64,000 nt of DNA from Aliidiomarina sanyensis (GTDB lineage Bacteria; Pseudomonadota; Gammaproteobacteria; Enterobacterales; Alteromonadaceae): assembly GCF_003987175.1 (NCBI RefSeq), contig NZ_PIPM01000004.1, positions 62,001 through 126,000 of the forward strand. The letters are read 5' to 3'. The position numbers were made by a program, and so were the translations under genes. Positions within the stretch are counted from its first letter, which is position 1. Every line of letters starts with the position of its first letter. This document shows positions 1 through 64,000 of the stretch, in pieces. Below the pieces are notes generated by a model. It searched no databases and was not told where the DNA came from. It worked only from the letters and a program-made list of their open reading frames with translations.

Positions 1-571
1 TGTTCTGTAATAACAGTGTTTTACCGGCTTTAGGTGGCGCCACAATCAAACCACGCTGACCTTTTCCGATCGGTGATGCTAAGTCCAAAATCCGGGCCGT
101 AATGTCTTCGGTCGAACCATTACCACGCTCCATGCGAAGTCGCTCGTTCGCATGCAGTGGTGTGAGGTTTTCGAATAGGATTTTGTTGCGGGAGTTTTCT
201 GGTTTATCGAAGTTAACTTCGCGGATCTTGAGAAGGGCAAAATAACGCTCACCTTCTTTCGGTGGCCGAATTTTTCCGGCTACGGTATCACCAGTCCGCA
301 AGTTAAAACGTCGGATCTGGCTGGGTGAGACATAGATGTCATCCGGGCCGGCGAGATACGACGAGTCCCCTGAGCGCAAAAATCCGAATCCATCCTGCAA
401 AATCTCAAGCACGCCATCGCCGAAGATGTCTTCACCGCTTTTTGAGTGCGCTTTGAGGATTGCAAAGATAATGTCTTGCTTGCGCAAGCGGGCCATGTTC
501 TCGAGACCCATCTCGGCGGCGAGGTTTACCAGTTCGTTGACGGGCTTGTTCTTCAGTTCTGTAAGATTCAT
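1..571 (-). CDS. rho: Transcription termination factor Rho (N-terminal part)
   Basis: Hexameric RNA-dependent ATPase helicase that ends transcription at C-rich, unstructured RNA. The 190 residues present begin [18 protein letters not shown], cover the N-terminal helical domain and the OSB-fold RNA-binding domain ([16 protein letters not shown]), and stop inside the Walker A loop (APPKAGKT). The rest of the ATPase domain lies before base 1, so this is a partial gene cut by the window edge, not a truncation. It follows trxA on the same strand, the order known from E. coli. The start is the ATG at 569-571; no strong ribosome binding site precedes it. Confidence 0.97.
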
Positions 572-882
572 AGTAGGTAGGTTTTTTCAATTGGTTAGAT
601 TTTGGATATGTCTCGTGTTCACGAATATACCGTGAGACGCCACGGAAAGTTCATCGAATTTGAAAGTGTTTTGTGTTTGGATAAATTTTGCTCGCAGATG
701 GGCGGGCAAATAAAAAGTTCTTGAGCAGCAATCTGGAAAGCAATGGAATACTGAGGCGAGTTCGATGTGAGGCTCAGCATCGTAAGAGCTGCCGAGTTAA
801 AAGTAACACCAAATTGGGAAACCGTCCAGTTTTTAAGCGCCCTTGCGCAAAACTTGCACAGGGCGCTTCCAAACCATTGAAC
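572..882 (-). promoter_or_regulatory. rho leader, C-rich and G-poor
   Basis: This 311-base gap between trxA and rho holds no convincing gene. Read on the minus strand, the 120 bases 661-780 contain 36 C and 16 G by direct count, a C-over-G excess of the kind Rho uses for loading. E. coli rho is autoregulated by Rho-dependent attenuation in its leader, so a similar role is inferred. An open frame of 53 codons (780 down to 619) starts with ATG but lacks an obvious ribosome binding site and does not resemble E. coli RhoL; I do not call it a gene. Confidence 0.45.
835..868 (-). terminator. Strong hairpin after trxA, no U-tract
   Basis: The 34 bases form a long stem: AAGCGCCCT pairs with AGGGCGCTT, and an inner GTGCAA/TTGCGC stem closes on a three-base loop with one G-T pair and one bulge. 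It starts 14 bases past the trxA stop. On the trxA strand the stem is followed by A residues, not T, so it is not a textbook intrinsic terminator. It may stabilise the trxA 3' end or act together with Rho. Confidence 0.4.
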
Positions 883-1209
883 TTAGACGTGCTCGTTCAG
901 GAACTCAGCCAGCTGAGTTTTCGACATGGCGCCCACTTTAGTTCCCACAACTTCACCATTTTTAAACAGCAAAAGCGTCGGGATACCGCGGATTCCATAC
1001 TTAGGAGGCGTTTGGTTATTGTGGTCAACGTTCAACTTGCCCACTTTCAATTTACCTGCAAACTCGTCAGCGACTTCGTCGAGGATCGGCGCGATCATTT
1101 TGCACGGACCACACCACTCGGCCCAAAAGTCCACCAGTACGGGTTGATCAGCGTTTAAAACGTCGGCTTCAAAGCTATCGTCACTCAGCTGAACAATATT
1201 GTCACTCAT
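883..1209 (-). CDS. trxA: Thioredoxin 1
   Basis: Small cytoplasmic dithiol reductase that recycles ribonucleotide reductase, peroxidases and other disulfide proteins. The 108 residues carry the active site WCGPC at 32-36 and the cis-proline in GIPT (Pro77), and the length matches E. coli TrxA. It is divergent from rhlB, with 98 bases between the starts, and lies upstream of rho on the same strand, the conserved gammaproteobacterial arrangement. The start ATG at 1207-1209 is preceded by a GGAGAT-type ribosome binding site on the minus strand. Confidence 0.97.
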
Positions 1210-1307
1210 GTTGCATCTCCAATCGGTTGCATGCGTCGCATTTTTTTGTAGCAGCGCATTATATTCTGTTTTCTAATGCAAGTCTAAACCTGTTAAACTG
1301 TGCACCT

Positions 1308-2573
1308 ATGAGCAAAAAACACCTTACAGAAACCCAATTTGCCGCCTTGGGTTTGCATCCTAAAGTTCTGGATGCTTTAAATCAAATCGGCTACGAGCAC
1401 TGTACGCCCATTCAGGCAATGAGCTTGCCTATCGCGTTGCAGGGTAAAGATGTTGCAGGTCAAGCACAGACCGGCACCGGAAAAACTATCGCTTTTCTTG
1501 TGGCATTATTCAACCACTTGATGACGAATCCGAAACGAAACCCAGACGAAACGCAACCCCGCGCGCTTGTTATGGCACCTACGCGAGAACTCGCCGTTCA
1601 GATCGCTAATGACGGAGAAGCCATCGCAAAAAGTTGTGGATTGAAGATGGCGGTAGTTTACGGTGGCGAAGGATATGACGCCCAGCGTGCAGAGCTTCAA
1701 GAAGGAGTCGATGTGCTCATCGGCACCTGCGGCCGCCTGATCGACTACTTTAAGCAAGGCGCTTACAAACTTTCGAATATTGATGTCGTCGTGCTCGATG
1801 AAGCAGACCGGATGTATGATCTGGGCTTTATCGACGATGTGCGCTATATGTTGCGGAAGATGCCTCCTGCGGGTGAGCGCTTAAACATGCTGTTCTCCGC
1901 GACACTGTCCCACCGGGTTAAAGAGCTCGCCTACGAACACATGAACGATCCGACGAGTGTGGAGATCGAACCGGAACGGATGACTGGTGCGCGCATCGAA
2001 GAAGAGCTCTTCTATCCGTCCAAACCCGACAAAATTAAGCTGCTATTGACGTTGGTTGAGGAAGATTGGCCGGAGAAAGCAATTGTTTTCTGTAACACCA
2101 AGCACGGATGTAACTATGTTTATCATTGGCTGCTCGGTGACAAGCATCGGGTCGGACTCCTCACGGGTGACGTGCCTCAACGCAAACGTCTTCGCATTCT
2201 CGAGGATTTCACCTCCGGAAAAATCGATATTTTGGTCGCGACTGATGTTGCTGCGCGCGGATTGCATATCCCAGCTGTAAGCCACGTATTCAATTACGAC
2301 TTGCCAGACGATTGTGAGGATTACGTACATCGGATTGGCCGCACAGGTCGAGCGGGAGCCAGCGGGAAAGCCATCAGCTTTGCCTGCGAAGAGTATGTGT
2401 ATAACTTACCTGCGATCGAAAGCTACATTCAGCATGAGATTCCGGTTACCAAATACAACTCGGACGCCCTGCTAACCGACTTGAAAAAGCCGCATATCCC
2501 ACAAAAACGGCGCATGCAAAGTGGTCGCGAGCATAGTCGTCGGCATTCCGGCCCACGCCAGCGAAAGCACTAA
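1308..2573 (+). CDS. rhlB: ATP-dependent RNA helicase RhlB
   Basis: DEAD-box helicase; in Enterobacteria it belongs to the RNase E degradosome and unwinds structured mRNA for PNPase. From the ATG at 1308 the protein has 421 residues. Visible motifs are the Q-motif region (CTPIQ, 32-36), AQTGTGKT (53-60), PTREL (91-95), DEAD (164-167), SAT (197-199), then [12 protein letters not shown] and [10 protein letters not shown] in the second RecA lobe. A basic tail ([20 protein letters not shown]) ends it. An earlier in-frame start at 1227 would add 27 residues with no family counterpart. Divergence from trxA and adjacency to gppA match E. coli and decide RhlB over other DEAD paralogues. Confidence 0.95.
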
Positions 2574-2597
2574 TCAAGCGACGAAGGAGCCTAACCG

Positions 2598-4085
2598 ATG
2601 CGTTCAAAAGATTATTATGCGGCCATCGACTTAGGCTCCAACAGCTTCCACATGCTGGTCGTGCGTGTGGTAGCCGGCTCCCTCCAAGTAGTCTCAAAAA
2701 TACGCAGAAAAGTCCGCCTTGCTGGGGGACTTCAAGCGGATGGAACCCTCGATGCTGCGGCGCGAGAGCGGGCTCTCGATTGCCTCGCCATTTTCGCGGA
2801 TCGGGTCCGCGACATTGCTCCAGAAAATATCACTGCGGTCGGCACAGCCACCCTGCGCAAACTCAAACCCGAAGACCCGTTTCTTGAGCAAGTTCGCAGT
2901 ACACTTGGGCATCCACTTCGGATCATTAGTGGTGACGAGGAAGCCGCGACCATTTTTCAAGGAATCGCCCACACGACGTCCGTGCAAGGCGCTACCTTGG
3001 TCATTGATATAGGCGGCGCAAGTACCGAAATTGTAGTGGGCGAGGGTTTTGAAGCGCGTTATCTGCAGAGTTTGGATATGGGCTGCGTTACGCTGATTGG
3101 GGCGTTCTTTGACGACGGCCGGATTACACCAGAAAATACCGATGCGGCGATCACCCATGTCATGCAATTGATTGAGCCTCATGCGGCCGCTTACAAACGC
3201 CATGGCTGGGACGCTGCACTGGGTGCGTCCGGGACATTCAAGTCCTTGCAAGAAATGGCGCTCGCGCGCGGATTGCCGTTGCGCTTTACCCTTCCATGGC
3301 TCGAACAACTACTAAACGAATGTTTGCAGTACGGTCGTATCGACGCGCTCGAGCTTCATGGTTTACGGCCGCCCCGTCGTCCTGTCTTTATCTCCGGTCT
3401 GTGTATTTTGATCGGCGCATTTCGCGCCCTCAAGCTGACGACTATTGAGGCAACAGAAGGGGCACTTCGTGAAGGTCTGATTTACGGAATGCTCCATGAG
3501 CTTCAACACACGGATGTTCAACTTCGAACACTTATGAGTTTGGTCGAAAGTTACCACCTAGATTATGATCAAATCGCGCGGGTGGAGAAGCTCGCGCAGC
3601 AATACCTTGAGGCATGTCCAACCCAGTGGCACGATATTCAAGGGGAAGATGCGGTCCGTTTGGTGCGTGCAGCAAGCTACCTCCACGAGATTGGCTTAAC
3701 CCTCAACTACAAACATGCCAGTAGCCATGGTCGCTACGTCCTCGCTCACTCAAATTTACCAGGGTTCTCGGTCCGCGAGCGTGAATTTTTACTGGAGCTT
3801 CTCGGTGGAGTCGCGGGAATCATTGATGACGATGCCGAGCCGGACGAACTTCCTGATTATCCGCCTCTCGCTCGTTTAACACGGGTCATGCGCCTCGCAG
3901 TGATGGGTTGTCAACGCCGCCGCGATGATATGATCGCCAATGGTGTGTTGACCACCGACGATGAACACCTCACCTTGCACTTCCCGCGTGGCTTTTTACA
4001 AGCGAACCCGTATCTTCGAAGCTTGTATGAAAAAGAAGCGCTGTGGCAACAGCGCTTCGGTGGATTGACCCTGAAAGAAGTGTAG
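2598..4085 (+). CDS. gppA: Guanosine pentaphosphatase / exopolyphosphatase (GppA family)
   Basis: Converts pppGpp to ppGpp and may trim polyphosphate. The 495-residue protein has the ASKHA-fold phosphate motifs IDLGSNS (10-16) and DIGGAST (137-143), the acidic SGDEEA at 111-116 that supplies the catalytic glutamate in this family, and a C-terminal HD-like helical domain. Sequence alone does not separate GppA from Ppx; its place 24 bases after rhlB is the E. coli gppA position. AAGGAGC precedes the ATG. Its 3' end contains the hairpin that terminates the converging hemB transcript. Confidence 0.9.
   Translation: MRSKDYYAAIDLGSNSFHMLVVRVVAGSLQVVSKIRRKVRLAGGLQADGTLDAAARERALDCLAIFADRVRDIAPENITAVGTATLRKLKPEDPFLEQVRSTLGHPLRIISGDEEAATIFQGIAHTTSVQGATLVIDIGGASTEIVVGEGFEARYLQSLDMGCVTLIGAFFDDGRITPENTDAAITHVMQLIEPHAAAYKRHGWDAALGASGTFKSLQEMALARGLPLRFTLPWLEQLLNECLQYGRIDALELHGLRPPRRPVFISGLCILIGAFRALKLTTIEATEGALREGLIYGMLHELQHTDVQLRTLMSLVESYHLDYDQIARVEKLAQQYLEACPTQWHDIQGEDAVRLVRAASYLHEIGLTLNYKHASSHGRYVLAHSNLPGFSVREREFLLELLGGVAGIIDDDAEPDELPDYPPLARLTRVMRLAVMGCQRRRDDMIANGVLTTDDEHLTLHFPRGFLQANPYLRSLYEKEALWQQRFGGLTLKEV
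4030..4058 (-). terminator. Intrinsic terminator of hemB inside gppA
   Basis: On the minus strand a perfect ten-pair stem, GAAGCGCTGT with ACAGCGCTTC and a four-base loop, is followed directly by TTTTT. It lies 33 bases past the hemB stop and within the last codons of gppA, where it encodes residues around EKEALWQQRF. The T-run orientation shows that it serves hemB. Confidence 0.8.
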
Positions 4086-4090
4086 GTGTG

Positions 4091-5107
<1,017 letters not shown>

Positions 5108-5162
5108 CTATCCTGTGGTAAAGATGTTGCGGACGATTGTACTGGAAAATTCGTAAAAATGC

Positions 5163-6996
5163 TCACGCATCAGCGTTTACGGTCACGCGGATAACCTGAT
5201 CGCGACCCTTTGATTTAGCCCGGTACAAGGCATCATCGGCCGCTTTGAGCAACACAAGCGCGGAGTGCGCGGGCTTCTCTACGGTAGTGGTCGCGACGCC
5301 AAAACTTGCCGTAACTTGAAGTGGACCCGCTTTACTGGCAAACGGCCGTTTGCGAATAGCATCTTGGAGTCGCTCAGCGACTCGTTTTGCCGCCTCGGCA
5401 TCCGTGTCCGGTAACACGACCGCAAACTCTTCGCCGCCATAACGACACACAAAGTCTGTCGGACGACTTGCGGTTTCTTGCAGGCGCTTCGCAAACGCAA
5501 TCAGAACGTCGTCTCCAATCAAGTGACCGTAGGCGTCATTGAGCGGTTTAAAATGATCGATATCTACCATGACAATTGAAAGCGGCTTTCCCTCTTCTTG
5601 CGCTTGGTGAAATACGTGCTGCAGCTGTTCATTGAAATAACGACGGTTGAAAACGCGTGTAAGTCCATCCTCACGACTTTTCTGCTCGAGTTCGCTATTG
5701 GCCACTTGCAAGCGGGCCGTGACATCCTCTAGCGCTTGTGTCCGCTCCGCAACCCGAACTTCCAACTCTTCGTTTAACTGCCGTTGTGCTTCTTGTGCAA
5801 CAAATGCCTGCGCCAGCGCTTCATCTTGCGCGGCGATTTTTTGCGTGCGCTCAGCAGAGTACATCAGGGTCACCACCCACGACAGCAGGAGGACTTCAAT
5901 TCCTGAACCGATCATGATGGCGTAGCGCTGAATAAACTGCCCATCCAAAATACCCAAGTAGGCCAATGAATTGAACAAGATCGAGGCGAGAAAGGTAATC
6001 CAAGCCAACATAAAGATCTGCGCGTGCATCATCCCACGGATCCACATTGCGGCGCCCAACACCATCACGTAACTGCAAGCGATGATGGCGAAGCCTAACA
6101 ACATACGGATCGTCACCGAGTACGGCAACAACACGCTACAAATCGAGATAATGGCGGCACCCACACCGAGCGCAACTAAACCTTGGTGCCAGCGAATTCC
6201 ATTTGAACGAAGGTTCATGAGCTGGGTAATGAAAATCGAGGCAAAAACGAAAGCTAATCCACCGAAAAGGACGATCGCCCGTTCCTGCATCCACAGAAAC
6301 TCAGGCCACAAATAGCGGAACCCAACCCCACTGAGTGCAGCCATGAGAAGTCCAGTAAAGATGACGTAGATAGAGTAGCTAAAAAAGCTCGGCTCACGGG
6401 TGACAACATAACCAAACAGGTTATACACCACCATACAAATCAGCACGCCAAAATACAGGCCAACCGCAACGTTCAATGGTCCCTGAGCGGCGTGAAAATC
6501 ACTCTCTTGCCAGATATAAAGTGGGACACGAACCGAGCTGCTGGTTTGCACGCGGACAAAGGCTTCATGTGCTTCGGTGTCAGGCACAGGAAGCACAAAA
6601 GAATTGGCAAGCACTGGGCGCTCGGTGAAGGGCTGTTGGTCTCCCACATGATATTCACTGACGACTTCACCATCCAATACGAATGCAACATGCACATTAT
6701 CAAGTAATGGATATTCGATCTGCAGCAGTCGCCGCCCTTCCCCTGCGGGAATTCCGACCCGGAACCAAATTGGTGTCGTATCATAACCAAACGAGATCGG
6801 GATCGGTACCCAAATAGGTCCAATTCGCTTGAGAGAATGTCATGACATCATTGAGGGAGTGCTCATCCTGATGATCAATAAAGTAATCCGCCGACGGCAC
6901 AATGCGGGTATCCTCGCTCGCCTGCACTGTCGAAGAAAATAACCCGAGCATCAAAAAGACATTCAACAGCAGGCGGAGGTGTTGCCATTTACTCAT
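5163..6996 (-). pseudogene. 7TMR-DISM membrane diguanylate cyclase, frameshifted
   Basis: The gene would encode a signal peptide (MSKWQHLRLLLNVFLMLGLF...), a periplasmic DISMED2 sensor domain, seven membrane helices, a coiled coil and a GGDEF domain with an intact GGEEF active site and an RxxD inhibitory site (RPTD) five residues before it. The reading frame is broken: the frame from ATG 6994-6996 stops at TGA 6781-6783, and the conserved continuation (TTPIWFRVGIPAG... LLQIEYPLLDNV) is one frame over, open from 6839 down to 5163. The shift lies in 6784-6839, probably near the tandem GATCGG copies at 6795-6806. The start overlaps the tatD stop by eight bases. It may be a recent mutation or a sequencing error; a GTG at 6695 could still give a protein lacking the signal peptide. 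Confidence 0.75.
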
Positions 6997-7813
6997 GGGC
7001 TGCCTCCTCATCTTGCCCGACCGACAGTGCCGACCATTCGCCAAATAGGCGCTGCGCATTTTCAGTTGTCGTGTGCATCAGGGCTTGCGCATCGGTTCCA
7101 CGCAGCTGAGCAACGGTCTCGACGATATACGGAAGGTAACTCGGGAGATTGGTCCGCGATTTTGGCCGAGGCCGAATCGTGCGTGGCAACAGATAGGGCG
7201 CATCGGTCTCGAGCAATAAACGAGATTCAGGAATGGCCGGGATTGCTGCTTGCAGGTCGGCACCGCGTCGCTCATCACAGACCCACCCCGTCACCCCGAT
7301 GTAGCAATCCCGTTCAATGTACTGCTCGAGTGCAGCACGGTCACCGGTAAAGCAATGGGCAAATAAAGCCGGAATATCTCTGCGGAACTCATCCAGAATA
7401 GCAAGTTGATCATCTAACGCGTCCCGCTCATGCAAACACACAGGAAGTTTTAAATCGGCCGCCAATGCCAACTGAGCCGTAAAAACACGACGCTGAATAG
7501 CCGGAGGAGAGTAGTTTCGATTGTAGTCGAGGCCGCATTCACCCACTGCGCGGACCCGTGGATCGGCCGCCAGCGTGCGTAGTACATCAAGATATCCGGG
7601 GCTCACATTGGCCGCATCGTGGGGGTGTACCCCCGCGGTTGCGATACAGCCAGGGTGATGTTCGGCCAACGCGAGGGCTTCTTGGCTACTGTGTTCGGAT
7701 GTCCCAATCAGTACGAATCGCGTCACCTGCTGACGCGCAGCCTCATCTAAAACCGACGCGTGCCGGTCTGCAAAGGCAGGTGCACTCAGATTGAGACCAC
7801 AATCGACCAGCAT
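6989..7813 (-). CDS. tatD: TatD family metal-dependent deoxyribonuclease
   Basis: TIM-barrel hydrolase of the TatD family, 3'-5' exonucleases acting on DNA in repair and nucleic-acid turnover; E. coli TatD is not needed for Tat export. The 274 residues show the family landmarks GVHPHD, AVGECGLDY, CLHERD, HCFTG and ETDAPYL. The N-terminus reads VDCGLNL, without the HxH pair of many paralogues, as in E. coli TatD itself. It starts 11 bases after the preceding gene and overlaps the start of the cyclase gene, so it is probably part of the tat transcript. Confidence 0.93.
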   Translation of the reverse strand: MLVDCGLNLSAPAFADRHASVLDEAARQQVTRFVLIGTSEHSSQEALALAEHHPGCIATAGVHPHDAANVSPGYLDVLRTLAADPRVRAVGECGLDYNRNYSPPAIQRRVFTAQLALAADLKLPVCLHERDALDDQLAILDEFRRDIPALFAHCFTGDRAALEQYIERDCYIGVTGWVCDERRGADLQAAIPAIPESRLLLETDAPYLLPRTIRPRPKSRTNLPSYLPYIVETVAQLRGTDAQALMHTTTENAQRLFGEWSALSVGQDEEAAHE

Positions 7814-7824
7814 GTGAAAGCAGA

Positions 7825-8508
7825 CTACCGTTCTATCTGCACACGAATACGCCGGTTTGAACCGTCCGTGCCCATGAAGTAGCTATTCAGGAAGCGACCC
7901 TCTTCAATGTAGTAGCGGGTGTTCGGGTCGTAATTAAAGCGTCCGGCTTCTTGCTGACGCCAAACTTGTCCATTATCGAGCCGGAAGAACCACAAACCTC
8001 GCGCATTTTGCCAAGCCTCATCAATGGTTACATATTCCTTGCCCTCAATCGGCTTTCCACTGCTTCGCGCTTGTTCTTGACGCCGTGCCTCAGCCTCTTG
8101 GGCACGAGCTTCGGCCTCTTGCGCTCGAGCTTCCGCTTCACGGGCCCGCCGCTCTGCCGCTTCTGCTCGTTCGTCCGCACGTTGTTGGGCTTCACTCCGC
8201 GCTTCAGCTGCGCGCTCTAGCCCCGCACCTTGCCCTTGGCTTTCACCACGCCCTTGACCTAACCCCTGACCTTGACCACGCGCTGGGCCTGATGCGACTT
8301 CAGCGCCAAGCTCAAGCGCAATTTCGTCATAACACACCAGACGCTCAAGTGGGTTTTGAATCTCTGCACAAGCTTGAATTCGATTGGAAACGGAGTTTTC
8401 GTCCGACCACGCCGGGGCACTGAGCCAAGTCAAACTGACCGCTGCGCTTGCGAGCAGAGCGATCCGTCCAATTGGGCGTTGCGTACGTTTCTGGATACGA
8501 GTATTCAT
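7825..8508 (-). CDS. Periplasmic coiled-coil protein in the tat operon, function unknown
   Basis: A 227-residue exported protein I cannot assign. It begins with a basic stretch and a signal peptide ending near PAWSDE, followed by a [18 protein letters not shown] segment; this C...R-x-x-CYD pattern recurs at the mature N-terminus of several small periplasmic proteins, including type VI-associated ones. Next come a Gly/Gln-rich linker, a charged coiled coil of EARAQEA-type heptads and a C-terminal domain with [15 protein letters not shown] and a basic end ([10 protein letters not shown]). Its ATG overlaps the tatC stop (ATGA), so it is translationally coupled to tatC. The signal has no clear twin-arginine motif, although RTQRPIGR is basic. 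Confidence 0.85.
8093..8134 (-). repeat. Two 21-bp tandem units encoding coiled-coil heptads
   Basis: The blocks 8093-8113 and 8114-8134 match at 18 of 21 positions and encode the repeated seven-residue pattern A-Q-E-A-E-A-R. Degenerate neighbours extend on both sides. The array could expand or contract in steps of seven residues without breaking the frame. Confidence 0.6.
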
Positions 8509-9233
8509 GGCTGTTCCTCCTGATTCTTGTTCTTATAAAAACCAGCCAAGATGATACCTAGTTCATACAGCAACCACATGGGAACTGCAAGCAAGGTCTG
8601 TGAAATGACATCTGGCGGCGTGAGCAACATGCCCACCACGAAGAGTCCGACAATCACATACGGACGCTTGTTCCGCAACGCTTCTTGGGTGACCGCACCA
8701 CTCCATACCAACAGTAAGATGGCCACCGGAATTTCAAAGGCGATGCCAAAGGCAAAGAAAATCTTTAATACAAAATCCAAGTAGCTGGAAATATCTGTAG
8801 CGATCGTAATGCCCTCCGGAGCCATGCTCGTGAAGAAGGCGAACGCCAAAGGAAGCACCACGTAATACGCGAATGCAATACCAAGATAGAACAGCAAGCT
8901 ACTACTAATTAACAATGGGGCGACTAAGCGTTTTTCTTTTTTGTACAGTGCTGGGGCTATAAAACGCCATACTTGATGCAGGAGAAAGGGGATGGCAATC
9001 AAAATCGAGACCACCAGAGTCAGTTTAAACGGCGCAAAGAAAGGAGCCCCAACATCCGTTGCGATCATACTGGTACCTTCCGGCAAGTGCGCCATCAACG
9101 GGTCCGCAAGCCAGCGATACAAGTCGCGTGCAAAGTAAATCAATGATACGAAAATCACCAGCACTACGGTAACCGACCGCAATACAGTCCGCCGAAGTTC
9201 AGCTAAATGATCAAGTAACCCTGTTTCTTGCAT
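8505..9233 (-). CDS. tatC: Sec-independent protein translocase TatC
   Basis: Core inner-membrane receptor of the twin-arginine translocase, which binds signal peptides together with TatB. The 242 residues have six predicted membrane segments and family landmarks: [10 protein letters not shown] at the cytoplasmic N-terminus, [26 protein letters not shown] and [10 protein letters not shown], plus the glutamate in that last segment that matters for signal-peptide docking. It lies two bases after tatB and overlaps the next gene by four bases. Confidence 0.97.
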
Positions 9234-9235
9234 GG

Positions 9236-9616
9236 CTACGGGTCCTTTTTATCGTTTGTCGCTGAAGGGGTGTCTTTCGGTTCTTCCGAGGCGTCAGTGG
9301 ACTCCTTCGACGGTGTTTGTGCACCATAGGGATTACGCACCGAATCCGCAGCTTGCTGCAGCTCAGCCAGGGAACGTTTTAATTCAGGAGACAATTTCTC
9401 GATGTCTTCGGCCGACTCGATTTTCTTCAGGTGGTCGTGAAGCTCTTTCACGCGCAGTTCATGATTAATCTCTGCTTCCATCCGGCTTCCAAAAGCGCGC
9501 ACTTTTGCCAGGGTTCGCTGCATGGAACGGATAGCCCCGGGCAGCCGCTCGGGCCCAAGCACAAGCAACCCAATCACGAGGATAATCAGTAGCTCCCAGA
9601 ACCCAATATCAAACAT
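9236..9616 (-). CDS. tatB: Sec-independent protein translocase TatB
   Basis: Membrane partner of TatC in substrate recognition. The 126-residue protein opens [26 protein letters not shown]: the short N-terminal helix with its conserved glutamate, then the GPERLP hinge that distinguishes TatB from TatA, then a long amphipathic helix and a charged Ser/Asp/Lys-rich tail. It sits 40 bases after tatA, two bases before tatC. Confidence 0.96.
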
Positions 9617-9656
9617 ACGTCCGTCCGCGTTTCATCACGATGCTGCATCACCACGC

Positions 9657-9905
9657 TTAGTCGCGCGGTTTGGCGTCGTCATGTTCTTTCGACTGTGGTT
9701 TCTGATCAGCCTCAGGTGAAACGGAAGACTTCTCTTCAAGCGATTTCTTTTCCTCGTCAGATGGCTTTTTCTCGTCATCCATCTCTTTTTTGAAACCTCG
9801 AATCGCCGATCCGAGATCGCTTCCGAGCGTACGCAGACGCTTACTACCAAAGACGATGACTACCACAAGGAGGATAATCAAAAGTTGCCATAAACTGATA
9901 CCCAT
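9657..9905 (-). CDS. tatA: Sec-independent protein translocase TatA
   Basis: Pore-forming or membrane-thinning subunit of the Tat system. The 82 residues show one N-terminal membrane helix ([18 protein letters not shown]), the FG hinge at 19-20, the amphipathic helix containing [19 protein letters not shown] and a highly charged cytoplasmic tail. It follows ubiB closely, as in E. coli, and leads the tatABC set. Confidence 0.96.
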
Positions 9906-9920
9906 AAATCCTCTCTGCTC

Positions 9921-11561
9921 TTAAGGTTTCGCTGACCAGGCTCGCCACCAAGTCATTGCGGACAAAATTCCAGTACACAGCGGCCATACAAAATGCATCG
10001 GCGCGACGACAAATGCGGCTGTGGTAATGGTCAAACTCGCGGCCAGTAAACTCCACCACCGGCTCACTGCAGCTTGCTTCTGCTGCTCTATAAACAAATC
10101 TGCGACTCGTTGCGCATCACGACTACTGTTACGCACTTGCTTTAATGTATCGTACAGCAAGGTGGGCATCTCAGGTAACTTTTCCGCCCAGTACGGCGCT
10201 TGCTCTTTCAAGCTGCGGACCAATGCACGCCACCCCACTTGTTCTTGCATCCAACGCTCAAGGTAGGGTTTTGCTGTCTTCCATAAATCAAGCTGCGGAT
10301 AAAGCTGACGCCCCAACCCTTCCACATACAGGAGGGTCTTTTGCAACAACACCAGTTGCGGCTGTACTTCCATTTCAAATCGGCGCGCTGTATTGAACAA
10401 GTTCAATAGCACATGTGCAAATGAAATTTCTGCTAACGGCTTTTCAAAGATAGGCTCGCACACCGTGCGAATCGCAGATTCAAATTCTTCAATGTTCGTT
10501 TGTGGCGGGACCCAACCGGAATCCACATGCAACTCTGCTACTTTGCGATAATCGCGATTAAAAAAGGCGATAAAGTTCTCGGCAAGATATCGCTTGTCGT
10601 CTCGGTTTAACGTCCCCACAATTCCAAAGTCGACCGCAAAATAGCGGGGACGGCTCGCTGAATCTGGATCGACAAAAATATTGCCTGGATGCATATCGGC
10701 ATGGAAGAATGAATCTCGGAATACTTGGGTGAAAAAGACCTCGACACCTGTCTCTGCGAGTGTTTTCAAATCAATTCCGAGTGCCTGAATCCGCGCCACA
10801 TCATTCACCGGAACGCCGTAGATTCGCTCCATCACCATCACCGAAGAGCGCGTGTATTCGCTATACACTTCAGGGATGTACAGCAACGGTGAGTCGGTAA
10901 AATTGCGACGCAACTGGATTGCGTTAGCTGCCTCGCGATCAAGACTTAACTCATCATACAGCGTCTTGCGATACTCTTGGATCACTTCCACAGGCTTTAA
11001 GCGCTTGCCATCGGGTAGGTATCGGGCTGCAAGCGCAGCAACGGCCTCCATGAGCTCTAGATCTGCGTCAATCGTCTTCACAATGCCCGGACGGATAACC
11101 TTCACCACCACGTCTTTGACTGCCTCGTGCTCGGGTAGCTTGAGTGTCGCTGCATGCACTTGTGCGATCGAAGCTGAGGCGAGCGGAGTGACTTCGAAGG
11201 TTTCGAAAATCTCGTAAATATCTTCGATTCCGAGCGCTTTCTCGATCATCTGTTTGGCTGCTTCACCAGGAAACGGTACCACTCGGTCTTGCAACAAAGA
11301 GAGTTGCAAAATCATATCCGGTTCCAGTAGATCATGGCGTGTGGAAAGCATTTGTCCAAGCTTGACGTACACCGGCCCAAGCGCCTCAAGGGCCATCCGC
11401 AGCCTTTCCGAAAGTGGCTTCTCTGGGTATTGATTACGCAGCCAAAACGCGGCTTTACGCCATAATCGGATGTACCATGGGAGCCAACGGCGCGGAATCA
11501 TCTCGTCGATACCATGCTTGAGCAGGGTGCTTAAGATTTTATAAAGCCGAAATGCGCGCAC
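9921..11561 (-). CDS. ubiB: Ubiquinone biosynthesis regulatory kinase-like protein UbiB
   Basis: Atypical ADCK/COQ8-type ATPase that supports the membrane-associated ubiquinone assembly complex. The 546 residues contain the family KxGQ motif (KLGQ, 67-70), an alanine-rich nucleotide loop ([12 protein letters not shown]), the catalytic-loop-like HADMHPGN and the metal-binding VDFGIVG. Two hydrophobic helices close the C-terminus and would anchor it in the membrane. The start is a GTG at 11559-11561, three bases after the ubiJ stop. It sits between ubiJ and tatA, the E. coli order. Confidence 0.96.
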
Positions 11562-11564
11562 GGG

Positions 11565-12161
11565 TTACTCCATATCCTTGATTCGTTTTTCGAGCGCAGA
11601 TAACCGACGCTCAAGGGCCTTCACATCATCTTCTAATAGCGCAAAAAACACCGGACTCGCAGCCAACGTCGATTCTTGAGTAAGGAATTCACTCACACGC
11701 TTTTGCATCTGCTCCGCTTTCGGCATGGCTCCTTTCAGACGGTCAATGCCTTGCGCCAGCCAATACCCCGGCACATCACCGAAGGCATCGGCAAATGCCT
11801 CTTCCCAATCCACATTAATTTGCAAAAAGACCTGCGCGGCCTGCTGTGCGAAGACTGGATCGCCCGCAATTGAAATCCGACCCTGTTGAATCATACGCGT
11901 GACCGCACTGGCATCTTGCAGCTCCGCAAGATCATGGAGCGCAACGGTAACCGAGCCGTCCACGGATTCATACTCAGGACCAAGTAACTGAACGCTAGTT
12001 TCCTGAAAGAACACCGTGATGGGTTCGGGGAGCTCTGGAACGCTCAACCGAAAGCACTTTTCGCGAACACTCTGCAGCCGTTGACGGGCACGGGGATCAT
12101 GAGAAAGCGCGAGATTGAGTGCGCGTTCTAAACTGGCCCGGACTACCATCATCATCGGCAT
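11565..12161 (-). CDS. ubiJ: Ubiquinone biosynthesis accessory factor UbiJ (SCP2 domain)
   Basis: Lipid-binding SCP2-fold protein that helps hold hydrophobic ubiquinone intermediates for the UbiE-K complex. From the ATG at 12159-12161, which shares a base with the ubiE stop (TAATG), it has 198 residues. The SCP2-like region (SVTVALHDLAELQDASAVTR and IQQGRISIAGDPVFAQQ) is followed by a C-terminal coiled coil (VKALERRLSALEKRIKDME). A longer in-frame extension runs back inside ubiE and is unlikely to be used. Three further in-frame ATGs lie within 12 bases of the chosen start. Confidence 0.9.
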   Translation of the reverse strand: MPMMMVVRASLERALNLALSHDPRARQRLQSVREKCFRLSVPELPEPITVFFQETSVQLLGPEYESVDGSVTVALHDLAELQDASAVTRMIQQGRISIAGDPVFAQQAAQVFLQINVDWEEAFADAFGDVPGYWLAQGIDRLKGAMPKAEQMQKRVSEFLTQESTLAASPVFFALLEDDVKALERRLSALEKRIKDME

Positions 12162-12913
12162 TAGAACTTGTAACCCCGATGCAGTGCAACAATGCCACCG
12201 GTCAGATTGTGGTATTCCACCGAGCCAAAGCCTGCTTCTTCCATCATATCCTTCAGGGTGTCTTGATCCGGATGCATCCGAATAGACTCTGCCAAATACT
12301 GATAGGAGTCTTTGTCGTTCGCGATCCACTCACCCATGCGTGGCATGATATGGAACGAATACATGTCATAGGCTTTCGAGAGCGGCTCAAGGACTGGCTT
12401 GGAAAACTCAAGCACCAATAACCGCCCCCCAGGCTTCAGGACTCGGAGCATAGAACGCAGCGCGGCATCTTTGTCGGTCACGTTACGCAAGCCAAAAGCA
12501 ATCGTGATGCAGTCGAAGGTGTCATCTGGGAAAGGCAGTTTTTCAGCGTCTGCTTGGACGTACTTTACGTTCCCGACAATGCCCATGTCGCGCAACTTGT
12601 CGCGGCCCACTTTAAGCATCGAGTCGTTGATATCTGCCAGCACAACTTCACCGGTAGGGCCAACCATTCGAGAGAATTTAGCCGCAAGGTCACCGGTTCC
12701 ACCTGCGAGATCGAGCACCTTTTGTCCACGACGAACGCCACTGCAATCAATGGTAAACCGTTTCCACAAGCGATGAATACCAAACGACATCACGTCGTTC
12801 ATCAAGTCGTACTTGCCAGCTACGGAATGGAAAACTCCGGCGACCATGTTCGCTTTTTCATCTTTTGCGACGGTTTTAAAGCCAAAGTGCGTGCTGTCAT
12901 CGTGCTTTTTCAT
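12161..12913 (-). CDS. ubiE: Ubiquinone/menaquinone C-methyltransferase UbiE
   Basis: SAM-dependent C-methyltransferase acting on demethylmenaquinol and on the 2-methoxy-benzoquinol intermediate of ubiquinone. The 250 residues include the SAM-binding motif VLDLAGGTG (66-74), the UbiE signature region [18 protein letters not shown] and the post-motifs [24 protein letters not shown]. It is the first gene of the ubi-tat run, with a possible sigma-70 promoter 33 to 61 bases upstream. Confidence 0.97.
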
Positions 12914-12945
12914 GAAATACTGCCTGCCTCGTAAAATTCCCGCCT

Positions 12946-12974
12946 AGTGTATACGATAGCGGCAGAATGCCCAA
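12946..12974 (-). promoter_or_regulatory. Possible sigma-70 promoter for ubiE
   Basis: On the minus strand TTGGGC (12974-12969) and TACACT (12951-12946) are separated by exactly 17 bases, facing ubiE, with about 30 bases left to the ATG. Both boxes deviate from consensus, so this is a candidate only. Confidence 0.3.
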
Positions 12975-12998
12975 TATCCGAAGGACAATCTCACGGAT

Positions 12999-15077
12999 TT
13001 AAACTGCCGCGTATCGTTCTTTATCTGGCAGCCAACGTTGCATGATTGCTTCACTTTGGGCTGGGTAATCCCGAAACAGTGCGTGCGCAATGGTTTGAAT
13101 TTGTGGAATCAGATCACCATCACGTGTGAGATCCGCCACTTTCATTTGGACTAAGCCGGTCTGCCGTGCGCCGAGTAGCTCCCCCGGACCGCGCAACTCG
13201 AGATCCTTCTCAGCAATCACGAAGCCGTCATTACTCTCTCGTAGCACCGCGAGTCGCTCCGTGGCCTGCTTTGAGAGCGGTGTCTTGTAGAGTAATACAC
13301 ACGAGCTTGCGACTGCACCACGTCCAACCCGTCCCCGAAGCTGATGGAGCTGCGCTAAACCGAGTCGCTCAGGGTTTTCAATGACCATCAGGCTCGCATT
13401 TGGCACGTCCACTCCCACCTCAATCACGGTGGTCGCGACCAACAAATCCAACTCATGGGCTTTAAATGCCTGCATAATCGCTTCTTTTTCGGCACTTTTG
13501 AGCCGGCCATGGACTAAACCGACGCGAAGCTCCGGCAAGACTTCTTTTAAATACGCGGCAGTATCTTCAGCCGCTTGGCATTGCAGCGATTCAGATTCTT
13601 CAATCAGCGTGCAGACCCAGTAGACTTGACGCTGTTCACCCGTCACCGCATCGCGCAAGCGAGCAATCACCTCATCACGCCGGGTGTCAGGAATCGCAAC
13701 CGTGACCACCGGTGTGCGCCCCGGAGGAAGCTCATCAATGATGGACGTTGCGAGATCTGCATAGGCAGTCATGGCAAGAGTTCGTGGGATTGGCGTAGCG
13801 GTCATCACAAGCTGATGTGGGTGTAACCCTTGCTGCTCACCCTTCGCGCGAAGCGCAAGCCGTTGATGCACACCAAAGCGATGCTGCTCATCGATTATCA
13901 CCAATGCCAACCCGTGAAAACGGACTGCATCTTGAAACAATGCATGAGTCCCTACCACAAAGCGGATTTCCCCGGCTGCAAGATCAGCAAGGGTGGCTTC
14001 TCGTGCTTTTCCCTTGAGCTTACCTGCAAGCCAGCCAACCCGAACCCCCAAGGGTTCAAGCCACATAGCAAAGCTTCGTGCATGCTGTTCGGCCAGCAAT
14101 TCGGTTGGTGCCATCAGCGCCACTTGATGACCTGCTTCAATTACTGACATCGCCGCCATTGCTGCCACCAGCGTTTTGCCCGAACCAACATCACCTTGGA
14201 CCAGACGCAGCATAGGGAGCGAACTGGCAAGGTCCTGTTCAATTTCTCGCACGACTCGTGTTTGCGCACCGGTGGGCTGAAATGGCAACGATGCCAGTAA
14301 TGCAGACTTAAGTCGCTGTGATGCAGGAATAGCGGGAGCCGAAACGGCTTGTTGTTGCTGACGCGCATACAACATACTTAATTGGTGCGCGAGCAACTCT
14401 TCAAGCGCTAATCGGCGCTGAGCCGGGTGCGTGCCCGCCAGCAATTGTGCTTGATCCGCATCCGTTGGCGGATGATGTAGAACCCGAATGGCTTGGGCAA
14501 GTTGCGGCAGCCCTACTTGCAGATCAGCGGGCAATAATTCTGGCAAGCTCCGGTCATTTAGGTAAGTAAGCGCTTGCTTTACAACATTACGCAAGGTTAA
14601 TTGATGCACGCCATCGGTAGTCGGGTAGATTGGCGTGAGCGTTTCTTCCACGTGAACCGGTCCATCGGGTTCAATTAATTTGTATTCGGGGTGAACAAAT
14701 TCAGGACCCGTAGGGCCCGGACGCACTTCACCATATAAATGAATTTTCTGATGGGGCGCAAACTGTTTTTGCTGAGCTGCGCTGAATTGAAAAAATCGCA
14801 GAGTCACCGTTCCAGAACGATCCGTCAAACGAACAAGAAGCGCCCGGCGCCGTCCAAAATGAACGCGCGCATCGATCACATCGGCCACGACAGTCGCATG
14901 GTCACCCACGCGCAAGGCTGCAATCGGGGTGACCCGCGTGCGATCTTGATAGCGAGTGGGTAAATGAAACAGCGCGTCTTGAACCGAGTGCAGTCCAAGA
15001 CGTTGGAGCCGTTCTGCCATTTTAGGGCCGACCCCTTTGAGGGTCGTCAGCCCAATCGCTGCGAGCGGACTACTCAC
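12999..15077 (-). CDS. recG: ATP-dependent DNA helicase RecG
   Basis: Branch-migration helicase that regresses stalled forks and processes Holliday junctions and R-loops. The 692 residues match the E. coli length. They include the N-terminal wedge/OB domain (HFGRRRALLVRLTDRSGTV), Walker A GDVGSGKT (295-302), DEQH with HRFG, MTATPIPRT, TTVIEVGVDVPNA and the QLHQLRGRVGRG motif. The start is GTG 15075-15077, 12 bases after the upstream stop, with AAGG before it. In E. coli recG follows spoT-trmH; here it has moved behind a GNAT-nitrilase gene. Confidence 0.96.
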   Translation of the reverse strand: MSSPLAAIGLTTLKGVGPKMAERLQRLGLHSVQDALFHLPTRYQDRTRVTPIAALRVGDHATVVADVIDARVHFGRRRALLVRLTDRSGTVTLRFFQFSAAQQKQFAPHQKIHLYGEVRPGPTGPEFVHPEYKLIEPDGPVHVEETLTPIYPTTDGVHQLTLRNVVKQALTYLNDRSLPELLPADLQVGLPQLAQAIRVLHHPPTDADQAQLLAGTHPAQRRLALEELLAHQLSMLYARQQQQAVSAPAIPASQRLKSALLASLPFQPTGAQTRVVREIEQDLASSLPMLRLVQGDVGSGKTLVAAMAAMSVIEAGHQVALMAPTELLAEQHARSFAMWLEPLGVRVGWLAGKLKGKAREATLADLAAGEIRFVVGTHALFQDAVRFHGLALVIIDEQHRFGVHQRLALRAKGEQQGLHPHQLVMTATPIPRTLAMTAYADLATSIIDELPPGRTPVVTVAIPDTRRDEVIARLRDAVTGEQRQVYWVCTLIEESESLQCQAAEDTAAYLKEVLPELRVGLVHGRLKSAEKEAIMQAFKAHELDLLVATTVIEVGVDVPNASLMVIENPERLGLAQLHQLRGRVGRGAVASSCVLLYKTPLSKQATERLAVLRESNDGFVIAEKDLELRGPGELLGARQTGLVQMKVADLTRDGDLIPQIQTIAHALFRDYPAQSEAIMQRWLPDKERYAAV

Positions 15078-15089
15078 GGGCGGTTGGCC

Positions 15090-16619
15090 TTAGGTCCGCC
15101 ACTTACGCACAACATCATAGAGGTCGGTGCGGCGATCTTTCAAATTCGTCACGGAACCCTCATGGTGCAAATACCGCAATTCATCCAAATTCAAATCAGA
15201 GAACATCAGCATCTCTGTGTTCGGTGTCGTTTCTGACATGACTGCATCATGGGGGAAGGCAAAGTCTGAAGGGGAGAATACCGACGATTGTGCGTACTGC
15301 ACATCGAGGCTTTCAACTTCTGGCAAGTTTCCAACACTGCCACAAATCACCACATAGCATTCGTTCTCGACGGCGCGCGCTTGCGCACAGTGACGCACGC
15401 GCAAGTATGCATTGCGCGTGTCGGTCCAGAAGGGAACAAACAAAATCTCCAGGCCTTCATCGGCCATGAGCCGACCTAATTCTGGAAACTCCACATCGTA
15501 GCAAATCAGAATACCAACGCGGCCCGCATCGGTTTGAAACACTTGAACTTTATCGCCCCCTTCAATGACCCAGTCTCGCTTTTCATGAGGTGTGATATGG
15601 ATTTTCTTTTGCTCTTCCACTGAACCATCGCGGCGACACAAGTAAGTCACGTTATAGAGCGAATCACCCTCTTGTAAGGGCATCGAGCCGGTAATGATGT
15701 TGACGTTATAGCTCACCGCCATTTGTGACATTTCTTTTTTGAAACGCTCGGTAAAGCCGGCCAAAAAGCGAATTGCCGACATCTGCTGACTCTTGTCTGA
15801 TAAACCCATCAACGGTGCATTGAAAAACTCAGGGAACAATGCGAAGTCGCTTTTGTAGCTCGCCATTGCATCGACAAAATACTCGACCTGCTGCAGGAGT
15901 TCTTCTACGGAATCGACAGCACGCATTTGCCACTGCACCGCACCCACCCGCACATTGCGCGAGCGTGCAGAGATGACGGTCTCTGCAGGTTCGTACAAGA
16001 AGTTGCTCCACTCAAGTAGCGTTGCATAGCCTTTGGATTTGAGGTCTTCGGGCAGATATTTATAGAGCAGACGCTTAACCACAAAATCATTGGCTAGCTG
16101 GAAGCTTAAGATCGGATCATAAATTTCGCGGCGGCGGACCTTCTCAAGGTACTGGCTCGCGGTCATATCATCCGCATATTTGTGGTAATTGACGATCCGC
16201 CCTCCGGCAAGAATCGCTTTAAGATTTTCCTGAATACACAACTCCTTGCGAGCATCGTAAAGACGCCGGCCAAGTCGGTAGCCACGATAATCTGGGTGAA
16301 TCAAGACGTCGAGGCCATACAGGGCATCACCATCTTCTTCATTGAGAATGGTATCTCGTTTACCCAACAAGTCATCATATTGGTGGGGGTTGGAAAACTT
16401 GTCGTAGGTCACCTGCACAGTTAAGGCAACGCCAACAATGGTCCCGTTATCTTCAAGACAGATTTGTCCTTCCGGAAACTCGCGCACCAATTTGCGAATC
16501 GTGTGCTCTTCCCACGCTCCACCAATGTCATCGTAAACTCGGTCCATCAGTGCTTTTAACTGGGGGTAATCATCGTGACGTAAGTTACGTAATTGCAAGT
16601 GCAGATCTTCTGGGCTCAT
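15090..16619 (-). CDS. GNAT acetyltransferase-nitrilase fusion protein
   Basis: A two-domain enzyme of 509 residues. Residues 1-210 look like a GNAT N-acyltransferase, with the acetyl-CoA loop region at HPDYRGYRLGRRLYDARK. Residues 225-480 form a carbon-nitrogen hydrolase with the catalytic triad visible: Glu264 in LFPEF, Lys339 in EQKKIHIT and Cys373 in ICYDVEFPE. Both active sites appear complete. The natural substrate is unknown; the family acts on amides, and the pairing suggests linked acylation and deamidation of a small amine. It is probably cotranscribed with recG and divergent from the NhaC gene. Confidence 0.9.
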   Translation of the reverse strand: MSPEDLHLQLRNLRHDDYPQLKALMDRVYDDIGGAWEEHTIRKLVREFPEGQICLEDNGTIVGVALTVQVTYDKFSNPHQYDDLLGKRDTILNEEDGDALYGLDVLIHPDYRGYRLGRRLYDARKELCIQENLKAILAGGRIVNYHKYADDMTASQYLEKVRRREIYDPILSFQLANDFVVKRLLYKYLPEDLKSKGYATLLEWSNFLYEPAETVISARSRNVRVGAVQWQMRAVDSVEELLQQVEYFVDAMASYKSDFALFPEFFNAPLMGLSDKSQQMSAIRFLAGFTERFKKEMSQMAVSYNVNIITGSMPLQEGDSLYNVTYLCRRDGSVEEQKKIHITPHEKRDWVIEGGDKVQVFQTDAGRVGILICYDVEFPELGRLMADEGLEILFVPFWTDTRNAYLRVRHCAQARAVENECYVVICGSVGNLPEVESLDVQYAQSSVFSPSDFAFPHDAVMSETTPNTEMLMFSDLNLDELRYLHHEGSVTNLKDRRTDLYDVVRKWRT

Positions 16620-16777
16620 CCGGATACCTCATCATGATGTTAGTGAATTTAGTGTACACGCTTTCAAAGGGATACGGGAGGGTCGGAGGCAATTCCCCGT
16701 AATCGCCACGAAACGGTTGCACATCGCCATCAAGATGTTTATGCTTCTGGACGTCTAAAATAAATCTGAGAAGTGGT

Positions 16778-18136
16778 ATGTCTGCAAACTATTCATCTAG
16801 CACGGCCGCGCCGGTAAAGCCGAGTGCCATTGCACTGCTCCCGCTCGCGCTGTTCCTCACCCTGTTTCTTGGTACGGGTGTTATTTTGCACCTGCAAGGG
16901 GTCGAGATGGCCTTTTACCAACTGGCGAGCCCAGTGGCAATTTTGCCCGCCATTATTTTGGCGGTCTTGCTCAGTAAACAGGAACTCAATCGTCGCATTC
17001 AAACCTTCGTCGAAGGGGTGGGGCATAACAACATCATCACCATGTGTTTGATCTACCTGCTCGCCGGTGCATTCTCGACCGTTGCCGCGGCGACCGGTGG
17101 TGTTGATGCGATGGTCGCGCTCGGCTTAGCCATCATTCCCCCCTCGTTCATTTTGCCTGGTATTTTTCTGATAGCAGCCGTGGTCTCAACCGCTATGGGA
17201 ACCTCCATGGGTACGCTTGCGGCGCTTGCGCCGGTCGCCTTGGGCCTCTCTCAGGCGGCTGGAATCAATCCAGCATTAATGGCTGGGGTCTTGGTCAGTG
17301 GGGCGATGTTCGGCGACAACCTGTCGTTCATTTCTGATACCACCATCGCGTCAACCCGTACGCAAGGCTGTGCAATGAAAGACAAGTTCCGCACCAATCT
17401 GCGGATTGCGCTCCCCGCCGCGTTGCTCACGGTGATTGCACTCGCCTTTTTTGATACCGGCAGCGCGCCGATTGATGTCCCGAGTGCGAACTATTGGTTG
17501 GCGCTCCCCTACTTTTTCATTATTGCCTTAGCGGTCACCGGGCTAAACGTATTTGTGGTGCTCACGCTTGGGATCATACTGGCTGCCCTATTTGGTTTCG
17601 TCGCAGTCGATTACGCTGTCGTTTCGTTCACGCAAGACATCTACGAGGGCTTTACAAGCATGCAAGAAATTTTCTTGCTCTCACTGCTGATTGGTGGGCT
17701 CTCGGCCCTGATTCGCCAGCAAGGTGGCTTAGCCTTCCTCTCACAAACAGTGGTCCGTGCAACGCAGAACATCAGCCGCCGGAAAGACCGCTCAGCAGCC
17801 TTTGGTATTGCGGGACTTACTGCGTTGACCAACCTCGCGGTTGCGAATAATACCGTGACTATTTTGCTCTCAGGAGAGGTCAGTAAGAAGCTGGCTGAAG
17901 AGGGCAACGTTGCCCCGCGGCAAAGTGCGAGCTATCTGGATATCTTCGCCTGTGTCGTACAAGGCGTGTTGCCTTACGGTGCGCAAGCACTGTTGATGGG
18001 CGCCACCTTTGGGGTCTCCCCGCTGGCGGTCAGTATGAACACGTTCTACTGCTTTATTTTAGCCGTGGTAGCAATCATTGCGATTCTCACGGTGGGACCT
18101 ATTCAGGTCAAAGAACCTGAACCGGCCCAACCGTAA
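16778..18136 (+). CDS. NhaC-family Na+/H+ antiporter
   Basis: Polytopic inner-membrane carrier of 452 residues with about eleven hydrophobic segments. Family-like features are the internal STAMGTSMGTLAALAPVALG segment and GAMFGDNLSFISDTTIASTRTQGC, where acidic residues sit in a membrane region and probably handle cations. NhaC relatives include Na+/H+ and malate- or amino-acid-linked antiporters, so the exact substrate is not fixed; sodium export would suit a marine organism. It stands alone, divergent from the GNAT-nitrilase gene and convergent with ridA. The ribosome binding site (GAGAAGTGGT) is weak. Confidence 0.85.
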   Translation: MSANYSSSTAAPVKPSAIALLPLALFLTLFLGTGVILHLQGVEMAFYQLASPVAILPAIILAVLLSKQELNRRIQTFVEGVGHNNIITMCLIYLLAGAFSTVAAATGGVDAMVALGLAIIPPSFILPGIFLIAAVVSTAMGTSMGTLAALAPVALGLSQAAGINPALMAGVLVSGAMFGDNLSFISDTTIASTRTQGCAMKDKFRTNLRIALPAALLTVIALAFFDTGSAPIDVPSANYWLALPYFFIIALAVTGLNVFVVLTLGIILAALFGFVAVDYAVVSFTQDIYEGFTSMQEIFLLSLLIGGLSALIRQQGGLAFLSQTVVRATQNISRRKDRSAAFGIAGLTALTNLAVANNTVTILLSGEVSKKLAEEGNVAPRQSASYLDIFACVVQGVLPYGAQALLMGATFGVSPLAVSMNTFYCFILAVVAIIAILTVGPIQVKEPEPAQP

Positions 18137-18159
18137 CATTAAGGACCAAATGGGGCTTC

Positions 18160-18552
18160 CTAGTTGGTTGAAGGAAGCTCCATGATTCCATCGATTTCGA
18201 TCTGCGCATTTTTGGGTAAGGCGCGCACGCCTATCGCTGCTCGAGCTGGATACGGGGTCGTGAAATGCTCTGCCATCACCTCGTTGACCACCGCAAAATT
18301 GCTGAGGTCCGTCAGATAGATTTGTACCTTGACCATGTTTTGCAATTCACCGCCGGCAGCTTCGCAGACCGCACTCAAATTCTTGAATACTTGCACTGCT
18401 TGCGCACGAAAATCTTCGGAAACCATTTCCATGGTTTCAGGAACAAGAGGAATTTGGCCAGACAAATAAACCGTGGTGCCAATTTTAACCGCTTGCGAAT
18501 AGGTTCCGATTGCCGCGGGTGCTTGATCCGTGGCAACAATCACTTTTGACAT
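18160..18552 (-). CDS. ridA: RidA family enamine/imine deaminase
   Basis: Hydrolyses reactive 2-aminoacrylate and related imines released by PLP enzymes, protecting them from damage. The 130 residues carry the family signature ([21 protein letters not shown] with the substrate-binding arginine) and the N-terminal [15 protein letters not shown]. It starts four bases after the spoT stop, with AAGGAAATAACTTC before the ATG, so it is cotranscribed with spoT. In E. coli the gene after spoT is trmH; ridA takes that place here. Confidence 0.95.
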
Positions 18553-18556
18553 GAAG

Positions 18557-20671
18557 TTATTTCCTTAAACGAGAGACCCTTTGAACATTGGGCATTTTTC
18601 GAATCTGCCGCATCACATCCGCAAGGTGTTTTCGATTGCTGATAGTCAATGCAACATCAATATAGTAGATCGTGGCGTCAATTTCTTCTGTTTTTAGCCC
18701 CTGAATATTACATCCAGTTTTCGCAATTGACGAGGTTAAGCGAGCCAGAGCACCCTGTTGATTTACGATCTCAACGCGAATCTCTGAGGTAAACATCGCA
18801 TCTGGTTTATTATCCCATTGCACTGGGAAGTAACGACCAGGCTCATCTTCATGTCCTCGCACGTTTTTACATTCACGCCGGTGAATGACTAAACCTTTGC
18901 CAGGGCTGACGTGCGCAATAATGTCATCGCCTGGGATAGGTCGGCAACACTTCGCAAAACTGAGCAATAATCCATCTGCACCCTTGATCGCTAGGCTCCG
19001 GCCACTCTCATCATCACCCAGTGCCGCCTTGACCCGCTTGTCATCCCCCAATAAACGCCGAGCGACCGCTAAGCTCATTAAGTTACCTAAGCCAATCTCA
19101 CGAATCAGCGTCTTTTTATCTTCCCGTTTGAGCTCTTGGGCAACGCGCACAAAGTCTTCTTCTGGAATATCGTCCATGCTGTGTGAGCCAAGCGCTGCAC
19201 GCAACAAACGTTCGCCAAGTTGTAAGGCTTCATCCGCTTCTGCGTTCTTCAGGTACTGGCGGATCTTTAAACGCGCTTTAGCCGTCACGACAAAGTTCAA
19301 CCACGCAATATTCGGACGCGAACCTGGGGCCGTGCGAATCTCGACGGTTTGGCCAGTTTCTAGCGGTTTGCTCAACGAATGCGATTTATGGTTCACCCGC
19401 GCACCAATACACGTGTTACCAATGTCGGTGTGTACCGCGTATGCGAAATCAACCGCCGTGGCTCCTTGCGGCAGTTCAATAATGCGGCCATCTGGCGTGA
19501 ACACGTAAATCTCGTCTGGGAATAAGTCTGATTTAACGTTCTCAATAAACTCAAAAGAATTACCAGCACTTTGCTGCAGCTCAATCAAGCTCTGCATCCA
19601 TTTCTGAGCCCGCACTTGCGCCGTGGTGCCGCTGTCTTCAATGTCTTTGTACAGCCAATGGGCAGCAACCCCGCGGTCCGCCATTAAGTCCATTTCTTCG
19701 GTGCGAATTTGGATCTCCACGGGGATACCATGGGGTCCTTTCAATGAGGTATGGAGTGATTGATAACCGTTACTCTTGGGAATCGCGATGTAGTCTTTAA
19801 AGCGCGTTTCAATTGGCTTGTACAGGTTGTGGACCGCACCGAGCACCCGATAACAGGTATCCACACTATCCACTACGACACGAAACGCGTAGATATCCAT
19901 CACCTGATCAAACTTCAGCTCCTTGTTCAGCATCTTTTTATAAATACTGTACAAGTGCTTTTCACGGCCATAAACCCGCGCTTGGATGCCCTGTTCTTCA
20001 ATGCGCGCAACAAGCTCATTGTGTGTGCGTTCAAGCAGCGCTTTTCGATTACCACGTGCTTTCCGCACTTGGCTTTCCAACAAGCGAGCACGCCACGGAT
20101 GCATCGCCCAGAACCCAAGGGTTTCAAGCTCATTCTTTACATTGTGAATCCCCAAGCGATGAGCCAAGGGTGCATAGATTTCAAGCGTTTCGCGCGCAAT
20201 CCGGCGACGCTTGTCGGGGCGCAAGTGGCCTATGGTCCGCATATTGTGGGTGCGGTCTGCAAGCTTGATCAGAATAACGCGAATATCTTGCACCATCGCC
20301 ATGATCATTTTGCGATAGTTTTCTATCTGCGCTTCTTCTTTGCTGTTGAACTGGAGCTTATCGAGTTTCGAGACCCCTTCCACCAACTCAGCAACTGTCG
20401 GACCAAACTGTTCAGCCAAGTCTTCTTTGGTCACAGGGGTATCTTCAATCACATCGTGGAGTAGCGCTGCCATCAGGGTTTCATGATCGAGGCGCATTTC
20501 AGCCAGCATGGATGCGACGGCCACAGGGTGCGTAATATAAGGTTCACCGCTTTGCCGCTTTTGTTCGCTGTGGGCATCGAACGCCACTTCAAAAGCCGCT
20601 TCGAGGCGGTCCACATGTTCTTTCGGCAAATAGGCTTCGGTTAACTTGCGCAACCCTTCAAACAAATACAC
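18557..20671 (-). CDS. spoT: Bifunctional (p)ppGpp synthetase/hydrolase SpoT
   Basis: Controls the stringent alarmone, mainly by hydrolysing ppGpp. Domains in order are an HD hydrolase (LLHDVIEDT, His72-Asp73 by this start), a RelA/SpoT synthetase, a TGS domain ([28 protein letters not shown]), helical/conserved-cysteine regions ([11 protein letters not shown]) and a C-terminal ACT domain. I place the start at GTG 20669-20671, giving MYLFEGL, which aligns with E. coli MYLFESL and 704 residues; a TTG ten codons earlier is less likely. A terminator separates it from rpoZ, so it needs its own promoter in the 150 bases upstream. Confidence 0.95.
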
Positions 20672-20820
20672 TACAGCACTCTCACTTCTTTTGCGTGGCA
20701 ACCCAATCGAAGATGCCTAAAATTCGTTACTTCTGCCGACATGATGACCTAAAGGCCACTGGATGTGCAAGATCGAGATGATGGGAAACGCGCGGACATA
20801 CGCGAATGGATGGGGTTTGC

Positions 20821-20847
20821 AAAAAAAAGCCCACGGGGCGTGGGCTT
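20821..20847 (-). terminator. Intrinsic terminator after rpoZ
   Basis: On the minus strand AAGCCCACG and CGTGGGCTT form a nine-pair stem with a three-base loop, followed by an unbroken run of T. It begins eight bases past the rpoZ stop and ends rpoZ transcripts before spoT. Confidence 0.85.
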
Positions 20848-20854
20848 CTTCGTA

Positions 20855-21136
20855 CTATTCTTCGTTTTCGCTGGTTTTCAGCGCGGTCATAGCCGCCACG
20901 TCCGCTTCGTCTCGTGCGAACTTCTCTTCCTGATCATCCTGATCTAAGCGTTCTGCATCGATTAAACCGGCTTCGATCTCGCGCAATGCGATAACGGTGG
21001 GCTTTTCATTCTGCGTTTCAACTAATGGCTCTTTGCCCTGACTGGCGATTTGACGCGCCCGACGTGCAGCGACCAGAACTAAGTCAAACCGGTTGCCAAT
21101 ACGATCTACTGCATCTTCAACTGTTACCCGTGCCAT
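20855..21136 (-). CDS. rpoZ: RNA polymerase omega subunit
   Basis: Assists assembly of the beta-prime subunit and forms part of a ppGpp site on RNA polymerase. The 93 residues start [30 protein letters not shown], a close match to the family N-terminus, and continue with the typical [17 protein letters not shown] and an acidic tail. It lies 104 bases after gmk and before spoT, as in E. coli. Confidence 0.97.
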
Positions 21137-21240
21137 TTTTTACTCCGCCTTAAAAAGAATCTTTCGTATTCGTTCAAATTCGAGCCAAAACGCTCAAAAG
21201 GGCAAATATTGTACTGTAAACTGCCCACTTAAGCCAAGCG

Positions 21241-21870
21241 CTATTCCTGAATGAGGTCCTTTAAAACCTCGCGATGACGAATCTGCTGCTTCGAACGTCG
21301 CATCCGCTGACACATGACGATATGCTCCAAGTTGGCCACTGAGTCCTCAAAATCCTCATTCACGATCAAATAGCTGAATTCCGCATAATGAGACATCTCG
21401 TGATGTGCTTTAGCCATTCGCTTCGCAATCACTTCATCTGAATCTTGCCCGCGCGTCCGCAACCGACGTTCTAATTCTTCAGTCGACGGTGGCAAGATAA
21501 AAATGGTGTGGACGCCCGGGTAGGCTGCTTTTACCTGGCGCGTTCCTTGCCAATCAATGTCTAAAAAGACATCAATTCCGTCCGCTAAGGTCTTCTCGAT
21601 CACGGTGCGTGAGGTGCCGTAATAGTGGTCAAACACCTTTGCCCACTCGTAGAAGTTTCCTTCTTCAACTTGCTGCAGGAAGGTTGCTTCATCGACAAAA
21701 TGATAGTGCACCCCATTCACCTCTCCGGGACGAGGCTTGCGGGTCGTGGTGCTCACTGAGACCACCATAGAGCCATCGTCGTGACGGTCTAAGAGTGCTT
21801 TGATAAGACTGGATTTTCCGGCACCGCTCGGAGCGGCAATGACGAACAGGTTTCCACTGACGTTTGACAT
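21241..21870 (-). CDS. gmk: Guanylate kinase
   Basis: Phosphorylates GMP to GDP. The chosen ATG at 21868-21870 gives 209 residues, the usual length, with the P-loop PSGAGKSS at 14-21, the GMP-binding [15 protein letters not shown] and [11 protein letters not shown]. The frame stays open upstream to 21990, but that 40-residue extension has no family counterpart. It heads the gmk-rpoZ pair and is divergent from lemA. Confidence 0.96.
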
Positions 21871-22091
21871 AAGCAACCAAGAACCCGTGTATTTTGATTG
21901 CACGTTAAAGTACACGAAAATCCCCAAATGCGCCAATAAAACCTGAATCTTTGAGGGATCCCTGGGCCAGTTTTTATTCGTTTGGGACATCGTTTAAATA
22001 TGCGAGATGACATGTCTTTTCGGGAACTTCCGTGCTATAAAAGTGCCATTGAAAACAGGGACAAAATCCCATTCTTACGAGGATAAAGACC

Positions 22092-22682
22092 ATGGAACTT
22101 TGGATTATTATTGCCATTCTCGTCCTGCTCGTTTTCTATATCGTGCGGGTCTACAACCAACTAGTGGCTTTAAAAAACCGCTATCAAAATGCATTTGCAC
22201 AAATTGATGTGCAACTGAAACGGCGTTATGACTTGATTCCTAATTTAGTGGAAACCGCGAAAGCCTATCTCAAGCATGAGCGTGAAACACTGGAAGCAGT
22301 GGTCGAGGCACGAAACCAAGCAGCGGCGGCCCTGAAGAATGCCTCTGCAGCGCCCGGTGATGCGCAAGCGATGGGCCAATTAGCGGGCGCCGAAGGTGCA
22401 TTGTCCAATGCACTCGGGCGCTTAAACGTAGTCATGGAAGCCTATCCTGATTTGAAAGCTAACCAGAACATGATGCAGTTAAGCGAAGAGCTAACCAGCA
22501 CCGAAAACCGAGTTGCGTTCTCACGTCAGTCGTTCAATGATTCGGTGATGGCCTACAACACGTATCGCCAATCCTTCCCGCCCGTTTTCTTCGCCAGCAT
22601 GTTCGGTCATCCGACCGATGCAACCCTGCTGCAATTCGAAGATCGGGAAGCGATCCAAAAAGCGCCTGAAGTGAAATTTTAA
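22092..22682 (+). CDS. lemA: LemA family membrane protein
   Basis: A 196-residue protein with one N-terminal membrane helix (LWIIIAILVLLVFYIVRVYNQL) and an extended helical domain typical of LemA, recognised by YNQLVALKNR and QIDVQLKRRYDLIPNLVETAK. LemA proteins are often encoded next to metallopeptidases, but their biochemical role is not settled. GAGGATAAAGACC precedes the ATG. It is 15 bases upstream of the M48 peptidase gene and surely forms an operon with it. Confidence 0.92.
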   Translation: MELWIIIAILVLLVFYIVRVYNQLVALKNRYQNAFAQIDVQLKRRYDLIPNLVETAKAYLKHERETLEAVVEARNQAAAALKNASAAPGDAQAMGQLAGAEGALSNALGRLNVVMEAYPDLKANQNMMQLSEELTSTENRVAFSRQSFNDSVMAYNTYRQSFPPVFFASMFGHPTDATLLQFEDREAIQKAPEVKF

Positions 22683-22697
22683 GGCGCGAAGTACAGC

Positions 22698-24659
22698 ATG
22701 GCATCGATGGACTTTTTTGAACATCAAGCAGTTGCAAAACGGAATACACGACTGCTTGTAATTCTCTTCGGCCTCGCCGTGATCAGCTTGCTGATTCTGA
22801 CGGGGCTTTTGGTCGCTGCATTTACCGGCGGGGTGCACTCGACCCAGCAGCCGGTTGGCGCAACACAACCATCTGAGTTCATTCTTCAGTGGGATATCAT
22901 CCTTGCGGTCATGGGGATGACTCTCTCTGCGATCAGTCTTGCGGTACTCTACAAATGGTCTCAGTTGAGGGGTGGCGGCCGTGTGGTTGCCGAAGCACTC
23001 GGTGGGCGAAGACTATCTCCCGACAGTACGGATCCGGTTGAGCGGAAGATTCTCAATGTCACGGAAGAAATGGCCATCGCGGCAAATATGCCCGTTCCGC
23101 CCGTTTACATGCTCAGCAACGAGTCGGGGATCAATGCATTTGCTGCAGGTTACTCACCGCGCGATGCGGTGATCGGCGTGACCCGCGGCTGTGTCGAAAA
23201 TCTCACCCGCGACCAACTACAAGGGGTTGTGGCCCATGAGATTGCGCACATTCTGAATGGTGATATGCGCATGAACATCCGCATCATGGCCATTCTCAAT
23301 GGCATTTTGTTCATCAGCCACGCTGGCTATTTGCTGATGCGCACCGGGATGTACAGCCGACGCAATGATAAAAATCCACTGCCACTACTTGGCATCGGCC
23401 TCCTGATTATTGGTTCGGTTGGTATCCTCTTCGGCAACCTCATTAAAGCAGCGGTGAGCCGACAGCGCGAGTATCTAGCAGATGCCTCTGCCGTCCAATT
23501 TACTCGGAATCCCGATGGCATTGGGGGAGCTCTTGAGCAAATTGGCGCGCTGCAAAAGAAAGGTCCCGGCAGCAAAGTGGAAAGCAAGAATGCTGATGAA
23601 GCAGCGCACCTGTTCTTCGGGCAGGCGGTCAACAAATTCATGTCAGTTTTCGCCACCCACCCTCCACTTGAAAAGCGCATTAAACGCGTTCGTCCATCGT
23701 GGGATGGGGTCTTTCGTGCCAATCCTCGGCAAACCCTTGCTGAAGAGCTTGCCCGAGAACCCGGTGCGAACCAAGCGTCACAGAAAGAGCAGACTCAAGC
23801 GCGCAAAGACAAGTTGATGCAAACCGTTCTCACCGGTGCCGTCTTAGGGTCCGGTGCTGCAATTGGCACCGGTGTTGCCGGTGGAGCGGATGCCGCAACC
23901 ATGGGAACACAAAGTGCGATCGCCTTAAGCGACGAGTTGCGGCAAGAAGCCCGCCAGCAAGCAGGCGCAGAAGCGATCATTTTTGCCCTTGCCCTTTCCA
24001 GTGTGCCCGATATGCAAGTTCGACAATTGGCCGTCATCGAAAACTCGCACGGGGAGGAATTGCGGAAACGGACAGAAGTCGACTATCAGCGAGTTGTTGA
24101 TCTCCCGCTTGAACAACGTTTGCCGCTCGTCGAGCTCTCTATCCCTGCGTTGAAGACCTTGGAAGAGAAAGAAGCCTTCGCGATACTTAAAACCCTTGAG
24201 CGGGTCATTGCCGTCGACCAACAAATGACTCTCTATGACTGGTGCTTAACACAGATCGTACGGCGCTACGTGCATGCTGAATTTAAACCCAATCAACGGG
24301 TCCCACTGGTCAAAACGCGCTTTAAAACCGACGCAGAATATACGCTTTCGGTCCTTGCTCACTACGGTCATCCAGGGGATAAATCGTCGTTTTACGCAGC
24401 GTTTGATGCAGGAGCGAAATGTTTCGGCCGCGATCTGAAGCCATTTGAGCGCGATCACTTCAGCTTCGGTGACCTCGGTGACGTGCTTGATCGCGTGAAT
24501 GAATGGGGCCCTAAGGACAAAGAAACCTTGGTTAATGCATGGATTCTCTGCGCCGAATACGATGGCGAAGTCACCATCATCGAACAAAAGCTACTTACCG
24601 CACTTTCCGCGTGCATTGGCGAACCGATTCCTGACACCAGTCTAAACGCAACCGGTTAA
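22698..24659 (+). CDS. M48 metallopeptidase with long C-terminal extension
   Basis: HtpX/Ste24-type zinc peptidase of 653 residues, about twice the length of HtpX. Membrane helices near 18-42 and 64-86 precede the catalytic HEIAH (180-184); the third ligand is Glu258 in RQREYLADASA, and two more helices lie between them. After THPPLEKRIKRVRP comes an Ala/Gly-rich stretch (about 370-410) and a helical domain whose end (NAWILCAEYDGEVTIIEQKLLTALSACIGEPIP) resembles a TerB-like bundle; that last point is inference. Coupling to LemA suggests joint work in envelope protein quality control. Confidence 0.9.
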   Translation: MASMDFFEHQAVAKRNTRLLVILFGLAVISLLILTGLLVAAFTGGVHSTQQPVGATQPSEFILQWDIILAVMGMTLSAISLAVLYKWSQLRGGGRVVAEALGGRRLSPDSTDPVERKILNVTEEMAIAANMPVPPVYMLSNESGINAFAAGYSPRDAVIGVTRGCVENLTRDQLQGVVAHEIAHILNGDMRMNIRIMAILNGILFISHAGYLLMRTGMYSRRNDKNPLPLLGIGLLIIGSVGILFGNLIKAAVSRQREYLADASAVQFTRNPDGIGGALEQIGALQKKGPGSKVESKNADEAAHLFFGQAVNKFMSVFATHPPLEKRIKRVRPSWDGVFRANPRQTLAEELAREPGANQASQKEQTQARKDKLMQTVLTGAVLGSGAAIGTGVAGGADAATMGTQSAIALSDELRQEARQQAGAEAIIFALALSSVPDMQVRQLAVIENSHGEELRKRTEVDYQRVVDLPLEQRLPLVELSIPALKTLEEKEAFAILKTLERVIAVDQQMTLYDWCLTQIVRRYVHAEFKPNQRVPLVKTRFKTDAEYTLSVLAHYGHPGDKSSFYAAFDAGAKCFGRDLKPFERDHFSFGDLGDVLDRVNEWGPKDKETLVNAWILCAEYDGEVTIIEQKLLTALSACIGEPIPDTSLNATG

Positions 24660-24693
24660 AGGTTTGACGCATCAACAGAGAATGTCGGGGTGC

Positions 24694-25653
24694 TTATGGC
24701 GCCCCGATCTCTTGGATCAACTGCTCCGCCGTCATCACTGGATGCTCCTGCATAAAGCAATGACCGCCGGGAACCACTGCCACTCCCCGAACTGCTGGAT
24801 TGCGCTGCCAATAATTCATCGAGGTGTGCACAAAGGGATAGGTGTGTTCACCCACCCAAACTTGAGTCGGTGTCTCGAGGGTTTGTAATGCCGGCCACAG
24901 CCCTTCGGCATAGGACGAGAAGATCTCCGCCTCACGCTCGGGAGCACACTTTAAACGACGTCCACCACCGCGCATGGGTTCAGTTGCGTGCTCCGCATAA
25001 GCGAGAAGTGCAGCATCAGTCCATCCGCGAAACATTCCCCGCCCCTGCAAAGACTCAATCACGGCGGCGAGTGATGGCCATTCCATCCGACGTCGGCGCG
25101 CCTTACGGGCGATCGGGTTGAGTTTATACACGCCAAACCAGCGAAGCGGCGACAGTACTTGAATCATCCGAGGTGAGAAGACGATCGGATCAAGTAACAG
25201 TAACCGATCAAACAGCTGAGGATCTTGAGATGCTGCCAAAGACGTGAGCACGCCCCCAAAACTATGGCCAACGCCCACGGGCTGCTGTCCTGGATAGTGC
25301 GCACGCAGGTGATACCAAGCTTCTCGAACGATCAACGCTGAATTGTTCCAGCCAATAAATGGACCACCATGATCACTATCACCATGACCTTGTGCATCGT
25401 GCAGGACCAGATCCGCATGGGGGTGAAGTGCCATCAGGAGCGGTAAGTAGGTCAATCCTGAGTAGGAATTACCATGGATGAAGTGGAGCACGGGGCGACT
25501 TGAACCTGCGTGGGATTGCGTCCGGAGTCCTCTCAGCTTGAACCCTGCTTTTGTCTCAATAACATAAGGAATCCACGGAATCTCACCATGCTGAACCGTG
25601 GTCTTTTGATCGTAAACCCGCGTAACCCATTGCATATCAAGCAAGCACTCCAT
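24694..25653 (-). CDS. Alpha/beta hydrolase
   Basis: Cytoplasmic alpha/beta-fold hydrolase of 319 residues. The nucleophile elbow is GHSFGG (Ser131), the oxyanion region HFIHGNSYSG, an acidic residue lies in a late beta strand and the catalytic histidine is in PGGHCFMQEHP near the C-terminus. No signal peptide is evident. The substrate cannot be read from sequence; esterase or thioesterase-like activity is possible. A second in-frame ATG six codons in (25635) is an equally plausible start. It is divergent from fpr. Confidence 0.88.
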   Translation of the reverse strand: MECLLDMQWVTRVYDQKTTVQHGEIPWIPYVIETKAGFKLRGLRTQSHAGSSRPVLHFIHGNSYSGLTYLPLLMALHPHADLVLHDAQGHGDSDHGGPFIGWNNSALIVREAWYHLRAHYPGQQPVGVGHSFGGVLTSLAASQDPQLFDRLLLLDPIVFSPRMIQVLSPLRWFGVYKLNPIARKARRRRMEWPSLAAVIESLQGRGMFRGWTDAALLAYAEHATEPMRGGGRRLKCAPEREAEIFSSYAEGLWPALQTLETPTQVWVGEHTYPFVHTSMNYWQRNPAVRGVAVVPGGHCFMQEHPVMTAEQLIQEIGAP

Positions 25654-25770
25654 CCATCTTGTTCTCGAATCGTCGCAATAACATACGTGGGGTGCAAGCC
25701 AATTGGTTGTGGTGTGATAAAAAAGTCTTCATCATACCCCTTTTCGATTTAGATAAAGCATGAGGAACCT

Positions 25771-26514
25771 ATGGCCACTTGGATTACCGGCACTGTGGTT
25801 GAAAACAAACGTTGGCATGATTCGCTATTTAGTTTACGAGTCAAAACGGAGCCCTTTGAATTCACTGCGGGACAGTTTGTTCGTTTAGGACTCCCAGGAC
25901 CAGAGAAGCGTATCCAACGGGCCTATTCTTTGGTGAATTCGCCCGGCACAGAGATTCTCGATTTCATGGTAACCACGGTCCCCGAAGGCGAGTTATCGCC
26001 CCGTTTAGATCAACTCAAACCCGGCGACACCGTAGAGGTTAGTCAGCCTCCGAGCGGCTTCTTCATTTTAAGCGAGATTCCCGATGGAAGAAGCTTGTGG
26101 TTGATCGGCACGGGGACTGGAATTGGCCCGTACTTCTCCATGTTAGGCACCGAGGAGCCCTGGGAACGTTACCAAAACATTTACCTTATCCATGGGGTTC
26201 GAAGCCAGGCAGACCTTATCTATCCAGAACTAATCCACCAGTGGCAAGACCGGTACCCAAACCGCTTCACTTACCAACCCGTGGTTACCCGGGAACCGGT
26301 CGTTGGTGCCCTACAAGCGCGAATTCCTGCCCTGATTCGCAGTGGAGAGCTTGAGCGAGCCACTGGAGGCACCTTAGATACCGACGCACAAATCATGTTG
26401 TGTGGTAACCCGCAAATGATCACCGATGCAAAAGCCGAGCTGTCCGCCAAAGGCCTTGAAATCAACCTTCGTCGCCGCCCTGGAAATGTTACCGTAGAGC
26501 AGTACTGGAAATAA
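25771..26514 (+). CDS. fpr: Ferredoxin/flavodoxin-NADP+ reductase
   Basis: FAD enzyme that moves electrons between NADPH and ferredoxin or flavodoxin, used in oxidative stress and in radical or Fe-S enzyme activation. The 247 residues match the bacterial Fpr type: FAD motif RAYSLVNSPG, NADP motif GTGTGIGPYFSML, the CGNPQMI loop and a C-terminus ending QYWK with the aromatic residue near the flavin. GAGGAACCT precedes the ATG. It converges on the PH-domain pair with three bases between stops. Confidence 0.94.
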   Translation: MATWITGTVVENKRWHDSLFSLRVKTEPFEFTAGQFVRLGLPGPEKRIQRAYSLVNSPGTEILDFMVTTVPEGELSPRLDQLKPGDTVEVSQPPSGFFILSEIPDGRSLWLIGTGTGIGPYFSMLGTEEPWERYQNIYLIHGVRSQADLIYPELIHQWQDRYPNRFTYQPVVTREPVVGALQARIPALIRSGELERATGGTLDTDAQIMLCGNPQMITDAKAELSAKGLEINLRRRPGNVTVEQYWK

Positions 26515-26517
26515 CGA

Positions 26518-27975
26518 TTACATCCAGCGCCGGTAATCGGAGCGGGTAACGTCCAGCAATTGCGCCTGCAGTGCTTTGGCTTCCTCCAAGGGAACGGAGG
26601 CAATATGCAATACCCCCGCGGCACTACTTATGTGCAGATTGGCGACGCCGAGCACACGCTGCAGGGGGCCTTGCGTTCGGGTCACCGCCTGCATTTTTGC
26701 CGCCGGCATCCACATTTCGCGTTGCCCGATAAATCCATGGCGGAGCGCCAGCCACAGCCCGTCAAAGTGATAAGCGAAACGTCGCCACCACCGCAAACGC
26801 ACAACCAGCAAAAAAACAAATACCCCGAGGGCCACCCAAACCCCAAAGAATAACCCAGCGACCAAGGTTAAAAGGGCCACATGCTGCGGAAAATAGCTCC
26901 AATGGACCGATTGCCATTGAGGTGATGTCAGTCGTAAATCCGACCGAATGTCTTCAAGCAACGCTTGGTGAGCGCAGGGAATGGTGAATTTCCCATCTTG
27001 CTTCTGGGCATGGCCGCCAGCTTGTGAAATTCGAATTTGAAACCGTTGCAGCAAACGCCCCATCCAAGACTGCCGAATATCCACCTGCTGTAACTTCTGC
27101 ACCCGAAAACTGCGCGATAATGTGGAGGTAAATCCAGCTTGGTAGCGCACGCGGTCGCCCTGCCGTACCAAGCGATAGCCATAGTACTGGTTGAAATAAA
27201 ACAACACCGTGCCAAGTACAAAAATGACCAATGCAAACAGTGTCACGCTGCCAACCACTAGCACGGCTTCTGCCGTACTCGGAAACTGCTCGAAGACGGT
27301 TTCAATCCGATCACGGACACGCTGGCCAACATAAGGGTTTGAGAAAAGCAGGGTGGCAAGCACACCCACAACCACAAACACGTTTTGCATTAATCCAATC
27401 CGCAACACTTCGGCATTTCTCAACGTGAATCCAAAATCTGCTTGTTCAGGAGTGACTGAGCTCAACGCAGTGTCGGCGGATCGCTCCACATCAACGTGCG
27501 CCGTGGCAGCAGCTTGCTGCTCAGCAAGAATGTCCCGTTGGACTTGCTGGGCCCGCGCACTCCGAATCCCAGCCACTTCGACTTCTTGCGCTTTGCTTCC
27601 GGCACTTTGTAACTTGAGTACTGCGAGACCAAACGGACGGAAATAAGCAGGTTGCTCCACATCCGCTTGCTGAATTCGATCATAATCAAGATTGAGTTCA
27701 ACTTTTCGAAAGACCCCTTGGCGGACCCGAATGCGCCCCTCCTCCGTCACGAAGAAAAAGCGCCGATAACGCAGCACGGTCGTGATCAATAATAAAACGA
27801 GAAAGCCGACCAGAATATGGGGAATGAAATCACGCACGCGGTCCACCGCGATAAATAACCCGGCAAGTACGGGAACTGCCTGATACAGATGTTTTCCGGC
27901 TAAGCGCACGCTGCTAAAAAAGAAGAAAATCAAGGCGAGCAGTGGCAGGCGCTCCCAGGTTAAACGTCCACTCAT
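26518..27975 (-). CDS. YdbT-like membrane protein with bacterial PH domains
   Basis: A 485-residue membrane protein with several hydrophobic pairs alternating with bPH2 (DUF304) domains, recognised by RRFFFVTEEGRIRVRQGVFRK, GYRLVRQGDRVRYQAGF and YHFDGLWLALRHGFIG. E. coli and Bacillus YdbS/YdbT pairs have the same layout; their role is unclear, though B. subtilis homologues are linked to resistance to membrane-active peptides. Its start overlaps the end of the ydbS-like gene by four bases, so the two are translated together. Confidence 0.88.
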   Translation of the reverse strand: MSGRLTWERLPLLALIFFFFSSVRLAGKHLYQAVPVLAGLFIAVDRVRDFIPHILVGFLVLLLITTVLRYRRFFFVTEEGRIRVRQGVFRKVELNLDYDRIQQADVEQPAYFRPFGLAVLKLQSAGSKAQEVEVAGIRSARAQQVQRDILAEQQAAATAHVDVERSADTALSSVTPEQADFGFTLRNAEVLRIGLMQNVFVVVGVLATLLFSNPYVGQRVRDRIETVFEQFPSTAEAVLVVGSVTLFALVIFVLGTVLFYFNQYYGYRLVRQGDRVRYQAGFTSTLSRSFRVQKLQQVDIRQSWMGRLLQRFQIRISQAGGHAQKQDGKFTIPCAHQALLEDIRSDLRLTSPQWQSVHWSYFPQHVALLTLVAGLFFGVWVALGVFVFLLVVRLRWWRRFAYHFDGLWLALRHGFIGQREMWMPAAKMQAVTRTQGPLQRVLGVANLHISSAAGVLHIASVPLEEAKALQAQLLDVTRSDYRRWM

Positions 27976-28520
27976 AGCGACGTTCCTGTATCGCGCTGAG
28001 ATTCTGCAGATTCCGTTTTCCCCGCAACGGTAATCGGTTCATCAAGTTGCGGCTCCTCCCGAATGATTTTTAATAAGTCATCACGAAGCGACGTCGCACG
28101 GTCTACGGGAAGCCCCGGCAAAATCAGATCCGCCCCGCTGCCACCTGCGGTGAAAATGATCAGTCGAGAGAGACCTAAAAGACGTTCAAATGGGCTTTGC
28201 TCGATTTCAAGATGCTGAATTCGATTATGGGTCACAGCTGTGTGGCGAAGCCACAAAGCACCAACCCGAAAATGCACCTCCTCAGGGAGCACCGCATACG
28301 CAGTCACGCGATATCGACGTGGAGCCCACAGAAAGACCATTCCAAGCCAAATCAACAGTAAGCTCCCCCAGCCGATATATCCAACCCACAGGGGAATCCG
28401 CTCAACAAACACGACGGCCACTGTGAGTGGGATCACGAGCATGAGGACAAAAAGTGTTTTATCGATACGGAGTAGATGGGTGTATTTGGGCGACACCGCC
28501 TGCCAATTCGGTTCTTGCAT
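27972..28520 (-). CDS. YdbS-like PH-domain membrane protein
   Basis: Small partner of the YdbT-like protein: 182 residues from the ATG at 28518-28520, with two adjacent membrane helices (LFVLMLVIPLTVAVVFV and GYIGWGSLLLIWLGMVFLW) and one bPH2 domain (VLPEEVHFRVGALWLRHTAV, HNRIQHLEIEQSPFERLLGL). GAGGGATC precedes this ATG; an earlier in-frame start at 28565 has no such signal. Function is unknown beyond the family association. Confidence 0.87.
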   Translation of the reverse strand: MQEPNWQAVSPKYTHLLRIDKTLFVLMLVIPLTVAVVFVERIPLWVGYIGWGSLLLIWLGMVFLWAPRRYRVTAYAVLPEEVHFRVGALWLRHTAVTHNRIQHLEIEQSPFERLLGLSRLIIFTAGGSGADLILPGLPVDRATSLRDDLLKIIREEPQLDEPITVAGKTESAESQRDTGTSL

Positions 28521-28713
28521 GATCCCTCGCACAGCGAAATGTTTACTTACACTTAAATGTACCAAGGGCGCTGGACGCTGAGAAGTTTTTCTTCAATAGT
28601 TAAAGAACGTGAAGGCGGGAATATAGGCCTTCGGACGTTCGTTATCGGTCAGGTACAGCTCGTCTGGCTCCCCTGCATAGAATGAAGAGGAGACGCATCG
28701 CAAGGAGGTTCCT

Positions 28714-29619
28714 ATGAAACGCTGGACAATGTGGATAAGTGCCCTCTGCCTTCCCTTGACTTGGGTTGCGACAAGCGCAACCTATGCATCCACAGATATC
28801 TCAGGCAACCCCAATGCCAATGCAACAGCAGATAGAATTCATTGGGTCGTCAATACCGCACCTCCATTTCATGTGGTCTCAGGCCCCTTGCAAGGCCAAG
28901 GTATTTGCGATGTCCTCATGGAGGCCGTTAAAGAGGCGTTACCAGACGTTCAGAGTACCCGCTACATACTGCCGCAAACACGGATTCGCCAACAGTTCGA
29001 TCGCAATGAAAATCAATGCTTTCCCTGCATGATATATCGGCCCGAAGCGGTTCGTGGTGTCGCGTATTCAAAGCCGACTCATTTTTATTATCCCCACGGG
29101 ATTATCACGACCGCAGTGCATGCTCGTCGAATTCGTGAAACCTATGGTGAACCACTCCCCCTACGTCAATTTCTGCGTGAATCTGATCTTCGTTTTGGCT
29201 ATCCGGCCGGTCGAGTGTATGGCGACCTGCAACCCATCCTCGAGGAAGTCTCACCAGATGATAGCTATCGTGTGGTCCACACCGGAGAAAACGCGACCTT
29301 GGCCATTTTAGCAATGATTAAAGCCGGTCGAATTGACTACACCATTGATTACCAAATTCTGGCTGAGTTTGATCGTCAAGTAAGTGGAAACACATTGGAG
29401 TTTATTGAAATTGAGGAGACGGCGGGAGCACACATACTCGGCGCCATCGGATGTACCGACAATGCGTGGGGGCACGCCATCATTGAACAAATCAACAACG
29501 TCATGCCCCGTGTGCGAGAAAATGCGCAGTTCCTACAGGTCCTCGATCAGTGGTTTCGCCATAAACCCGAATCGACACCCTACCGCGAGCTTTTGAGGGA
29601 CCGCGTCTGGAACGAATAG
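28714..29619 (+). CDS. Periplasmic solute-binding-like protein (TIGR02285 type)
   Basis: A 301-residue exported protein with a signal peptide (MKRWTMWISALCLPLTWVATSATYA) and a type 2 periplasmic binding fold of the SBP_bac_3 kind; the WVVNTAPPFHV start, the FPCMIYRPEAVRGVAYSKP segment and GRIDYTIDYQILAEF fit the TIGR02285 group. No permease or ATPase gene is nearby, so it probably acts as a sensor, scavenger or orphan binding protein. AAGGAGG precedes the ATG strongly. Confidence 0.82.
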   Translation: MKRWTMWISALCLPLTWVATSATYASTDISGNPNANATADRIHWVVNTAPPFHVVSGPLQGQGICDVLMEAVKEALPDVQSTRYILPQTRIRQQFDRNENQCFPCMIYRPEAVRGVAYSKPTHFYYPHGIITTAVHARRIRETYGEPLPLRQFLRESDLRFGYPAGRVYGDLQPILEEVSPDDSYRVVHTGENATLAILAMIKAGRIDYTIDYQILAEFDRQVSGNTLEFIEIEETAGAHILGAIGCTDNAWGHAIIEQINNVMPRVRENAQFLQVLDQWFRHKPESTPYRELLRDRVWNE

Positions 29620-29631
29620 AAATGCAAACCC

Positions 29632-30588
29632 TCAGCTAGCGGACCGAGTGTCCGCCAGCGCAATAAGATAGTCAGCGAGCGCACCCATTCCCGTTTTTTT
29701 AACCCCGGCGACCCGTTCTGCACCTTGGTTGTAATTGGTATTGGTATTCACGTCATACACATACAGACGTCCATCTGCAGCTTCGATCACCTCAATCCCA
29801 GCTACATCGACCTGCGCGTGATGCAGGAAGGTTTCGAGCTTCTCGATCAGCGGATGACCATCGAACCGCTGAGTAATGGTGAACTTCGAAGGCGCAGGCG
29901 TCGGAGCTTCTGTCGTCGGGCAAAAAGCATCCCCCACGGCGCATACATCGGCAGGGCAGAGTTCAAAGCCCTGCTCGGTATTCACATCAACGGCGTAGAC
30001 AAAGCGCCGACCAACAAATTCACAGCGTGTGATGTGCGGTGCTTTCGGTTGAATATACGCTTGCAAGAGCCATAAGCCATCAAGAGGCTCTTCATACTGC
30101 GCTGAATCAACAAACAAACGGAGTTCATCAAGGGTGTTGAACCGCATGACACCTAAGCCTTTCCCGCCCCGGTTCGGTTTCAGTATCAGCGGCCACACAC
30201 CAAATGCTTGTGCCGCAGGAACGAGTTCATGGCGCCCGACAACAGCGCGGGTGCTGGGGACATCAAGCCCTGCTTTTTGTAAGGCTGCATATTGGGAAAC
30301 TTTGCAGACTTCCAAGTACAGTGCGGGTGTGCCATTGACGACGGTGCGTCCGTGCTGCTCCAACCAAGTCAATGCCATGCGCGTGAGCTCCGGTGCAAAC
30401 CGATGGCCTCGCGTGTGGGAGCTCGCGCTCATGCGGTTGTAATACACCGCGTCTTCCGGCGTTTTATCAAGGCTAATGGTGCCGGTATCCAGAAACCATT
30501 CATTGAATTCAACCCCACGCGCTGCAAACTCGGCACGCAGGGGCACAAGCCACTCTTCATTTTCGTGGAGCACGTAAATTGGCCGCAT
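29632..30588 (-). CDS. ATP-grasp ligase, RimK-like
   Basis: Predicted carboxylate-amine ligase of 318 residues. The nucleotide-binding lid and core are visible in WPLILKPNRGGKGLGVMRF, and the metal-binding end in AGIEVIEAADGRLYVYDVNTNTNYN. Such enzymes form amide bonds with ATP, for example in RimK or glutathione-like ligation; the substrate here is not known. The ATG at 30586-30588, preceded by AGAGAGG, is preferred over an upstream start at 30663 that adds 25 residues. It is divergent from the peroxiredoxin gene. Confidence 0.85.
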   Translation of the reverse strand: MRPIYVLHENEEWLVPLRAEFAARGVEFNEWFLDTGTISLDKTPEDAVYYNRMSASSHTRGHRFAPELTRMALTWLEQHGRTVVNGTPALYLEVCKVSQYAALQKAGLDVPSTRAVVGRHELVPAAQAFGVWPLILKPNRGGKGLGVMRFNTLDELRLFVDSAQYEEPLDGLWLLQAYIQPKAPHITRCEFVGRRFVYAVDVNTEQGFELCPADVCAVGDAFCPTTEAPTPAPSKFTITQRFDGHPLIEKLETFLHHAQVDVAGIEVIEAADGRLYVYDVNTNTNYNQGAERVAGVKKTGMGALADYLIALADTRSAS

Positions 30589-30685
30589 GAATACCTCTCT
30601 TGAATGGAAAATATCTATAAACTTGATTGATTTTAACCGATTCTCAAACAATGCTTTATTCAAATAAGATGTAAGACAGATCGAA

Positions 30686-30717
30686 AGTGACTAACTCTCA
30701 CGTAAGAGAGAGTCACT
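30686..30717. promoter_or_regulatory. Dyad between the ATP-grasp and peroxiredoxin genes
   Basis: AGTGACT and AGTCACT form outer arms and CTCTC/GAGAG inner arms around a six-base centre (ACGTAA), with a two-base bulge on one side. It lies 32 bases before the peroxiredoxin ATG and could be an operator or a 5' leader hairpin. Confidence 0.4.
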
Positions 30718-30748
30718 CAATCCATTTCTGATGAACTAGGAAGGAATT

Positions 30749-31225
30749 ATGATTACTGAAAATAGCGCAGTTCCACCCGGCACGTTAACCTCTCGTGGAC
30801 AAGTTGGCTTGGATCAGCACAATCCAGCAGAGCTTTTCGCGAAGGGGACTCACGTTCTCTTTGCCGTCCCCGGTGCTTTTACGCCGACGTGCTCTGAACA
30901 GCATCTTCCCGGTTACGTTCGTCAGGCTGATGCGCTTGCAGCAAAAGGTGTGGATGGTATCTACTGCCTCGCAACAAATGACGCGTTCACGATGGCGAGC
31001 TGGGCAAAAGACCAGAAAGTAGGTGACAAAGTGAAAATGCTGTCGGATGGTGATGCAAGCTGGCTGAGTTCCGTTGGCCTCACGATGGACACCGGAAATT
31101 TCGGTGGCGTGCGTGCTCAGCGCTTTGCCATGATCATCAAAGATGGCGTGATTGCGAAGCTATTTGTAGAAGACCCAAAGAGCTTTGACGTGAGTTCAGC
31201 GGACCACGTATTAAAGAATCTCTGA
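30749..31225 (+). CDS. Peroxiredoxin, Prx5 type
   Basis: Thiol peroxidase that reduces hydrogen peroxide and organic peroxides with glutathione or glutaredoxin. The 158 residues have the peroxidatic motif PGAFTPTC (Cys48), a second cysteine (Cys73, IYCLATND) conserved in this subgroup, and the C-terminal region GVIAKLFVEDPKSFDVSSADHVL. Unlike some relatives it has no fused glutaredoxin domain. A terminator follows. Confidence 0.94.
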   Translation: MITENSAVPPGTLTSRGQVGLDQHNPAELFAKGTHVLFAVPGAFTPTCSEQHLPGYVRQADALAAKGVDGIYCLATNDAFTMASWAKDQKVGDKVKMLSDGDASWLSSVGLTMDTGNFGGVRAQRFAMIIKDGVIAKLFVEDPKSFDVSSADHVLKNL

Positions 31226-31250
31226 ATCGATTCTGAACCAACCCGTTGAG

Positions 31251-31279
31251 ATGGGGCGCCTATCGAGCGCCCCATTTTT
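31251..31279 (+). terminator. Intrinsic terminator after the peroxiredoxin gene
   Basis: ATGGGGCGC and GCGCCCCAT form a nine-pair stem with a seven-base loop, followed by TTTT. The complement also has A and T flanks, so the same stem may end recD transcripts, whose stop codon overlaps its 3' edge. Confidence 0.8.
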
Positions 31280-33263
31280 ATAGGCCACTGCTGCGAATGA
31301 CCCGCGTTTGGATTGCTTGTGCCAAGATACGGGCTTCAGGCGTCACCAATGTGAACTGATGACTGGCGCGTGTAATACCGGTGTATACTAGCTCGCGTGT
31401 GAGCACAGGATTCATTGCATCGGGCAACACCAGTACGGTATGCGTGAATTCCGAGCCTTGTGACTTATGCACCGTCAGGGCATAGACCGTTTCAACATCC
31501 GCAAGCCTACTTGGCAACACCCATTTAATTTGGCCATCCGGCTGCTCAAATACAACGCGCAAACTCCCGGAGATAGGATCACGAACCGTGAGCCCGATAT
31601 CCCCATTCATGAGTTTTAGCGCATAATTGTTGCGCTGTACGATAACGGGTCGACCGACATACCAACCATGGGTCTGCGCAATCAAGCCCGCGCGGTTCAG
31701 CCAGTCGGCAATGGTCTCATTAAGTCCTGAAATCCCCCACGGACCGGTACGCAAAGCAACCAGCACCTGAAAATCTCGATGGGCGCGAAGGACCTGTTTG
31801 GCCCAGATATCAGCTTGGCGCTGCACCGTATTCTCGGTATCCGCAGAGTCACTCGCTCCTTGCGCTATTGGGCCTGTCTGCATCGTCTTGAGGTAGGATG
31901 CATAACCCGTGACGCAGAGCTTCCTGAGAGCATCCAAGGCCTCAGTGCCCTCGAACCACTGGATGTCCGCGAAGCGCTCAAAAAAATCAGATTGAACCGA
32001 CTCGCCCCGATTGATTGCACCGGCGAGCTGACCGATACCGGAATCGGCACCAAAGCGATGACTCTCGCGCAGCATGACGGTGGCCTGATTATAGTCCGAA
32101 CCTGCCCCGGCAAATGCGTTCAAATCTCCAGTGGTATAGGGCAAAAGAAGGTCCAGTGTTTCTTTACGGTACCCCCCTCGTTCGGCCCCCGCACAGAAAT
32201 CCCCAAGCACCGATCCAGCCTCCACCGATGCCAATTGATCTTTATCGCCGAGCAGAATCACTTGTGCCTGCGGCGGCAGCGCATCCATCAGGGAAGCCAT
32301 CATTTCCACATCAATCATGGACGCTTCATCCACAACAACCACATCAACCTGCAAAGGATTGTGCCTGTTGTGCAAGAATGCGCGCCGGTGTGGCCGAGCT
32401 CCAAGCAACTTGTGCAAGGTCACAACCTCGGCGGGAATTCCATGACCCAGCCCGTCCGGTAACTCTTGAATTTTGTCGCGGATGGATTCCGTGAGACGGG
32501 CTGCTGCTTTTCCAGTGGGCGCAGCAAGTTGAATTCGAGCCTGGCCCGCACGGACCCGCTGGAGTACGGCGAGCAACCGAACGACGGTTGTCGTCTTTCC
32601 GGTACCCGGACCACCGGTAATAATCGTGAAGGGTCGTTGCGCAGCCAACGCACAGGCTAGGCTTTGCCAATGGATTACACCTTGGACACGCACTTGGTCT
32701 GGTTCGAATACCTCAGCAATCGCTGCTTGCAAAACATCAGAATCAAACGCTAAGGGTTGCAGACGCGCGGTGACCGCCGCACGTACCTGCCGCTCTGCCA
32801 AAAACAAACGAGTGAGGTAAAAACGCCCCTGACTCCACGTTAATGGAGCCTCCTGAACCACGCCCTGCTCCCCTGCGGACGCAGCAATCCACGGGCTCTC
32901 GAGCAGTGCAGCAGATGACATTTCTTGCAACGCTCTGAGGTGTGTGCGCCACGCCTTTTGCTGCCGTTCACTCAAACGAGCAAGCGCTCCCTCATCTATG
33001 CCCAAAAGTTGATCCGCATGTTTGCAAAAGGTTTCCCACGGAATACAGGTATGTCCCCGTCCGTACTGAAAACTCACCAAGGCACATAACAACCAGACTT
33101 CGGAACGAGTTTCCGGCGCCATGCGATGCAGTAACGCAGGAAGTTCGGCATCAATGGCGCGGATGAGCCGCGTGTCGACCATCGCTTGAAGCAGCCCTCG
33201 AAGGGAAATCTCATCACCTGATGCGACATGCTGTGGGGTTGATTTCACAGTAAATTCTCCCAT
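31278..33263 (-). CDS. recD: Exodeoxyribonuclease V alpha subunit RecD
   Basis: 5'-3' helicase subunit of RecBCD. The protein has 661 residues from the ATG at 33261-33263. Motifs are the P-loop GGPGTGKTT (about 217-225), VDEASMID, LLGDKDQLASVEAGSVLGD and the C-terminal TVHKSQGSEF/YTGITRA. The start overlaps the recB stop (TGATG) with GAGGGGG at a good distance; a GTG one codon earlier is the alternative. It is the last gene of the recCBD set. Confidence 0.96.
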   Translation of the reverse strand: MGEFTVKSTPQHVASGDEISLRGLLQAMVDTRLIRAIDAELPALLHRMAPETRSEVWLLCALVSFQYGRGHTCIPWETFCKHADQLLGIDEGALARLSERQQKAWRTHLRALQEMSSAALLESPWIAASAGEQGVVQEAPLTWSQGRFYLTRLFLAERQVRAAVTARLQPLAFDSDVLQAAIAEVFEPDQVRVQGVIHWQSLACALAAQRPFTIITGGPGTGKTTTVVRLLAVLQRVRAGQARIQLAAPTGKAAARLTESIRDKIQELPDGLGHGIPAEVVTLHKLLGARPHRRAFLHNRHNPLQVDVVVVDEASMIDVEMMASLMDALPPQAQVILLGDKDQLASVEAGSVLGDFCAGAERGGYRKETLDLLLPYTTGDLNAFAGAGSDYNQATVMLRESHRFGADSGIGQLAGAINRGESVQSDFFERFADIQWFEGTEALDALRKLCVTGYASYLKTMQTGPIAQGASDSADTENTVQRQADIWAKQVLRAHRDFQVLVALRTGPWGISGLNETIADWLNRAGLIAQTHGWYVGRPVIVQRNNYALKLMNGDIGLTVRDPISGSLRVVFEQPDGQIKWVLPSRLADVETVYALTVHKSQGSEFTHTVLVLPDAMNPVLTRELVYTGITRASHQFTLVTPEARILAQAIQTRVIRSSGL

Positions 33264-36200
33264 CACATCGCCCCCTCGCTCATTGTCGTCGTAGAACGTT
33301 CAGCGCGAAATAGGGTATCGAGTGCGCGCACGAGCTCATGTGGCGTAGGCAGCCAAAGCTGACCCATGGATGGGTCACGCATAAACCAATACATGGCGCC
33401 GCCGAGGTACTTTGATTCATTCCCTTCATAATCACGTACACGTGCTTTCAATAGCCGATGTAACGCGAAAACATAGAGTGTCGCTTGGACATCGTAGCGT
33501 TTTTCGAGCATGGCTGTTTGCATAGACTGCTGAGTGTATGCCGACCGATCCGCTCCAAGCCAATTAGACTTAAAGTCACATACCCAATACCGACCGTCCG
33601 AACCGATAAAAGTTAAGTCGATAAACCCCTTGAGCATTCCATTCAACGTGTCTGCTTCCAATGCAGGACGGGCGACTCCAGGCCAAAAGAATTGCTGGGC
33701 CAAGGCGTCGATCTGTGCGACCGACACCTGCTTTGCCTCTAGCCAAAATTCGAGCTCTGAAACTGCACGGGGGAGTGTCGCAAGGCTCATAATGGGATGA
33801 TCCCCAGGAAACGCGAGCGGCGTCGTCAACATACGATCAAGCCAATGCTGAACCGCTGGTAAAAAGTCCTCCAACCCGCGTTGTTGCAATCGTTTCTGTA
33901 AGTAATTCTGTTGTTCATCGATTGCACCCGCAACCTTGTCGAAACCTTCCTCACACGCCCACTCCAAGAGGCCATGCAAAAAAGTACCGATACTCGCCCC
34001 GCGCGGGAAGTCATGGAGCCCATCGTCAGCGGCATCGAGCGGGGCCGACGAGAGCGGCAGGGCAATTTGCGCAGCAGTCATTTCATCATCGTCCTGCAAT
34101 TGTGCATGACGAGCAGAATCTGGTGTTCCAGCAAACCCTATTTGTTCCGCCTCTAACCTTGCTGCATTCGCTCGAGTCCGCAACGCAGAGTAGCTCGCAA
34201 CCCACCACCGTTCACGTGTCACATGATCCGATAGCACGAGTGCGGGGAAGGGCTTCGCCGACGAGACGACTTCTTGCCACATTGCCGCTGCTGGGAAGGG
34301 TTCCTCATGCCATTGGAGCCTCGCAAGCGCTGCTCGCACATCGTCCGGTGCCGGCCGATCCGGTAGATCAAGCAAATAACCCAATGCGCTGCGGTTCAGT
34401 TTACTGTACTTCGCATTGCCCTCGCTGAATGTTGCAAGACCGAGCCAACATCCATAAACCGCACGCGTTAACGCAACGTAAAGCAATCGCACATCCTCAA
34501 GCAATCGCTCCCAATCGGCGCGTTCTTTGACGGTTTCATTCGGTGCAATATCGACAATGGTCTGATCGTCTTGCCCATAACGCAGAGGAGCATCTGATGC
34601 CGATTTGAAGCTGGCAATGAACGGTAAGAAGACAAAGTCGTATTGCAGCCCTTTCGATTTATGAATGGTGACAATTTGTACGCGACTTGCGTCACTTTCG
34701 AGCCTCTGGATCTGTTCATCGGTGCCGCTTGGCGCTTGCACATGGGTTGCAAACCAGCGCATGAGCCCGGTCTCTCCGTCTCGATGTGCGCTTTCTCGTT
34801 GCAGTAGCTCGGCCAAATGCAACATATTGGTGAGAATCCGCTCTCCTTCCACCAATGCGAGCCAACGACTGGGTAGGGCTAATGTATGAAGCCAAGCGCG
34901 AATCATCGGCAATACACCTTGTTGGCGCCAGATCCGCTGGAAATCGCGACAATGCTCCAACATAGTTTCCCATGCCTGTTCGTCTTCAAGCCATACACCG
35001 AACTGTGCATCGTTCTGCATCGATAGACGCATCATAAGCGCCATTCGAAGCTTTTGCTCATCTTCCGGCGCATGAATTGCCTGCAGCCATGCGAGCAATG
35101 TTTGCGCCTCTTCGGTGGCATACACCGAATCGCGGTCTGATAAATAGACGGTGCGTACCCCTCGAACCGCCAAGGCTTCTGCTATTTGTTTGGCTTCCAT
35201 TCGGTTGCGCACGAGGACCGCAAAGGATCCAGGCTGTAGCGCTTTTAAAGACCCCTCCGACTGCAATCCACAGTGCTTCGCATCACTATCCGTCAACATC
35301 TTGGCAATGCGATCCGCACATGCACGCGCCATGCGGTCCATGTAATCAGACTTTTTAAACTGCTCTGCTGCCTCTGGCGCAAGCCAGTAATTCAGCATCG
35401 GAATTATTTCACCATGCTCTACATAGGTTGCGCTCTGCCCCTGCGCTTCAACTGGGAAGTACGGGAGCGCGTTCTGTCCTATCGCCGAGGTATCTTCAGA
35501 GTCATCATGTCGAAATCCAAAGCTTCCTTTGGGCAACGCCTCACCTTGCACAAACAAACGATTCACAGCATCGACTAGCGCTTGGGCGGAACGGAAATTT
35601 CGGGGCAAATTGAAATGCCGCCCTGTGGTCCAACGCCGCGCCCGCAAATAGGTTTGTAAATCCGCACCACGGAAGCTATAAATCGCCTGCTTCGGATCGC
35701 CCACTAAGGTCAAACTGTATTCATTTGCATCAATCTGCGGGTAAATAGCACGAAAAATGGAGAACTGGATAGGATCGGTATCTTGAAACTCATCCACCAT
35801 AGCCACTGGGAATTGCGCACGAATCCGCTCAGCCAACACAGCGCCCCCTTCCCGATCTAGCGCGTGATGCAGACGCGTCAAAAGGTCGTCAAAACCGAGC
35901 ACAGCGCGTCGTTCCTTTTGCTGCTCAATGCGTCCCGCAATCCACTGTGCGGCGTGTTGCACCACCGCGCGATACGCATCCGGTCGGTCGTTTAGAACCG
36001 TCATAAGGTGATCGAGCGACACAAACGCGGGATGGGCCGGTAGCACGTGTCCCTTTTTTAATCGGCTTCGCAGCACCTCTGGATTGAACCGCTGAAGATG
36101 TTCCGCATCGTCGGTTTGCAGGATCTGAATTTCGTCTGGATGGGCGAGCCACCGTTTCCATGTTGGGAGATCAACCTCGTGCCATTTCGCATCACTGTAG

Positions 36201-37009
36201 CTGCGCTTATTCAACTTCGATGCTTGCAGCTCAGTTAACAACTCGAGCAGTGACGTATCCAAGTGCGGCGTCAATGCAGCGACTGCCGCATCGACCTGCC
36301 GATACCATGTGCGGAGCTTCTCGCCCATTTCATCAGGTCGTTGAGACGTTGGAAGGGGCTGACCATCCGCATGAAACGCGATCAATTTTCCATCGGGGCG
36401 GAGCCAAGGCTGAACTTGTTTCAACAGCATCTCAGGAGCACGGGCTAACGCGCCTAAGTCATCCAGAACACGACTGTCCTGTAATGGATACAACCAAGTC
36501 CGCCAGTAGTCGCGCGCTGCTTGCAGTTGTAGCTCTGTGAGATCATGCTCCATCTCTTGAGCAAATCCCATGCCTGAGTCGAATGCATGCTCGCTCAGCA
36601 TGCGTTGACACCAACCATGAATGGTGAAGATGGCGGCCTCATCCATCCACTCGGCCGCCATTTGCAGTCGCGCAGCACAACCTGCAAATTGGTCCTCGGA
36701 ATATTCTGCGCGAAGAGCTTGAAGAAAATCATCGCCAGCAGACTGGCCTCGAAAGACTGCCGCGGCCTCAACAAGCCGTGCGCGAATCCGATCGCGGAGT
36801 TCTTCGGTGGCTGCTTTGGTAAAGGTTACAACCAAAATATCTGGCGGTAAAAATGCTCTCCCTCCAGGAGTCTCCCCTCCGTGGGCGAGCACAAAGCGGA
36901 CATACAAAGCAGCGAGCGAGTATGTTTTTCCGGTTCCGGCACTTGCCTCAATTAATTGAATGCCCCGGAGCGGAAAGCGAAGCGGTTGCAGACGTTGCGG
37001 AGTGCTCAT
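33263..37009 (-). CDS. recB: Exodeoxyribonuclease V beta subunit RecB
   Basis: 3'-5' helicase and the nuclease of RecBCD, which resects double-strand breaks and loads RecA at Chi. The 1248 residues include the P-loop EASAGTGKT (21-29), VDEFQDTDPIQF, GDPKQAIYSFRGAD, the C-terminal helicase motifs (VTIHKSKGLQYDFVFLPF) and the nuclease centre ending in DFKSNWLG (1145-1152), whose aspartate and lysine are catalytic in E. coli. It overlaps recC by four bases (ATGA). No ptrA lies between recC and recB, unlike E. coli. Confidence 0.97.
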   Translation of the reverse strand: MSTPQRLQPLRFPLRGIQLIEASAGTGKTYSLAALYVRFVLAHGGETPGGRAFLPPDILVVTFTKAATEELRDRIRARLVEAAAVFRGQSAGDDFLQALRAEYSEDQFAGCAARLQMAAEWMDEAAIFTIHGWCQRMLSEHAFDSGMGFAQEMEHDLTELQLQAARDYWRTWLYPLQDSRVLDDLGALARAPEMLLKQVQPWLRPDGKLIAFHADGQPLPTSQRPDEMGEKLRTWYRQVDAAVAALTPHLDTSLLELLTELQASKLNKRSYSDAKWHEVDLPTWKRWLAHPDEIQILQTDDAEHLQRFNPEVLRSRLKKGHVLPAHPAFVSLDHLMTVLNDRPDAYRAVVQHAAQWIAGRIEQQKERRAVLGFDDLLTRLHHALDREGGAVLAERIRAQFPVAMVDEFQDTDPIQFSIFRAIYPQIDANEYSLTLVGDPKQAIYSFRGADLQTYLRARRWTTGRHFNLPRNFRSAQALVDAVNRLFVQGEALPKGSFGFRHDDSEDTSAIGQNALPYFPVEAQGQSATYVEHGEIIPMLNYWLAPEAAEQFKKSDYMDRMARACADRIAKMLTDSDAKHCGLQSEGSLKALQPGSFAVLVRNRMEAKQIAEALAVRGVRTVYLSDRDSVYATEEAQTLLAWLQAIHAPEDEQKLRMALMMRLSMQNDAQFGVWLEDEQAWETMLEHCRDFQRIWRQQGVLPMIRAWLHTLALPSRWLALVEGERILTNMLHLAELLQRESAHRDGETGLMRWFATHVQAPSGTDEQIQRLESDASRVQIVTIHKSKGLQYDFVFLPFIASFKSASDAPLRYGQDDQTIVDIAPNETVKERADWERLLEDVRLLYVALTRAVYGCWLGLATFSEGNAKYSKLNRSALGYLLDLPDRPAPDDVRAALARLQWHEEPFPAAAMWQEVVSSAKPFPALVLSDHVTRERWWVASYSALRTRANAARLEAEQIGFAGTPDSARHAQLQDDDEMTAAQIALPLSSAPLDAADDGLHDFPRGASIGTFLHGLLEWACEEGFDKVAGAIDEQQNYLQKRLQQRGLEDFLPAVQHWLDRMLTTPLAFPGDHPIMSLATLPRAVSELEFWLEAKQVSVAQIDALAQQFFWPGVARPALEADTLNGMLKGFIDLTFIGSDGRYWVCDFKSNWLGADRSAYTQQSMQTAMLEKRYDVQATLYVFALHRLLKARVRDYEGNESKYLGGAMYWFMRDPSMGQLWLPTPHELVRALDTLFRAERSTTTMSEGAM

Positions 37010-40000
37010 GCGCGTGCTCCTTTATGCTCGTGCTTGGCTTGAGGCATATCCTCGCCGTCGTTCTCGCGGTAGCAGGCCAATAGCGGTCCATACACCCGTT
37101 CAGCCCAATCCGAGAAACCAGATTCAATCAGATGTTCGAATGTTGGGTAGTAACGGCCCAATTCTGGCGATTGTTCCACCTCCCCTTTTTTCTGATATCC
37201 ACCCTCATAGGTATCCCGTAGTTGATTTTCACCTGCGCCCATCAATGCTTTGATGGCTGTCGCACGCGCCAACGGAAGTGGCTGTTGCAATCCTTCCCAC
37301 CACATTTGGATCAGGCCCTGCAATGTTTCATAGGCTTGTGCCCGCGGAACCGCCGGAAGCTCTATCGCAGTGTCGAGACCAAAATGCCACACCCGAAGCG
37401 CGTGCCCCGCCGCATTCGCAACCAATTGTTTTAGCATGGCATCAAGTAACAGCTCCCACCGAGGCTGCTGCTTTTCTGTAATACTGCCGGGACGCGCTAA
37501 TAAAATCGCAAGCTCATCAACTTGGTTCCTAAACAGATCATCAATCTGTGTCTTGAGCTGCAACACACGACTATGATTTGGATGCTGCGCACCAGGCAAG
37601 CGCTCGAGCGGAAATTCCAGCGCAACTTGTCGTCCGGTTGGCTCTGCTGTCCAGGTGTAGCCCGAATCGATTATGCGGTGCTGCACGGTCGCGATCGTTC
37701 GACCGAGCTCTTGCTGCTCGCGTTGGCCCATCAGTGCAAGCGGTAACCGCCCCTCCGCCTGTAAAACGCGCAAGCGTGGCTCGAGCTGGAACGATGCGCC
37801 GTGTTTGATGGCGTCGCGCAACAGCTCACTCCCAACCTGGTATCGGCCTAAGCCATCAAGCGCAAAAGGCTCATCATCAAGCAGGGTGAGGTCATCCTGA
37901 AAAAACCGACCTTGCAATCGCTCACGTAAGAAGAACCGTACAGGATGGTTCAAGAACCTGCGCAAGCTATCGAGGGTGAGTTCTGGAACGTTCTGCAAGC
38001 GCGGTAAATTTTCTGCCGCTTCCGGCGCATGCGGGGTGAGCGCCTCCCACTCCCGCGCGTACGTCCGCAATGCAGACTGAGGCGCAAAATAATACGGGGA
38101 AAACGGTTGCAGTGGGTAATCCGTAGTCAAGTGTGCAAGCACATCCCCTAGCACGCCACCCTTCTTATCTGCAGCAAGTTCCCACCCTTGGGCAATAACA
38201 TCGCGAACTTGGTTTACTAGGACACTCGCAGGCTTCTCGGTTTTATCTCGGTCACTAAACCCAATCCAGCTTAAGTAGAGCGATTCGCGAGCACTCAAGA
38301 GTGCCTCCAAAAATAAATACCGATCATCATCACGCCGAGAACGGTCGCCAGGGCGGTATTCTTGCGTCATCAAATCGAAATCGTCCGCACGCCGAGCGCG
38401 TGGATATTCCCCGTCATTTAAACCTAAGATATAGACTTTACGAAAGGGAATAGCGCGCATTGGAAGGAGGGTTGAAAACGTAATCTGCCCTCCCATGAAC
38501 CGTTGACTTAAACCCTGTTGATCGGCCTCTGCTAACCACGCATCGCGCACCACTGGCAAACTGACAGCGTCACGGAAATCGCCAGCATCAGCGGCGTCCA
38601 TAACGCGACTTAGAGCCTCGGTGAGGCTTGCGAGCAGGCGTTCATCCTCGGGTGCTTGAAAATCAAAGAATTGTTCTAACAAGCTTTGCGGTACCTCCGC
38701 TTGATGATCAGCTTGCCCATCTCGGCCATAGAACATTTGGGTCCATTCCAATACGCTTCGCTCTGATTTCATGTCCAGAGCCTCGACCCAGACCTTCAGC
38801 GCACGCAACAGGCGTAACACGGAACCCAAATCATCTGCTGCCAAGCCCGCCACTTCGCCGTACGGTCGACGGCCGTGCCACATCGTGAGGGACGAATCGA
38901 GCGCCTCGCCATGATCTCCACCCATGGCATATCCAAGCAAAATACGCTCTAAGCCAAAAATCCAACTAAAGGCATCACCCATGCTCTCAATGCCAAGGGT
39001 TTCCCGGTGATTTCCATCCAGACCCCAACGTACCCCCGACTCCGTCAGCCACAGGCGTAATTGCGGGAGTACATGCGGCTTTACGTCAAAACGACGCTGA
39101 ATTGCGGGGACTTCGAGCAGATCAAACACATCGTTCAGGGTGACCCGTTGGTCTGGCAGACTCAGCAAATATTCAAGGGCAATCAAGAGCGGTACGCGGC
39201 CCCGATTCGCTTGGTCCGCCAAGCTATAAGGCAAGTACCGTCGATCGTCCCGCTCGATTCGCCCGAACACGGCATGTACATGGGGCGCATACTCGCCAAT
39301 ATCCGGGGTCATGACGATCACGTCTTTCGGGGTCAGTGTGGGGTCTGCAGCAAAGTCTGCAATAAGTTGATCCTGAAGAATTTCAACTTCCCGTTGACGG
39401 CTGTGCGCCCGGTGGAAGGTCAAGCTTTGGTCTTCGGGCGACAGAAGCCTTTTCGGATTTGGTACTGGCTCCAACTCCAGAATATCCTGCTGCAATTGTT
39501 GGAGCAGTGGCAGTGATGCAACGTCTGCGACCGGTTCGCTGAACAAATCAATTCGGTCGCTAAACCAATCTTGATATTGCTCTGGCGCATCAAATTGATC
39601 CAACAGGCTCAAGTAATCGCGCCCTTGTTTACCAAGACTGGCTAGTAACGGTGGCGCAAATAAATGCAACGATGCGGGATCAATTGCCTCGGGAAGATCG
39701 GCTTTCCGTTGCTGACGTTTTTGTTGTCGACGCACCTCATCCTGCACGCTTGCAATATCGCCCCAAAAATGACGACACGGATTCAAAACCGCCAACATGA
39801 CCTGACTGTGCTGCCCAAGCGCAGCCAAAAGCTCGAGCGATTGGTAGGGCAGCGATGAAATCCCGAAAATAATAACCCGATCAGGCAACGGCCCTGCCGC
39901 AATCGTTCCCGCTCGAAGCGCATCGAGGGCACGGTGGTGCACATCTGCCCGACTGGAATACGCGGCTTCGGCCGTCACCTCAGATAGGTCTTTTCGCAAC

Positions 40001-40566
40001 GCGCGCCAAAGGGCAGGCTGCCACGCTTGCTCCGGTGGAACCGTTTGAGTGTCACCTAATTGTTGGCGCACAATGACATCTTCAGCACGAGACCAGGCTT
40101 GCAACCAATCTGCCCGATACACTTGGTACTGATCGAATAAATCCGCAAGACGCGCAGCAAGATGCCAATGCTTCCGCCCATCCGAATCGTCCGCAAGATA
40201 CCGTTGCAAAGGGGTAAATACCGGATCGTTGAGGGTTGGCAAAAGCCGGAGAATACGCCAAGTGAGGTTATTTTTGTCATACGGCAAGGATGCGGGGATA
40301 TCCGGGCCCAATATCATCCGGTACAAACGCCAAATAAACTGGTTCGGTAATTCAACACGCAATCCAGCGGCAATACCAGGATGATGATTTTCAGTGCTGG
40401 CCAGCGCCATCTTCAGCCACTGTGCAATCCCGTTACTTTGCACCAGAATCTGCTCTTCACCAAGCGGATCCAATGGGTGTGAGGCCATCCATTGAACCAA
40501 TGCATCGCGCAGCACCTCAAGTTGATTGCTGTGAAGAATGGCGAATCCCGAGTCGAGCTTATTCAT
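37006..40566 (-). CDS. recC: Exodeoxyribonuclease V gamma subunit RecC
   Basis: Scaffold of RecBCD that splits the DNA strands and reads Chi. From the ATG at 40564-40566 it has 1186 residues; AAGGAAG precedes this codon. A TTG eight codons upstream is less likely. Landmarks are the N-terminal HSNQLEVLRDALVQWM and QSNGIAQWLKM, the LYRMILGPDIP region, VYILGLNDGEYPR and the inactive nuclease-like C-terminal domain. It is the first gene of recCBD and lies 79 bases after lysR on the same strand. Confidence 0.96.
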   Translation of the reverse strand: MNKLDSGFAILHSNQLEVLRDALVQWMASHPLDPLGEEQILVQSNGIAQWLKMALASTENHHPGIAAGLRVELPNQFIWRLYRMILGPDIPASLPYDKNNLTWRILRLLPTLNDPVFTPLQRYLADDSDGRKHWHLAARLADLFDQYQVYRADWLQAWSRAEDVIVRQQLGDTQTVPPEQAWQPALWRALRKDLSEVTAEAAYSSRADVHHRALDALRAGTIAAGPLPDRVIIFGISSLPYQSLELLAALGQHSQVMLAVLNPCRHFWGDIASVQDEVRRQQKRQQRKADLPEAIDPASLHLFAPPLLASLGKQGRDYLSLLDQFDAPEQYQDWFSDRIDLFSEPVADVASLPLLQQLQQDILELEPVPNPKRLLSPEDQSLTFHRAHSRQREVEILQDQLIADFAADPTLTPKDVIVMTPDIGEYAPHVHAVFGRIERDDRRYLPYSLADQANRGRVPLLIALEYLLSLPDQRVTLNDVFDLLEVPAIQRRFDVKPHVLPQLRLWLTESGVRWGLDGNHRETLGIESMGDAFSWIFGLERILLGYAMGGDHGEALDSSLTMWHGRRPYGEVAGLAADDLGSVLRLLRALKVWVEALDMKSERSVLEWTQMFYGRDGQADHQAEVPQSLLEQFFDFQAPEDERLLASLTEALSRVMDAADAGDFRDAVSLPVVRDAWLAEADQQGLSQRFMGGQITFSTLLPMRAIPFRKVYILGLNDGEYPRARRADDFDLMTQEYRPGDRSRRDDDRYLFLEALLSARESLYLSWIGFSDRDKTEKPASVLVNQVRDVIAQGWELAADKKGGVLGDVLAHLTTDYPLQPFSPYYFAPQSALRTYAREWEALTPHAPEAAENLPRLQNVPELTLDSLRRFLNHPVRFFLRERLQGRFFQDDLTLLDDEPFALDGLGRYQVGSELLRDAIKHGASFQLEPRLRVLQAEGRLPLALMGQREQQELGRTIATVQHRIIDSGYTWTAEPTGRQVALEFPLERLPGAQHPNHSRVLQLKTQIDDLFRNQVDELAILLARPGSITEKQQPRWELLLDAMLKQLVANAAGHALRVWHFGLDTAIELPAVPRAQAYETLQGLIQMWWEGLQQPLPLARATAIKALMGAGENQLRDTYEGGYQKKGEVEQSPELGRYYPTFEHLIESGFSDWAERVYGPLLACYRENDGEDMPQAKHEHKGARA

Positions 40567-40645
40567 GCAGCCGCTTCCTTGATCGGTCAAATGAATTATT
40601 GGCTATGTGCTAGCTATCTCATGATGTATCTCAACGATACACCCC

Positions 40646-41575
40646 CTATGCGTCAGTATCTGTCGCAATACCTGCAAGTCCAGCGGCACCCGGCATGGTC
40701 TCAATCAAATAATCAATCAAAACCCGCACCGCTGGAAGTAGACCCCGTCGATATGGGTAAACCATATGAAGCTTTCCGACGGGCAATCGCCAATTTGGAA
40801 GAACTCGAATGAGTCGTCCTTGCGCCTGATACTCGCGACACAAATATACCGGCAACGATACCACGCCTTGATGTTCTGCGGCAGCTTCTCGCAGCACCCA
40901 TAAATCATCGGTAATCAAACGCGGATGATAATTAAGGGTCAATGCTTCTCCTTGATTCGAATTGAAATTCCATTGATATCGTCCGGAAGAATAATGCATC
41001 GACATACTTGGCCAATCGAGCAGATCGGCTGGATGACTTGGCTCCCCATGGCTTTGGACAAATTGCGGACTGGCAAAAAGCGCACTTGCACTTGGTAACA
41101 ATTCCCGGGCGATCAACGAAGAATCTTCAATCGTCGGACGAACACGCAAGGCGATGTCGACCTGCTCCTCAATGAGATTGACCGGTTTATTGGTCATGAT
41201 CAAGTCAATCTGAACATCCGGATAACGACGCAAAAACTCCGGCATAATTGAAACCAGCAACGACTGGCTGATCGCATAGGGACTGCTGATCCGTACCTTT
41301 CCACGGGGTTTTTCTTGGACGAACTGCGTGACCTGTTCAGCTGCTTCTGCCGCCGCAACAACGGTTTGGCAATGGACGAGAAACTCGCGTCCAACATCCG
41401 TGAGATAGAGTTTTCGCGTGGTTCGATTTAATAACCGAACCCCAAGCTCCTCTTCAAGGTCAGCAATCCGTCGACTTAAGGTTGATTTTGGAACCCCAAG
41501 CGTACGGGCCGCAGCACTAAAACTTCCATGCTCCACCACGTGAGCAAACCAGGCAAGGTTGGTAATGTCGCGCAT
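40646..41575 (-). CDS. LysR-type transcriptional regulator
   Basis: A 309-residue regulator with an N-terminal winged helix-turn-helix (GSFSAAARTLGVPKSTLSRRIADLEEELG) and a periplasmic-binding-like effector domain. It is divergent from the azoreductase gene with 137 bases between them, the classical layout for a LysR activator or repressor controlling its neighbour. The inducer is unknown; quinones or electrophiles would suit an azoreductase target, by inference. Confidence 0.92.
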   Translation of the reverse strand: MRDITNLAWFAHVVEHGSFSAAARTLGVPKSTLSRRIADLEEELGVRLLNRTTRKLYLTDVGREFLVHCQTVVAAAEAAEQVTQFVQEKPRGKVRISSPYAISQSLLVSIMPEFLRRYPDVQIDLIMTNKPVNLIEEQVDIALRVRPTIEDSSLIARELLPSASALFASPQFVQSHGEPSHPADLLDWPSMSMHYSSGRYQWNFNSNQGEALTLNYHPRLITDDLWVLREAAAEHQGVVSLPVYLCREYQAQGRLIRVLPNWRLPVGKLHMVYPYRRGLLPAVRVLIDYLIETMPGAAGLAGIATDTDA

Positions 41576-41581
41576 CTTATT

Positions 41582-41637
41582 GTTCCATATTTGAAACAGT
41601 TGTTCTCATTTTAGACCTCTAGTCCTTAAATTGGAAC
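41582..41637. promoter_or_regulatory. Candidate LysR binding region before azoR
   Basis: The span is flanked by inverted copies GTTCCA (41582-41587) and TGGAAC (41632-41637). The left copy starts TTCCATATTTGAA, a T-N11-A motif with TTC/GAA arms, the usual LysR box shape. It sits in the shared control region. Confidence 0.4.
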
Positions 41638-41712
41638 ATCTTTAAACTGTGTCACGTGATGAAAAAGAACCCATGCTCTTCAGAGCATTTCCTATTTTGA
41701 AGTGAGGTTATG

Positions 41713-42324
41713 ATGAAAATTCTACATATTGAAACGGGGTTGTTTGAAGGCCAATCAGTCAGCCGTCAGTTGAGCCAAAAAATCGTTGACCGTTTGGTCG
41801 CGAAACACCCTGACGCGCAAGTCATTACCCGTGACTTGATCAAAACGCCAATTGCCCACTTGGATGCCGAAATTCTTTTGGCGGGTGGAACGGATGAAGC
41901 CCAGCGCACTGAGCGCCAGCGCATCGAATCCGCGCTGACCGAAACCCTGCTTGAAGAACTCTTTGCCGCGGATGTGATTGTTTTAGGTGCACCAATGTAC
42001 AACTTCTCAGTGCCCTCACAGCTCAAAGCTTGGATTGACCGTATTGCACAAGCGGGCCGTACCTTCCAGTACACAGAAGCAGGCCCTGAGGGCTTGGTAA
42101 CTGGCAAGCGCGTTTACCTTGCGTCTGCGCGCGGTGGCATCTATAGCGAAGGCGCTGCAGCCGCAATGGAACACCAAGAAAGCTTCCTGACCACCGTATT
42201 TGGCTTCTTAGGTATGACGGACGTCACTATTGTGCGCGCTGAAGGCGTGAACTTAGGTGAAGAAGCGCGTACCGCGTCAATCGCCAAAGCGAGCGACACC
42301 ATCAACAGTGTAGTCGCCGCCTAA
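41713..42324 (+). CDS. azoR: FMN-dependent NADH-azoreductase
   Basis: Flavodoxin-fold oxidoreductase that reduces quinones and azo compounds with NADH. It has 203 residues with the FMN-binding start (ILHIETGLFEGQSVSRQLS), the MYNFSVPSQLKAWIDRI motif that identifies AzoR, and LASARGGIYS. Two adjacent ATGs occur; GAGG sits only two bases before the first (41710) but five before the second, so I take 41713. Divergent from lysR; an intrinsic terminator follows. Confidence 0.93.
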   Translation: MKILHIETGLFEGQSVSRQLSQKIVDRLVAKHPDAQVITRDLIKTPIAHLDAEILLAGGTDEAQRTERQRIESALTETLLEELFAADVIVLGAPMYNFSVPSQLKAWIDRIAQAGRTFQYTEAGPEGLVTGKRVYLASARGGIYSEGAAAAMEHQESFLTTVFGFLGMTDVTIVRAEGVNLGEEARTASIAKASDTINSVVAA

Positions 42325-42346
42325 AATAAAGGATTTGACGCCGCGT

Positions 42347-42375
42347 AAAAGCCGGAGCTCCACTCCGGCTTTTTT
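42347..42375 (+). terminator. Intrinsic terminator after azoR
   Basis: GCCGGAG and CTCCGGC form a seven-base stem extended by flanking AAAA/TTTT pairs, with a five-base loop and a T-run that continues through 42375. It lies 22 bases past the azoR stop. Confidence 0.88.
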
Positions 42376-42600
42376 CTTGCACCTTCGACATGACCGCGCC
42401 ATTTGTAATCAAGACGACAGCACAGAAAATCTCCTGTAATATCAAGATTACGCTCTTGCGGCTGATATGATTACGTTGGCGCGTCGTGCGTCCATGTATG
42501 GTGCCAAGCGATATGGTCGTGGACGGGCTGAGTTATTCAACGATACGATGACCGCCTATACTTCACCATGCTACGCCCCAGGCTTTTTTCGGAGAACTTC

Positions 42601-43200
42601 ATGAAGCATCGCTACCCAATATGCCTTCTTCCTTTGTTTCTATTGTTCAGCTCGAATGCTGCGGCAGAAACGTTCCAAGGCCCAAATTGGAATACCTTGG
42701 ACCTGCTTTACCATCATGAAGCTGGCCGCGGAAGTAATGCGCCGAAAGCCGATTTGGGCGGACTTCGTGGTACCGCGACTTTCAAAGAGCGTTGGCTGAT
42801 TGGTGTGGAGGCCTTTGGCGGTGAGCTCACCTCAACAAGCGAACTCTCCCGCTCGACAGCGACGGCATATCAGACAGCAGCATACGTGGGATATCGAAGC
42901 GCAGCGAGCGAACAGGCTGATTTATATGTGACTGCGGGTGCCATGCGAGTGGATGTAGATTTTGGCCAATTTACTGCGTGGCAATCTGGTTTTCTGTCAC
43001 GGGCAGGCATGCGTGGTGTGATTGATAATACCTGGGATTTAAATGCTTACTTGCAGTATAGCTATGTAAATCGGAGCTCCGCGACATCCCTGCACGCGGA
43101 AGCTCGTTATCCACTTTTTGAGCGCGTCCATCTCGTTGCTGGAGCCGCGATGTACGCCCGCGCTTACTCCGGGACCTTTGGCATCTCGATCCAATTCTGA
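42601..43200 (+). CDS. Small exported beta-strand protein, probable outer-membrane barrel
   Basis: Unrecognised protein of 199 residues with a clear signal peptide (MKHRYPICLLPLFLLFSSNAAA). The mature part alternates hydrophobic and polar residues as in beta strands and ends FGISIQF, a C-terminal aromatic typical of outer-membrane barrels. About eight short strands can be drawn, which would fit an eight-stranded barrel such as OmpX or OmpA-type; this is inference. GGAGAACTTC precedes the chosen ATG. The 225 bases between the azoR terminator and this gene contain nothing else I can name. Confidence 0.75.
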   Translation: MKHRYPICLLPLFLLFSSNAAAETFQGPNWNTLDLLYHHEAGRGSNAPKADLGGLRGTATFKERWLIGVEAFGGELTSTSELSRSTATAYQTAAYVGYRSAASEQADLYVTAGAMRVDVDFGQFTAWQSGFLSRAGMRGVIDNTWDLNAYLQYSYVNRSSATSLHAEARYPLFERVHLVAGAAMYARAYSGTFGISIQF

Positions 43201-43225
43201 TCAACGAAAAGACCGCGCTACGCCC

Positions 43226-44629
43226 CTATTCCGGGACTCGAACACCCCACAGGTCATATTCATCGGTGTGGATAATCTCAACCCACACCTTATCCCCTGG
43301 CTTCACATCCGTTTCATCGCTCAAGTAGACTAATCCATCAATCTCAGGTGCATCTGCATAGCTCCGGCCAACCGCACCTTCGGGGTTCACTTCATCGATC
43401 AAAACCAACATCTCTTGACCAATACGGGCCCGAAGTTTTGCCGCGCTGATTTCCTGCTGAACCGCCATAAATCGCTCATAGCGTTCTTGCTTTACAGCCT
43501 CAGGCACCGGATCCGGCAGCTCATTCGCTTTTGCACCTTCCACTGGAGAATACGTGAAGCACCCCACGCGATCGAGCTGTGCTTCTCGTAAGAAGTCGAG
43601 CAGTTCAGCAAAGTCTTCCTCCGTCTCTCCAGGGAAGCCCACAATAAATGTACTGCGGATCACTAGGTCTGGGCAGATGGCCCGCCACTTGTGGATTCGC
43701 TCGAGCACTCGCTCAGAGCTGCCTGGCCGTTTCATCAGTTTCAGAATTTTCTTACTGGCGTGTTGAAAGGGAATATCCAAATAGGGAAGAATCTTGCCCT
43801 CTGCCATCAATGGAATGATGTCATCGACCGATGGATATGGATACACATAGTGGAGCCGAACCCAAACACCCATTTCACCCAAGGCTTCACACAATTCCTG
43901 CATCCGTGTTTTTACTGGACGACCGTCCCAAAACCCTGTCCGGTGCTTCACATCCACGCCATATGCGCTCGTGTCTTGCGAGATCACCAATAGCTCTTTT
44001 ACGCCGGCGTTTACCAAGCGCTTTGCCTCGTCCAGTACATTCCCGATCGGACGGCTCACCAAGTCTCCGCGGAAGGAAGGGATAATGCAGAAGGTGCAAC
44101 GGTGATTGCAGCCTTCCGATATTTTTAGGTACGCGAAGTGCTTCGGCGTCAATTTGACACCCGTGTCGGGCACTAAATTTTCAAACGGAATCTGCTCAGG
44201 TTTCGGCAAGTGCGTATAAACCTGTGACATCACCTCTTCGTAAGCATGCGGACCGGTAATGGCAAGTACATTTGGGTGCACTTCACGAATTTCGTCATCA
44301 CGTGCTCCAAGACACCCTGTCACCAACACTTTGCCATTTTCTTGTATAGCTTCACCGATCGCATCAAGTGATTCTTGGACGGCTGAGTCAATAAAGCCAC
44401 AGGTGTTTACAATCACCATATCCGCATTGTCGTAGGTCGGGACAATGTCGTAACCCTCAACCCGCAATTGCGTCAAAATACGCTCAGAATCGACCAAGTT
44501 TTTCGGACAACCAAGACTTACAAAACCGATGGTTGCTTTGCCACGGGTTGCACCCTTTGGACCTGTGACAGATTCACGGTTTTCACCGGCGGGTGATTGC
44601 GGGTCAAACAGAATGGGATGTGATGACAT
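43226..44629 (-). CDS. rimO: Ribosomal protein S12 methylthiotransferase RimO
   Basis: Radical-SAM enzyme that methylthiolates the conserved aspartate of ribosomal protein S12. The 467 residues hold the N-terminal cluster cysteines Cys41, Cys77 and Cys106 (LGCPKNL, NTCGFID, TGCLGA), the radical-SAM motif CNHRCTFC (174-181) and a C-terminal TRAM domain. The LGCPKNL sequence and length fit RimO rather than MiaB. The gene stands alone, divergent from the GGDEF-EAL gene. Confidence 0.96.
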
Positions 44630-44668
44630 ATCAACTCTTTTAACTAAACTACAAATACCACTCGCTCC

Positions 44669-44698
44669 GTGAGGACCTCATCCGTTGATGAACCTCAC
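44669..44698 (-). repeat. Compound hairpin in the rimO leader
   Basis: GTGAGG/CCTCAC outer arms enclose CATC/GATG inner arms with a four-base loop, 40 to 69 bases upstream of rimO. No T-run follows on the minus strand, so it is a leader structure or an operator, not a terminator. Confidence 0.35.
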
Positions 44699-44731
44699 CT
44701 GCGACTAAAAAATAGCCCGTTATTTTACCTG

Positions 44732-44757
44732 ATTCGGACAGAAGAAACAGTCCGGAT
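44732..44757. promoter_or_regulatory. Inverted repeat between rimO and the GGDEF-EAL gene
   Basis: ATTCGGAC and GTCCGGAT pair at seven of eight positions around a ten-base centre, 71 bases before the GGDEF-EAL start. The spacing is one helical turn between half-sites, compatible with a dimeric regulator. Confidence 0.3.
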
Positions 44758-44827
44758 GTTTGTTTTAACCCTTTACCCTGCTAAATTTACAACAGCAGAA
44801 TAATTATATTCACCCATTGAGGAGCTG

Positions 44828-46366
44828 ATGTCCCCATTTCGGACCGCGATATGGCGAACAGCCATCTATCTAGTGTTTGGTTTTTTATGGATTCTTTACT
44901 CTGACCGTTTTCTAGAGCAAATCGTCGATAATACCGAAACACTGACCCAAATGCAGACCTACAAGGGCTGGTTCTTCGTCACGATGACCGGCCTCTTATT
45001 CTTTTTTCTCATGCATAGTGCTCTAAAGCGGGAACGTCGGCTCTTTGAACGTGACAATCTCACCTGTTTACTGAATCGCCATGTTTTTTCTCAAGAACTT
45101 GACGTATGGATCCGTCAAAGCGAACAAAATGACCAAATTCTGGTTGCCATTCTAAATATCGATGAATTTCGTCAAATCAATCACACGGCAGGCTCACGAG
45201 CCGGTGATGACCTGTTGATCGCAACCTCGGAACTGATCGCACAAGCCGGTAATGGGGATCGTTCCTTAGTCGCCCGGATTGGGGCAGATGAATTTGCCAT
45301 TGCGATTCCATTGGTAAATTCTTTCGAGCACTATATCGAACGCCTGCGCGAGGTGCAGCGCAAAGTCCACGATTTACCTATTGACGGCATGCCGGAACAT
45401 CACACACTTATTTCTCTCGGAATTGCGTTGTATCCACAAGATGCACTCGAAAGCAAAGCCTTACAAACATCAGCTGCAATTGCACTGGAAGAAGCGAAGG
45501 AAATCGGTGGAGGTCAGTTACGTGTTTACGATCATGTGTTTGGTGAAGCGGTCCACAATCGCCTCAAGCTTAGTCATGATCTAAAAGCTGCGATCGCCAA
45601 CGACGAGTTTCACCTCGTTTATCAACCGCAATTTGATTGCTGCTCTCTCCGTATTACCGGTGTTGAAGCCCTTTTACGTTGGACGCATCCTCACTTTGGC
45701 CCTATCCGACCCGATGTATTTATTTCCCTTGCGGAACAACAAGGCATGATTACCGCAATCACGGATTATGTCTGCAAACAGGCCATTGAGGAGCTCACTC
45801 ACAATCAACTCATGGGTGAGAAAATTCCACGCCTATCAATCAACGTTTCCGCGCTCGACTTCGAAGGCGAAGAATGTCACGAGAACTTTTTTAAAAAACT
45901 TGAAGGGCTCTCCGACTGGTCTCAACTACAGCTCGAGCTCACGGAAACCGCCATCACAAAGAATTTTGAGAAAAGCCAGCGCGCGCTGGATATTCTGCGC
46001 CGTGCAAAACTCCAGGTTTCAATTGATGATTTCGGAACGGGTTATTCGTCTTTGAGCCTTTTGCAACGTTTGCCGGTTCATGAGGTCAAAATCGACAGAA
46101 GTTTTATTTCTGACATCCCAAACAACGAGGATAGTTGTAATATCGTTCGCACCATTATTGCAATGTCTCGTACAATGCACCTACGGGTTGTGGCCGAAGG
46201 CGTCGAAACCAACGATCAACTCGCGTTTCTGCAGGCCGAAGGGTGCGACGAGGTACAAGGTTTTTATCTTGCGAAGCCTATGCCTATTCGGGAGCTCATC
46301 ACGTTTTGTGAGCATTATACGGCGGAACCACAGCGTCGGCAGCAGTCGTCTGAAACAAAATCATAA
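44828..46366 (+). CDS. GGDEF-EAL membrane protein, probable c-di-GMP phosphodiesterase
   Basis: A 512-residue inner-membrane protein with two N-terminal helices, a GGDEF domain (about 75-235) and an EAL domain (about 245-500). The GGDEF signature is altered to GADEF and no RxxD inhibitory site precedes it, so cyclase activity is doubtful. The EAL domain looks complete: EALLRW, ELTET, DDFGTGYSSL, VKIDRSFI, VAEGVET and QGFYLAKPM. Net c-di-GMP hydrolysis is the best guess. GAGGAGCTG precedes the ATG. Confidence 0.9.
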   Translation: MSPFRTAIWRTAIYLVFGFLWILYSDRFLEQIVDNTETLTQMQTYKGWFFVTMTGLLFFFLMHSALKRERRLFERDNLTCLLNRHVFSQELDVWIRQSEQNDQILVAILNIDEFRQINHTAGSRAGDDLLIATSELIAQAGNGDRSLVARIGADEFAIAIPLVNSFEHYIERLREVQRKVHDLPIDGMPEHHTLISLGIALYPQDALESKALQTSAAIALEEAKEIGGGQLRVYDHVFGEAVHNRLKLSHDLKAAIANDEFHLVYQPQFDCCSLRITGVEALLRWTHPHFGPIRPDVFISLAEQQGMITAITDYVCKQAIEELTHNQLMGEKIPRLSINVSALDFEGEECHENFFKKLEGLSDWSQLQLELTETAITKNFEKSQRALDILRRAKLQVSIDDFGTGYSSLSLLQRLPVHEVKIDRSFISDIPNNEDSCNIVRTIIAMSRTMHLRVVAEGVETNDQLAFLQAEGCDEVQGFYLAKPMPIRELITFCEHYTAEPQRRQQSSETKS

Positions 46367-46393
46367 TCTATGCAGTAAAAGGTCTTTTAGAAC

Positions 46394-46990
46394 ATGTTAA
46401 ATTGGCAATCTCTCATTATTATCGGTCTTGCAACCCTCGCGCTTGTGGGATGCAGCACACCCCCACCCCAAGAGCATCGCGTTGAAGCACCACAAATCCT
46501 ACCCGAGCCGACGATGGATGAGTACTGCTCCGTTCGCCCATGTCGAGGTGACACCCATATTTTCCTTGCCACGGTTGAAGGTGAATATCACTACCGAAAT
46601 GATTACTTTTGGCCGGTGGTGCAAGACAAGACCATTCGTGTCTTACCAGGCGAACGCGTATTGGTAGAAGCTCAAATTGATGAAGATGGCGCGCTCGCCA
46701 ACTTCCAGCAAGTGAATGAAATAGAGAATCCGGACCGCACGTTCGAGTTTTTCTTCCGTCAGTTGCGCGGCAATTATGGGATGATGGTGAGCATGCGGAA
46801 CCCCTTTCCGTTTCCCGTTGATCTCCAAGTGGAATTGACTGATTTAAATGGGGAAACGCGCCCGACTGGAACCTGTCCAATCAGAGCGCAGCGTTCGTTT
46901 ATTGATCAGTGGATGCAGCCTGCTAAAACATTGGTGATCCGGGAAATTCGTCGACTCGAGCACGATGCTCCGATCATTTGCCGCGTGTAG
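46394..46990 (+). CDS. Lipoprotein of unknown function
   Basis: A 198-residue predicted lipoprotein with the lipobox LVGC (Cys20) after a short hydrophobic signal. Residues after the anchor are Pro/Glu-rich; the remainder looks beta-rich, and four more cysteines (in YCSVRPC, GTCPI and the final ICRV) could form two disulfides. I do not recognise the family. It starts 27 bases after the GGDEF-EAL gene and may share its transcript. Confidence 0.8.
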   Translation: MLNWQSLIIIGLATLALVGCSTPPPQEHRVEAPQILPEPTMDEYCSVRPCRGDTHIFLATVEGEYHYRNDYFWPVVQDKTIRVLPGERVLVEAQIDEDGALANFQQVNEIENPDRTFEFFFRQLRGNYGMMVSMRNPFPFPVDLQVELTDLNGETRPTGTCPIRAQRSFIDQWMQPAKTLVIREIRRLEHDAPIICRV

Positions 46991-47079
46991 GGTTCGAACC
47001 AAATACGATCCGGATCAATTTACAGTCACTGAAAGCATGACATACTGCACTAGAGTCCATGGTGAAACGAGGATAGGTC

Positions 47080-47781
47080 ATGACACCCCATATTGAAGCT
47101 GCTCCCGGTGCATTTGCAAAAACCGTCCTCATGCCGGGGGACCCGCTTCGAGCGCAGTTTATTGCCACGAACTACCTTGAGAATGTGCGTGAAATCAATC
47201 GCGTACGAAACATGTTCGCCTACACCGGAACATTTCGCGGTAAGCCGGTGAGTGTTATGGGTAGCGGCATGGGAATGCCGAGTATTGGCATTTACTCGTG
47301 GGAACTCTTCAAAGAATATGACGTAGAACGCATCATTCGAATTGGCTCCTGTGGAGCCTATACGGAAGATTTAGCGCTGTATGACGTGGTTCTTGCCACC
47401 CATGTCTATAGTGAAACGAGCTTCGGTCAAACACAGAATGGTGAGTCGAGCCCCTACCGCAAACCATCCTCGGCATTAAACCACGCCTTAATTCAATGTG
47501 CCCACGCATTGGATATCCCGCTCAAAACCGGAACCATCCACTCATGTGATGTGTTCTATCGTGAAAATTTTGAAGATTTTAGACGAATATACGCGGATTT
47601 CGGCGCAATTTGCGTAGAAATGGAAGCATTTGCATTATTCCATAACGCACAGGTACTGGGCAAAGAGGCCGCCTGTATCCTGACGGTTTCGGATAACTTG
47701 GTAACGCAAGAAGCCGCGTCTGCAGAGGCCCGTCAAACGGCATTTACCCGCATGATGGATGTTGCACTCGGAGTGCTATAA
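47080..47781 (+). CDS. deoD: Purine-nucleoside phosphorylase DeoD
   Basis: Phosphorolyses purine (deoxy)nucleosides to base and (deoxy)ribose-1-phosphate in salvage. The 233 residues match the hexameric bacterial type: MPGDPLRAQFIA, GSGMGMPSIGIYSWEL, RIGSCGAY, ICVEMEAFAL and VSDNL with the catalytic aspartate. GAGGATAGGTC precedes the ATG. It is a single gene here, without the deoCAB neighbours of E. coli, and converges on the META lipoprotein gene. Confidence 0.96.
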   Translation: MTPHIEAAPGAFAKTVLMPGDPLRAQFIATNYLENVREINRVRNMFAYTGTFRGKPVSVMGSGMGMPSIGIYSWELFKEYDVERIIRIGSCGAYTEDLALYDVVLATHVYSETSFGQTQNGESSPYRKPSSALNHALIQCAHALDIPLKTGTIHSCDVFYRENFEDFRRIYADFGAICVEMEAFALFHNAQVLGKEAACILTVSDNLVTQEAASAEARQTAFTRMMDVALGVL

Positions 47782-47806
47782 ACGTACCCCGAGTACAACG
47801 ATTCGT

Positions 47807-48571
47807 TTATTTTAATTCGCGTGGCAGATAGCTTGCACGAATCACTTCACCTTGCACGGTACTCAAGAGAAGTTCGTTTTCCTCATTGAATGAAATCTGC
47901 GTCACATTCCCCAAGGTATTCACGTACTTCACTTCAAAATCCATACGAGCCTCTGCACACGCCATGCGGGTGAGGCCCATTTGGCTGAAACTGATCCCCT
48001 CGCCGGTCAGGTTATAGCTTCCAAAATACCGGTTGCAACCACCCTGCCCATAAATGCGCCCGTCGGTATCAAAATTTAGCGTCACGGATGCATCACGTGG
48101 GGGCTGAGTTCCATCCACGTCGACAACGTGCCACTGGCTACCGAGCAATAAGTCTTTTGTATCACCTGCACATCCTTGATAGCGTGCACCGTCCACCGAA
48201 AGCTCCGCAGTGTATGGGAATGGCATTCCCGCCATCGTGTCATGGCAAATCGATTGGGTAATCGTCAGTCCGCCGCGTCCTCCGGAGAACTGATACTCGG
48301 CTTGGCTCTCATCCATTTGAACACCCACGATGGGCAGGAGGTTCCATGTATCCCATGAGTCCGCAGCGAGCATGTAGCGCACGTAGTCAGCATAGACTTC
48401 AGCCGTCCAAAACGGTTCATTGCCAGAGGCCCGTAAGATTCGCTCTCCAAGTTCGACTTCAGGTTCGGCTGTGACAACATCGTCTTCAGGTGTTGAGCTG
48501 CACGCCGATAAATTAAGAGCGAAAGCCATTGCTGCGCCCGTCCATACCACTCGATTTACTGTATGCATCAT
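47807..48571 (-). CDS. Two-domain lipoprotein with C-terminal META domain
   Basis: A 254-residue lipoprotein (lipobox LSAC, Cys24). The first domain (RASGNEPFWTAEVYADYVRY and the SICHDTMAGMPFPYTAEL segment) resembles COG3650-type periplasmic domains. The second (GSQWHVVDVDG ... GQGGCNRYFGSYNL ... MACAEARMDFE) is a META/HslJ domain, associated in E. coli with novobiocin and heat responses. Cysteines in both parts suggest disulfides. Role inferred: envelope stress. Confidence 0.85.
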   Translation of the reverse strand: MMHTVNRVVWTGAAMAFALNLSACSSTPEDDVVTAEPEVELGERILRASGNEPFWTAEVYADYVRYMLAADSWDTWNLLPIVGVQMDESQAEYQFSGGRGGLTITQSICHDTMAGMPFPYTAELSVDGARYQGCAGDTKDLLLGSQWHVVDVDGTQPPRDASVTLNFDTDGRIYGQGGCNRYFGSYNLTGEGISFSQMGLTRMACAEARMDFEVKYVNTLGNVTQISFNEENELLLSTVQGEVIRASYLPRELK

Positions 48572-48711
48572 ATTGAGTTCCTCTCCACGACCAACCCGGC
48601 GTATTGTGCATCGGAGTGACCTTCACGCCTAGAGTACTCCTTTGACCATTAAACAACCTTTACATCAGGTTCAATTTTTTGGTAGCCGCGACGAGCGATT
48701 TAAAGCACGAG

Positions 48712-49038
48712 TCAAGAACGCAGCTTGACCGCCGTACCAAAAACGAGGATTTCTGCAGCGCTTTGCGCAACAACCGATGTCGAGAATCGGACGCCGACGA
48801 CTGCATCGGCACCTAACTCCCGCGCCTCATCGAGCATTCGATCAATCGATTGTTCCCGACTTTCTGCCATGAGTTTGGTGTAGTCGTAAAGCTCACCGCC
48901 CACTAAATTCCGCAACCCTGCAAGAATATCCCGGCCTAAATGGCGTGCTCGAATGGTGTTTCCCCGCACTATCCCCAGTGTTTCGATAATTTCATGTCCA
49001 GCAATTGTTTCGGTTGTCGCGACGAGAATGGGTTTCAT
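48712..49038 (-). CDS. YbjQ family protein (UPF0145)
   Basis: A 108-residue protein of the YbjQ family: TTETIAGHEIIETLGIVRGNTIRARHLGRD, ARELGADAVVGVRF and a hydrophobic C-terminal strand. Family members form oligomeric rings and their function is unknown. The ATG overlaps the anti-sigma stop (ATGA), tying it to the sigma/anti-sigma operon. No terminator is evident in the 140 bases after it. Confidence 0.9.
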   Translation of the reverse strand: MKPILVATTETIAGHEIIETLGIVRGNTIRARHLGRDILAGLRNLVGGELYDYTKLMAESREQSIDRMLDEARELGADAVVGVRFSTSVVAQSAAEILVFGTAVKLRS

Positions 49039-49493
49039 AGTTTCACCTTTTTATATTTATCCGTTTTTGAGGCAATCAAGCGTTGCCGCAGTACCATCAA
49101 GAAAAGTCCAATAAAGCCAAGATAGACCCCTGCTATGCCAAGGCGCACCCACCAGGGCACATTTCGATCGGTTAGCAATTCGACCGCAAGATCCCAAAAA
49201 AAGAACGTCGTGAGGAGCAATGCCCCCAGAACTAGGGCAATCCAGCCGAACCACCCGAGGAACCGGGCCGACCGATCATTCATAACTTTAGGCAGGTCCC
49301 GCGCATCAGCAGAAACATGAACGGCTCGCTTCATATCGCCTCGCAATGTAGTCATTTCTTCAAGTAATGCCTTACAACTGTGACACGTTCGTATGTGAAC
49401 CATCACCCGCTGTTGCTCTTGTTGAGTTAATTCGTCATCGAGGTAACCCGACAATTGCTCGGCAACGGCACAATTCGTTTCATGGGTTTGCAT
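49035..49493 (-). CDS. Zinc-finger anti-sigma factor, membrane-bound
   Basis: Predicted anti-sigma of 152 residues: an N-terminal ZAS domain with the HxxxCxxC motif (HIRTCHSC) and an upstream cysteine, followed by two membrane helices (FLGWFGWIALVLGALLLTTFFFW and VRLGIAGVYLGFIGLFLMVL) and a basic end. It should hold the adjacent sigma factor inactive at the membrane until a signal. The ATG at 49491-49493, with GGGGGA before it, lies within the sigma gene, a 14-base overlap; a start at 49508 is possible. Confidence 0.85.
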   Translation of the reverse strand: MQTHETNCAVAEQLSGYLDDELTQQEQQRVMVHIRTCHSCKALLEEMTTLRGDMKRAVHVSADARDLPKVMNDRSARFLGWFGWIALVLGALLLTTFFFWDLAVELLTDRNVPWWVRLGIAGVYLGFIGLFLMVLRQRLIASKTDKYKKVKL

Positions 49494-49995
49494 TGGATAA
49501 TCCCCCATCTTCAGTTATTTCACTCAGTTTCGTTCGCAACGCCATCCGCGCGCGGTGCAAGCGAGACATGACAGTGCCTCGTTCAATCTGCAACACAGCC
49601 GCTAAATCGTCGTAACTCAGGTCATTGACCTCACGGAGCACCAATATTTCTCGCTGCTCAGACGACAACAAAGCAAGCGCTCGCCGCACCCAAACCACTT
49701 TTTCCTCACGCTCACCCAAGGTTTCGTCGTCAACAAAGGCTTCGGTAAATTCCTCGACTACAATGGAACGATCCATGCGCTTTTCTTGTTGCAACCAATC
49801 GAAGCAGGCGTGCCGGACCACTTTATAAAACCAGACCTTTTGAGCCGCTGTATCCGATGGGACCCGACGTGCACTCATACTCTTATACAAAGCGTGTTGG
49901 ACCATATCTTGAGCTGCCTCTCGGCAACCCAATAAGCTCACGGCAAATGCGAGCGCTCCCCCATACCATTGCATGAACGGATGAGAACCTGTCAT
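49480..49995 (-). CDS. ECF RNA polymerase sigma factor
   Basis: Small group IV sigma-70 of 171 residues with region 2 (KVWFYKVVRHACFDWLQQE) and region 4 (LSSEQREILVLREVNDLSYDDLAAVLQIERGTVMSRLHRARMALR). It directs transcription of its own operon and probably others. I prefer the ATG at 49993-49995, preceded by AAGGAAAAGCGC, over the one at 50019, because the candidate promoter upstream would leave almost no leader for the latter. The cotranscribed zinc anti-sigma makes this a stress-type sigma module. Confidence 0.9.
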   Translation of the reverse strand: MTGSHPFMQWYGGALAFAVSLLGCREAAQDMVQHALYKSMSARRVPSDTAAQKVWFYKVVRHACFDWLQQEKRMDRSIVVEEFTEAFVDDETLGEREEKVVWVRRALALLSSEQREILVLREVNDLSYDDLAAVLQIERGTVMSRLHRARMALRTKLSEITEDGGLSNANP

Positions 49996-50030
49996 GCGCT
50001 TTTCCTTATGTTGTTGCATTCACTTCACTA

Positions 50031-50057
50031 TAAACCGCTCAGTCGAGTTTTTATTCC
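50031..50057 (-). promoter_or_regulatory. Candidate ECF-type autoregulatory promoter
   Basis: On the minus strand GGAAT (50057-50053) is followed after 15 bases by CGGTT (50037-50033), the shape of ECF promoters with a GGAA-type -35 box and a CG-containing -10. It faces the sigma gene, with the expected start about 30 bases before the chosen ATG. Confidence 0.35.
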
Positions 50058-50174
50058 AAACGGTCGGCGATTTTCCGATAAAACTGGTCCGGCCAGTGAG
50101 ATTTCCTATACTTTTCGCAGCCTTTTTCAATAAACTAGCGACGGTTTTGACTTATTTAATGTGCAGGAGTCCGG

Positions 50175-51128
50175 ATGTCGAACATTCCACTTCCCGATAT
50201 TGTTGTCATGTTTTTCCTACTCGGAGTGGTCGCGGGACTGGTTAAATCAGACCTAAAGCTTCCCAAAGCAGCCTACGATGTTTTGAGTTTATTGCTCATG
50301 TTAACCATCGGTCTGAAAGGGGGGATGGCCTTGCATGAGAGTATGTCCGCGGGATTGTTCGCTGAACTCGGCGGTGTCTTACTCCTCGGGATTATCTCTC
50401 CTCTCCTTATTTTCCCTGTGGTTTACTACGTCTTGCGATTAAGCCTGGCCAACAGCGCCAGCCTAACAGCCCACTACGGTTCAGTCAGTGCAGGTACCTT
50501 TGCCGTCGCACTTGCCTACGTCCAAGGTCGTGAATTGCTGGCCGGAGGACAAGTCACTTTGTACTTAGTTCTCCTTGAGCTTCCCGCGATTGTCCTCGGC
50601 TTGCTTATCTACCGAAAACTCAGCGGAGAGCAAACCGGTTCAGCGCGCGCGTTATGGCATGAAACACTCACCAACCGTGGCGTAATCTTACTCGTTGGAG
50701 GGGTCCTGATCGGTTGGTTGTATGGTCCGCATGCAGGTGAACCTGTCACGAACCTATACAGTAATGCATTCCATGGCGTCCTCGCACTGTTCTTACTCGA
50801 AATGGGTATGGTCGCCGCCATCACCCTCGCAAAGTTCCAACGCAGCCATATTCGCGTGGTCATTTTTGCACTTCTAATGCCGCTTGTTTTGGCCTGTGTT
50901 GGAATGGGCATGGCCATCTTCCTCGGCCTACCTGAAGGTTCTGCCGTTATTCTCGCAACCCTAACCGCCAGTGCATCCTACATTGCTGCCCCAGTGGCCA
51001 TTCGGGGCGCAATTCCAGATGCGGATATTGGTCTTGCGATGCTCGCCTCCTTGGGTGTGACCTTCCCTTTCAATGTCATTATCGGGATTCCGCTGTACCA
51101 TTCAATGTGGATTTGGCTTGCTGGATAA
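50175..51128 (+). CDS. SbtA-type sodium-dependent bicarbonate transporter family protein
   Basis: A 317-residue membrane protein with about ten hydrophobic segments in two inverted halves, as in SbtA (DUF897). Recognisable stretches are YDVLSLLLMLTIGLKGG, AHYGSVSAGTFAVALAY and ASASYIAAPVAIRGAIP. In cyanobacteria SbtA imports bicarbonate with sodium; in heterotrophs the role is less clear and may serve anaplerotic carbon supply. No SbtB/PII partner lies beside it. AGGAGTCCGG precedes the ATG; it is divergent from the ECF sigma operon. Confidence 0.87.
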   Translation: MSNIPLPDIVVMFFLLGVVAGLVKSDLKLPKAAYDVLSLLLMLTIGLKGGMALHESMSAGLFAELGGVLLLGIISPLLIFPVVYYVLRLSLANSASLTAHYGSVSAGTFAVALAYVQGRELLAGGQVTLYLVLLELPAIVLGLLIYRKLSGEQTGSARALWHETLTNRGVILLVGGVLIGWLYGPHAGEPVTNLYSNAFHGVLALFLLEMGMVAAITLAKFQRSHIRVVIFALLMPLVLACVGMGMAIFLGLPEGSAVILATLTASASYIAAPVAIRGAIPDADIGLAMLASLGVTFPFNVIIGIPLYHSMWIWLAG

Positions 51129-51131
51129 ACG

Positions 51132-51161
51132 AAAGCGCACCTCAACGAGGTGCGCTTTTTT
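51132..51161 (+). terminator. Intrinsic terminator, shared by convergent genes
   Basis: AAAGCGCACCTC and GAGGTGCGCTTT form a twelve-pair stem with a three-base loop followed by more T. It ends the SbtA-like gene and, read on the other strand, can also end the 5'-nucleotidase transcript. Confidence 0.9.
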
Positions 51162-51178
51162 GATAGGTTAACACGGCG

Positions 51179-53185
51179 TTATTCAGCGCGTCTTAAAGTA
51201 ACCGTCGGGTCGGGTAATGGCGTAATCGTATCCCATTGCTGACGAATAAATTCAACCACCGCAATGGCGTCGGTATTGCAGATCACTGCTTCGCGATCAC
51301 ATGCAATTTCTTCGTCCGCATAGACCACCCGTAAACGTCCATCACTCGAAACGATTCGTTCCACCGGGAAGGCTCGCAGCTCTCCATCGACGTAGGCCAA
51401 ATCAACCCGCCCGGAGCTTTCTCGTTGTGACTCATAGAGTATCGTCCAACCATCGTTGCCGGTTGCGTTGTAGGAATTCATGACCACATGATAGGTCCCA
51501 TCGCGCTCCAGAGGCTCCCATTGCGGATCCGCCAAAGTGCCTCGATTTACCTCAATTTGTGTAATCGCGCCGCGCACACCCGGATCAAGCTCATCGAACG
51601 CAAAACGCAGATTCCCGCCGTAAGGAAACTTTCCTGCATGCGAACCCTCAGGCAAGGTTTCATTGATCACATCGGTCAACAAGCGGACAACCTCGGCACC
51701 GGTCAGCGGAACAACCGCAAGGAAATTCGAGAAGGGGAGTAGCTCCAGTGTAATGTCACCCTCGCGGACTTCCCCCTCCGGGATGGACATGCGAATTCCG
51801 CCGGCCCCGACCAGCGAGAAGTCAACAGACATGCCAGTGAGTTCGGCGACTTCATCACGAGCCGCCCACCAATACTGCGCATAAGCAACCAACGGCGCCA
51901 CTTCTGAACCATGTTCGTCACTTGCGCCATCCCCTGGACGACGCACATGGCGCAATCCCTGAGCAGCCATCCCAATCACCTCACCATAAGCCGCTTCTAC
52001 TGCAGGCTTGTACACCGAATCAATATGCGCACGGAGATCCGCATGTTCAGAAACAATCGCAATGTTCGCCTGTTGCTCAATAAAATCCACTACACGCTCA
52101 TGATCAATTGCATCAAGGCGCGTTTCGTCGGTGCGCTGGTTTTCACTGTAAAACGTATCGTTACTTAGCAAGGTATTGCCGCCCTCACATGCTTCAAGCT
52201 GTCCTTCTGCATTAAAGGTCAGATGCACCCGCCCGATAGCCTGTGCATACTCCCCCGCCTGAACCACACAAGTCCACTGCGCACCATCTGGGTTCATCAC
52301 ACGTGCTGCATATTCCCCACCATGACCAAGGTTCAAGTTAGAGAAATCGCCCAATAGCGTATGTGAGTGCCCACCAACAATGGCATCGATGCCGTTCACT
52401 CGACTCGCAATATCGACATCGACGGCATGACCCACATGAGTCACTGCAATAATTTTGTCGATGCCCAGCGCAGTGAGTTCATCGACCGTTGCTTGTGCGG
52501 ATTCGACCATATCGAAGAACACCACATCCCCAGTGTTTGGCGAAATATTCGGCATGTCATCTAAGGCAATTCCAAACACACCAACCAACTGACGTCCATC
52601 GGGGTACAACGGTGCCTGCTCGAGCCGCTCTTTCTCGAATCCATCAAATGCAAAAATAACGTAGGGTTTCAGGTTTTGCTGGTCACGGAGATCCGCATCC
52701 GCACTGGTATCAATGTTCGCTGCAAGCACGGGAAAATTAATCGTGTCGAGGAACGCGTTCAAAAGCCGGTTATTCAAATCGAATTCGTGGTTTCCAAGCG
52801 CCATCGCATCAATTCCCATACGACTGAGAATATCCGCATTCATACGCCCTTCATTGAGTTTAAAATAAGCGGAACCCTGCCATGCATCGCCGCCATGCAA
52901 AAACAAGAGAGGTTGATTCTCTCGTTCAGCAATTGCACGATAAGATTCAGCACGTTCGAGGAGTCGCGGGTGCCCACCAAATTCGTTGTATATGACCTCG
53001 TCTTGCAACCAAAAACGAGCCCGCACCGGGTCAAACGCGGAGTGTGTATCATTGATATGCGCAATTGTCAGGGTAAAAGGCTCAGCGGAAACGTCGGGTT
53101 CCGGGGCTGGGGCGCAGGCCGTCAAGATCCAGCCTAACGCCAGGATCCAAAACCATCGTTTTTGTGTGTACTTTCCGTCTATCAT
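51179..53185 (-). CDS. 5'-nucleotidase / UshA-like lipoprotein
   Basis: Periplasm-facing metallophosphoesterase that dephosphorylates nucleotides for uptake. The 668 residues begin with a lipoprotein signal (lipobox LTAC, Cys24). The dimetal domain shows HINDTHS, HGGDAWQGS, GNHEFD, VTHVGH and GGHSHT; the C-terminal substrate domain contains GAGGIRMSIPEG, FSNFLAVVPLTG and NSYNATGNDGW. The lipid anchor is unlike soluble E. coli UshA but occurs in marine relatives such as Vibrio NutA. Free phosphate and nucleosides would feed DeoD-type salvage encoded nearby. Confidence 0.92.
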   Translation of the reverse strand: MIDGKYTQKRWFWILALGWILTACAPAPEPDVSAEPFTLTIAHINDTHSAFDPVRARFWLQDEVIYNEFGGHPRLLERAESYRAIAERENQPLLFLHGGDAWQGSAYFKLNEGRMNADILSRMGIDAMALGNHEFDLNNRLLNAFLDTINFPVLAANIDTSADADLRDQQNLKPYVIFAFDGFEKERLEQAPLYPDGRQLVGVFGIALDDMPNISPNTGDVVFFDMVESAQATVDELTALGIDKIIAVTHVGHAVDVDIASRVNGIDAIVGGHSHTLLGDFSNLNLGHGGEYAARVMNPDGAQWTCVVQAGEYAQAIGRVHLTFNAEGQLEACEGGNTLLSNDTFYSENQRTDETRLDAIDHERVVDFIEQQANIAIVSEHADLRAHIDSVYKPAVEAAYGEVIGMAAQGLRHVRRPGDGASDEHGSEVAPLVAYAQYWWAARDEVAELTGMSVDFSLVGAGGIRMSIPEGEVREGDITLELLPFSNFLAVVPLTGAEVVRLLTDVINETLPEGSHAGKFPYGGNLRFAFDELDPGVRGAITQIEVNRGTLADPQWEPLERDGTYHVVMNSYNATGNDGWTILYESQRESSGRVDLAYVDGELRAFPVERIVSSDGRLRVVYADEEIACDREAVICNTDAIAVVEFIRQQWDTITPLPDPTVTLRRAE

Positions 53186-53337
53186 GCTGCATCTCCCACA
53201 TCAAACCCAAGGCCGTTAAGTGTAAACGCCCACCCAAGAAATGTGAAATCACCGAGATCTGATAAATTGCGTTACGCTGCATAAACGCTCACAATAACGT
53301 CGCCGAATCGCCAAAAATAACAACAAGAGCTCCTACT

Positions 53338-54681
53338 ATGCATTCAGAGTCCAACTCACTTCCGCCGCCGAGTCCAATGTATCGCTGGCTCGTTTTGCTG
53401 TTTGTCAGCCTCGCAATGTTCGGAAATTACTACGTCTACGATTCACTCTGGCCCGTGGTGGATCTGATGCGCGAGCAACTCGGATTTTCTTATCAACAGA
53501 TCGGGTGGCTCTCGACCGCCTACAATATTGCAGCACTATGCGTTCTGCTGATTGGTGGGTACATCATTGATCGGTGGGGCACCAAAAAAGCCATCACTTT
53601 CTTCGCTCTGGTCTGTCTTGCAGCCGCAGCTCTGACAGCGGTCAGCTCGCGCTTCGAGGTGATTTTAGCCGGTCGATTCTTACTTGGAATTGGTGCAGAG
53701 CCGCTGATTGTTGCAGCAACAACCGTATTGGCCAAGTGGTTTAAAGGCCGCGAGTTAAGTTTTGCATTCGGGATTAACCTATCCATCTCTCGCTTAGGCA
53801 CCGCCTCTGCCGATTGGTCTCCGAACTTTGCAGGGCCCTTGTACGCAACCTGGCAAGATCCCCTTTGGTTGGCCACAGGCGTTGCCTGTGTTTCGGTGAC
53901 GGCCGCATGGCTGTATTGGGTCACAGAAAAACGTGCCGAAGGTCGTTTCCAACTGGCAACCCCAAGCGCAACCGAAAAACTGGACATCAAAAGTCTCTAC
54001 AAATTCAGCGCGAGCTATTGGTACATCGTGGCGCTATGTGTGGTGTTCTACGCCACTATTTTTCCGTTCCGCTCCTTTGCCATTGATTACTTTCAGCAAG
54101 CACATGGCGTAACTCGTGAAGCCGCGGGACTCCTCAGTAGCATGTTGCCGATGGCCGCAATTATTCTCACGCCTCTATTTGGCCTGTGGGTTGATCGCGT
54201 TGGTCGACGCTCCATTTTCATGCTCGTTGGAACCGTCCTCATGCTGCCGCTTTTCCTTGCGGTCAGTTATCTGCCGCCGGGCCCCTTGGTGAATCTCACA
54301 GTACCCTTTATCGGCAGTGAAATGGTGCCCCTTACACTGGTCGTGGTGATCTTCTTTTTAGGTGCCGCATTCTCACTCATTCCAGCGGTCATGTGGCCTT
54401 CGGTGGCCTATATTGTGGACGGAAGACGCATGGGCTCAGCCTACGCCATGATGACCATGTGCCAACAACTTGGGTGGGCGGTCGTCCCGTTGGTGGTGGG
54501 TCTTTTGAATGATCGAAATTCGGCAGGACCATTAAATCCGGCCGGTTATGCGCCAGCCATGTGGCTCTATACGGCACTGGTGGCTGTGGGCGTCTACTTC
54601 GCCTTTAAGTTATGGCAAACCGAAAATGGTCCGAACGGCCATGGCCTTGACCGCACCCGCATGCAATCACCCGCAAGCTAG
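53338..54681 (+). CDS. Major facilitator superfamily transporter
   Basis: A 447-residue carrier with twelve predicted membrane helices. The MFS loop 2-3 motif reads GGYIIDRWGTKKA and its counterpart in the second half GLWVDRVGRRSIF. Substrate cannot be assigned. It converges on pgsW and shows no operon partner. Confidence 0.88.
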   Translation: MHSESNSLPPPSPMYRWLVLLFVSLAMFGNYYVYDSLWPVVDLMREQLGFSYQQIGWLSTAYNIAALCVLLIGGYIIDRWGTKKAITFFALVCLAAAALTAVSSRFEVILAGRFLLGIGAEPLIVAATTVLAKWFKGRELSFAFGINLSISRLGTASADWSPNFAGPLYATWQDPLWLATGVACVSVTAAWLYWVTEKRAEGRFQLATPSATEKLDIKSLYKFSASYWYIVALCVVFYATIFPFRSFAIDYFQQAHGVTREAAGLLSSMLPMAAIILTPLFGLWVDRVGRRSIFMLVGTVLMLPLFLAVSYLPPGPLVNLTVPFIGSEMVPLTLVVVIFFLGAAFSLIPAVMWPSVAYIVDGRRMGSAYAMMTMCQQLGWAVVPLVVGLLNDRNSAGPLNPAGYAPAMWLYTALVAVGVYFAFKLWQTENGPNGHGLDRTRMQSPAS

Positions 54682-54699
54682 AAACAATGGCGTTCGGCT

Positions 54700-55851
54700 C
54701 TACACCATGGGTCGAACGCCCTTTCCGCCCTTGCCTTTCCCACGCCAGAACGAACTTATGCCATCTGAATAGACCATCAACCAGGTCAACCCAATGAGCA
54801 CGATGCCCAGAAAAAAGGCGAGACCGCGACGGTACGTACTGGCCGTATAGACACCACCGGAGCCAACCGGAACCGCTTCGTCTGGCGCGATGGGCAATCC
54901 ATGGCGTTCCGCCATGGTGTTCACCCCAATAAAATGAATTGCCGGCACACGCTCGCGCAAGAAATACCCCATCACGGTGTCCACGGCAAATGCCCGAGCG
55001 GGCGCACTGCGCTGCAATCCCGAACGGAACTGGCTATCAATCCCGGGAGGACCCACAATGGTCGCTCCGCCCCCGACGTTCACAAACGCAGCATAACGAC
55101 GTCCGCCCGAGTGTTCGCGGTACAAGGCAATACGGTCAGCGACCGCTTCTTGGTAGTTATTCGGTTCGAGCAAGCGGATATCCGCCCGCTGAATACTCTG
55201 CCGCACACTTTCAACCCCTTCACGAGGCAGATCCGCTCCACGGTCCTCAACACCACCGATGGAAGCGGCAATGGGTTTAAGCGAGATAAGACCAACGGCT
55301 CTTAGCTCTCGCTCCATATCAAGCCATAACATATTCGGAATATTGGCACCCCATTGCGACGATGAGCCCGATGCGATAATAACCGGCTCAGCTCCCATCG
55401 CTTCGAGGGCCGCATACACCGCCAAGTTCAAGCCAGGAAACGAGCCCGATACCGCAACCGCCACGAGATCACCCTCTTGCACGCCCGCTTCGGCAAGCAG
55501 CTTAACCGCCACCGCAGCCCAGTTAGGATTCACCGAGGTTTGCTTCGATTCCAGTCCCCCGCGCGTGGTGGTGACAATACTGGTCGCTGACCCAATCAGT
55601 CCCGACCGCTGCGGATCAAACTCTGGATTAATGGGCTCGACTTGACCTCGAATGGGCCGGATGACCTCAATTGCATCACGCACCGTCCGCGAGGCGGTCA
55701 CCATGGTGGCATAATGTGCTTCAACGATCGGATCGCGTTTTTGCACGCCTTCTGCAATGGCGAAAATCAGGATTGCGGCAAGCGCGAGGAATACCAAACC
55801 CCACGTCGGGACCTGAGACGAACGCCAATAGATTTTTGTGTAGCTTTTCAT
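54700..55851 (-). CDS. Poly-gamma-glutamate system protein, PgsW type
   Basis: A 383-residue protein with one N-terminal and one C-terminal membrane helix and a large domain between, which would face the periplasm. GDLVAVAVSGSFPGLNLAVYAALEAMGAEPVIIASGSSS and FVNVGGGATIVGPPG fit the poly-gamma-glutamate system protein family found beside pgsBC in bacteria without pgsA. Its biochemical step is unknown; a role in export or chain handling is inferred. AAGGAGAGAAGCC precedes the ATG at 55849-55851. It is the last gene of pgsB-pgsC-pgsW. Confidence 0.85.
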   Translation of the reverse strand: MKSYTKIYWRSSQVPTWGLVFLALAAILIFAIAEGVQKRDPIVEAHYATMVTASRTVRDAIEVIRPIRGQVEPINPEFDPQRSGLIGSATSIVTTTRGGLESKQTSVNPNWAAVAVKLLAEAGVQEGDLVAVAVSGSFPGLNLAVYAALEAMGAEPVIIASGSSSQWGANIPNMLWLDMERELRAVGLISLKPIAASIGGVEDRGADLPREGVESVRQSIQRADIRLLEPNNYQEAVADRIALYREHSGGRRYAAFVNVGGGATIVGPPGIDSQFRSGLQRSAPARAFAVDTVMGYFLRERVPAIHFIGVNTMAERHGLPIAPDEAVPVGSGGVYTASTYRRGLAFFLGIVLIGLTWLMVYSDGISSFWRGKGKGGKGVRPMV

Positions 55852-55862
55852 GGCTTCTCTCC

Positions 55863-56438
55863 TTACCAACCGGGAACACGGAATGCTTGTGATGCCTCAT
55901 ACGCGGCGAGCGTTTCAGGCATAATCACAATCAGTGTCAGACGCACCAAGACAGCCGTCACTGCGAGCCCACAGAGGGTTTGCAAGACCCCTTGCCGGTC
56001 AAACCAAATGGCGATCAAACCCGGGATGATGTAGCCGATGATGCTACTTTCCATCACCGCCATCATGAGTGGGTATTCGAGCTGCGCTACTTTCGCTTCC
56101 GCATCGCCGGTTTCAGCAACCATCTGCAAATCCATGAACGCGATTACATTACCCAAGAACAGATCGAAGAAGCCCGCAATCAAGTACCCGGTTAAAATCA
56201 TAATGATGGTTTGCCGGCGTCCATAGATAATGGCGTAACTTGCAATCAACCGAACAATTGCAAAGGTGAGCCATGCGGCCACCAACGTGACCGTAATATT
56301 AAGCGGATTCATCAGTTGCAACGCCATGTAGCCGGGAACCACCAAGCCTCCGGCAGCCAGCCCAAACACTTGGCTAAGTAGCAGGGTAAAAAAGAGGCCA
56401 ATGCCGATCGCGACGGCCAAGATATTCAGGGCAATCAT
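55863..56438 (-). CDS. pgsC: Poly-gamma-glutamate biosynthesis protein PgsC
   Basis: Membrane subunit of the polyglutamate synthase, 191 residues with about five hydrophobic segments. The AAGGLVVPGYMAL and GYIIPGLIAIWFDRQG stretches are typical of PgsC/CapC. It would anchor PgsB and help move the growing chain. The ATG overlaps the pgsB stop (ATGA), and pgsW follows after eleven bases. Confidence 0.92.
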   Translation of the reverse strand: MIALNILAVAIGIGLFFTLLLSQVFGLAAGGLVVPGYMALQLMNPLNITVTLVAAWLTFAIVRLIASYAIIYGRRQTIIMILTGYLIAGFFDLFLGNVIAFMDLQMVAETGDAEAKVAQLEYPLMMAVMESSIIGYIIPGLIAIWFDRQGVLQTLCGLAVTAVLVRLTLIVIMPETLAAYEASQAFRVPGW

Positions 56439-57640
56439 AAATCTTCCTCCACCGTCGCACGGTTATGGAAGAATCGAGCAACCTCTTCTCCTCCCCCATG
56501 AATATTTGCCATTCCAACAACCAGCGCATGGCGGTCACTTTCTTCCAAGAGCGTTTCTGTGATCTCCACCATATCCGCATTCTCCAACACCAGAATTTTG
56601 TTGGGATCGAGTCCCGCTTTCAGCCCAAACCGAACAAAGATGGAGGTTCCACTTCCCATCACGATATAGCGATCGGCAGCGGGCCAGGTGACCACGGCTT
56701 CAGCAATCTGCATCGAGCGATGGGGGCGATCCGCCCGACAATTAATCAACGCAATTTTGCGACGGTCTTTTCCTTGGCTCTGGCATAACTGGGTCCAAAT
56801 ACGGCCCGTAGACTCGGGATCATTCGCTGCAAAGGCGTTCACAAAAATAATGTCCCGTTCAAAATAATTGACGTGTAATAGCCGCATCGCACCGGTTTCA
56901 GGCTCAAGGGCAATCATTCCTTTGAGAGCGTCTTCCCGTGACACGCCGAGGTGAGCACACACTTTCAATGCGAGCGCGACATTTTCTGCATGCTCCGCAT
57001 ACTGAAACTGACTCAAAGTATCCTTGTCGATGGCCTCAACTTCATCGTACGACACCTGATGTAACGTGCTTTTACGGTCGTCACAGGCCATCTGAAAAAC
57101 ATCAATCAAGTCATGTTCAGCGGTGAATAGCGCACCGTGCACAGGACTGCTGCCCGCGAGGGCCAATGCCACATCACGCTCGCCTGGCCCCATCACATCG
57201 AGGTGGTCCGCTCGTGCGTTGGTGACCACACCGACGTTGGAACGGACCATCTTTAATTCCGTCAATGATTGATAATGAGGTTGCAGGGCCATGCATTCGA
57301 GCACGGCGATTTCAGGTTTGATTTTGGCCATGCGTTTGAGTAAACGCATTTGCTCAATGATGTTGGCTCCGGCCACTCGGTACAGGGGAAACTCACGACC
57401 ATCCGGATCGGTATAGGCGGCGGCGGAACCTGTGGTCTTGGCACAGACACGTTTTCCCCCACCGCGGAGGCCCGCCGCAATCAGGCGCGTTACGCTGGTT
57501 TTCCCACGCGTGCCGTTGACATGCACGCGGACTGGAATTTGTTCGACAATGCGTTTGTGCCGCCACGCTTCCCAAAGAACTGCGACCACTAACAAAAACC
57601 ACAAGGCCAATGTCATGGCCAGCATATCAGGTAACCCCAT
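56435..57640 (-). CDS. pgsB: Poly-gamma-glutamate synthase PgsB
   Basis: ATP-dependent amide ligase of the Mur-ligase kind that polymerises glutamate through gamma bonds. From the ATG at 57638-57640 (GAAGGAGTCGCC before it) it has 401 residues: a membrane helix at 5-24, the P-loop GTRGKTS (43-49) and family sequences such as RADHLDVMGPGE and IALINCRADRP. An upstream in-frame extension crosses the inverted repeat and is not used. It is the first gene of the operon; no pgsA/capA or depolymerase gene follows within the window. Confidence 0.93.
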   Translation of the reverse strand: MGLPDMLAMTLALWFLLVVAVLWEAWRHKRIVEQIPVRVHVNGTRGKTSVTRLIAAGLRGGGKRVCAKTTGSAAAYTDPDGREFPLYRVAGANIIEQMRLLKRMAKIKPEIAVLECMALQPHYQSLTELKMVRSNVGVVTNARADHLDVMGPGERDVALALAGSSPVHGALFTAEHDLIDVFQMACDDRKSTLHQVSYDEVEAIDKDTLSQFQYAEHAENVALALKVCAHLGVSREDALKGMIALEPETGAMRLLHVNYFERDIIFVNAFAANDPESTGRIWTQLCQSQGKDRRKIALINCRADRPHRSMQIAEAVVTWPAADRYIVMGSGTSIFVRFGLKAGLDPNKILVLENADMVEITETLLEESDRHALVVGMANIHGGGEEVARFFHNRATVEEDL

Positions 57641-57660
57641 GGCGACTCCTTCACGTGATT

Positions 57661-57682
57661 CCTCTTTACGTGTGTAAAGAGG
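57661..57682. promoter_or_regulatory. Perfect inverted repeat before pgsB
   Basis: CCTCTTTAC and GTAAAGAGG are perfect nine-base arms with a four-base centre, ending 20 bases before the pgsB start. A possible promoter (TTGCTT 57708-57703, 16 bases, TATACC 57686-57681) would overlap its edge, so a repressor bound here could block transcription; alternatively the RNA hairpin affects translation. Confidence 0.5.
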
Positions 57683-57697
57683 TATAACCACAAAGCC

Positions 57698-57727
57698 AAA
57701 AAAAGCAAAGGGAGCCAAGCTCCCTTT
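57698..57727 (-). terminator. Intrinsic terminator after tspO
   Basis: On the minus strand AAAGGGAGC and GCTCCCTTT form a nine-pair stem with a three-base loop, then GC and seven T. It closes the tspO transcript about 50 bases past its stop and isolates the pgs operon. Confidence 0.88.
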
Positions 57728-57775
57728 ACAAATCATTTAGTTGCACGCGTGAAATAAGCGCCGTGGGTGGTGCCT

Positions 57776-58282
57776 TTACAAAACGGTCGGATTCAACCGC
57801 CACAACGAGAAGGTCAACACGGTTGCGAAGGTGACCCAACCGAGATAGGGCAACATCAGAAATGCGGCCACCTTACTATGCTTCCAAAACGCAGCGGTGG
57901 TGGCGACAATCGCAACGAGCAGGGCGAGGATCTCCACAAGTGCCCAAAACCCTTGATACCACGCGAAGAAAATCCAGCTCCACAGTCCGTTCAGAATCAG
58001 CTGGACCAAAAAGAGAATGAGTGCGGTGTCTCCATAGCGCCATCCAGCCCGCCGCCAGACCAAAAACGCGGCGATGGCCATCATGCCGTACAGCACGGTC
58101 CACACCGGTCCGAAAAGCCACGCGGGCGGCGCAAATGCGGGTAGATTTAATTCCGCATAGAACTGTTGTGCGTTTAACGACCCCACCGCCCCGATAGCAG
58201 CCGTCAGATAGGTCACAATTAAAAATCCGGCCAACGCGAGAAATTGTTTTCCCGTAGACGGAGTGTGGCGGAACATATGCAT
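57776..58282 (-). CDS. tspO: TspO/MBR family tryptophan-rich sensory protein
   Basis: Five-helix membrane protein of 168 residues that binds porphyrins and related ligands; in Rhodobacter it modulates tetrapyrrole-linked gene expression. Typical features are LPAFAPPAWLFGPVWTVLYGMMAIAAFLVWR, LNGLWSWIFF and many tryptophans. AAGGTAGG precedes the first ATG; a second lies two codons on. It stands between the pgs operon and the divergent carboxypeptidase gene. Confidence 0.92.
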   Translation of the reverse strand: MHMFRHTPSTGKQFLALAGFLIVTYLTAAIGAVGSLNAQQFYAELNLPAFAPPAWLFGPVWTVLYGMMAIAAFLVWRRAGWRYGDTALILFLVQLILNGLWSWIFFAWYQGFWALVEILALLVAIVATTAAFWKHSKVAAFLMLPYLGWVTFATVLTFSLWRLNPTVL

Positions 58283-58515
58283 GCAAAACCTACCTTGGAT
58301 AAATCACTGGGCGAAAAGGAAATTCGTAAAAATCCAGTATATGCCCACTTTGCGGAAACGCAATGGGGGATATCACTTACGTAGACTCCACGAAGCCCTT
58401 GCAGCGACTTGTCGTTGAAATACGCAAAATCACCGAGTTTTAGTGCCTCCAAGTAAAAAACTGCGTTAGGGTGAAGTTTGTTATCTCTCACACAACCCAC
58501 ATGAGGACCAGATTC

Positions 58516-60003
58516 ATGGCTCGCATATTCACTACTGCGGCATTCGCCCTTGTACTCGTTATGAGTAGCTTTGCGATGATTTCGCCCAGTTACGCTGACG
58601 AAACCACCATGGCGACCGGCGAAGGCCAAGTCCGTATTCAAGGCGAACGCGTCCGGTATCGCACCGAAGCCGGTGATACCGTCATCACAAATGAAGATGG
58701 TCAGCCCATCGCGAGTATTTTCTCAACCGCCTATTTCCGGACCGACGTGCGAGATGGGCACACACGCCCAATTACCTTCGTTTTCAATGGCGGCCCCGGC
58801 TCTTCATCGGTTTGGTTGCACCTCGGCCTATACGGCCCGAAGAAAATTGTCGTGCCCAGTGATGCAGAGAATCCTGGCGCAGCGCCTTATGATTTTCGTG
58901 ACAATCCGCACAGCTTGCTTGATGTCTCTGATCTCGTCTTCATTGATCCTGTGGGGACCGGCTTCAGCCGTGCGGTAGGCGAAGGACGCAACAGCGACTT
59001 CTGGGGTGTGCAAAAGGACGCGCGCGTACTCGCTGAGTTCATCCGTCAGTTTGTGACGAAGCATAACCGCTGGAACTCACCAAAGTATCTCTCCGGTGAA
59101 AGTTACGGCACGGCTCGAGTCGGTGCTTTACTAGCCGAACTGCAACATGGCTGGGGTAGCATGACCTTTAACGGTGTGCATTTGATTTCATCCATCGTTG
59201 ATTTCCAAACGACCCGGGTTACCGAAGGCAACGACATGCCGTACATTATGTACTTGCCAACTTACGCAGCGACTGCTTGGTATCACGATGCACTGCCAAA
59301 TCGTCCCGATGAACTCGAGCCGTTTTTGGATGAGGTTCGTCAGTTCGCGCTTGAAGAGTATAGTGTCGCGTTGCTTCAAGGCAGCCGAATTTCCCCTGAA
59401 GCACACGCACGTGTTGTTGAGAAACTGCATCAATATACCGGCTTAAGCACGTCATACATTGAACAGACACGGTTGAGAATTGTCCCGCATCGCTTCTTCC
59501 GCGAGCTTCTACGCGATCGCGGTCAAGTGGTTGGCCGGTTAGATTCACGGTTCATTGGCATTGAGAGTGATGATGCCGGCGAACGTCCGATTGCTGATCC
59601 GTCGGCATACGGGATTGATGGTGCGTATACCGCAGCGATTAACTACCATCTACGCAACAACCTGAATGTAAACCGCAGTGATGAATACCGCATTTTGAGC
59701 GGCCAGGTGTTCGCTGGTTGGGACTGGAGTTTGCCACGGGGACAGCAGCAAGGTTTCCACAATCTTGCGCCGCACTTTGCCGTGACGCAGCAACGCAATA
59801 AAGACTTCCGAATCTTTATCGCCAACGGTTACTACGACGCAGCGACACCCTTCTTCGCAACCGAACACTCATTCAGCAACTATGGAATGGATACTGATCG
59901 TGTTGTCATGAAATATTATGAGTCAGGCCATATGATGTATATCCATCACCCTTCACTGGAGCAGCTCTCTCAAGACCTCCGTGCGTTCTATCGCGGAGAG
60001 TGA
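58516..60003 (+). CDS. Serine carboxypeptidase, S10 family
   Basis: Exported alpha/beta-fold carboxypeptidase of 495 residues with a signal peptide (MARIFTTAAFALVLVMSSFA...). The catalytic triad is visible: Ser196 in GESYG, Asp441 in NGYYDAATPF and His472 in ESGHMMYIH; the oxyanion segment FNGGPGSSS lies at 90-98. It should trim C-terminal residues from peptides in the periplasm, fitting a protein-degrading marine lifestyle. ATGAGGA lies upstream of the chosen ATG; starts at 58471 and 58501 would disturb the signal peptide. Confidence 0.92.
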   Translation: MARIFTTAAFALVLVMSSFAMISPSYADETTMATGEGQVRIQGERVRYRTEAGDTVITNEDGQPIASIFSTAYFRTDVRDGHTRPITFVFNGGPGSSSVWLHLGLYGPKKIVVPSDAENPGAAPYDFRDNPHSLLDVSDLVFIDPVGTGFSRAVGEGRNSDFWGVQKDARVLAEFIRQFVTKHNRWNSPKYLSGESYGTARVGALLAELQHGWGSMTFNGVHLISSIVDFQTTRVTEGNDMPYIMYLPTYAATAWYHDALPNRPDELEPFLDEVRQFALEEYSVALLQGSRISPEAHARVVEKLHQYTGLSTSYIEQTRLRIVPHRFFRELLRDRGQVVGRLDSRFIGIESDDAGERPIADPSAYGIDGAYTAAINYHLRNNLNVNRSDEYRILSGQVFAGWDWSLPRGQQQGFHNLAPHFAVTQQRNKDFRIFIANGYYDAATPFFATEHSFSNYGMDTDRVVMKYYESGHMMYIHHPSLEQLSQDLRAFYRGE

Positions 60004-60024
60004 TAAAGCGAAACAGCGCAAAAC

Positions 60025-60054
60025 AAACGCCCGCCTTGTGTGGGCGTTTGTTTT
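60025..60054 (+). terminator. Intrinsic terminator after the S10 carboxypeptidase
   Basis: AAACGCCC and GGGCGTTT form an eight-pair stem with a nine-base loop followed by GTTTT, 22 bases past the stop. Confidence 0.82.
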
Positions 60055-60196
60055 CACGGACCCGTTCAGTTATACAACTAGACTGGAATTACCTTTACCT
60101 TTAGTTGATTTAGCCGATAAGTAACTTCATACTCGGTAAAATGCTGCAGTCTAGGCTGTAAAGCATTCCCTGAAAAAGCATACAACAAGGATTTGC

Positions 60197-62254
60197 ATGT
60201 TTTTGCGACTCGCCTATTCATCTCGTGCTCGCTCCGCTTGGCGCAATCTCAGTGCTTTGGTTTTGCTTTCCGCGATTCTTGCCCCAAGTGCGCTCGCACA
60301 AGCTATAACGCCGCAGGAAATTGAACGAAGAATTCAAGGTCTGGAATGGACTGAAATGCGTGCCGCGGATCGGGAATGGTTGGCGCGTGCCGTAGATTCC
60401 CTCGATGCTGTTCAATACTTTCATTTATTTGCACGAACCAAGGGATTCTTGCTCTACGCCGATGCGAAAGATGGCGCAGATCGTACCGATGTTCTGAATC
60501 GACTCAGTGAGCTGCAAATTCTTTCGGAGGCGAATAATGATCTCAATGCGCTGACCGGGCTTATTGCCATTGAAGCGGAGATTTATCTTTACTACGAAGA
60601 GATCGAACGCAGTCTTGGGTTAATTCCTGCACTTCACTCCATGATGGAACAAGCATCGCGCCCCCGCGTCCTCTACGAAGCAAACCACACCATCGCTCGG
60701 ATTTTACAACGAGAGGGGCGTTTACAAGAAGCGCTTGAGCATCTCCTTGCTGCCCAACTCCAACTCACGCACCTCGATACGGAGTACACGCCACGGCATC
60801 GACAATCTCTAAACATCCAGATCGCCCGTATTCAGCTGTCCCTCAGCAATTACACAGCGGCATCTATTCTATTAGACAACACCATTGATGAATCCAATCG
60901 CCTGGGCCTAACAGAGCGTCTTCCTGAGCTTTGGTTGATGCGTGGATATGCGCAGCAATACCTCGAAGGCCCCTCCAACGCCGTGGTCGAAATCTTCTTA
61001 CGGGCCGCAGAGACCGCAGAGCAAGAAGGAATCCCACGGGTGCACATGCTCGGCTACAACAATGCAGGAGCAGCACTTCTGCACCTCCAACGTTTTGAAG
61101 AAGCACTTGAATACCTGCGCCTCGGAATTGAAATTGCGGAAGCAATTGGCAATGTAAATGAACGCTCTGTGATGGAATTCAATGTCGGCTATATCGAGGT
61201 CATGCGCGGAAATCATGCAGCGGGCATTGAAAAGATGCGAGCTGCCGGCGATGTTTTCCGCAGTTTCGCGAGTCCGTATCAAGTTGTAATTTTCTTGGGT
61301 CACATGGCACACGCATTTGAACTGGCAGGCATGTATCAAGAACAAGCAGGCGCACTAAAAGAACAACTTGAGCTACGTGAGATCCAATTCACATCGGAGC
61401 GTGATCGTGTTTTTAGCGAGTTGCAAATTCAGTATGAGGCGCAAGAGAAGTCACTACAGATTCAACTACTCGAACAAGAATCTGCGTTACAGCAACAAGA
61501 CATAGAAAACCGGAAACGCAACCAATTATTCACAGTGATTGTGGTCAGTCTCTTAATTGCAATCATCGCACTGATGGCTTTCATTTTTACCCGGATGCGC
61601 CGATTAAACGGGTTGTTAAATCAAGCCAATCACGATCTCAAACTACAAAGCTTACAGGACCCGCTCACCGGCTTGTGGAACCGGCGTGCGGTCAATGAGC
61701 GGATCCGCACCCTGAAATCCACACCAAAAAGAAAAGCGAATTACGCACTTTTCTTGCTCGACATCGATCACTTCAAACAAATTAACGATAAGTATGGGCA
61801 TGATGCGGGTGACGTGGTCTTGCGGGAAGTTTCTCGTCGACTCAGTCAACTAAGCCATCATAATGACCTCGTGGCGCGCTGGGGCGGAGAAGAGTTCTTG
61901 ATCTTGATTGAAAATCCAAATGTCGATGGTCTGCCGGCCCTTGCGCGCCGAATTCTCGACAGTGTGAGTATCGATCCCATTCGTTGCGAAGGGCGCCTTA
62001 TTCGGGTCACACTCAGCGGGGGTTACCTCTACTCACAAACTCCAGTCACTCGGAATAAAGGCCTTAAGTTTGACGACATGCTACGGATTGTCGATATCTT
62101 GCTCTACATGAGTAAGCATCAGGGACGAAACCAAATTACCGGATTAAAGTCTTTGGTCATCAAACAAACCGTGCAGGAAAAAGAGGCCTATCGTGAACTA
62201 CTCCAAAGCGCCGCAGCCGACACTATGGTGATTCCAGGTCCGCGTAAGCGTTAG
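60197..62254 (+). CDS. TPR-repeat diguanylate cyclase
   Basis: A 685-residue protein: signal-like N-terminus to about residue 35, a long helical TPR sensor region in the periplasm, a coiled coil (QYEAQEKSLQIQLLEQESALQQQ), one membrane helix (LFTVIVVSLLIAIIALMAFIF) and a cytoplasmic GGDEF domain with GGEEF at 563-567. The position of the inhibitory RxxD reads HHND, so product inhibition at the I-site is probably absent. The TPR part likely senses a periplasmic peptide or protein. AAGGATTTGC precedes the ATG. Confidence 0.92.
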   Translation: MFLRLAYSSRARSAWRNLSALVLLSAILAPSALAQAITPQEIERRIQGLEWTEMRAADREWLARAVDSLDAVQYFHLFARTKGFLLYADAKDGADRTDVLNRLSELQILSEANNDLNALTGLIAIEAEIYLYYEEIERSLGLIPALHSMMEQASRPRVLYEANHTIARILQREGRLQEALEHLLAAQLQLTHLDTEYTPRHRQSLNIQIARIQLSLSNYTAASILLDNTIDESNRLGLTERLPELWLMRGYAQQYLEGPSNAVVEIFLRAAETAEQEGIPRVHMLGYNNAGAALLHLQRFEEALEYLRLGIEIAEAIGNVNERSVMEFNVGYIEVMRGNHAAGIEKMRAAGDVFRSFASPYQVVIFLGHMAHAFELAGMYQEQAGALKEQLELREIQFTSERDRVFSELQIQYEAQEKSLQIQLLEQESALQQQDIENRKRNQLFTVIVVSLLIAIIALMAFIFTRMRRLNGLLNQANHDLKLQSLQDPLTGLWNRRAVNERIRTLKSTPKRKANYALFLLDIDHFKQINDKYGHDAGDVVLREVSRRLSQLSHHNDLVARWGGEEFLILIENPNVDGLPALARRILDSVSIDPIRCEGRLIRVTLSGGYLYSQTPVTRNKGLKFDDMLRIVDILLYMSKHQGRNQITGLKSLVIKQTVQEKEAYRELLQSAAADTMVIPGPRKR

Positions 62255-62255
62255 G

Positions 62256-63053
62256 TTAAGCGGATCGGACTATGGTGCGACCAATCTGACGATACCAACG
62301 GACGCCTGCCCATATTGATCCCAAAATGTAGGGGATCCCGCCGAGCACCCACATAATGAGACCGGCAAGCTGCTGGTCTGCAAGGTCTCGTGATTCACCA
62401 TAGAAAGGCTCCGCACCAAAGGTTAACAACGCGCCCAAGAATCCTGTATGCATTAAGGTGAAGAGCAATGCTAAAAACGCAAAAGCAGACTTCTCTCGAT
62501 TGGCATACAAGCAAGCCCACCAAAACCATATCGCCGTGATCAAGAAACAAAAGTGTTCAAATACGTGCACCCACGGATTCTCAATTGCCAGCATATAAAA
62601 GGTTGGAATGTGCCAGAACCAAATCATAAATCCATGCAAGTAGGCACAAAGCATGGGGAAGCGGGTAATTTTGAATGCTGCATGCCAGAACGTGCGTAAC
62701 CATTGCCCTCCAACCGCGTAAATTTGCGGTAGAGGTTTCGCAATCGCGAATAACGGGGCAATGACCACCATGATCAGCATGTGTTGTGTCATGTGGGCGG
62801 CTGAGCTTGTTTCAGCCCAGTCATCAAGCGGTCCGAGCATGGTAATAAACGTAATCACTGCGGTGCCATGGAATAACCAAAATGCCCCGCGTTTGACGGG
62901 TGTCCGTCGGCTACCCCACAGATAAAGCCCCCAAAAAATCAGCAGCAAGAACGCAGAGAGCAGCGCGGCGACTTGGTCTTGCCCGCCACTGGTAAACGGA
63001 TTGTGCGCCAGTGCCGGTAACGGCAGCAAACCGAACAGCAGTAACCAACGCAT
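62256..63053 (-). CDS. ctaG: Cytochrome c oxidase assembly factor CtaG (caa3 type)
   Basis: Membrane protein of 265 residues from the ATG at 63051-63053, with about seven hydrophobic helices. The family histidines appear in HMTQHMLIMVVIAPL, GFMIWFWHIPTFY and TLMHTGFLGALLTF. CtaG of this type helps deliver copper or otherwise assembles the oxidase. It begins four bases after the oxidase gene, on the same strand. A longer frame runs back into that gene but lacks support. Confidence 0.9.
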   Translation of the reverse strand: MRWLLLFGLLPLPALAHNPFTSGGQDQVAALLSAFLLLIFWGLYLWGSRRTPVKRGAFWLFHGTAVITFITMLGPLDDWAETSSAAHMTQHMLIMVVIAPLFAIAKPLPQIYAVGGQWLRTFWHAAFKITRFPMLCAYLHGFMIWFWHIPTFYMLAIENPWVHVFEHFCFLITAIWFWWACLYANREKSAFAFLALLFTLMHTGFLGALLTFGAEPFYGESRDLADQQLAGLIMWVLGGIPYILGSIWAGVRWYRQIGRTIVRSA

Positions 63054-63057
63054 GAAA

Positions 63058-64000
63058 TTAGCCCCACACCATGGGTAAGCCAATGAACACCGCGACACTA
63101 CTCCAGAAAACGCCAAGAGTGTAAGTCCACCAAGGGCGAAGCACGATAGGCTCGTAAGGGAATGCACTACCGACGTACCCCAAACGCACGCGCATGGCTT
63201 GCATCAGAGTCAAAATTGCGCCCAATCCACAGTGAAAAATCAGATAGGCGAGCATCACAAACAAGACCGCATCATGGGCACTTTCTTGTAACTCAAGGGG
63301 TGCCAGTGCAGTGACCGTCACAAGCAACGCAGTTTGCACCAAGCCCACAAAGCCGATCAGCCAGAAATTCCGCTCGAGGCCATCGTCGTAGCTTTGCTTT
63401 AATAGACGGACCTGCAGGTGATAAAAGAACACCATGGCACTGAGCAACACCCCCGAGAACAACAAAATAGGTACATTCAATGGACTGGTATCCGGCATCG
63501 ACCAATTGGGGGCCACCAACCACAAATAAAGCCACCCAAATAATAGCGACAAATACAATGCACCGTTCGCCATGAGGGTCACGATCATTCCCCACAAGCC
63601 TGGGCCATCGAAGGTGCGCGAATGCAGTGGCAATTCGGGATGATCGTAGGGCGTTGGAGGCGCCATTTTGGGGTGTGCCCCGTTCTCCCAACTCCAACGC
63701 AATAAGAACACCGCCGCCAATACACAGCCCACAATCGCGAGCGGATAGAATCGAATCAATAAACTAACGCAGACGAGCGCCAAAGCGAGGGAACCCAGTA
63801 ACGGCCACCAGGAATGTGTCGGAATATGGAAAATCGATACTAATTTGCCGCTAATGGCTTCCGTTCCGAGAAGTTCGCGCCGTCCATGCCGGATTTCTGT
63901 GAGGGCATGTTTACCTTCAGGGATTGAGCGCAGCAAGCTCGGATCATCCCACAAAGGGTGACGTGAGCTCACTTCAGGGAGCGATGCAAAATTATACGAC
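63058..64000 (-). CDS. Cytochrome c oxidase subunit I/III fusion (C-terminal part)
   Basis: The frame is open to the window edge; about 314 residues are visible. It starts in the tail of subunit I (SYNFASLPEVSSRHPLWDD, typical of the segment after the last CtaD helix) and continues without a stop into a region with about seven more helices of the subunit III type (DGPGLWGMIVTLMANGALYL, LLFGWLYLWLVAPNW). This marks a fused CtaD-CtaE polypeptide of a caa3-like oxidase. The heme-copper core lies beyond base 64000. Confidence 0.85.
   Translation of the reverse strand, partial: SYNFASLPEVSSRHPLWDDPSLLRSIPEGKHALTEIRHGRRELLGTEAISGKLVSIFHIPTHSWWPLLGSLALALVCVSLLIRFYPLAIVGCVLAAVFLLRWSWENGAHPKMAPPTPYDHPELPLHSRTFDGPGLWGMIVTLMANGALYLSLLFGWLYLWLVAPNWSMPDTSPLNVPILLFSGVLLSAMVFFYHLQVRLLKQSYDDGLERNFWLIGFVGLVQTALLVTVTALAPLELQESAHDAVLFVMLAYLIFHCGLGAILTLMQAMRVRLGYVGSAFPYEPIVLRPWWTYTLGVFWSSVAVFIGLPMVWG

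Follow-up and report, generated by a model that had tools for sequence, protein, structure and literature searches.

The 64-kb window (the whole stretch of Aliidiomarina sanyensis DNA analysed here) carries what is, by its sequence, an intact poly-γ-glutamate synthase operon of the pgsB-pgsC-pgsW kind. That kind is already known and is named in NCBIfam; new here is a candidate control site, a short repeat, that stands before the pgs genes in most of the relatives examined and looks like the site of an envelope-stress regulator. Our best overall explanation is that the operon makes polyglutamate with PgsW as the partner of PgsB and PgsC, and that it is switched on by a predicted CpxR-type regulator; we put its probability at roughly 60%.

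The three genes lie on the minus strand. pgsB (57640-56435, 401 aa) encodes a Mur-ligase-type poly-γ-glutamate synthase subunit and starts at an ATG at 57640, behind a Shine-Dalgarno-like AAGGAG (57651-57646, minus strand). An ATGA overlap joins it to pgsC (56438-55863, 191 aa), which encodes a hydrophobic membrane subunit, and 11 bases separate the pgsC stop from the ATG of pgsW (55851-54700, 383 aa). A first-pass annotation, made from the sequence alone, had described three tightly packed genes under these names, and both packing and names hold. PgsB scored 479 bits against the NCBIfam equivalog TIGR04012 (cut-off 222.7; residues 11-391 of 401 covered) and 38.3 bits against PF08245; PgsC scored 107.6 bits against TIGR04011 (cut-off 96.45) and 103.5 bits against PF14102 (cut-off 27); and PgsW, encoded in the same operon, scored 327.8 bits against TIGR04332 (cut-off 100). 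The NCBIfam cut-offs are at the curated equivalog level for PgsB and PgsC and at the subfamily level for PgsW. The PgsB translation contains GTRGKTS, which we take to be a P-loop. Measured against the two closest relatives, Aliidiomarina halalkaliphila and Aliidiomarina indica, the pgsB, pgsC and pgsW of the window show synonymous change close to saturation (pS 0.68-0.80) but a pN of only 0.035-0.086, and hence the operon is under purifying selection.

By homology, PgsB together with the membrane protein PgsC would join glutamates through their γ-carboxyl groups at the inner membrane, with consumption of ATP. In the model of PgsW, helices near the two ends (residues 16-36 and 339-369) lie on either side of an α/β domain. 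The whole-protein model, built on a shallow set of nine sequences, has a pLDDT of 61.5, and the domain modelled alone (residues 104-337) is better (pLDDT 74.5, pTM 0.80). The structure prediction proposed in the first-pass annotation thus yielded a domain that looks Rossmann-like but no assignable family, since no relative was convincing: the best Foldseek match had an E of 6e-4 at a TM of about 0.2, the best VIA-align 2 match a Z of 8.2, a level that the tool itself calls common, and we claim no family from either. Structural matches included, among others, Rossmann-type and adenylating-enzyme half domains; Pfam at a loose cut-off gave single-member matches only, and a sequence search of solved structures at E 0.01 returned none for PgsW alone, a PgsW profile or PgsB alone. 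Thirteen PgsW sequences, down to 25% identity with that of the window, share invariant residues that include S-x-S-F-P-x-x-N-L, S-x-x-G-x-N and F-x-N-x-G-G. With its two helices as membrane anchors, PgsW would place its domain on the periplasmic side, where, as the constant partner of PgsB and PgsC, it probably takes up the growing chain or passes it on. A literature search for PgsW gave no paper on this protein among the matches listed, and the phrase 'poly-gamma-glutamate system protein' was found with Francisella.

PgsW occurs in 12 of 96 relatives, and PgsB exceeds its cut-off in exactly the same 12. In wider samples PgsW was found in 40 of 395 genomes of the family (6 of 52 genera) and in 1 of 398 genomes of the phylum, that one being the window's own. 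The order B-C-W appears in a set of 20 loci and in another of 17, with two loci common to both. As the first-pass annotation had stated for the window, pgsA is absent, and it is absent beyond the window as well: the genome, 99.53% complete, gives no PF09587 (PgsA) match anywhere, whereas the same search was positive in 7 of 14 control genomes. The operon is accordingly not of the Bacillus pgsBCA(E) type. The same annotation had placed PgsW in the stead of the usual PgsA, and of this the absence of PgsA stands here but the replacement does not hold throughout. PF09587 is unmatched in 31 of the 40 genomes with PgsW and matched in nine. In two of the nine (G035 and G055) a PF09587 protein follows pgsW directly on the same strand, giving pgsB-pgsC-pgsW-pgsA rows; three (G007, G501, G627) have a strong match on another contig than the operon; and four (G043, G531, G557, G642) have a sole match near E 1e-7 away from it. 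In one such row (L023) the PF09587 protein is of 707 aa, and in the other (L022) a 566-aa frame is accompanied by one of 106 aa, possibly an interrupted gene; PgsB of these rows is only about 40% identical to that of the window. PgsA is a membrane-anchored protein with one large domain. That PgsW simply substitutes for it would fit the 31 genomes without a PF09587 match and the similar build of PgsW in our model; against it are the two rows holding both genes and the finding that PgsW matches no Pfam family, PF09587 included, and we regard plain substitution as possible rather than probable. Because PgsW accompanies PgsB and PgsC with or without PgsA, these counts argue that it is a distinct partner of the two rather than a stand-in for PgsA.

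The product would be an envelope-protective polyanion, and may be a surface layer or an osmolyte, the two uses that the first-pass annotation had supposed. Short γ-glutamyl chains, or some other product that forms no coat, are suspected for Francisella capBCA, and the same might be true here. The operon holds no outer-membrane export gene; one table lists Francisella capA as a 'poly-gamma-glutamate system protein' (PMC5362203); and the capBCA locus matters for virulence, but capB and capC are reported in PMC4688374 to be unneeded for the capsule, for which reason the genes should not be equated with a coat. On the other side, PgsB lies far above its equivalog cut-off, the Gram-negative Fusobacterium nucleatum has a demonstrated polymer according to a title cited in PMC3815933, and pgsBCW also occurs in a second member of the Fusobacteriaceae; we hold a product other than the polymer to be a serious but not a likely alternative to polyglutamate. 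A link to periplasmic glucan was also considered and dropped: none of the genus's 17 genomes encodes MdoG, whether PgsW is there or not, so the absence of MdoG is uninformative.

Upstream of pgsB on the same strand lies tspO (PF03073), and downstream an MFS gene converges on pgsW with 18 bases between the two stops. Among 14 loci compared, this gene block is common only to the window, A. halalkaliphila and A. indica, which belong to the same genus as the host genome; in the other loci the operon stands in different contexts. Of the genus's 17 genomes, 14 have the MFS gene (E below 1e-190), and no genome without PgsW showed tspO next to that gene in the 1.5 kb retrieved. In G005 the operon is on another contig, and a tspO-like frame and the MFS gene flank a single 153-aa frame without pgs genes (L090), an arrangement suggestive of an operon that has moved rather than a clean empty site. 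The G+C content of the operon (54.5%, against 51.8% for the window) is not telling, and a search among viral contigs gave no hit. No degradation enzyme is found among the neighbours examined, in agreement with the first-pass annotation; two γ-glutamyltransferase genes lie elsewhere in the genome, away from the operon. The saline setting that it had supposed also holds; members of the family are described as requiring NaCl for growth, with one exception (PMC6193092). Polyglutamate linked to salinity has been published for Natrialba and a halotolerant Bacillus megaterium, as mentioned in PMC3815933.

Between tspO and pgsB, where an insulating terminator had been supposed, we found a hairpin like that of an intrinsic terminator at 57729-57705, followed by a T run at 57704-57698 (minus strand), with an RNA fold of -17.7 kcal/mol (z -4.67), in a region with 10 terminator-like sites against 6.3 expected. 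Transcription would start at a weak promoter whose -10-like element, TATACC (57686-57681, minus strand), keeps its position in close relatives: L014, L015 (there only the third-ranked candidate) and L016 have a TATA element with an equal distance, 38, to the upstream repeat described below. Next to it is a perfect inverted repeat, CCTCTTTAC-ACAC-GTAAAGAGG (57661-57682, minus strand), with nine-base arms and a gap of four, 20 bases before the pgsB ATG, just as first described. The accompanying claim that it overlaps a possible promoter stands as regards the weak TATACC but not as regards a consensus scan, which gave no σ70 site at the palindrome. At least one perfect repeat (arms of 9, gap up to 10) occurs in 0.36% of 5,000 shuffles of the 135-base intergenic stretch, and two, as here with the palindrome and the terminator stem, in none; such repeats are nonetheless not rare in this DNA, because the 64-kb window has nine against a mean of 3.1 in 30 shuffles.

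We read the palindrome as a lineage-specific addition near the transcript start, either an operator or a 5′ mRNA hairpin. When aligned, A. halalkaliphila and A. indica both retain the left part, GTTATAnnTCTTTACA, but lack the right arm; around GTTATAnnTCTTTACA, A. indica forms a separate, imperfect palindrome (8 of 9 pairs, with 7% of shuffles as good). At 14-53 bases ahead of the start, several of the remaining loci show a palindrome of another sequence: ACATACA-N4-TGTATGT stands at a similar place in L013, L066, L067 and L068, and with one mismatch in L063 and L065. A stem-loop that makes the pgs mRNA more stable or controls how accessible the AAGGAG is would suit the nine base pairs of the stem, the four-base loop and their location close to where the transcript should start; it would require no regulator and would permit the fast turnover observed in relatives; the 61-base leader, however, folds only modestly better than its shuffles (z -1.53) and matches no Rfam family, which leaves this a tentative suggestion. 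Somewhat less likely still is the operator for a repressor of the operon that the first-pass annotation had favoured. The palindrome is improbable in its stretch by shuffling and adjoins the -10-like element, and similarly placed palindromes occur elsewhere, with at least 8 of 9 pairs in 8 of 25 loci (1.4 expected). But comparison does not bear out this role for 57661-57682, given the lost right arm in the two closest relatives; the only other place in the genome within three mismatches (itself with three) precedes a gene that reads like part of an efflux pump; and no regulator gene is among the immediate neighbours searched.

What is conserved lies upstream of the palindrome, on the sense strand: a direct repeat close to GTAAA-N5/6-GTAAA. 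It was first suggested by reading 20 upstream regions and then tested on 34 loci, reduced to 25 by shared 8-mers (dropped as redundant: L020, L024, L025, L028, L029, L031, L064, L070 and L071). At least 9 of its 10 letters are found in 23 of the 25 upstream regions (250 bases, both strands); 200 shuffles averaged 2.6 such regions and never exceeded 7. Within 160 bases on the sense strand, it is present before pgsB in 21 of the 25 regions but before only 6 of 133 other genes in these loci (Fisher 4e-17, computed without correction for relatedness; the loci are related and hence not independent). The four that fail this test are L021, L022, L023 and L026; two of these, L022 and L023, are the pgsA-bearing loci. 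The repeat is perfect in just 4 of the 25 loci, and many matches have one mismatch. In a count with no motif given in advance, GTAAA led the sense-strand 5-mers by enrichment (present in 23 of 25 loci where 7.9 would be expected), and GTAAAG led the 6-mers. All 11 non-redundant loci of L061-L074, whose upstream regions were inspected only after the motif had been noted, have the repeat; L061, L062, L066 and L068 share one version of it with L013. In the window it reads CTAAA-N6-GTAAA (CTAAATGATTTGTAAA; 57740-57725, minus strand), a one-mismatch match (9 of 10 letters) that starts 100 bases before the ATG and overlaps the terminator stem. Sites of this quality occur at about 0.011 per 160 bases per strand on the window's own contig and before 4.5% of other genes. 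From the repeat to the TATA-like hexamer the distance is 38 in the window and the three loci named above and 27 in L018 and L019, which differ by about one helical turn, and the remaining loci are ambiguous.

PMC12802237 gives the CpxR consensus as GTAAA-(N)4-8-GTAAA and considers sites that lie some 50-200 bases ahead of the start codon the more likely to be functional. Because the repeat resembles this site, we propose that CpxR, or a close member of the OmpR family, binds it and activates pgsBCW; CpxR is the most likely candidate in this prediction, and other OmpR-type regulators are possible. A rough scan by motif, covering 175,650 of the 177,650 bases in the contig that holds the window, detected no response regulator. 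It is improbable that the repeat is a mere by-product of the terminators of upstream genes: its second half does enter a terminator-like stem in the window, L014 and L015, but it precedes pgsB behind several different upstream genes, comes before few other genes and keeps the two distances to the TATA-like hexamer given above. The regulator site that we prefer is a concrete and testable candidate, and its carriers are environmental bacteria. A bolder proposal, which we advance tentatively, is that in halophilic Idiomarina-type bacteria PgsBCW makes poly-γ-glutamate without PgsA as part of the Cpx regulon, the product being an envelope-protecting peptide polyanion made on demand, perhaps periplasmic, and not a constitutive capsule.

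pgsBCW operons are annotated in several Gram-negative lineages. Plasmid p1 of Cetobacterium somerae has the same three genes in the same order (TIGR04012, TIGR04011 and TIGR04332) and, as in the window, no pgsA, none being annotated in the part of the plasmid covered, although the gene tables of PLSDB have gaps; beside pgsBCW there stand ggt, DUF6305, TRAP-transporter and desuccinylase-like genes, none of which adjoins the operon of the window. Other plasmid pgsB-pgsC pairs have an NlpC/P60 protein as neighbour in Streptomyces and a γ-glutamyltransferase in Corynebacterium. Francisella capBCA, three genes homologous to the Bacillus cap locus, is possibly the same arrangement as pgsBCW, the two being likened by descriptions and not by sequences; PMC4688374 suggests that CapA is an inner-membrane partner of CapB and CapC. 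The capA locus numbers given in PMC5362203 and PMC4688374 disagree, and with a likeness by description alone the identity of CapA with PgsW is therefore a lead only; unlike the window's operon, capBCA is known as a virulence locus, and the polymer is putative there too. Bacillus pgsBCA(E)/capBCAE, regulated by DegSU and ComPA in the account of PMC5751247, shares the PgsB and PgsC families with the window but has PgsA, which the window lacks; the window's gene set includes PgsW. The pgsB-pgsC-pgsW-pgsA rows of G035 and G055, from the same family as the window, keep its B-C-W order and differ from it in the PF09587 protein after pgsW.

Ahead of pgsB, the palindrome ACATACA-N4-TGTATGT was found 14-53 bases upstream in six loci (L013, L063, L065, L066, L067 and L068), with one mismatch in L063 and L065; it occupies approximately the position of the palindrome in the window, and the two differ in sequence. 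Within the window, GTAAA-N6-GTATA (58326-58341, plus strand), which fits the CpxR-like direct repeat in 9 of 10 letters, also lies upstream of the neighbouring S10-peptidase-like gene. At another locus (L033:1504-1519, equivalent to G000:C45:104001-104016), the 16-letter sequence CTTTACAATTGTAAAG directly precedes a frame that, by eye, resembles an RND-efflux adaptor, and all 16 letters recur in genomes G002, G006 and G013.

Five genomes, all lacking PgsW in the search of 96 relatives, carry a PgsB-like ligase stretch inside open frames of ~1,360-1,400 aa (L101:3787-7857 and L102:3541-7668, both on the minus strand, and also in G044, G068 and G072). These stretches match the PgsB family TIGR04012 at 192-220 bits, below its cut-off. 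Of two such frames scanned against Pfam, one matched no family and the second only HEAT repeats, weakly.

In genome G005, which has its pgs operon on a different contig, a single 153-aa frame has the MFS gene on one side and a tspO-like frame on the other (L090:649-2784); the operon may have moved into or out of this site. On Cetobacterium somerae plasmid p1 (L034), pgsBCW is preceded by ggt, DUF6305, TRAP-transporter and succinylglutamate-desuccinylase-like genes, and the whole may constitute a make-and-break unit for the polymer.
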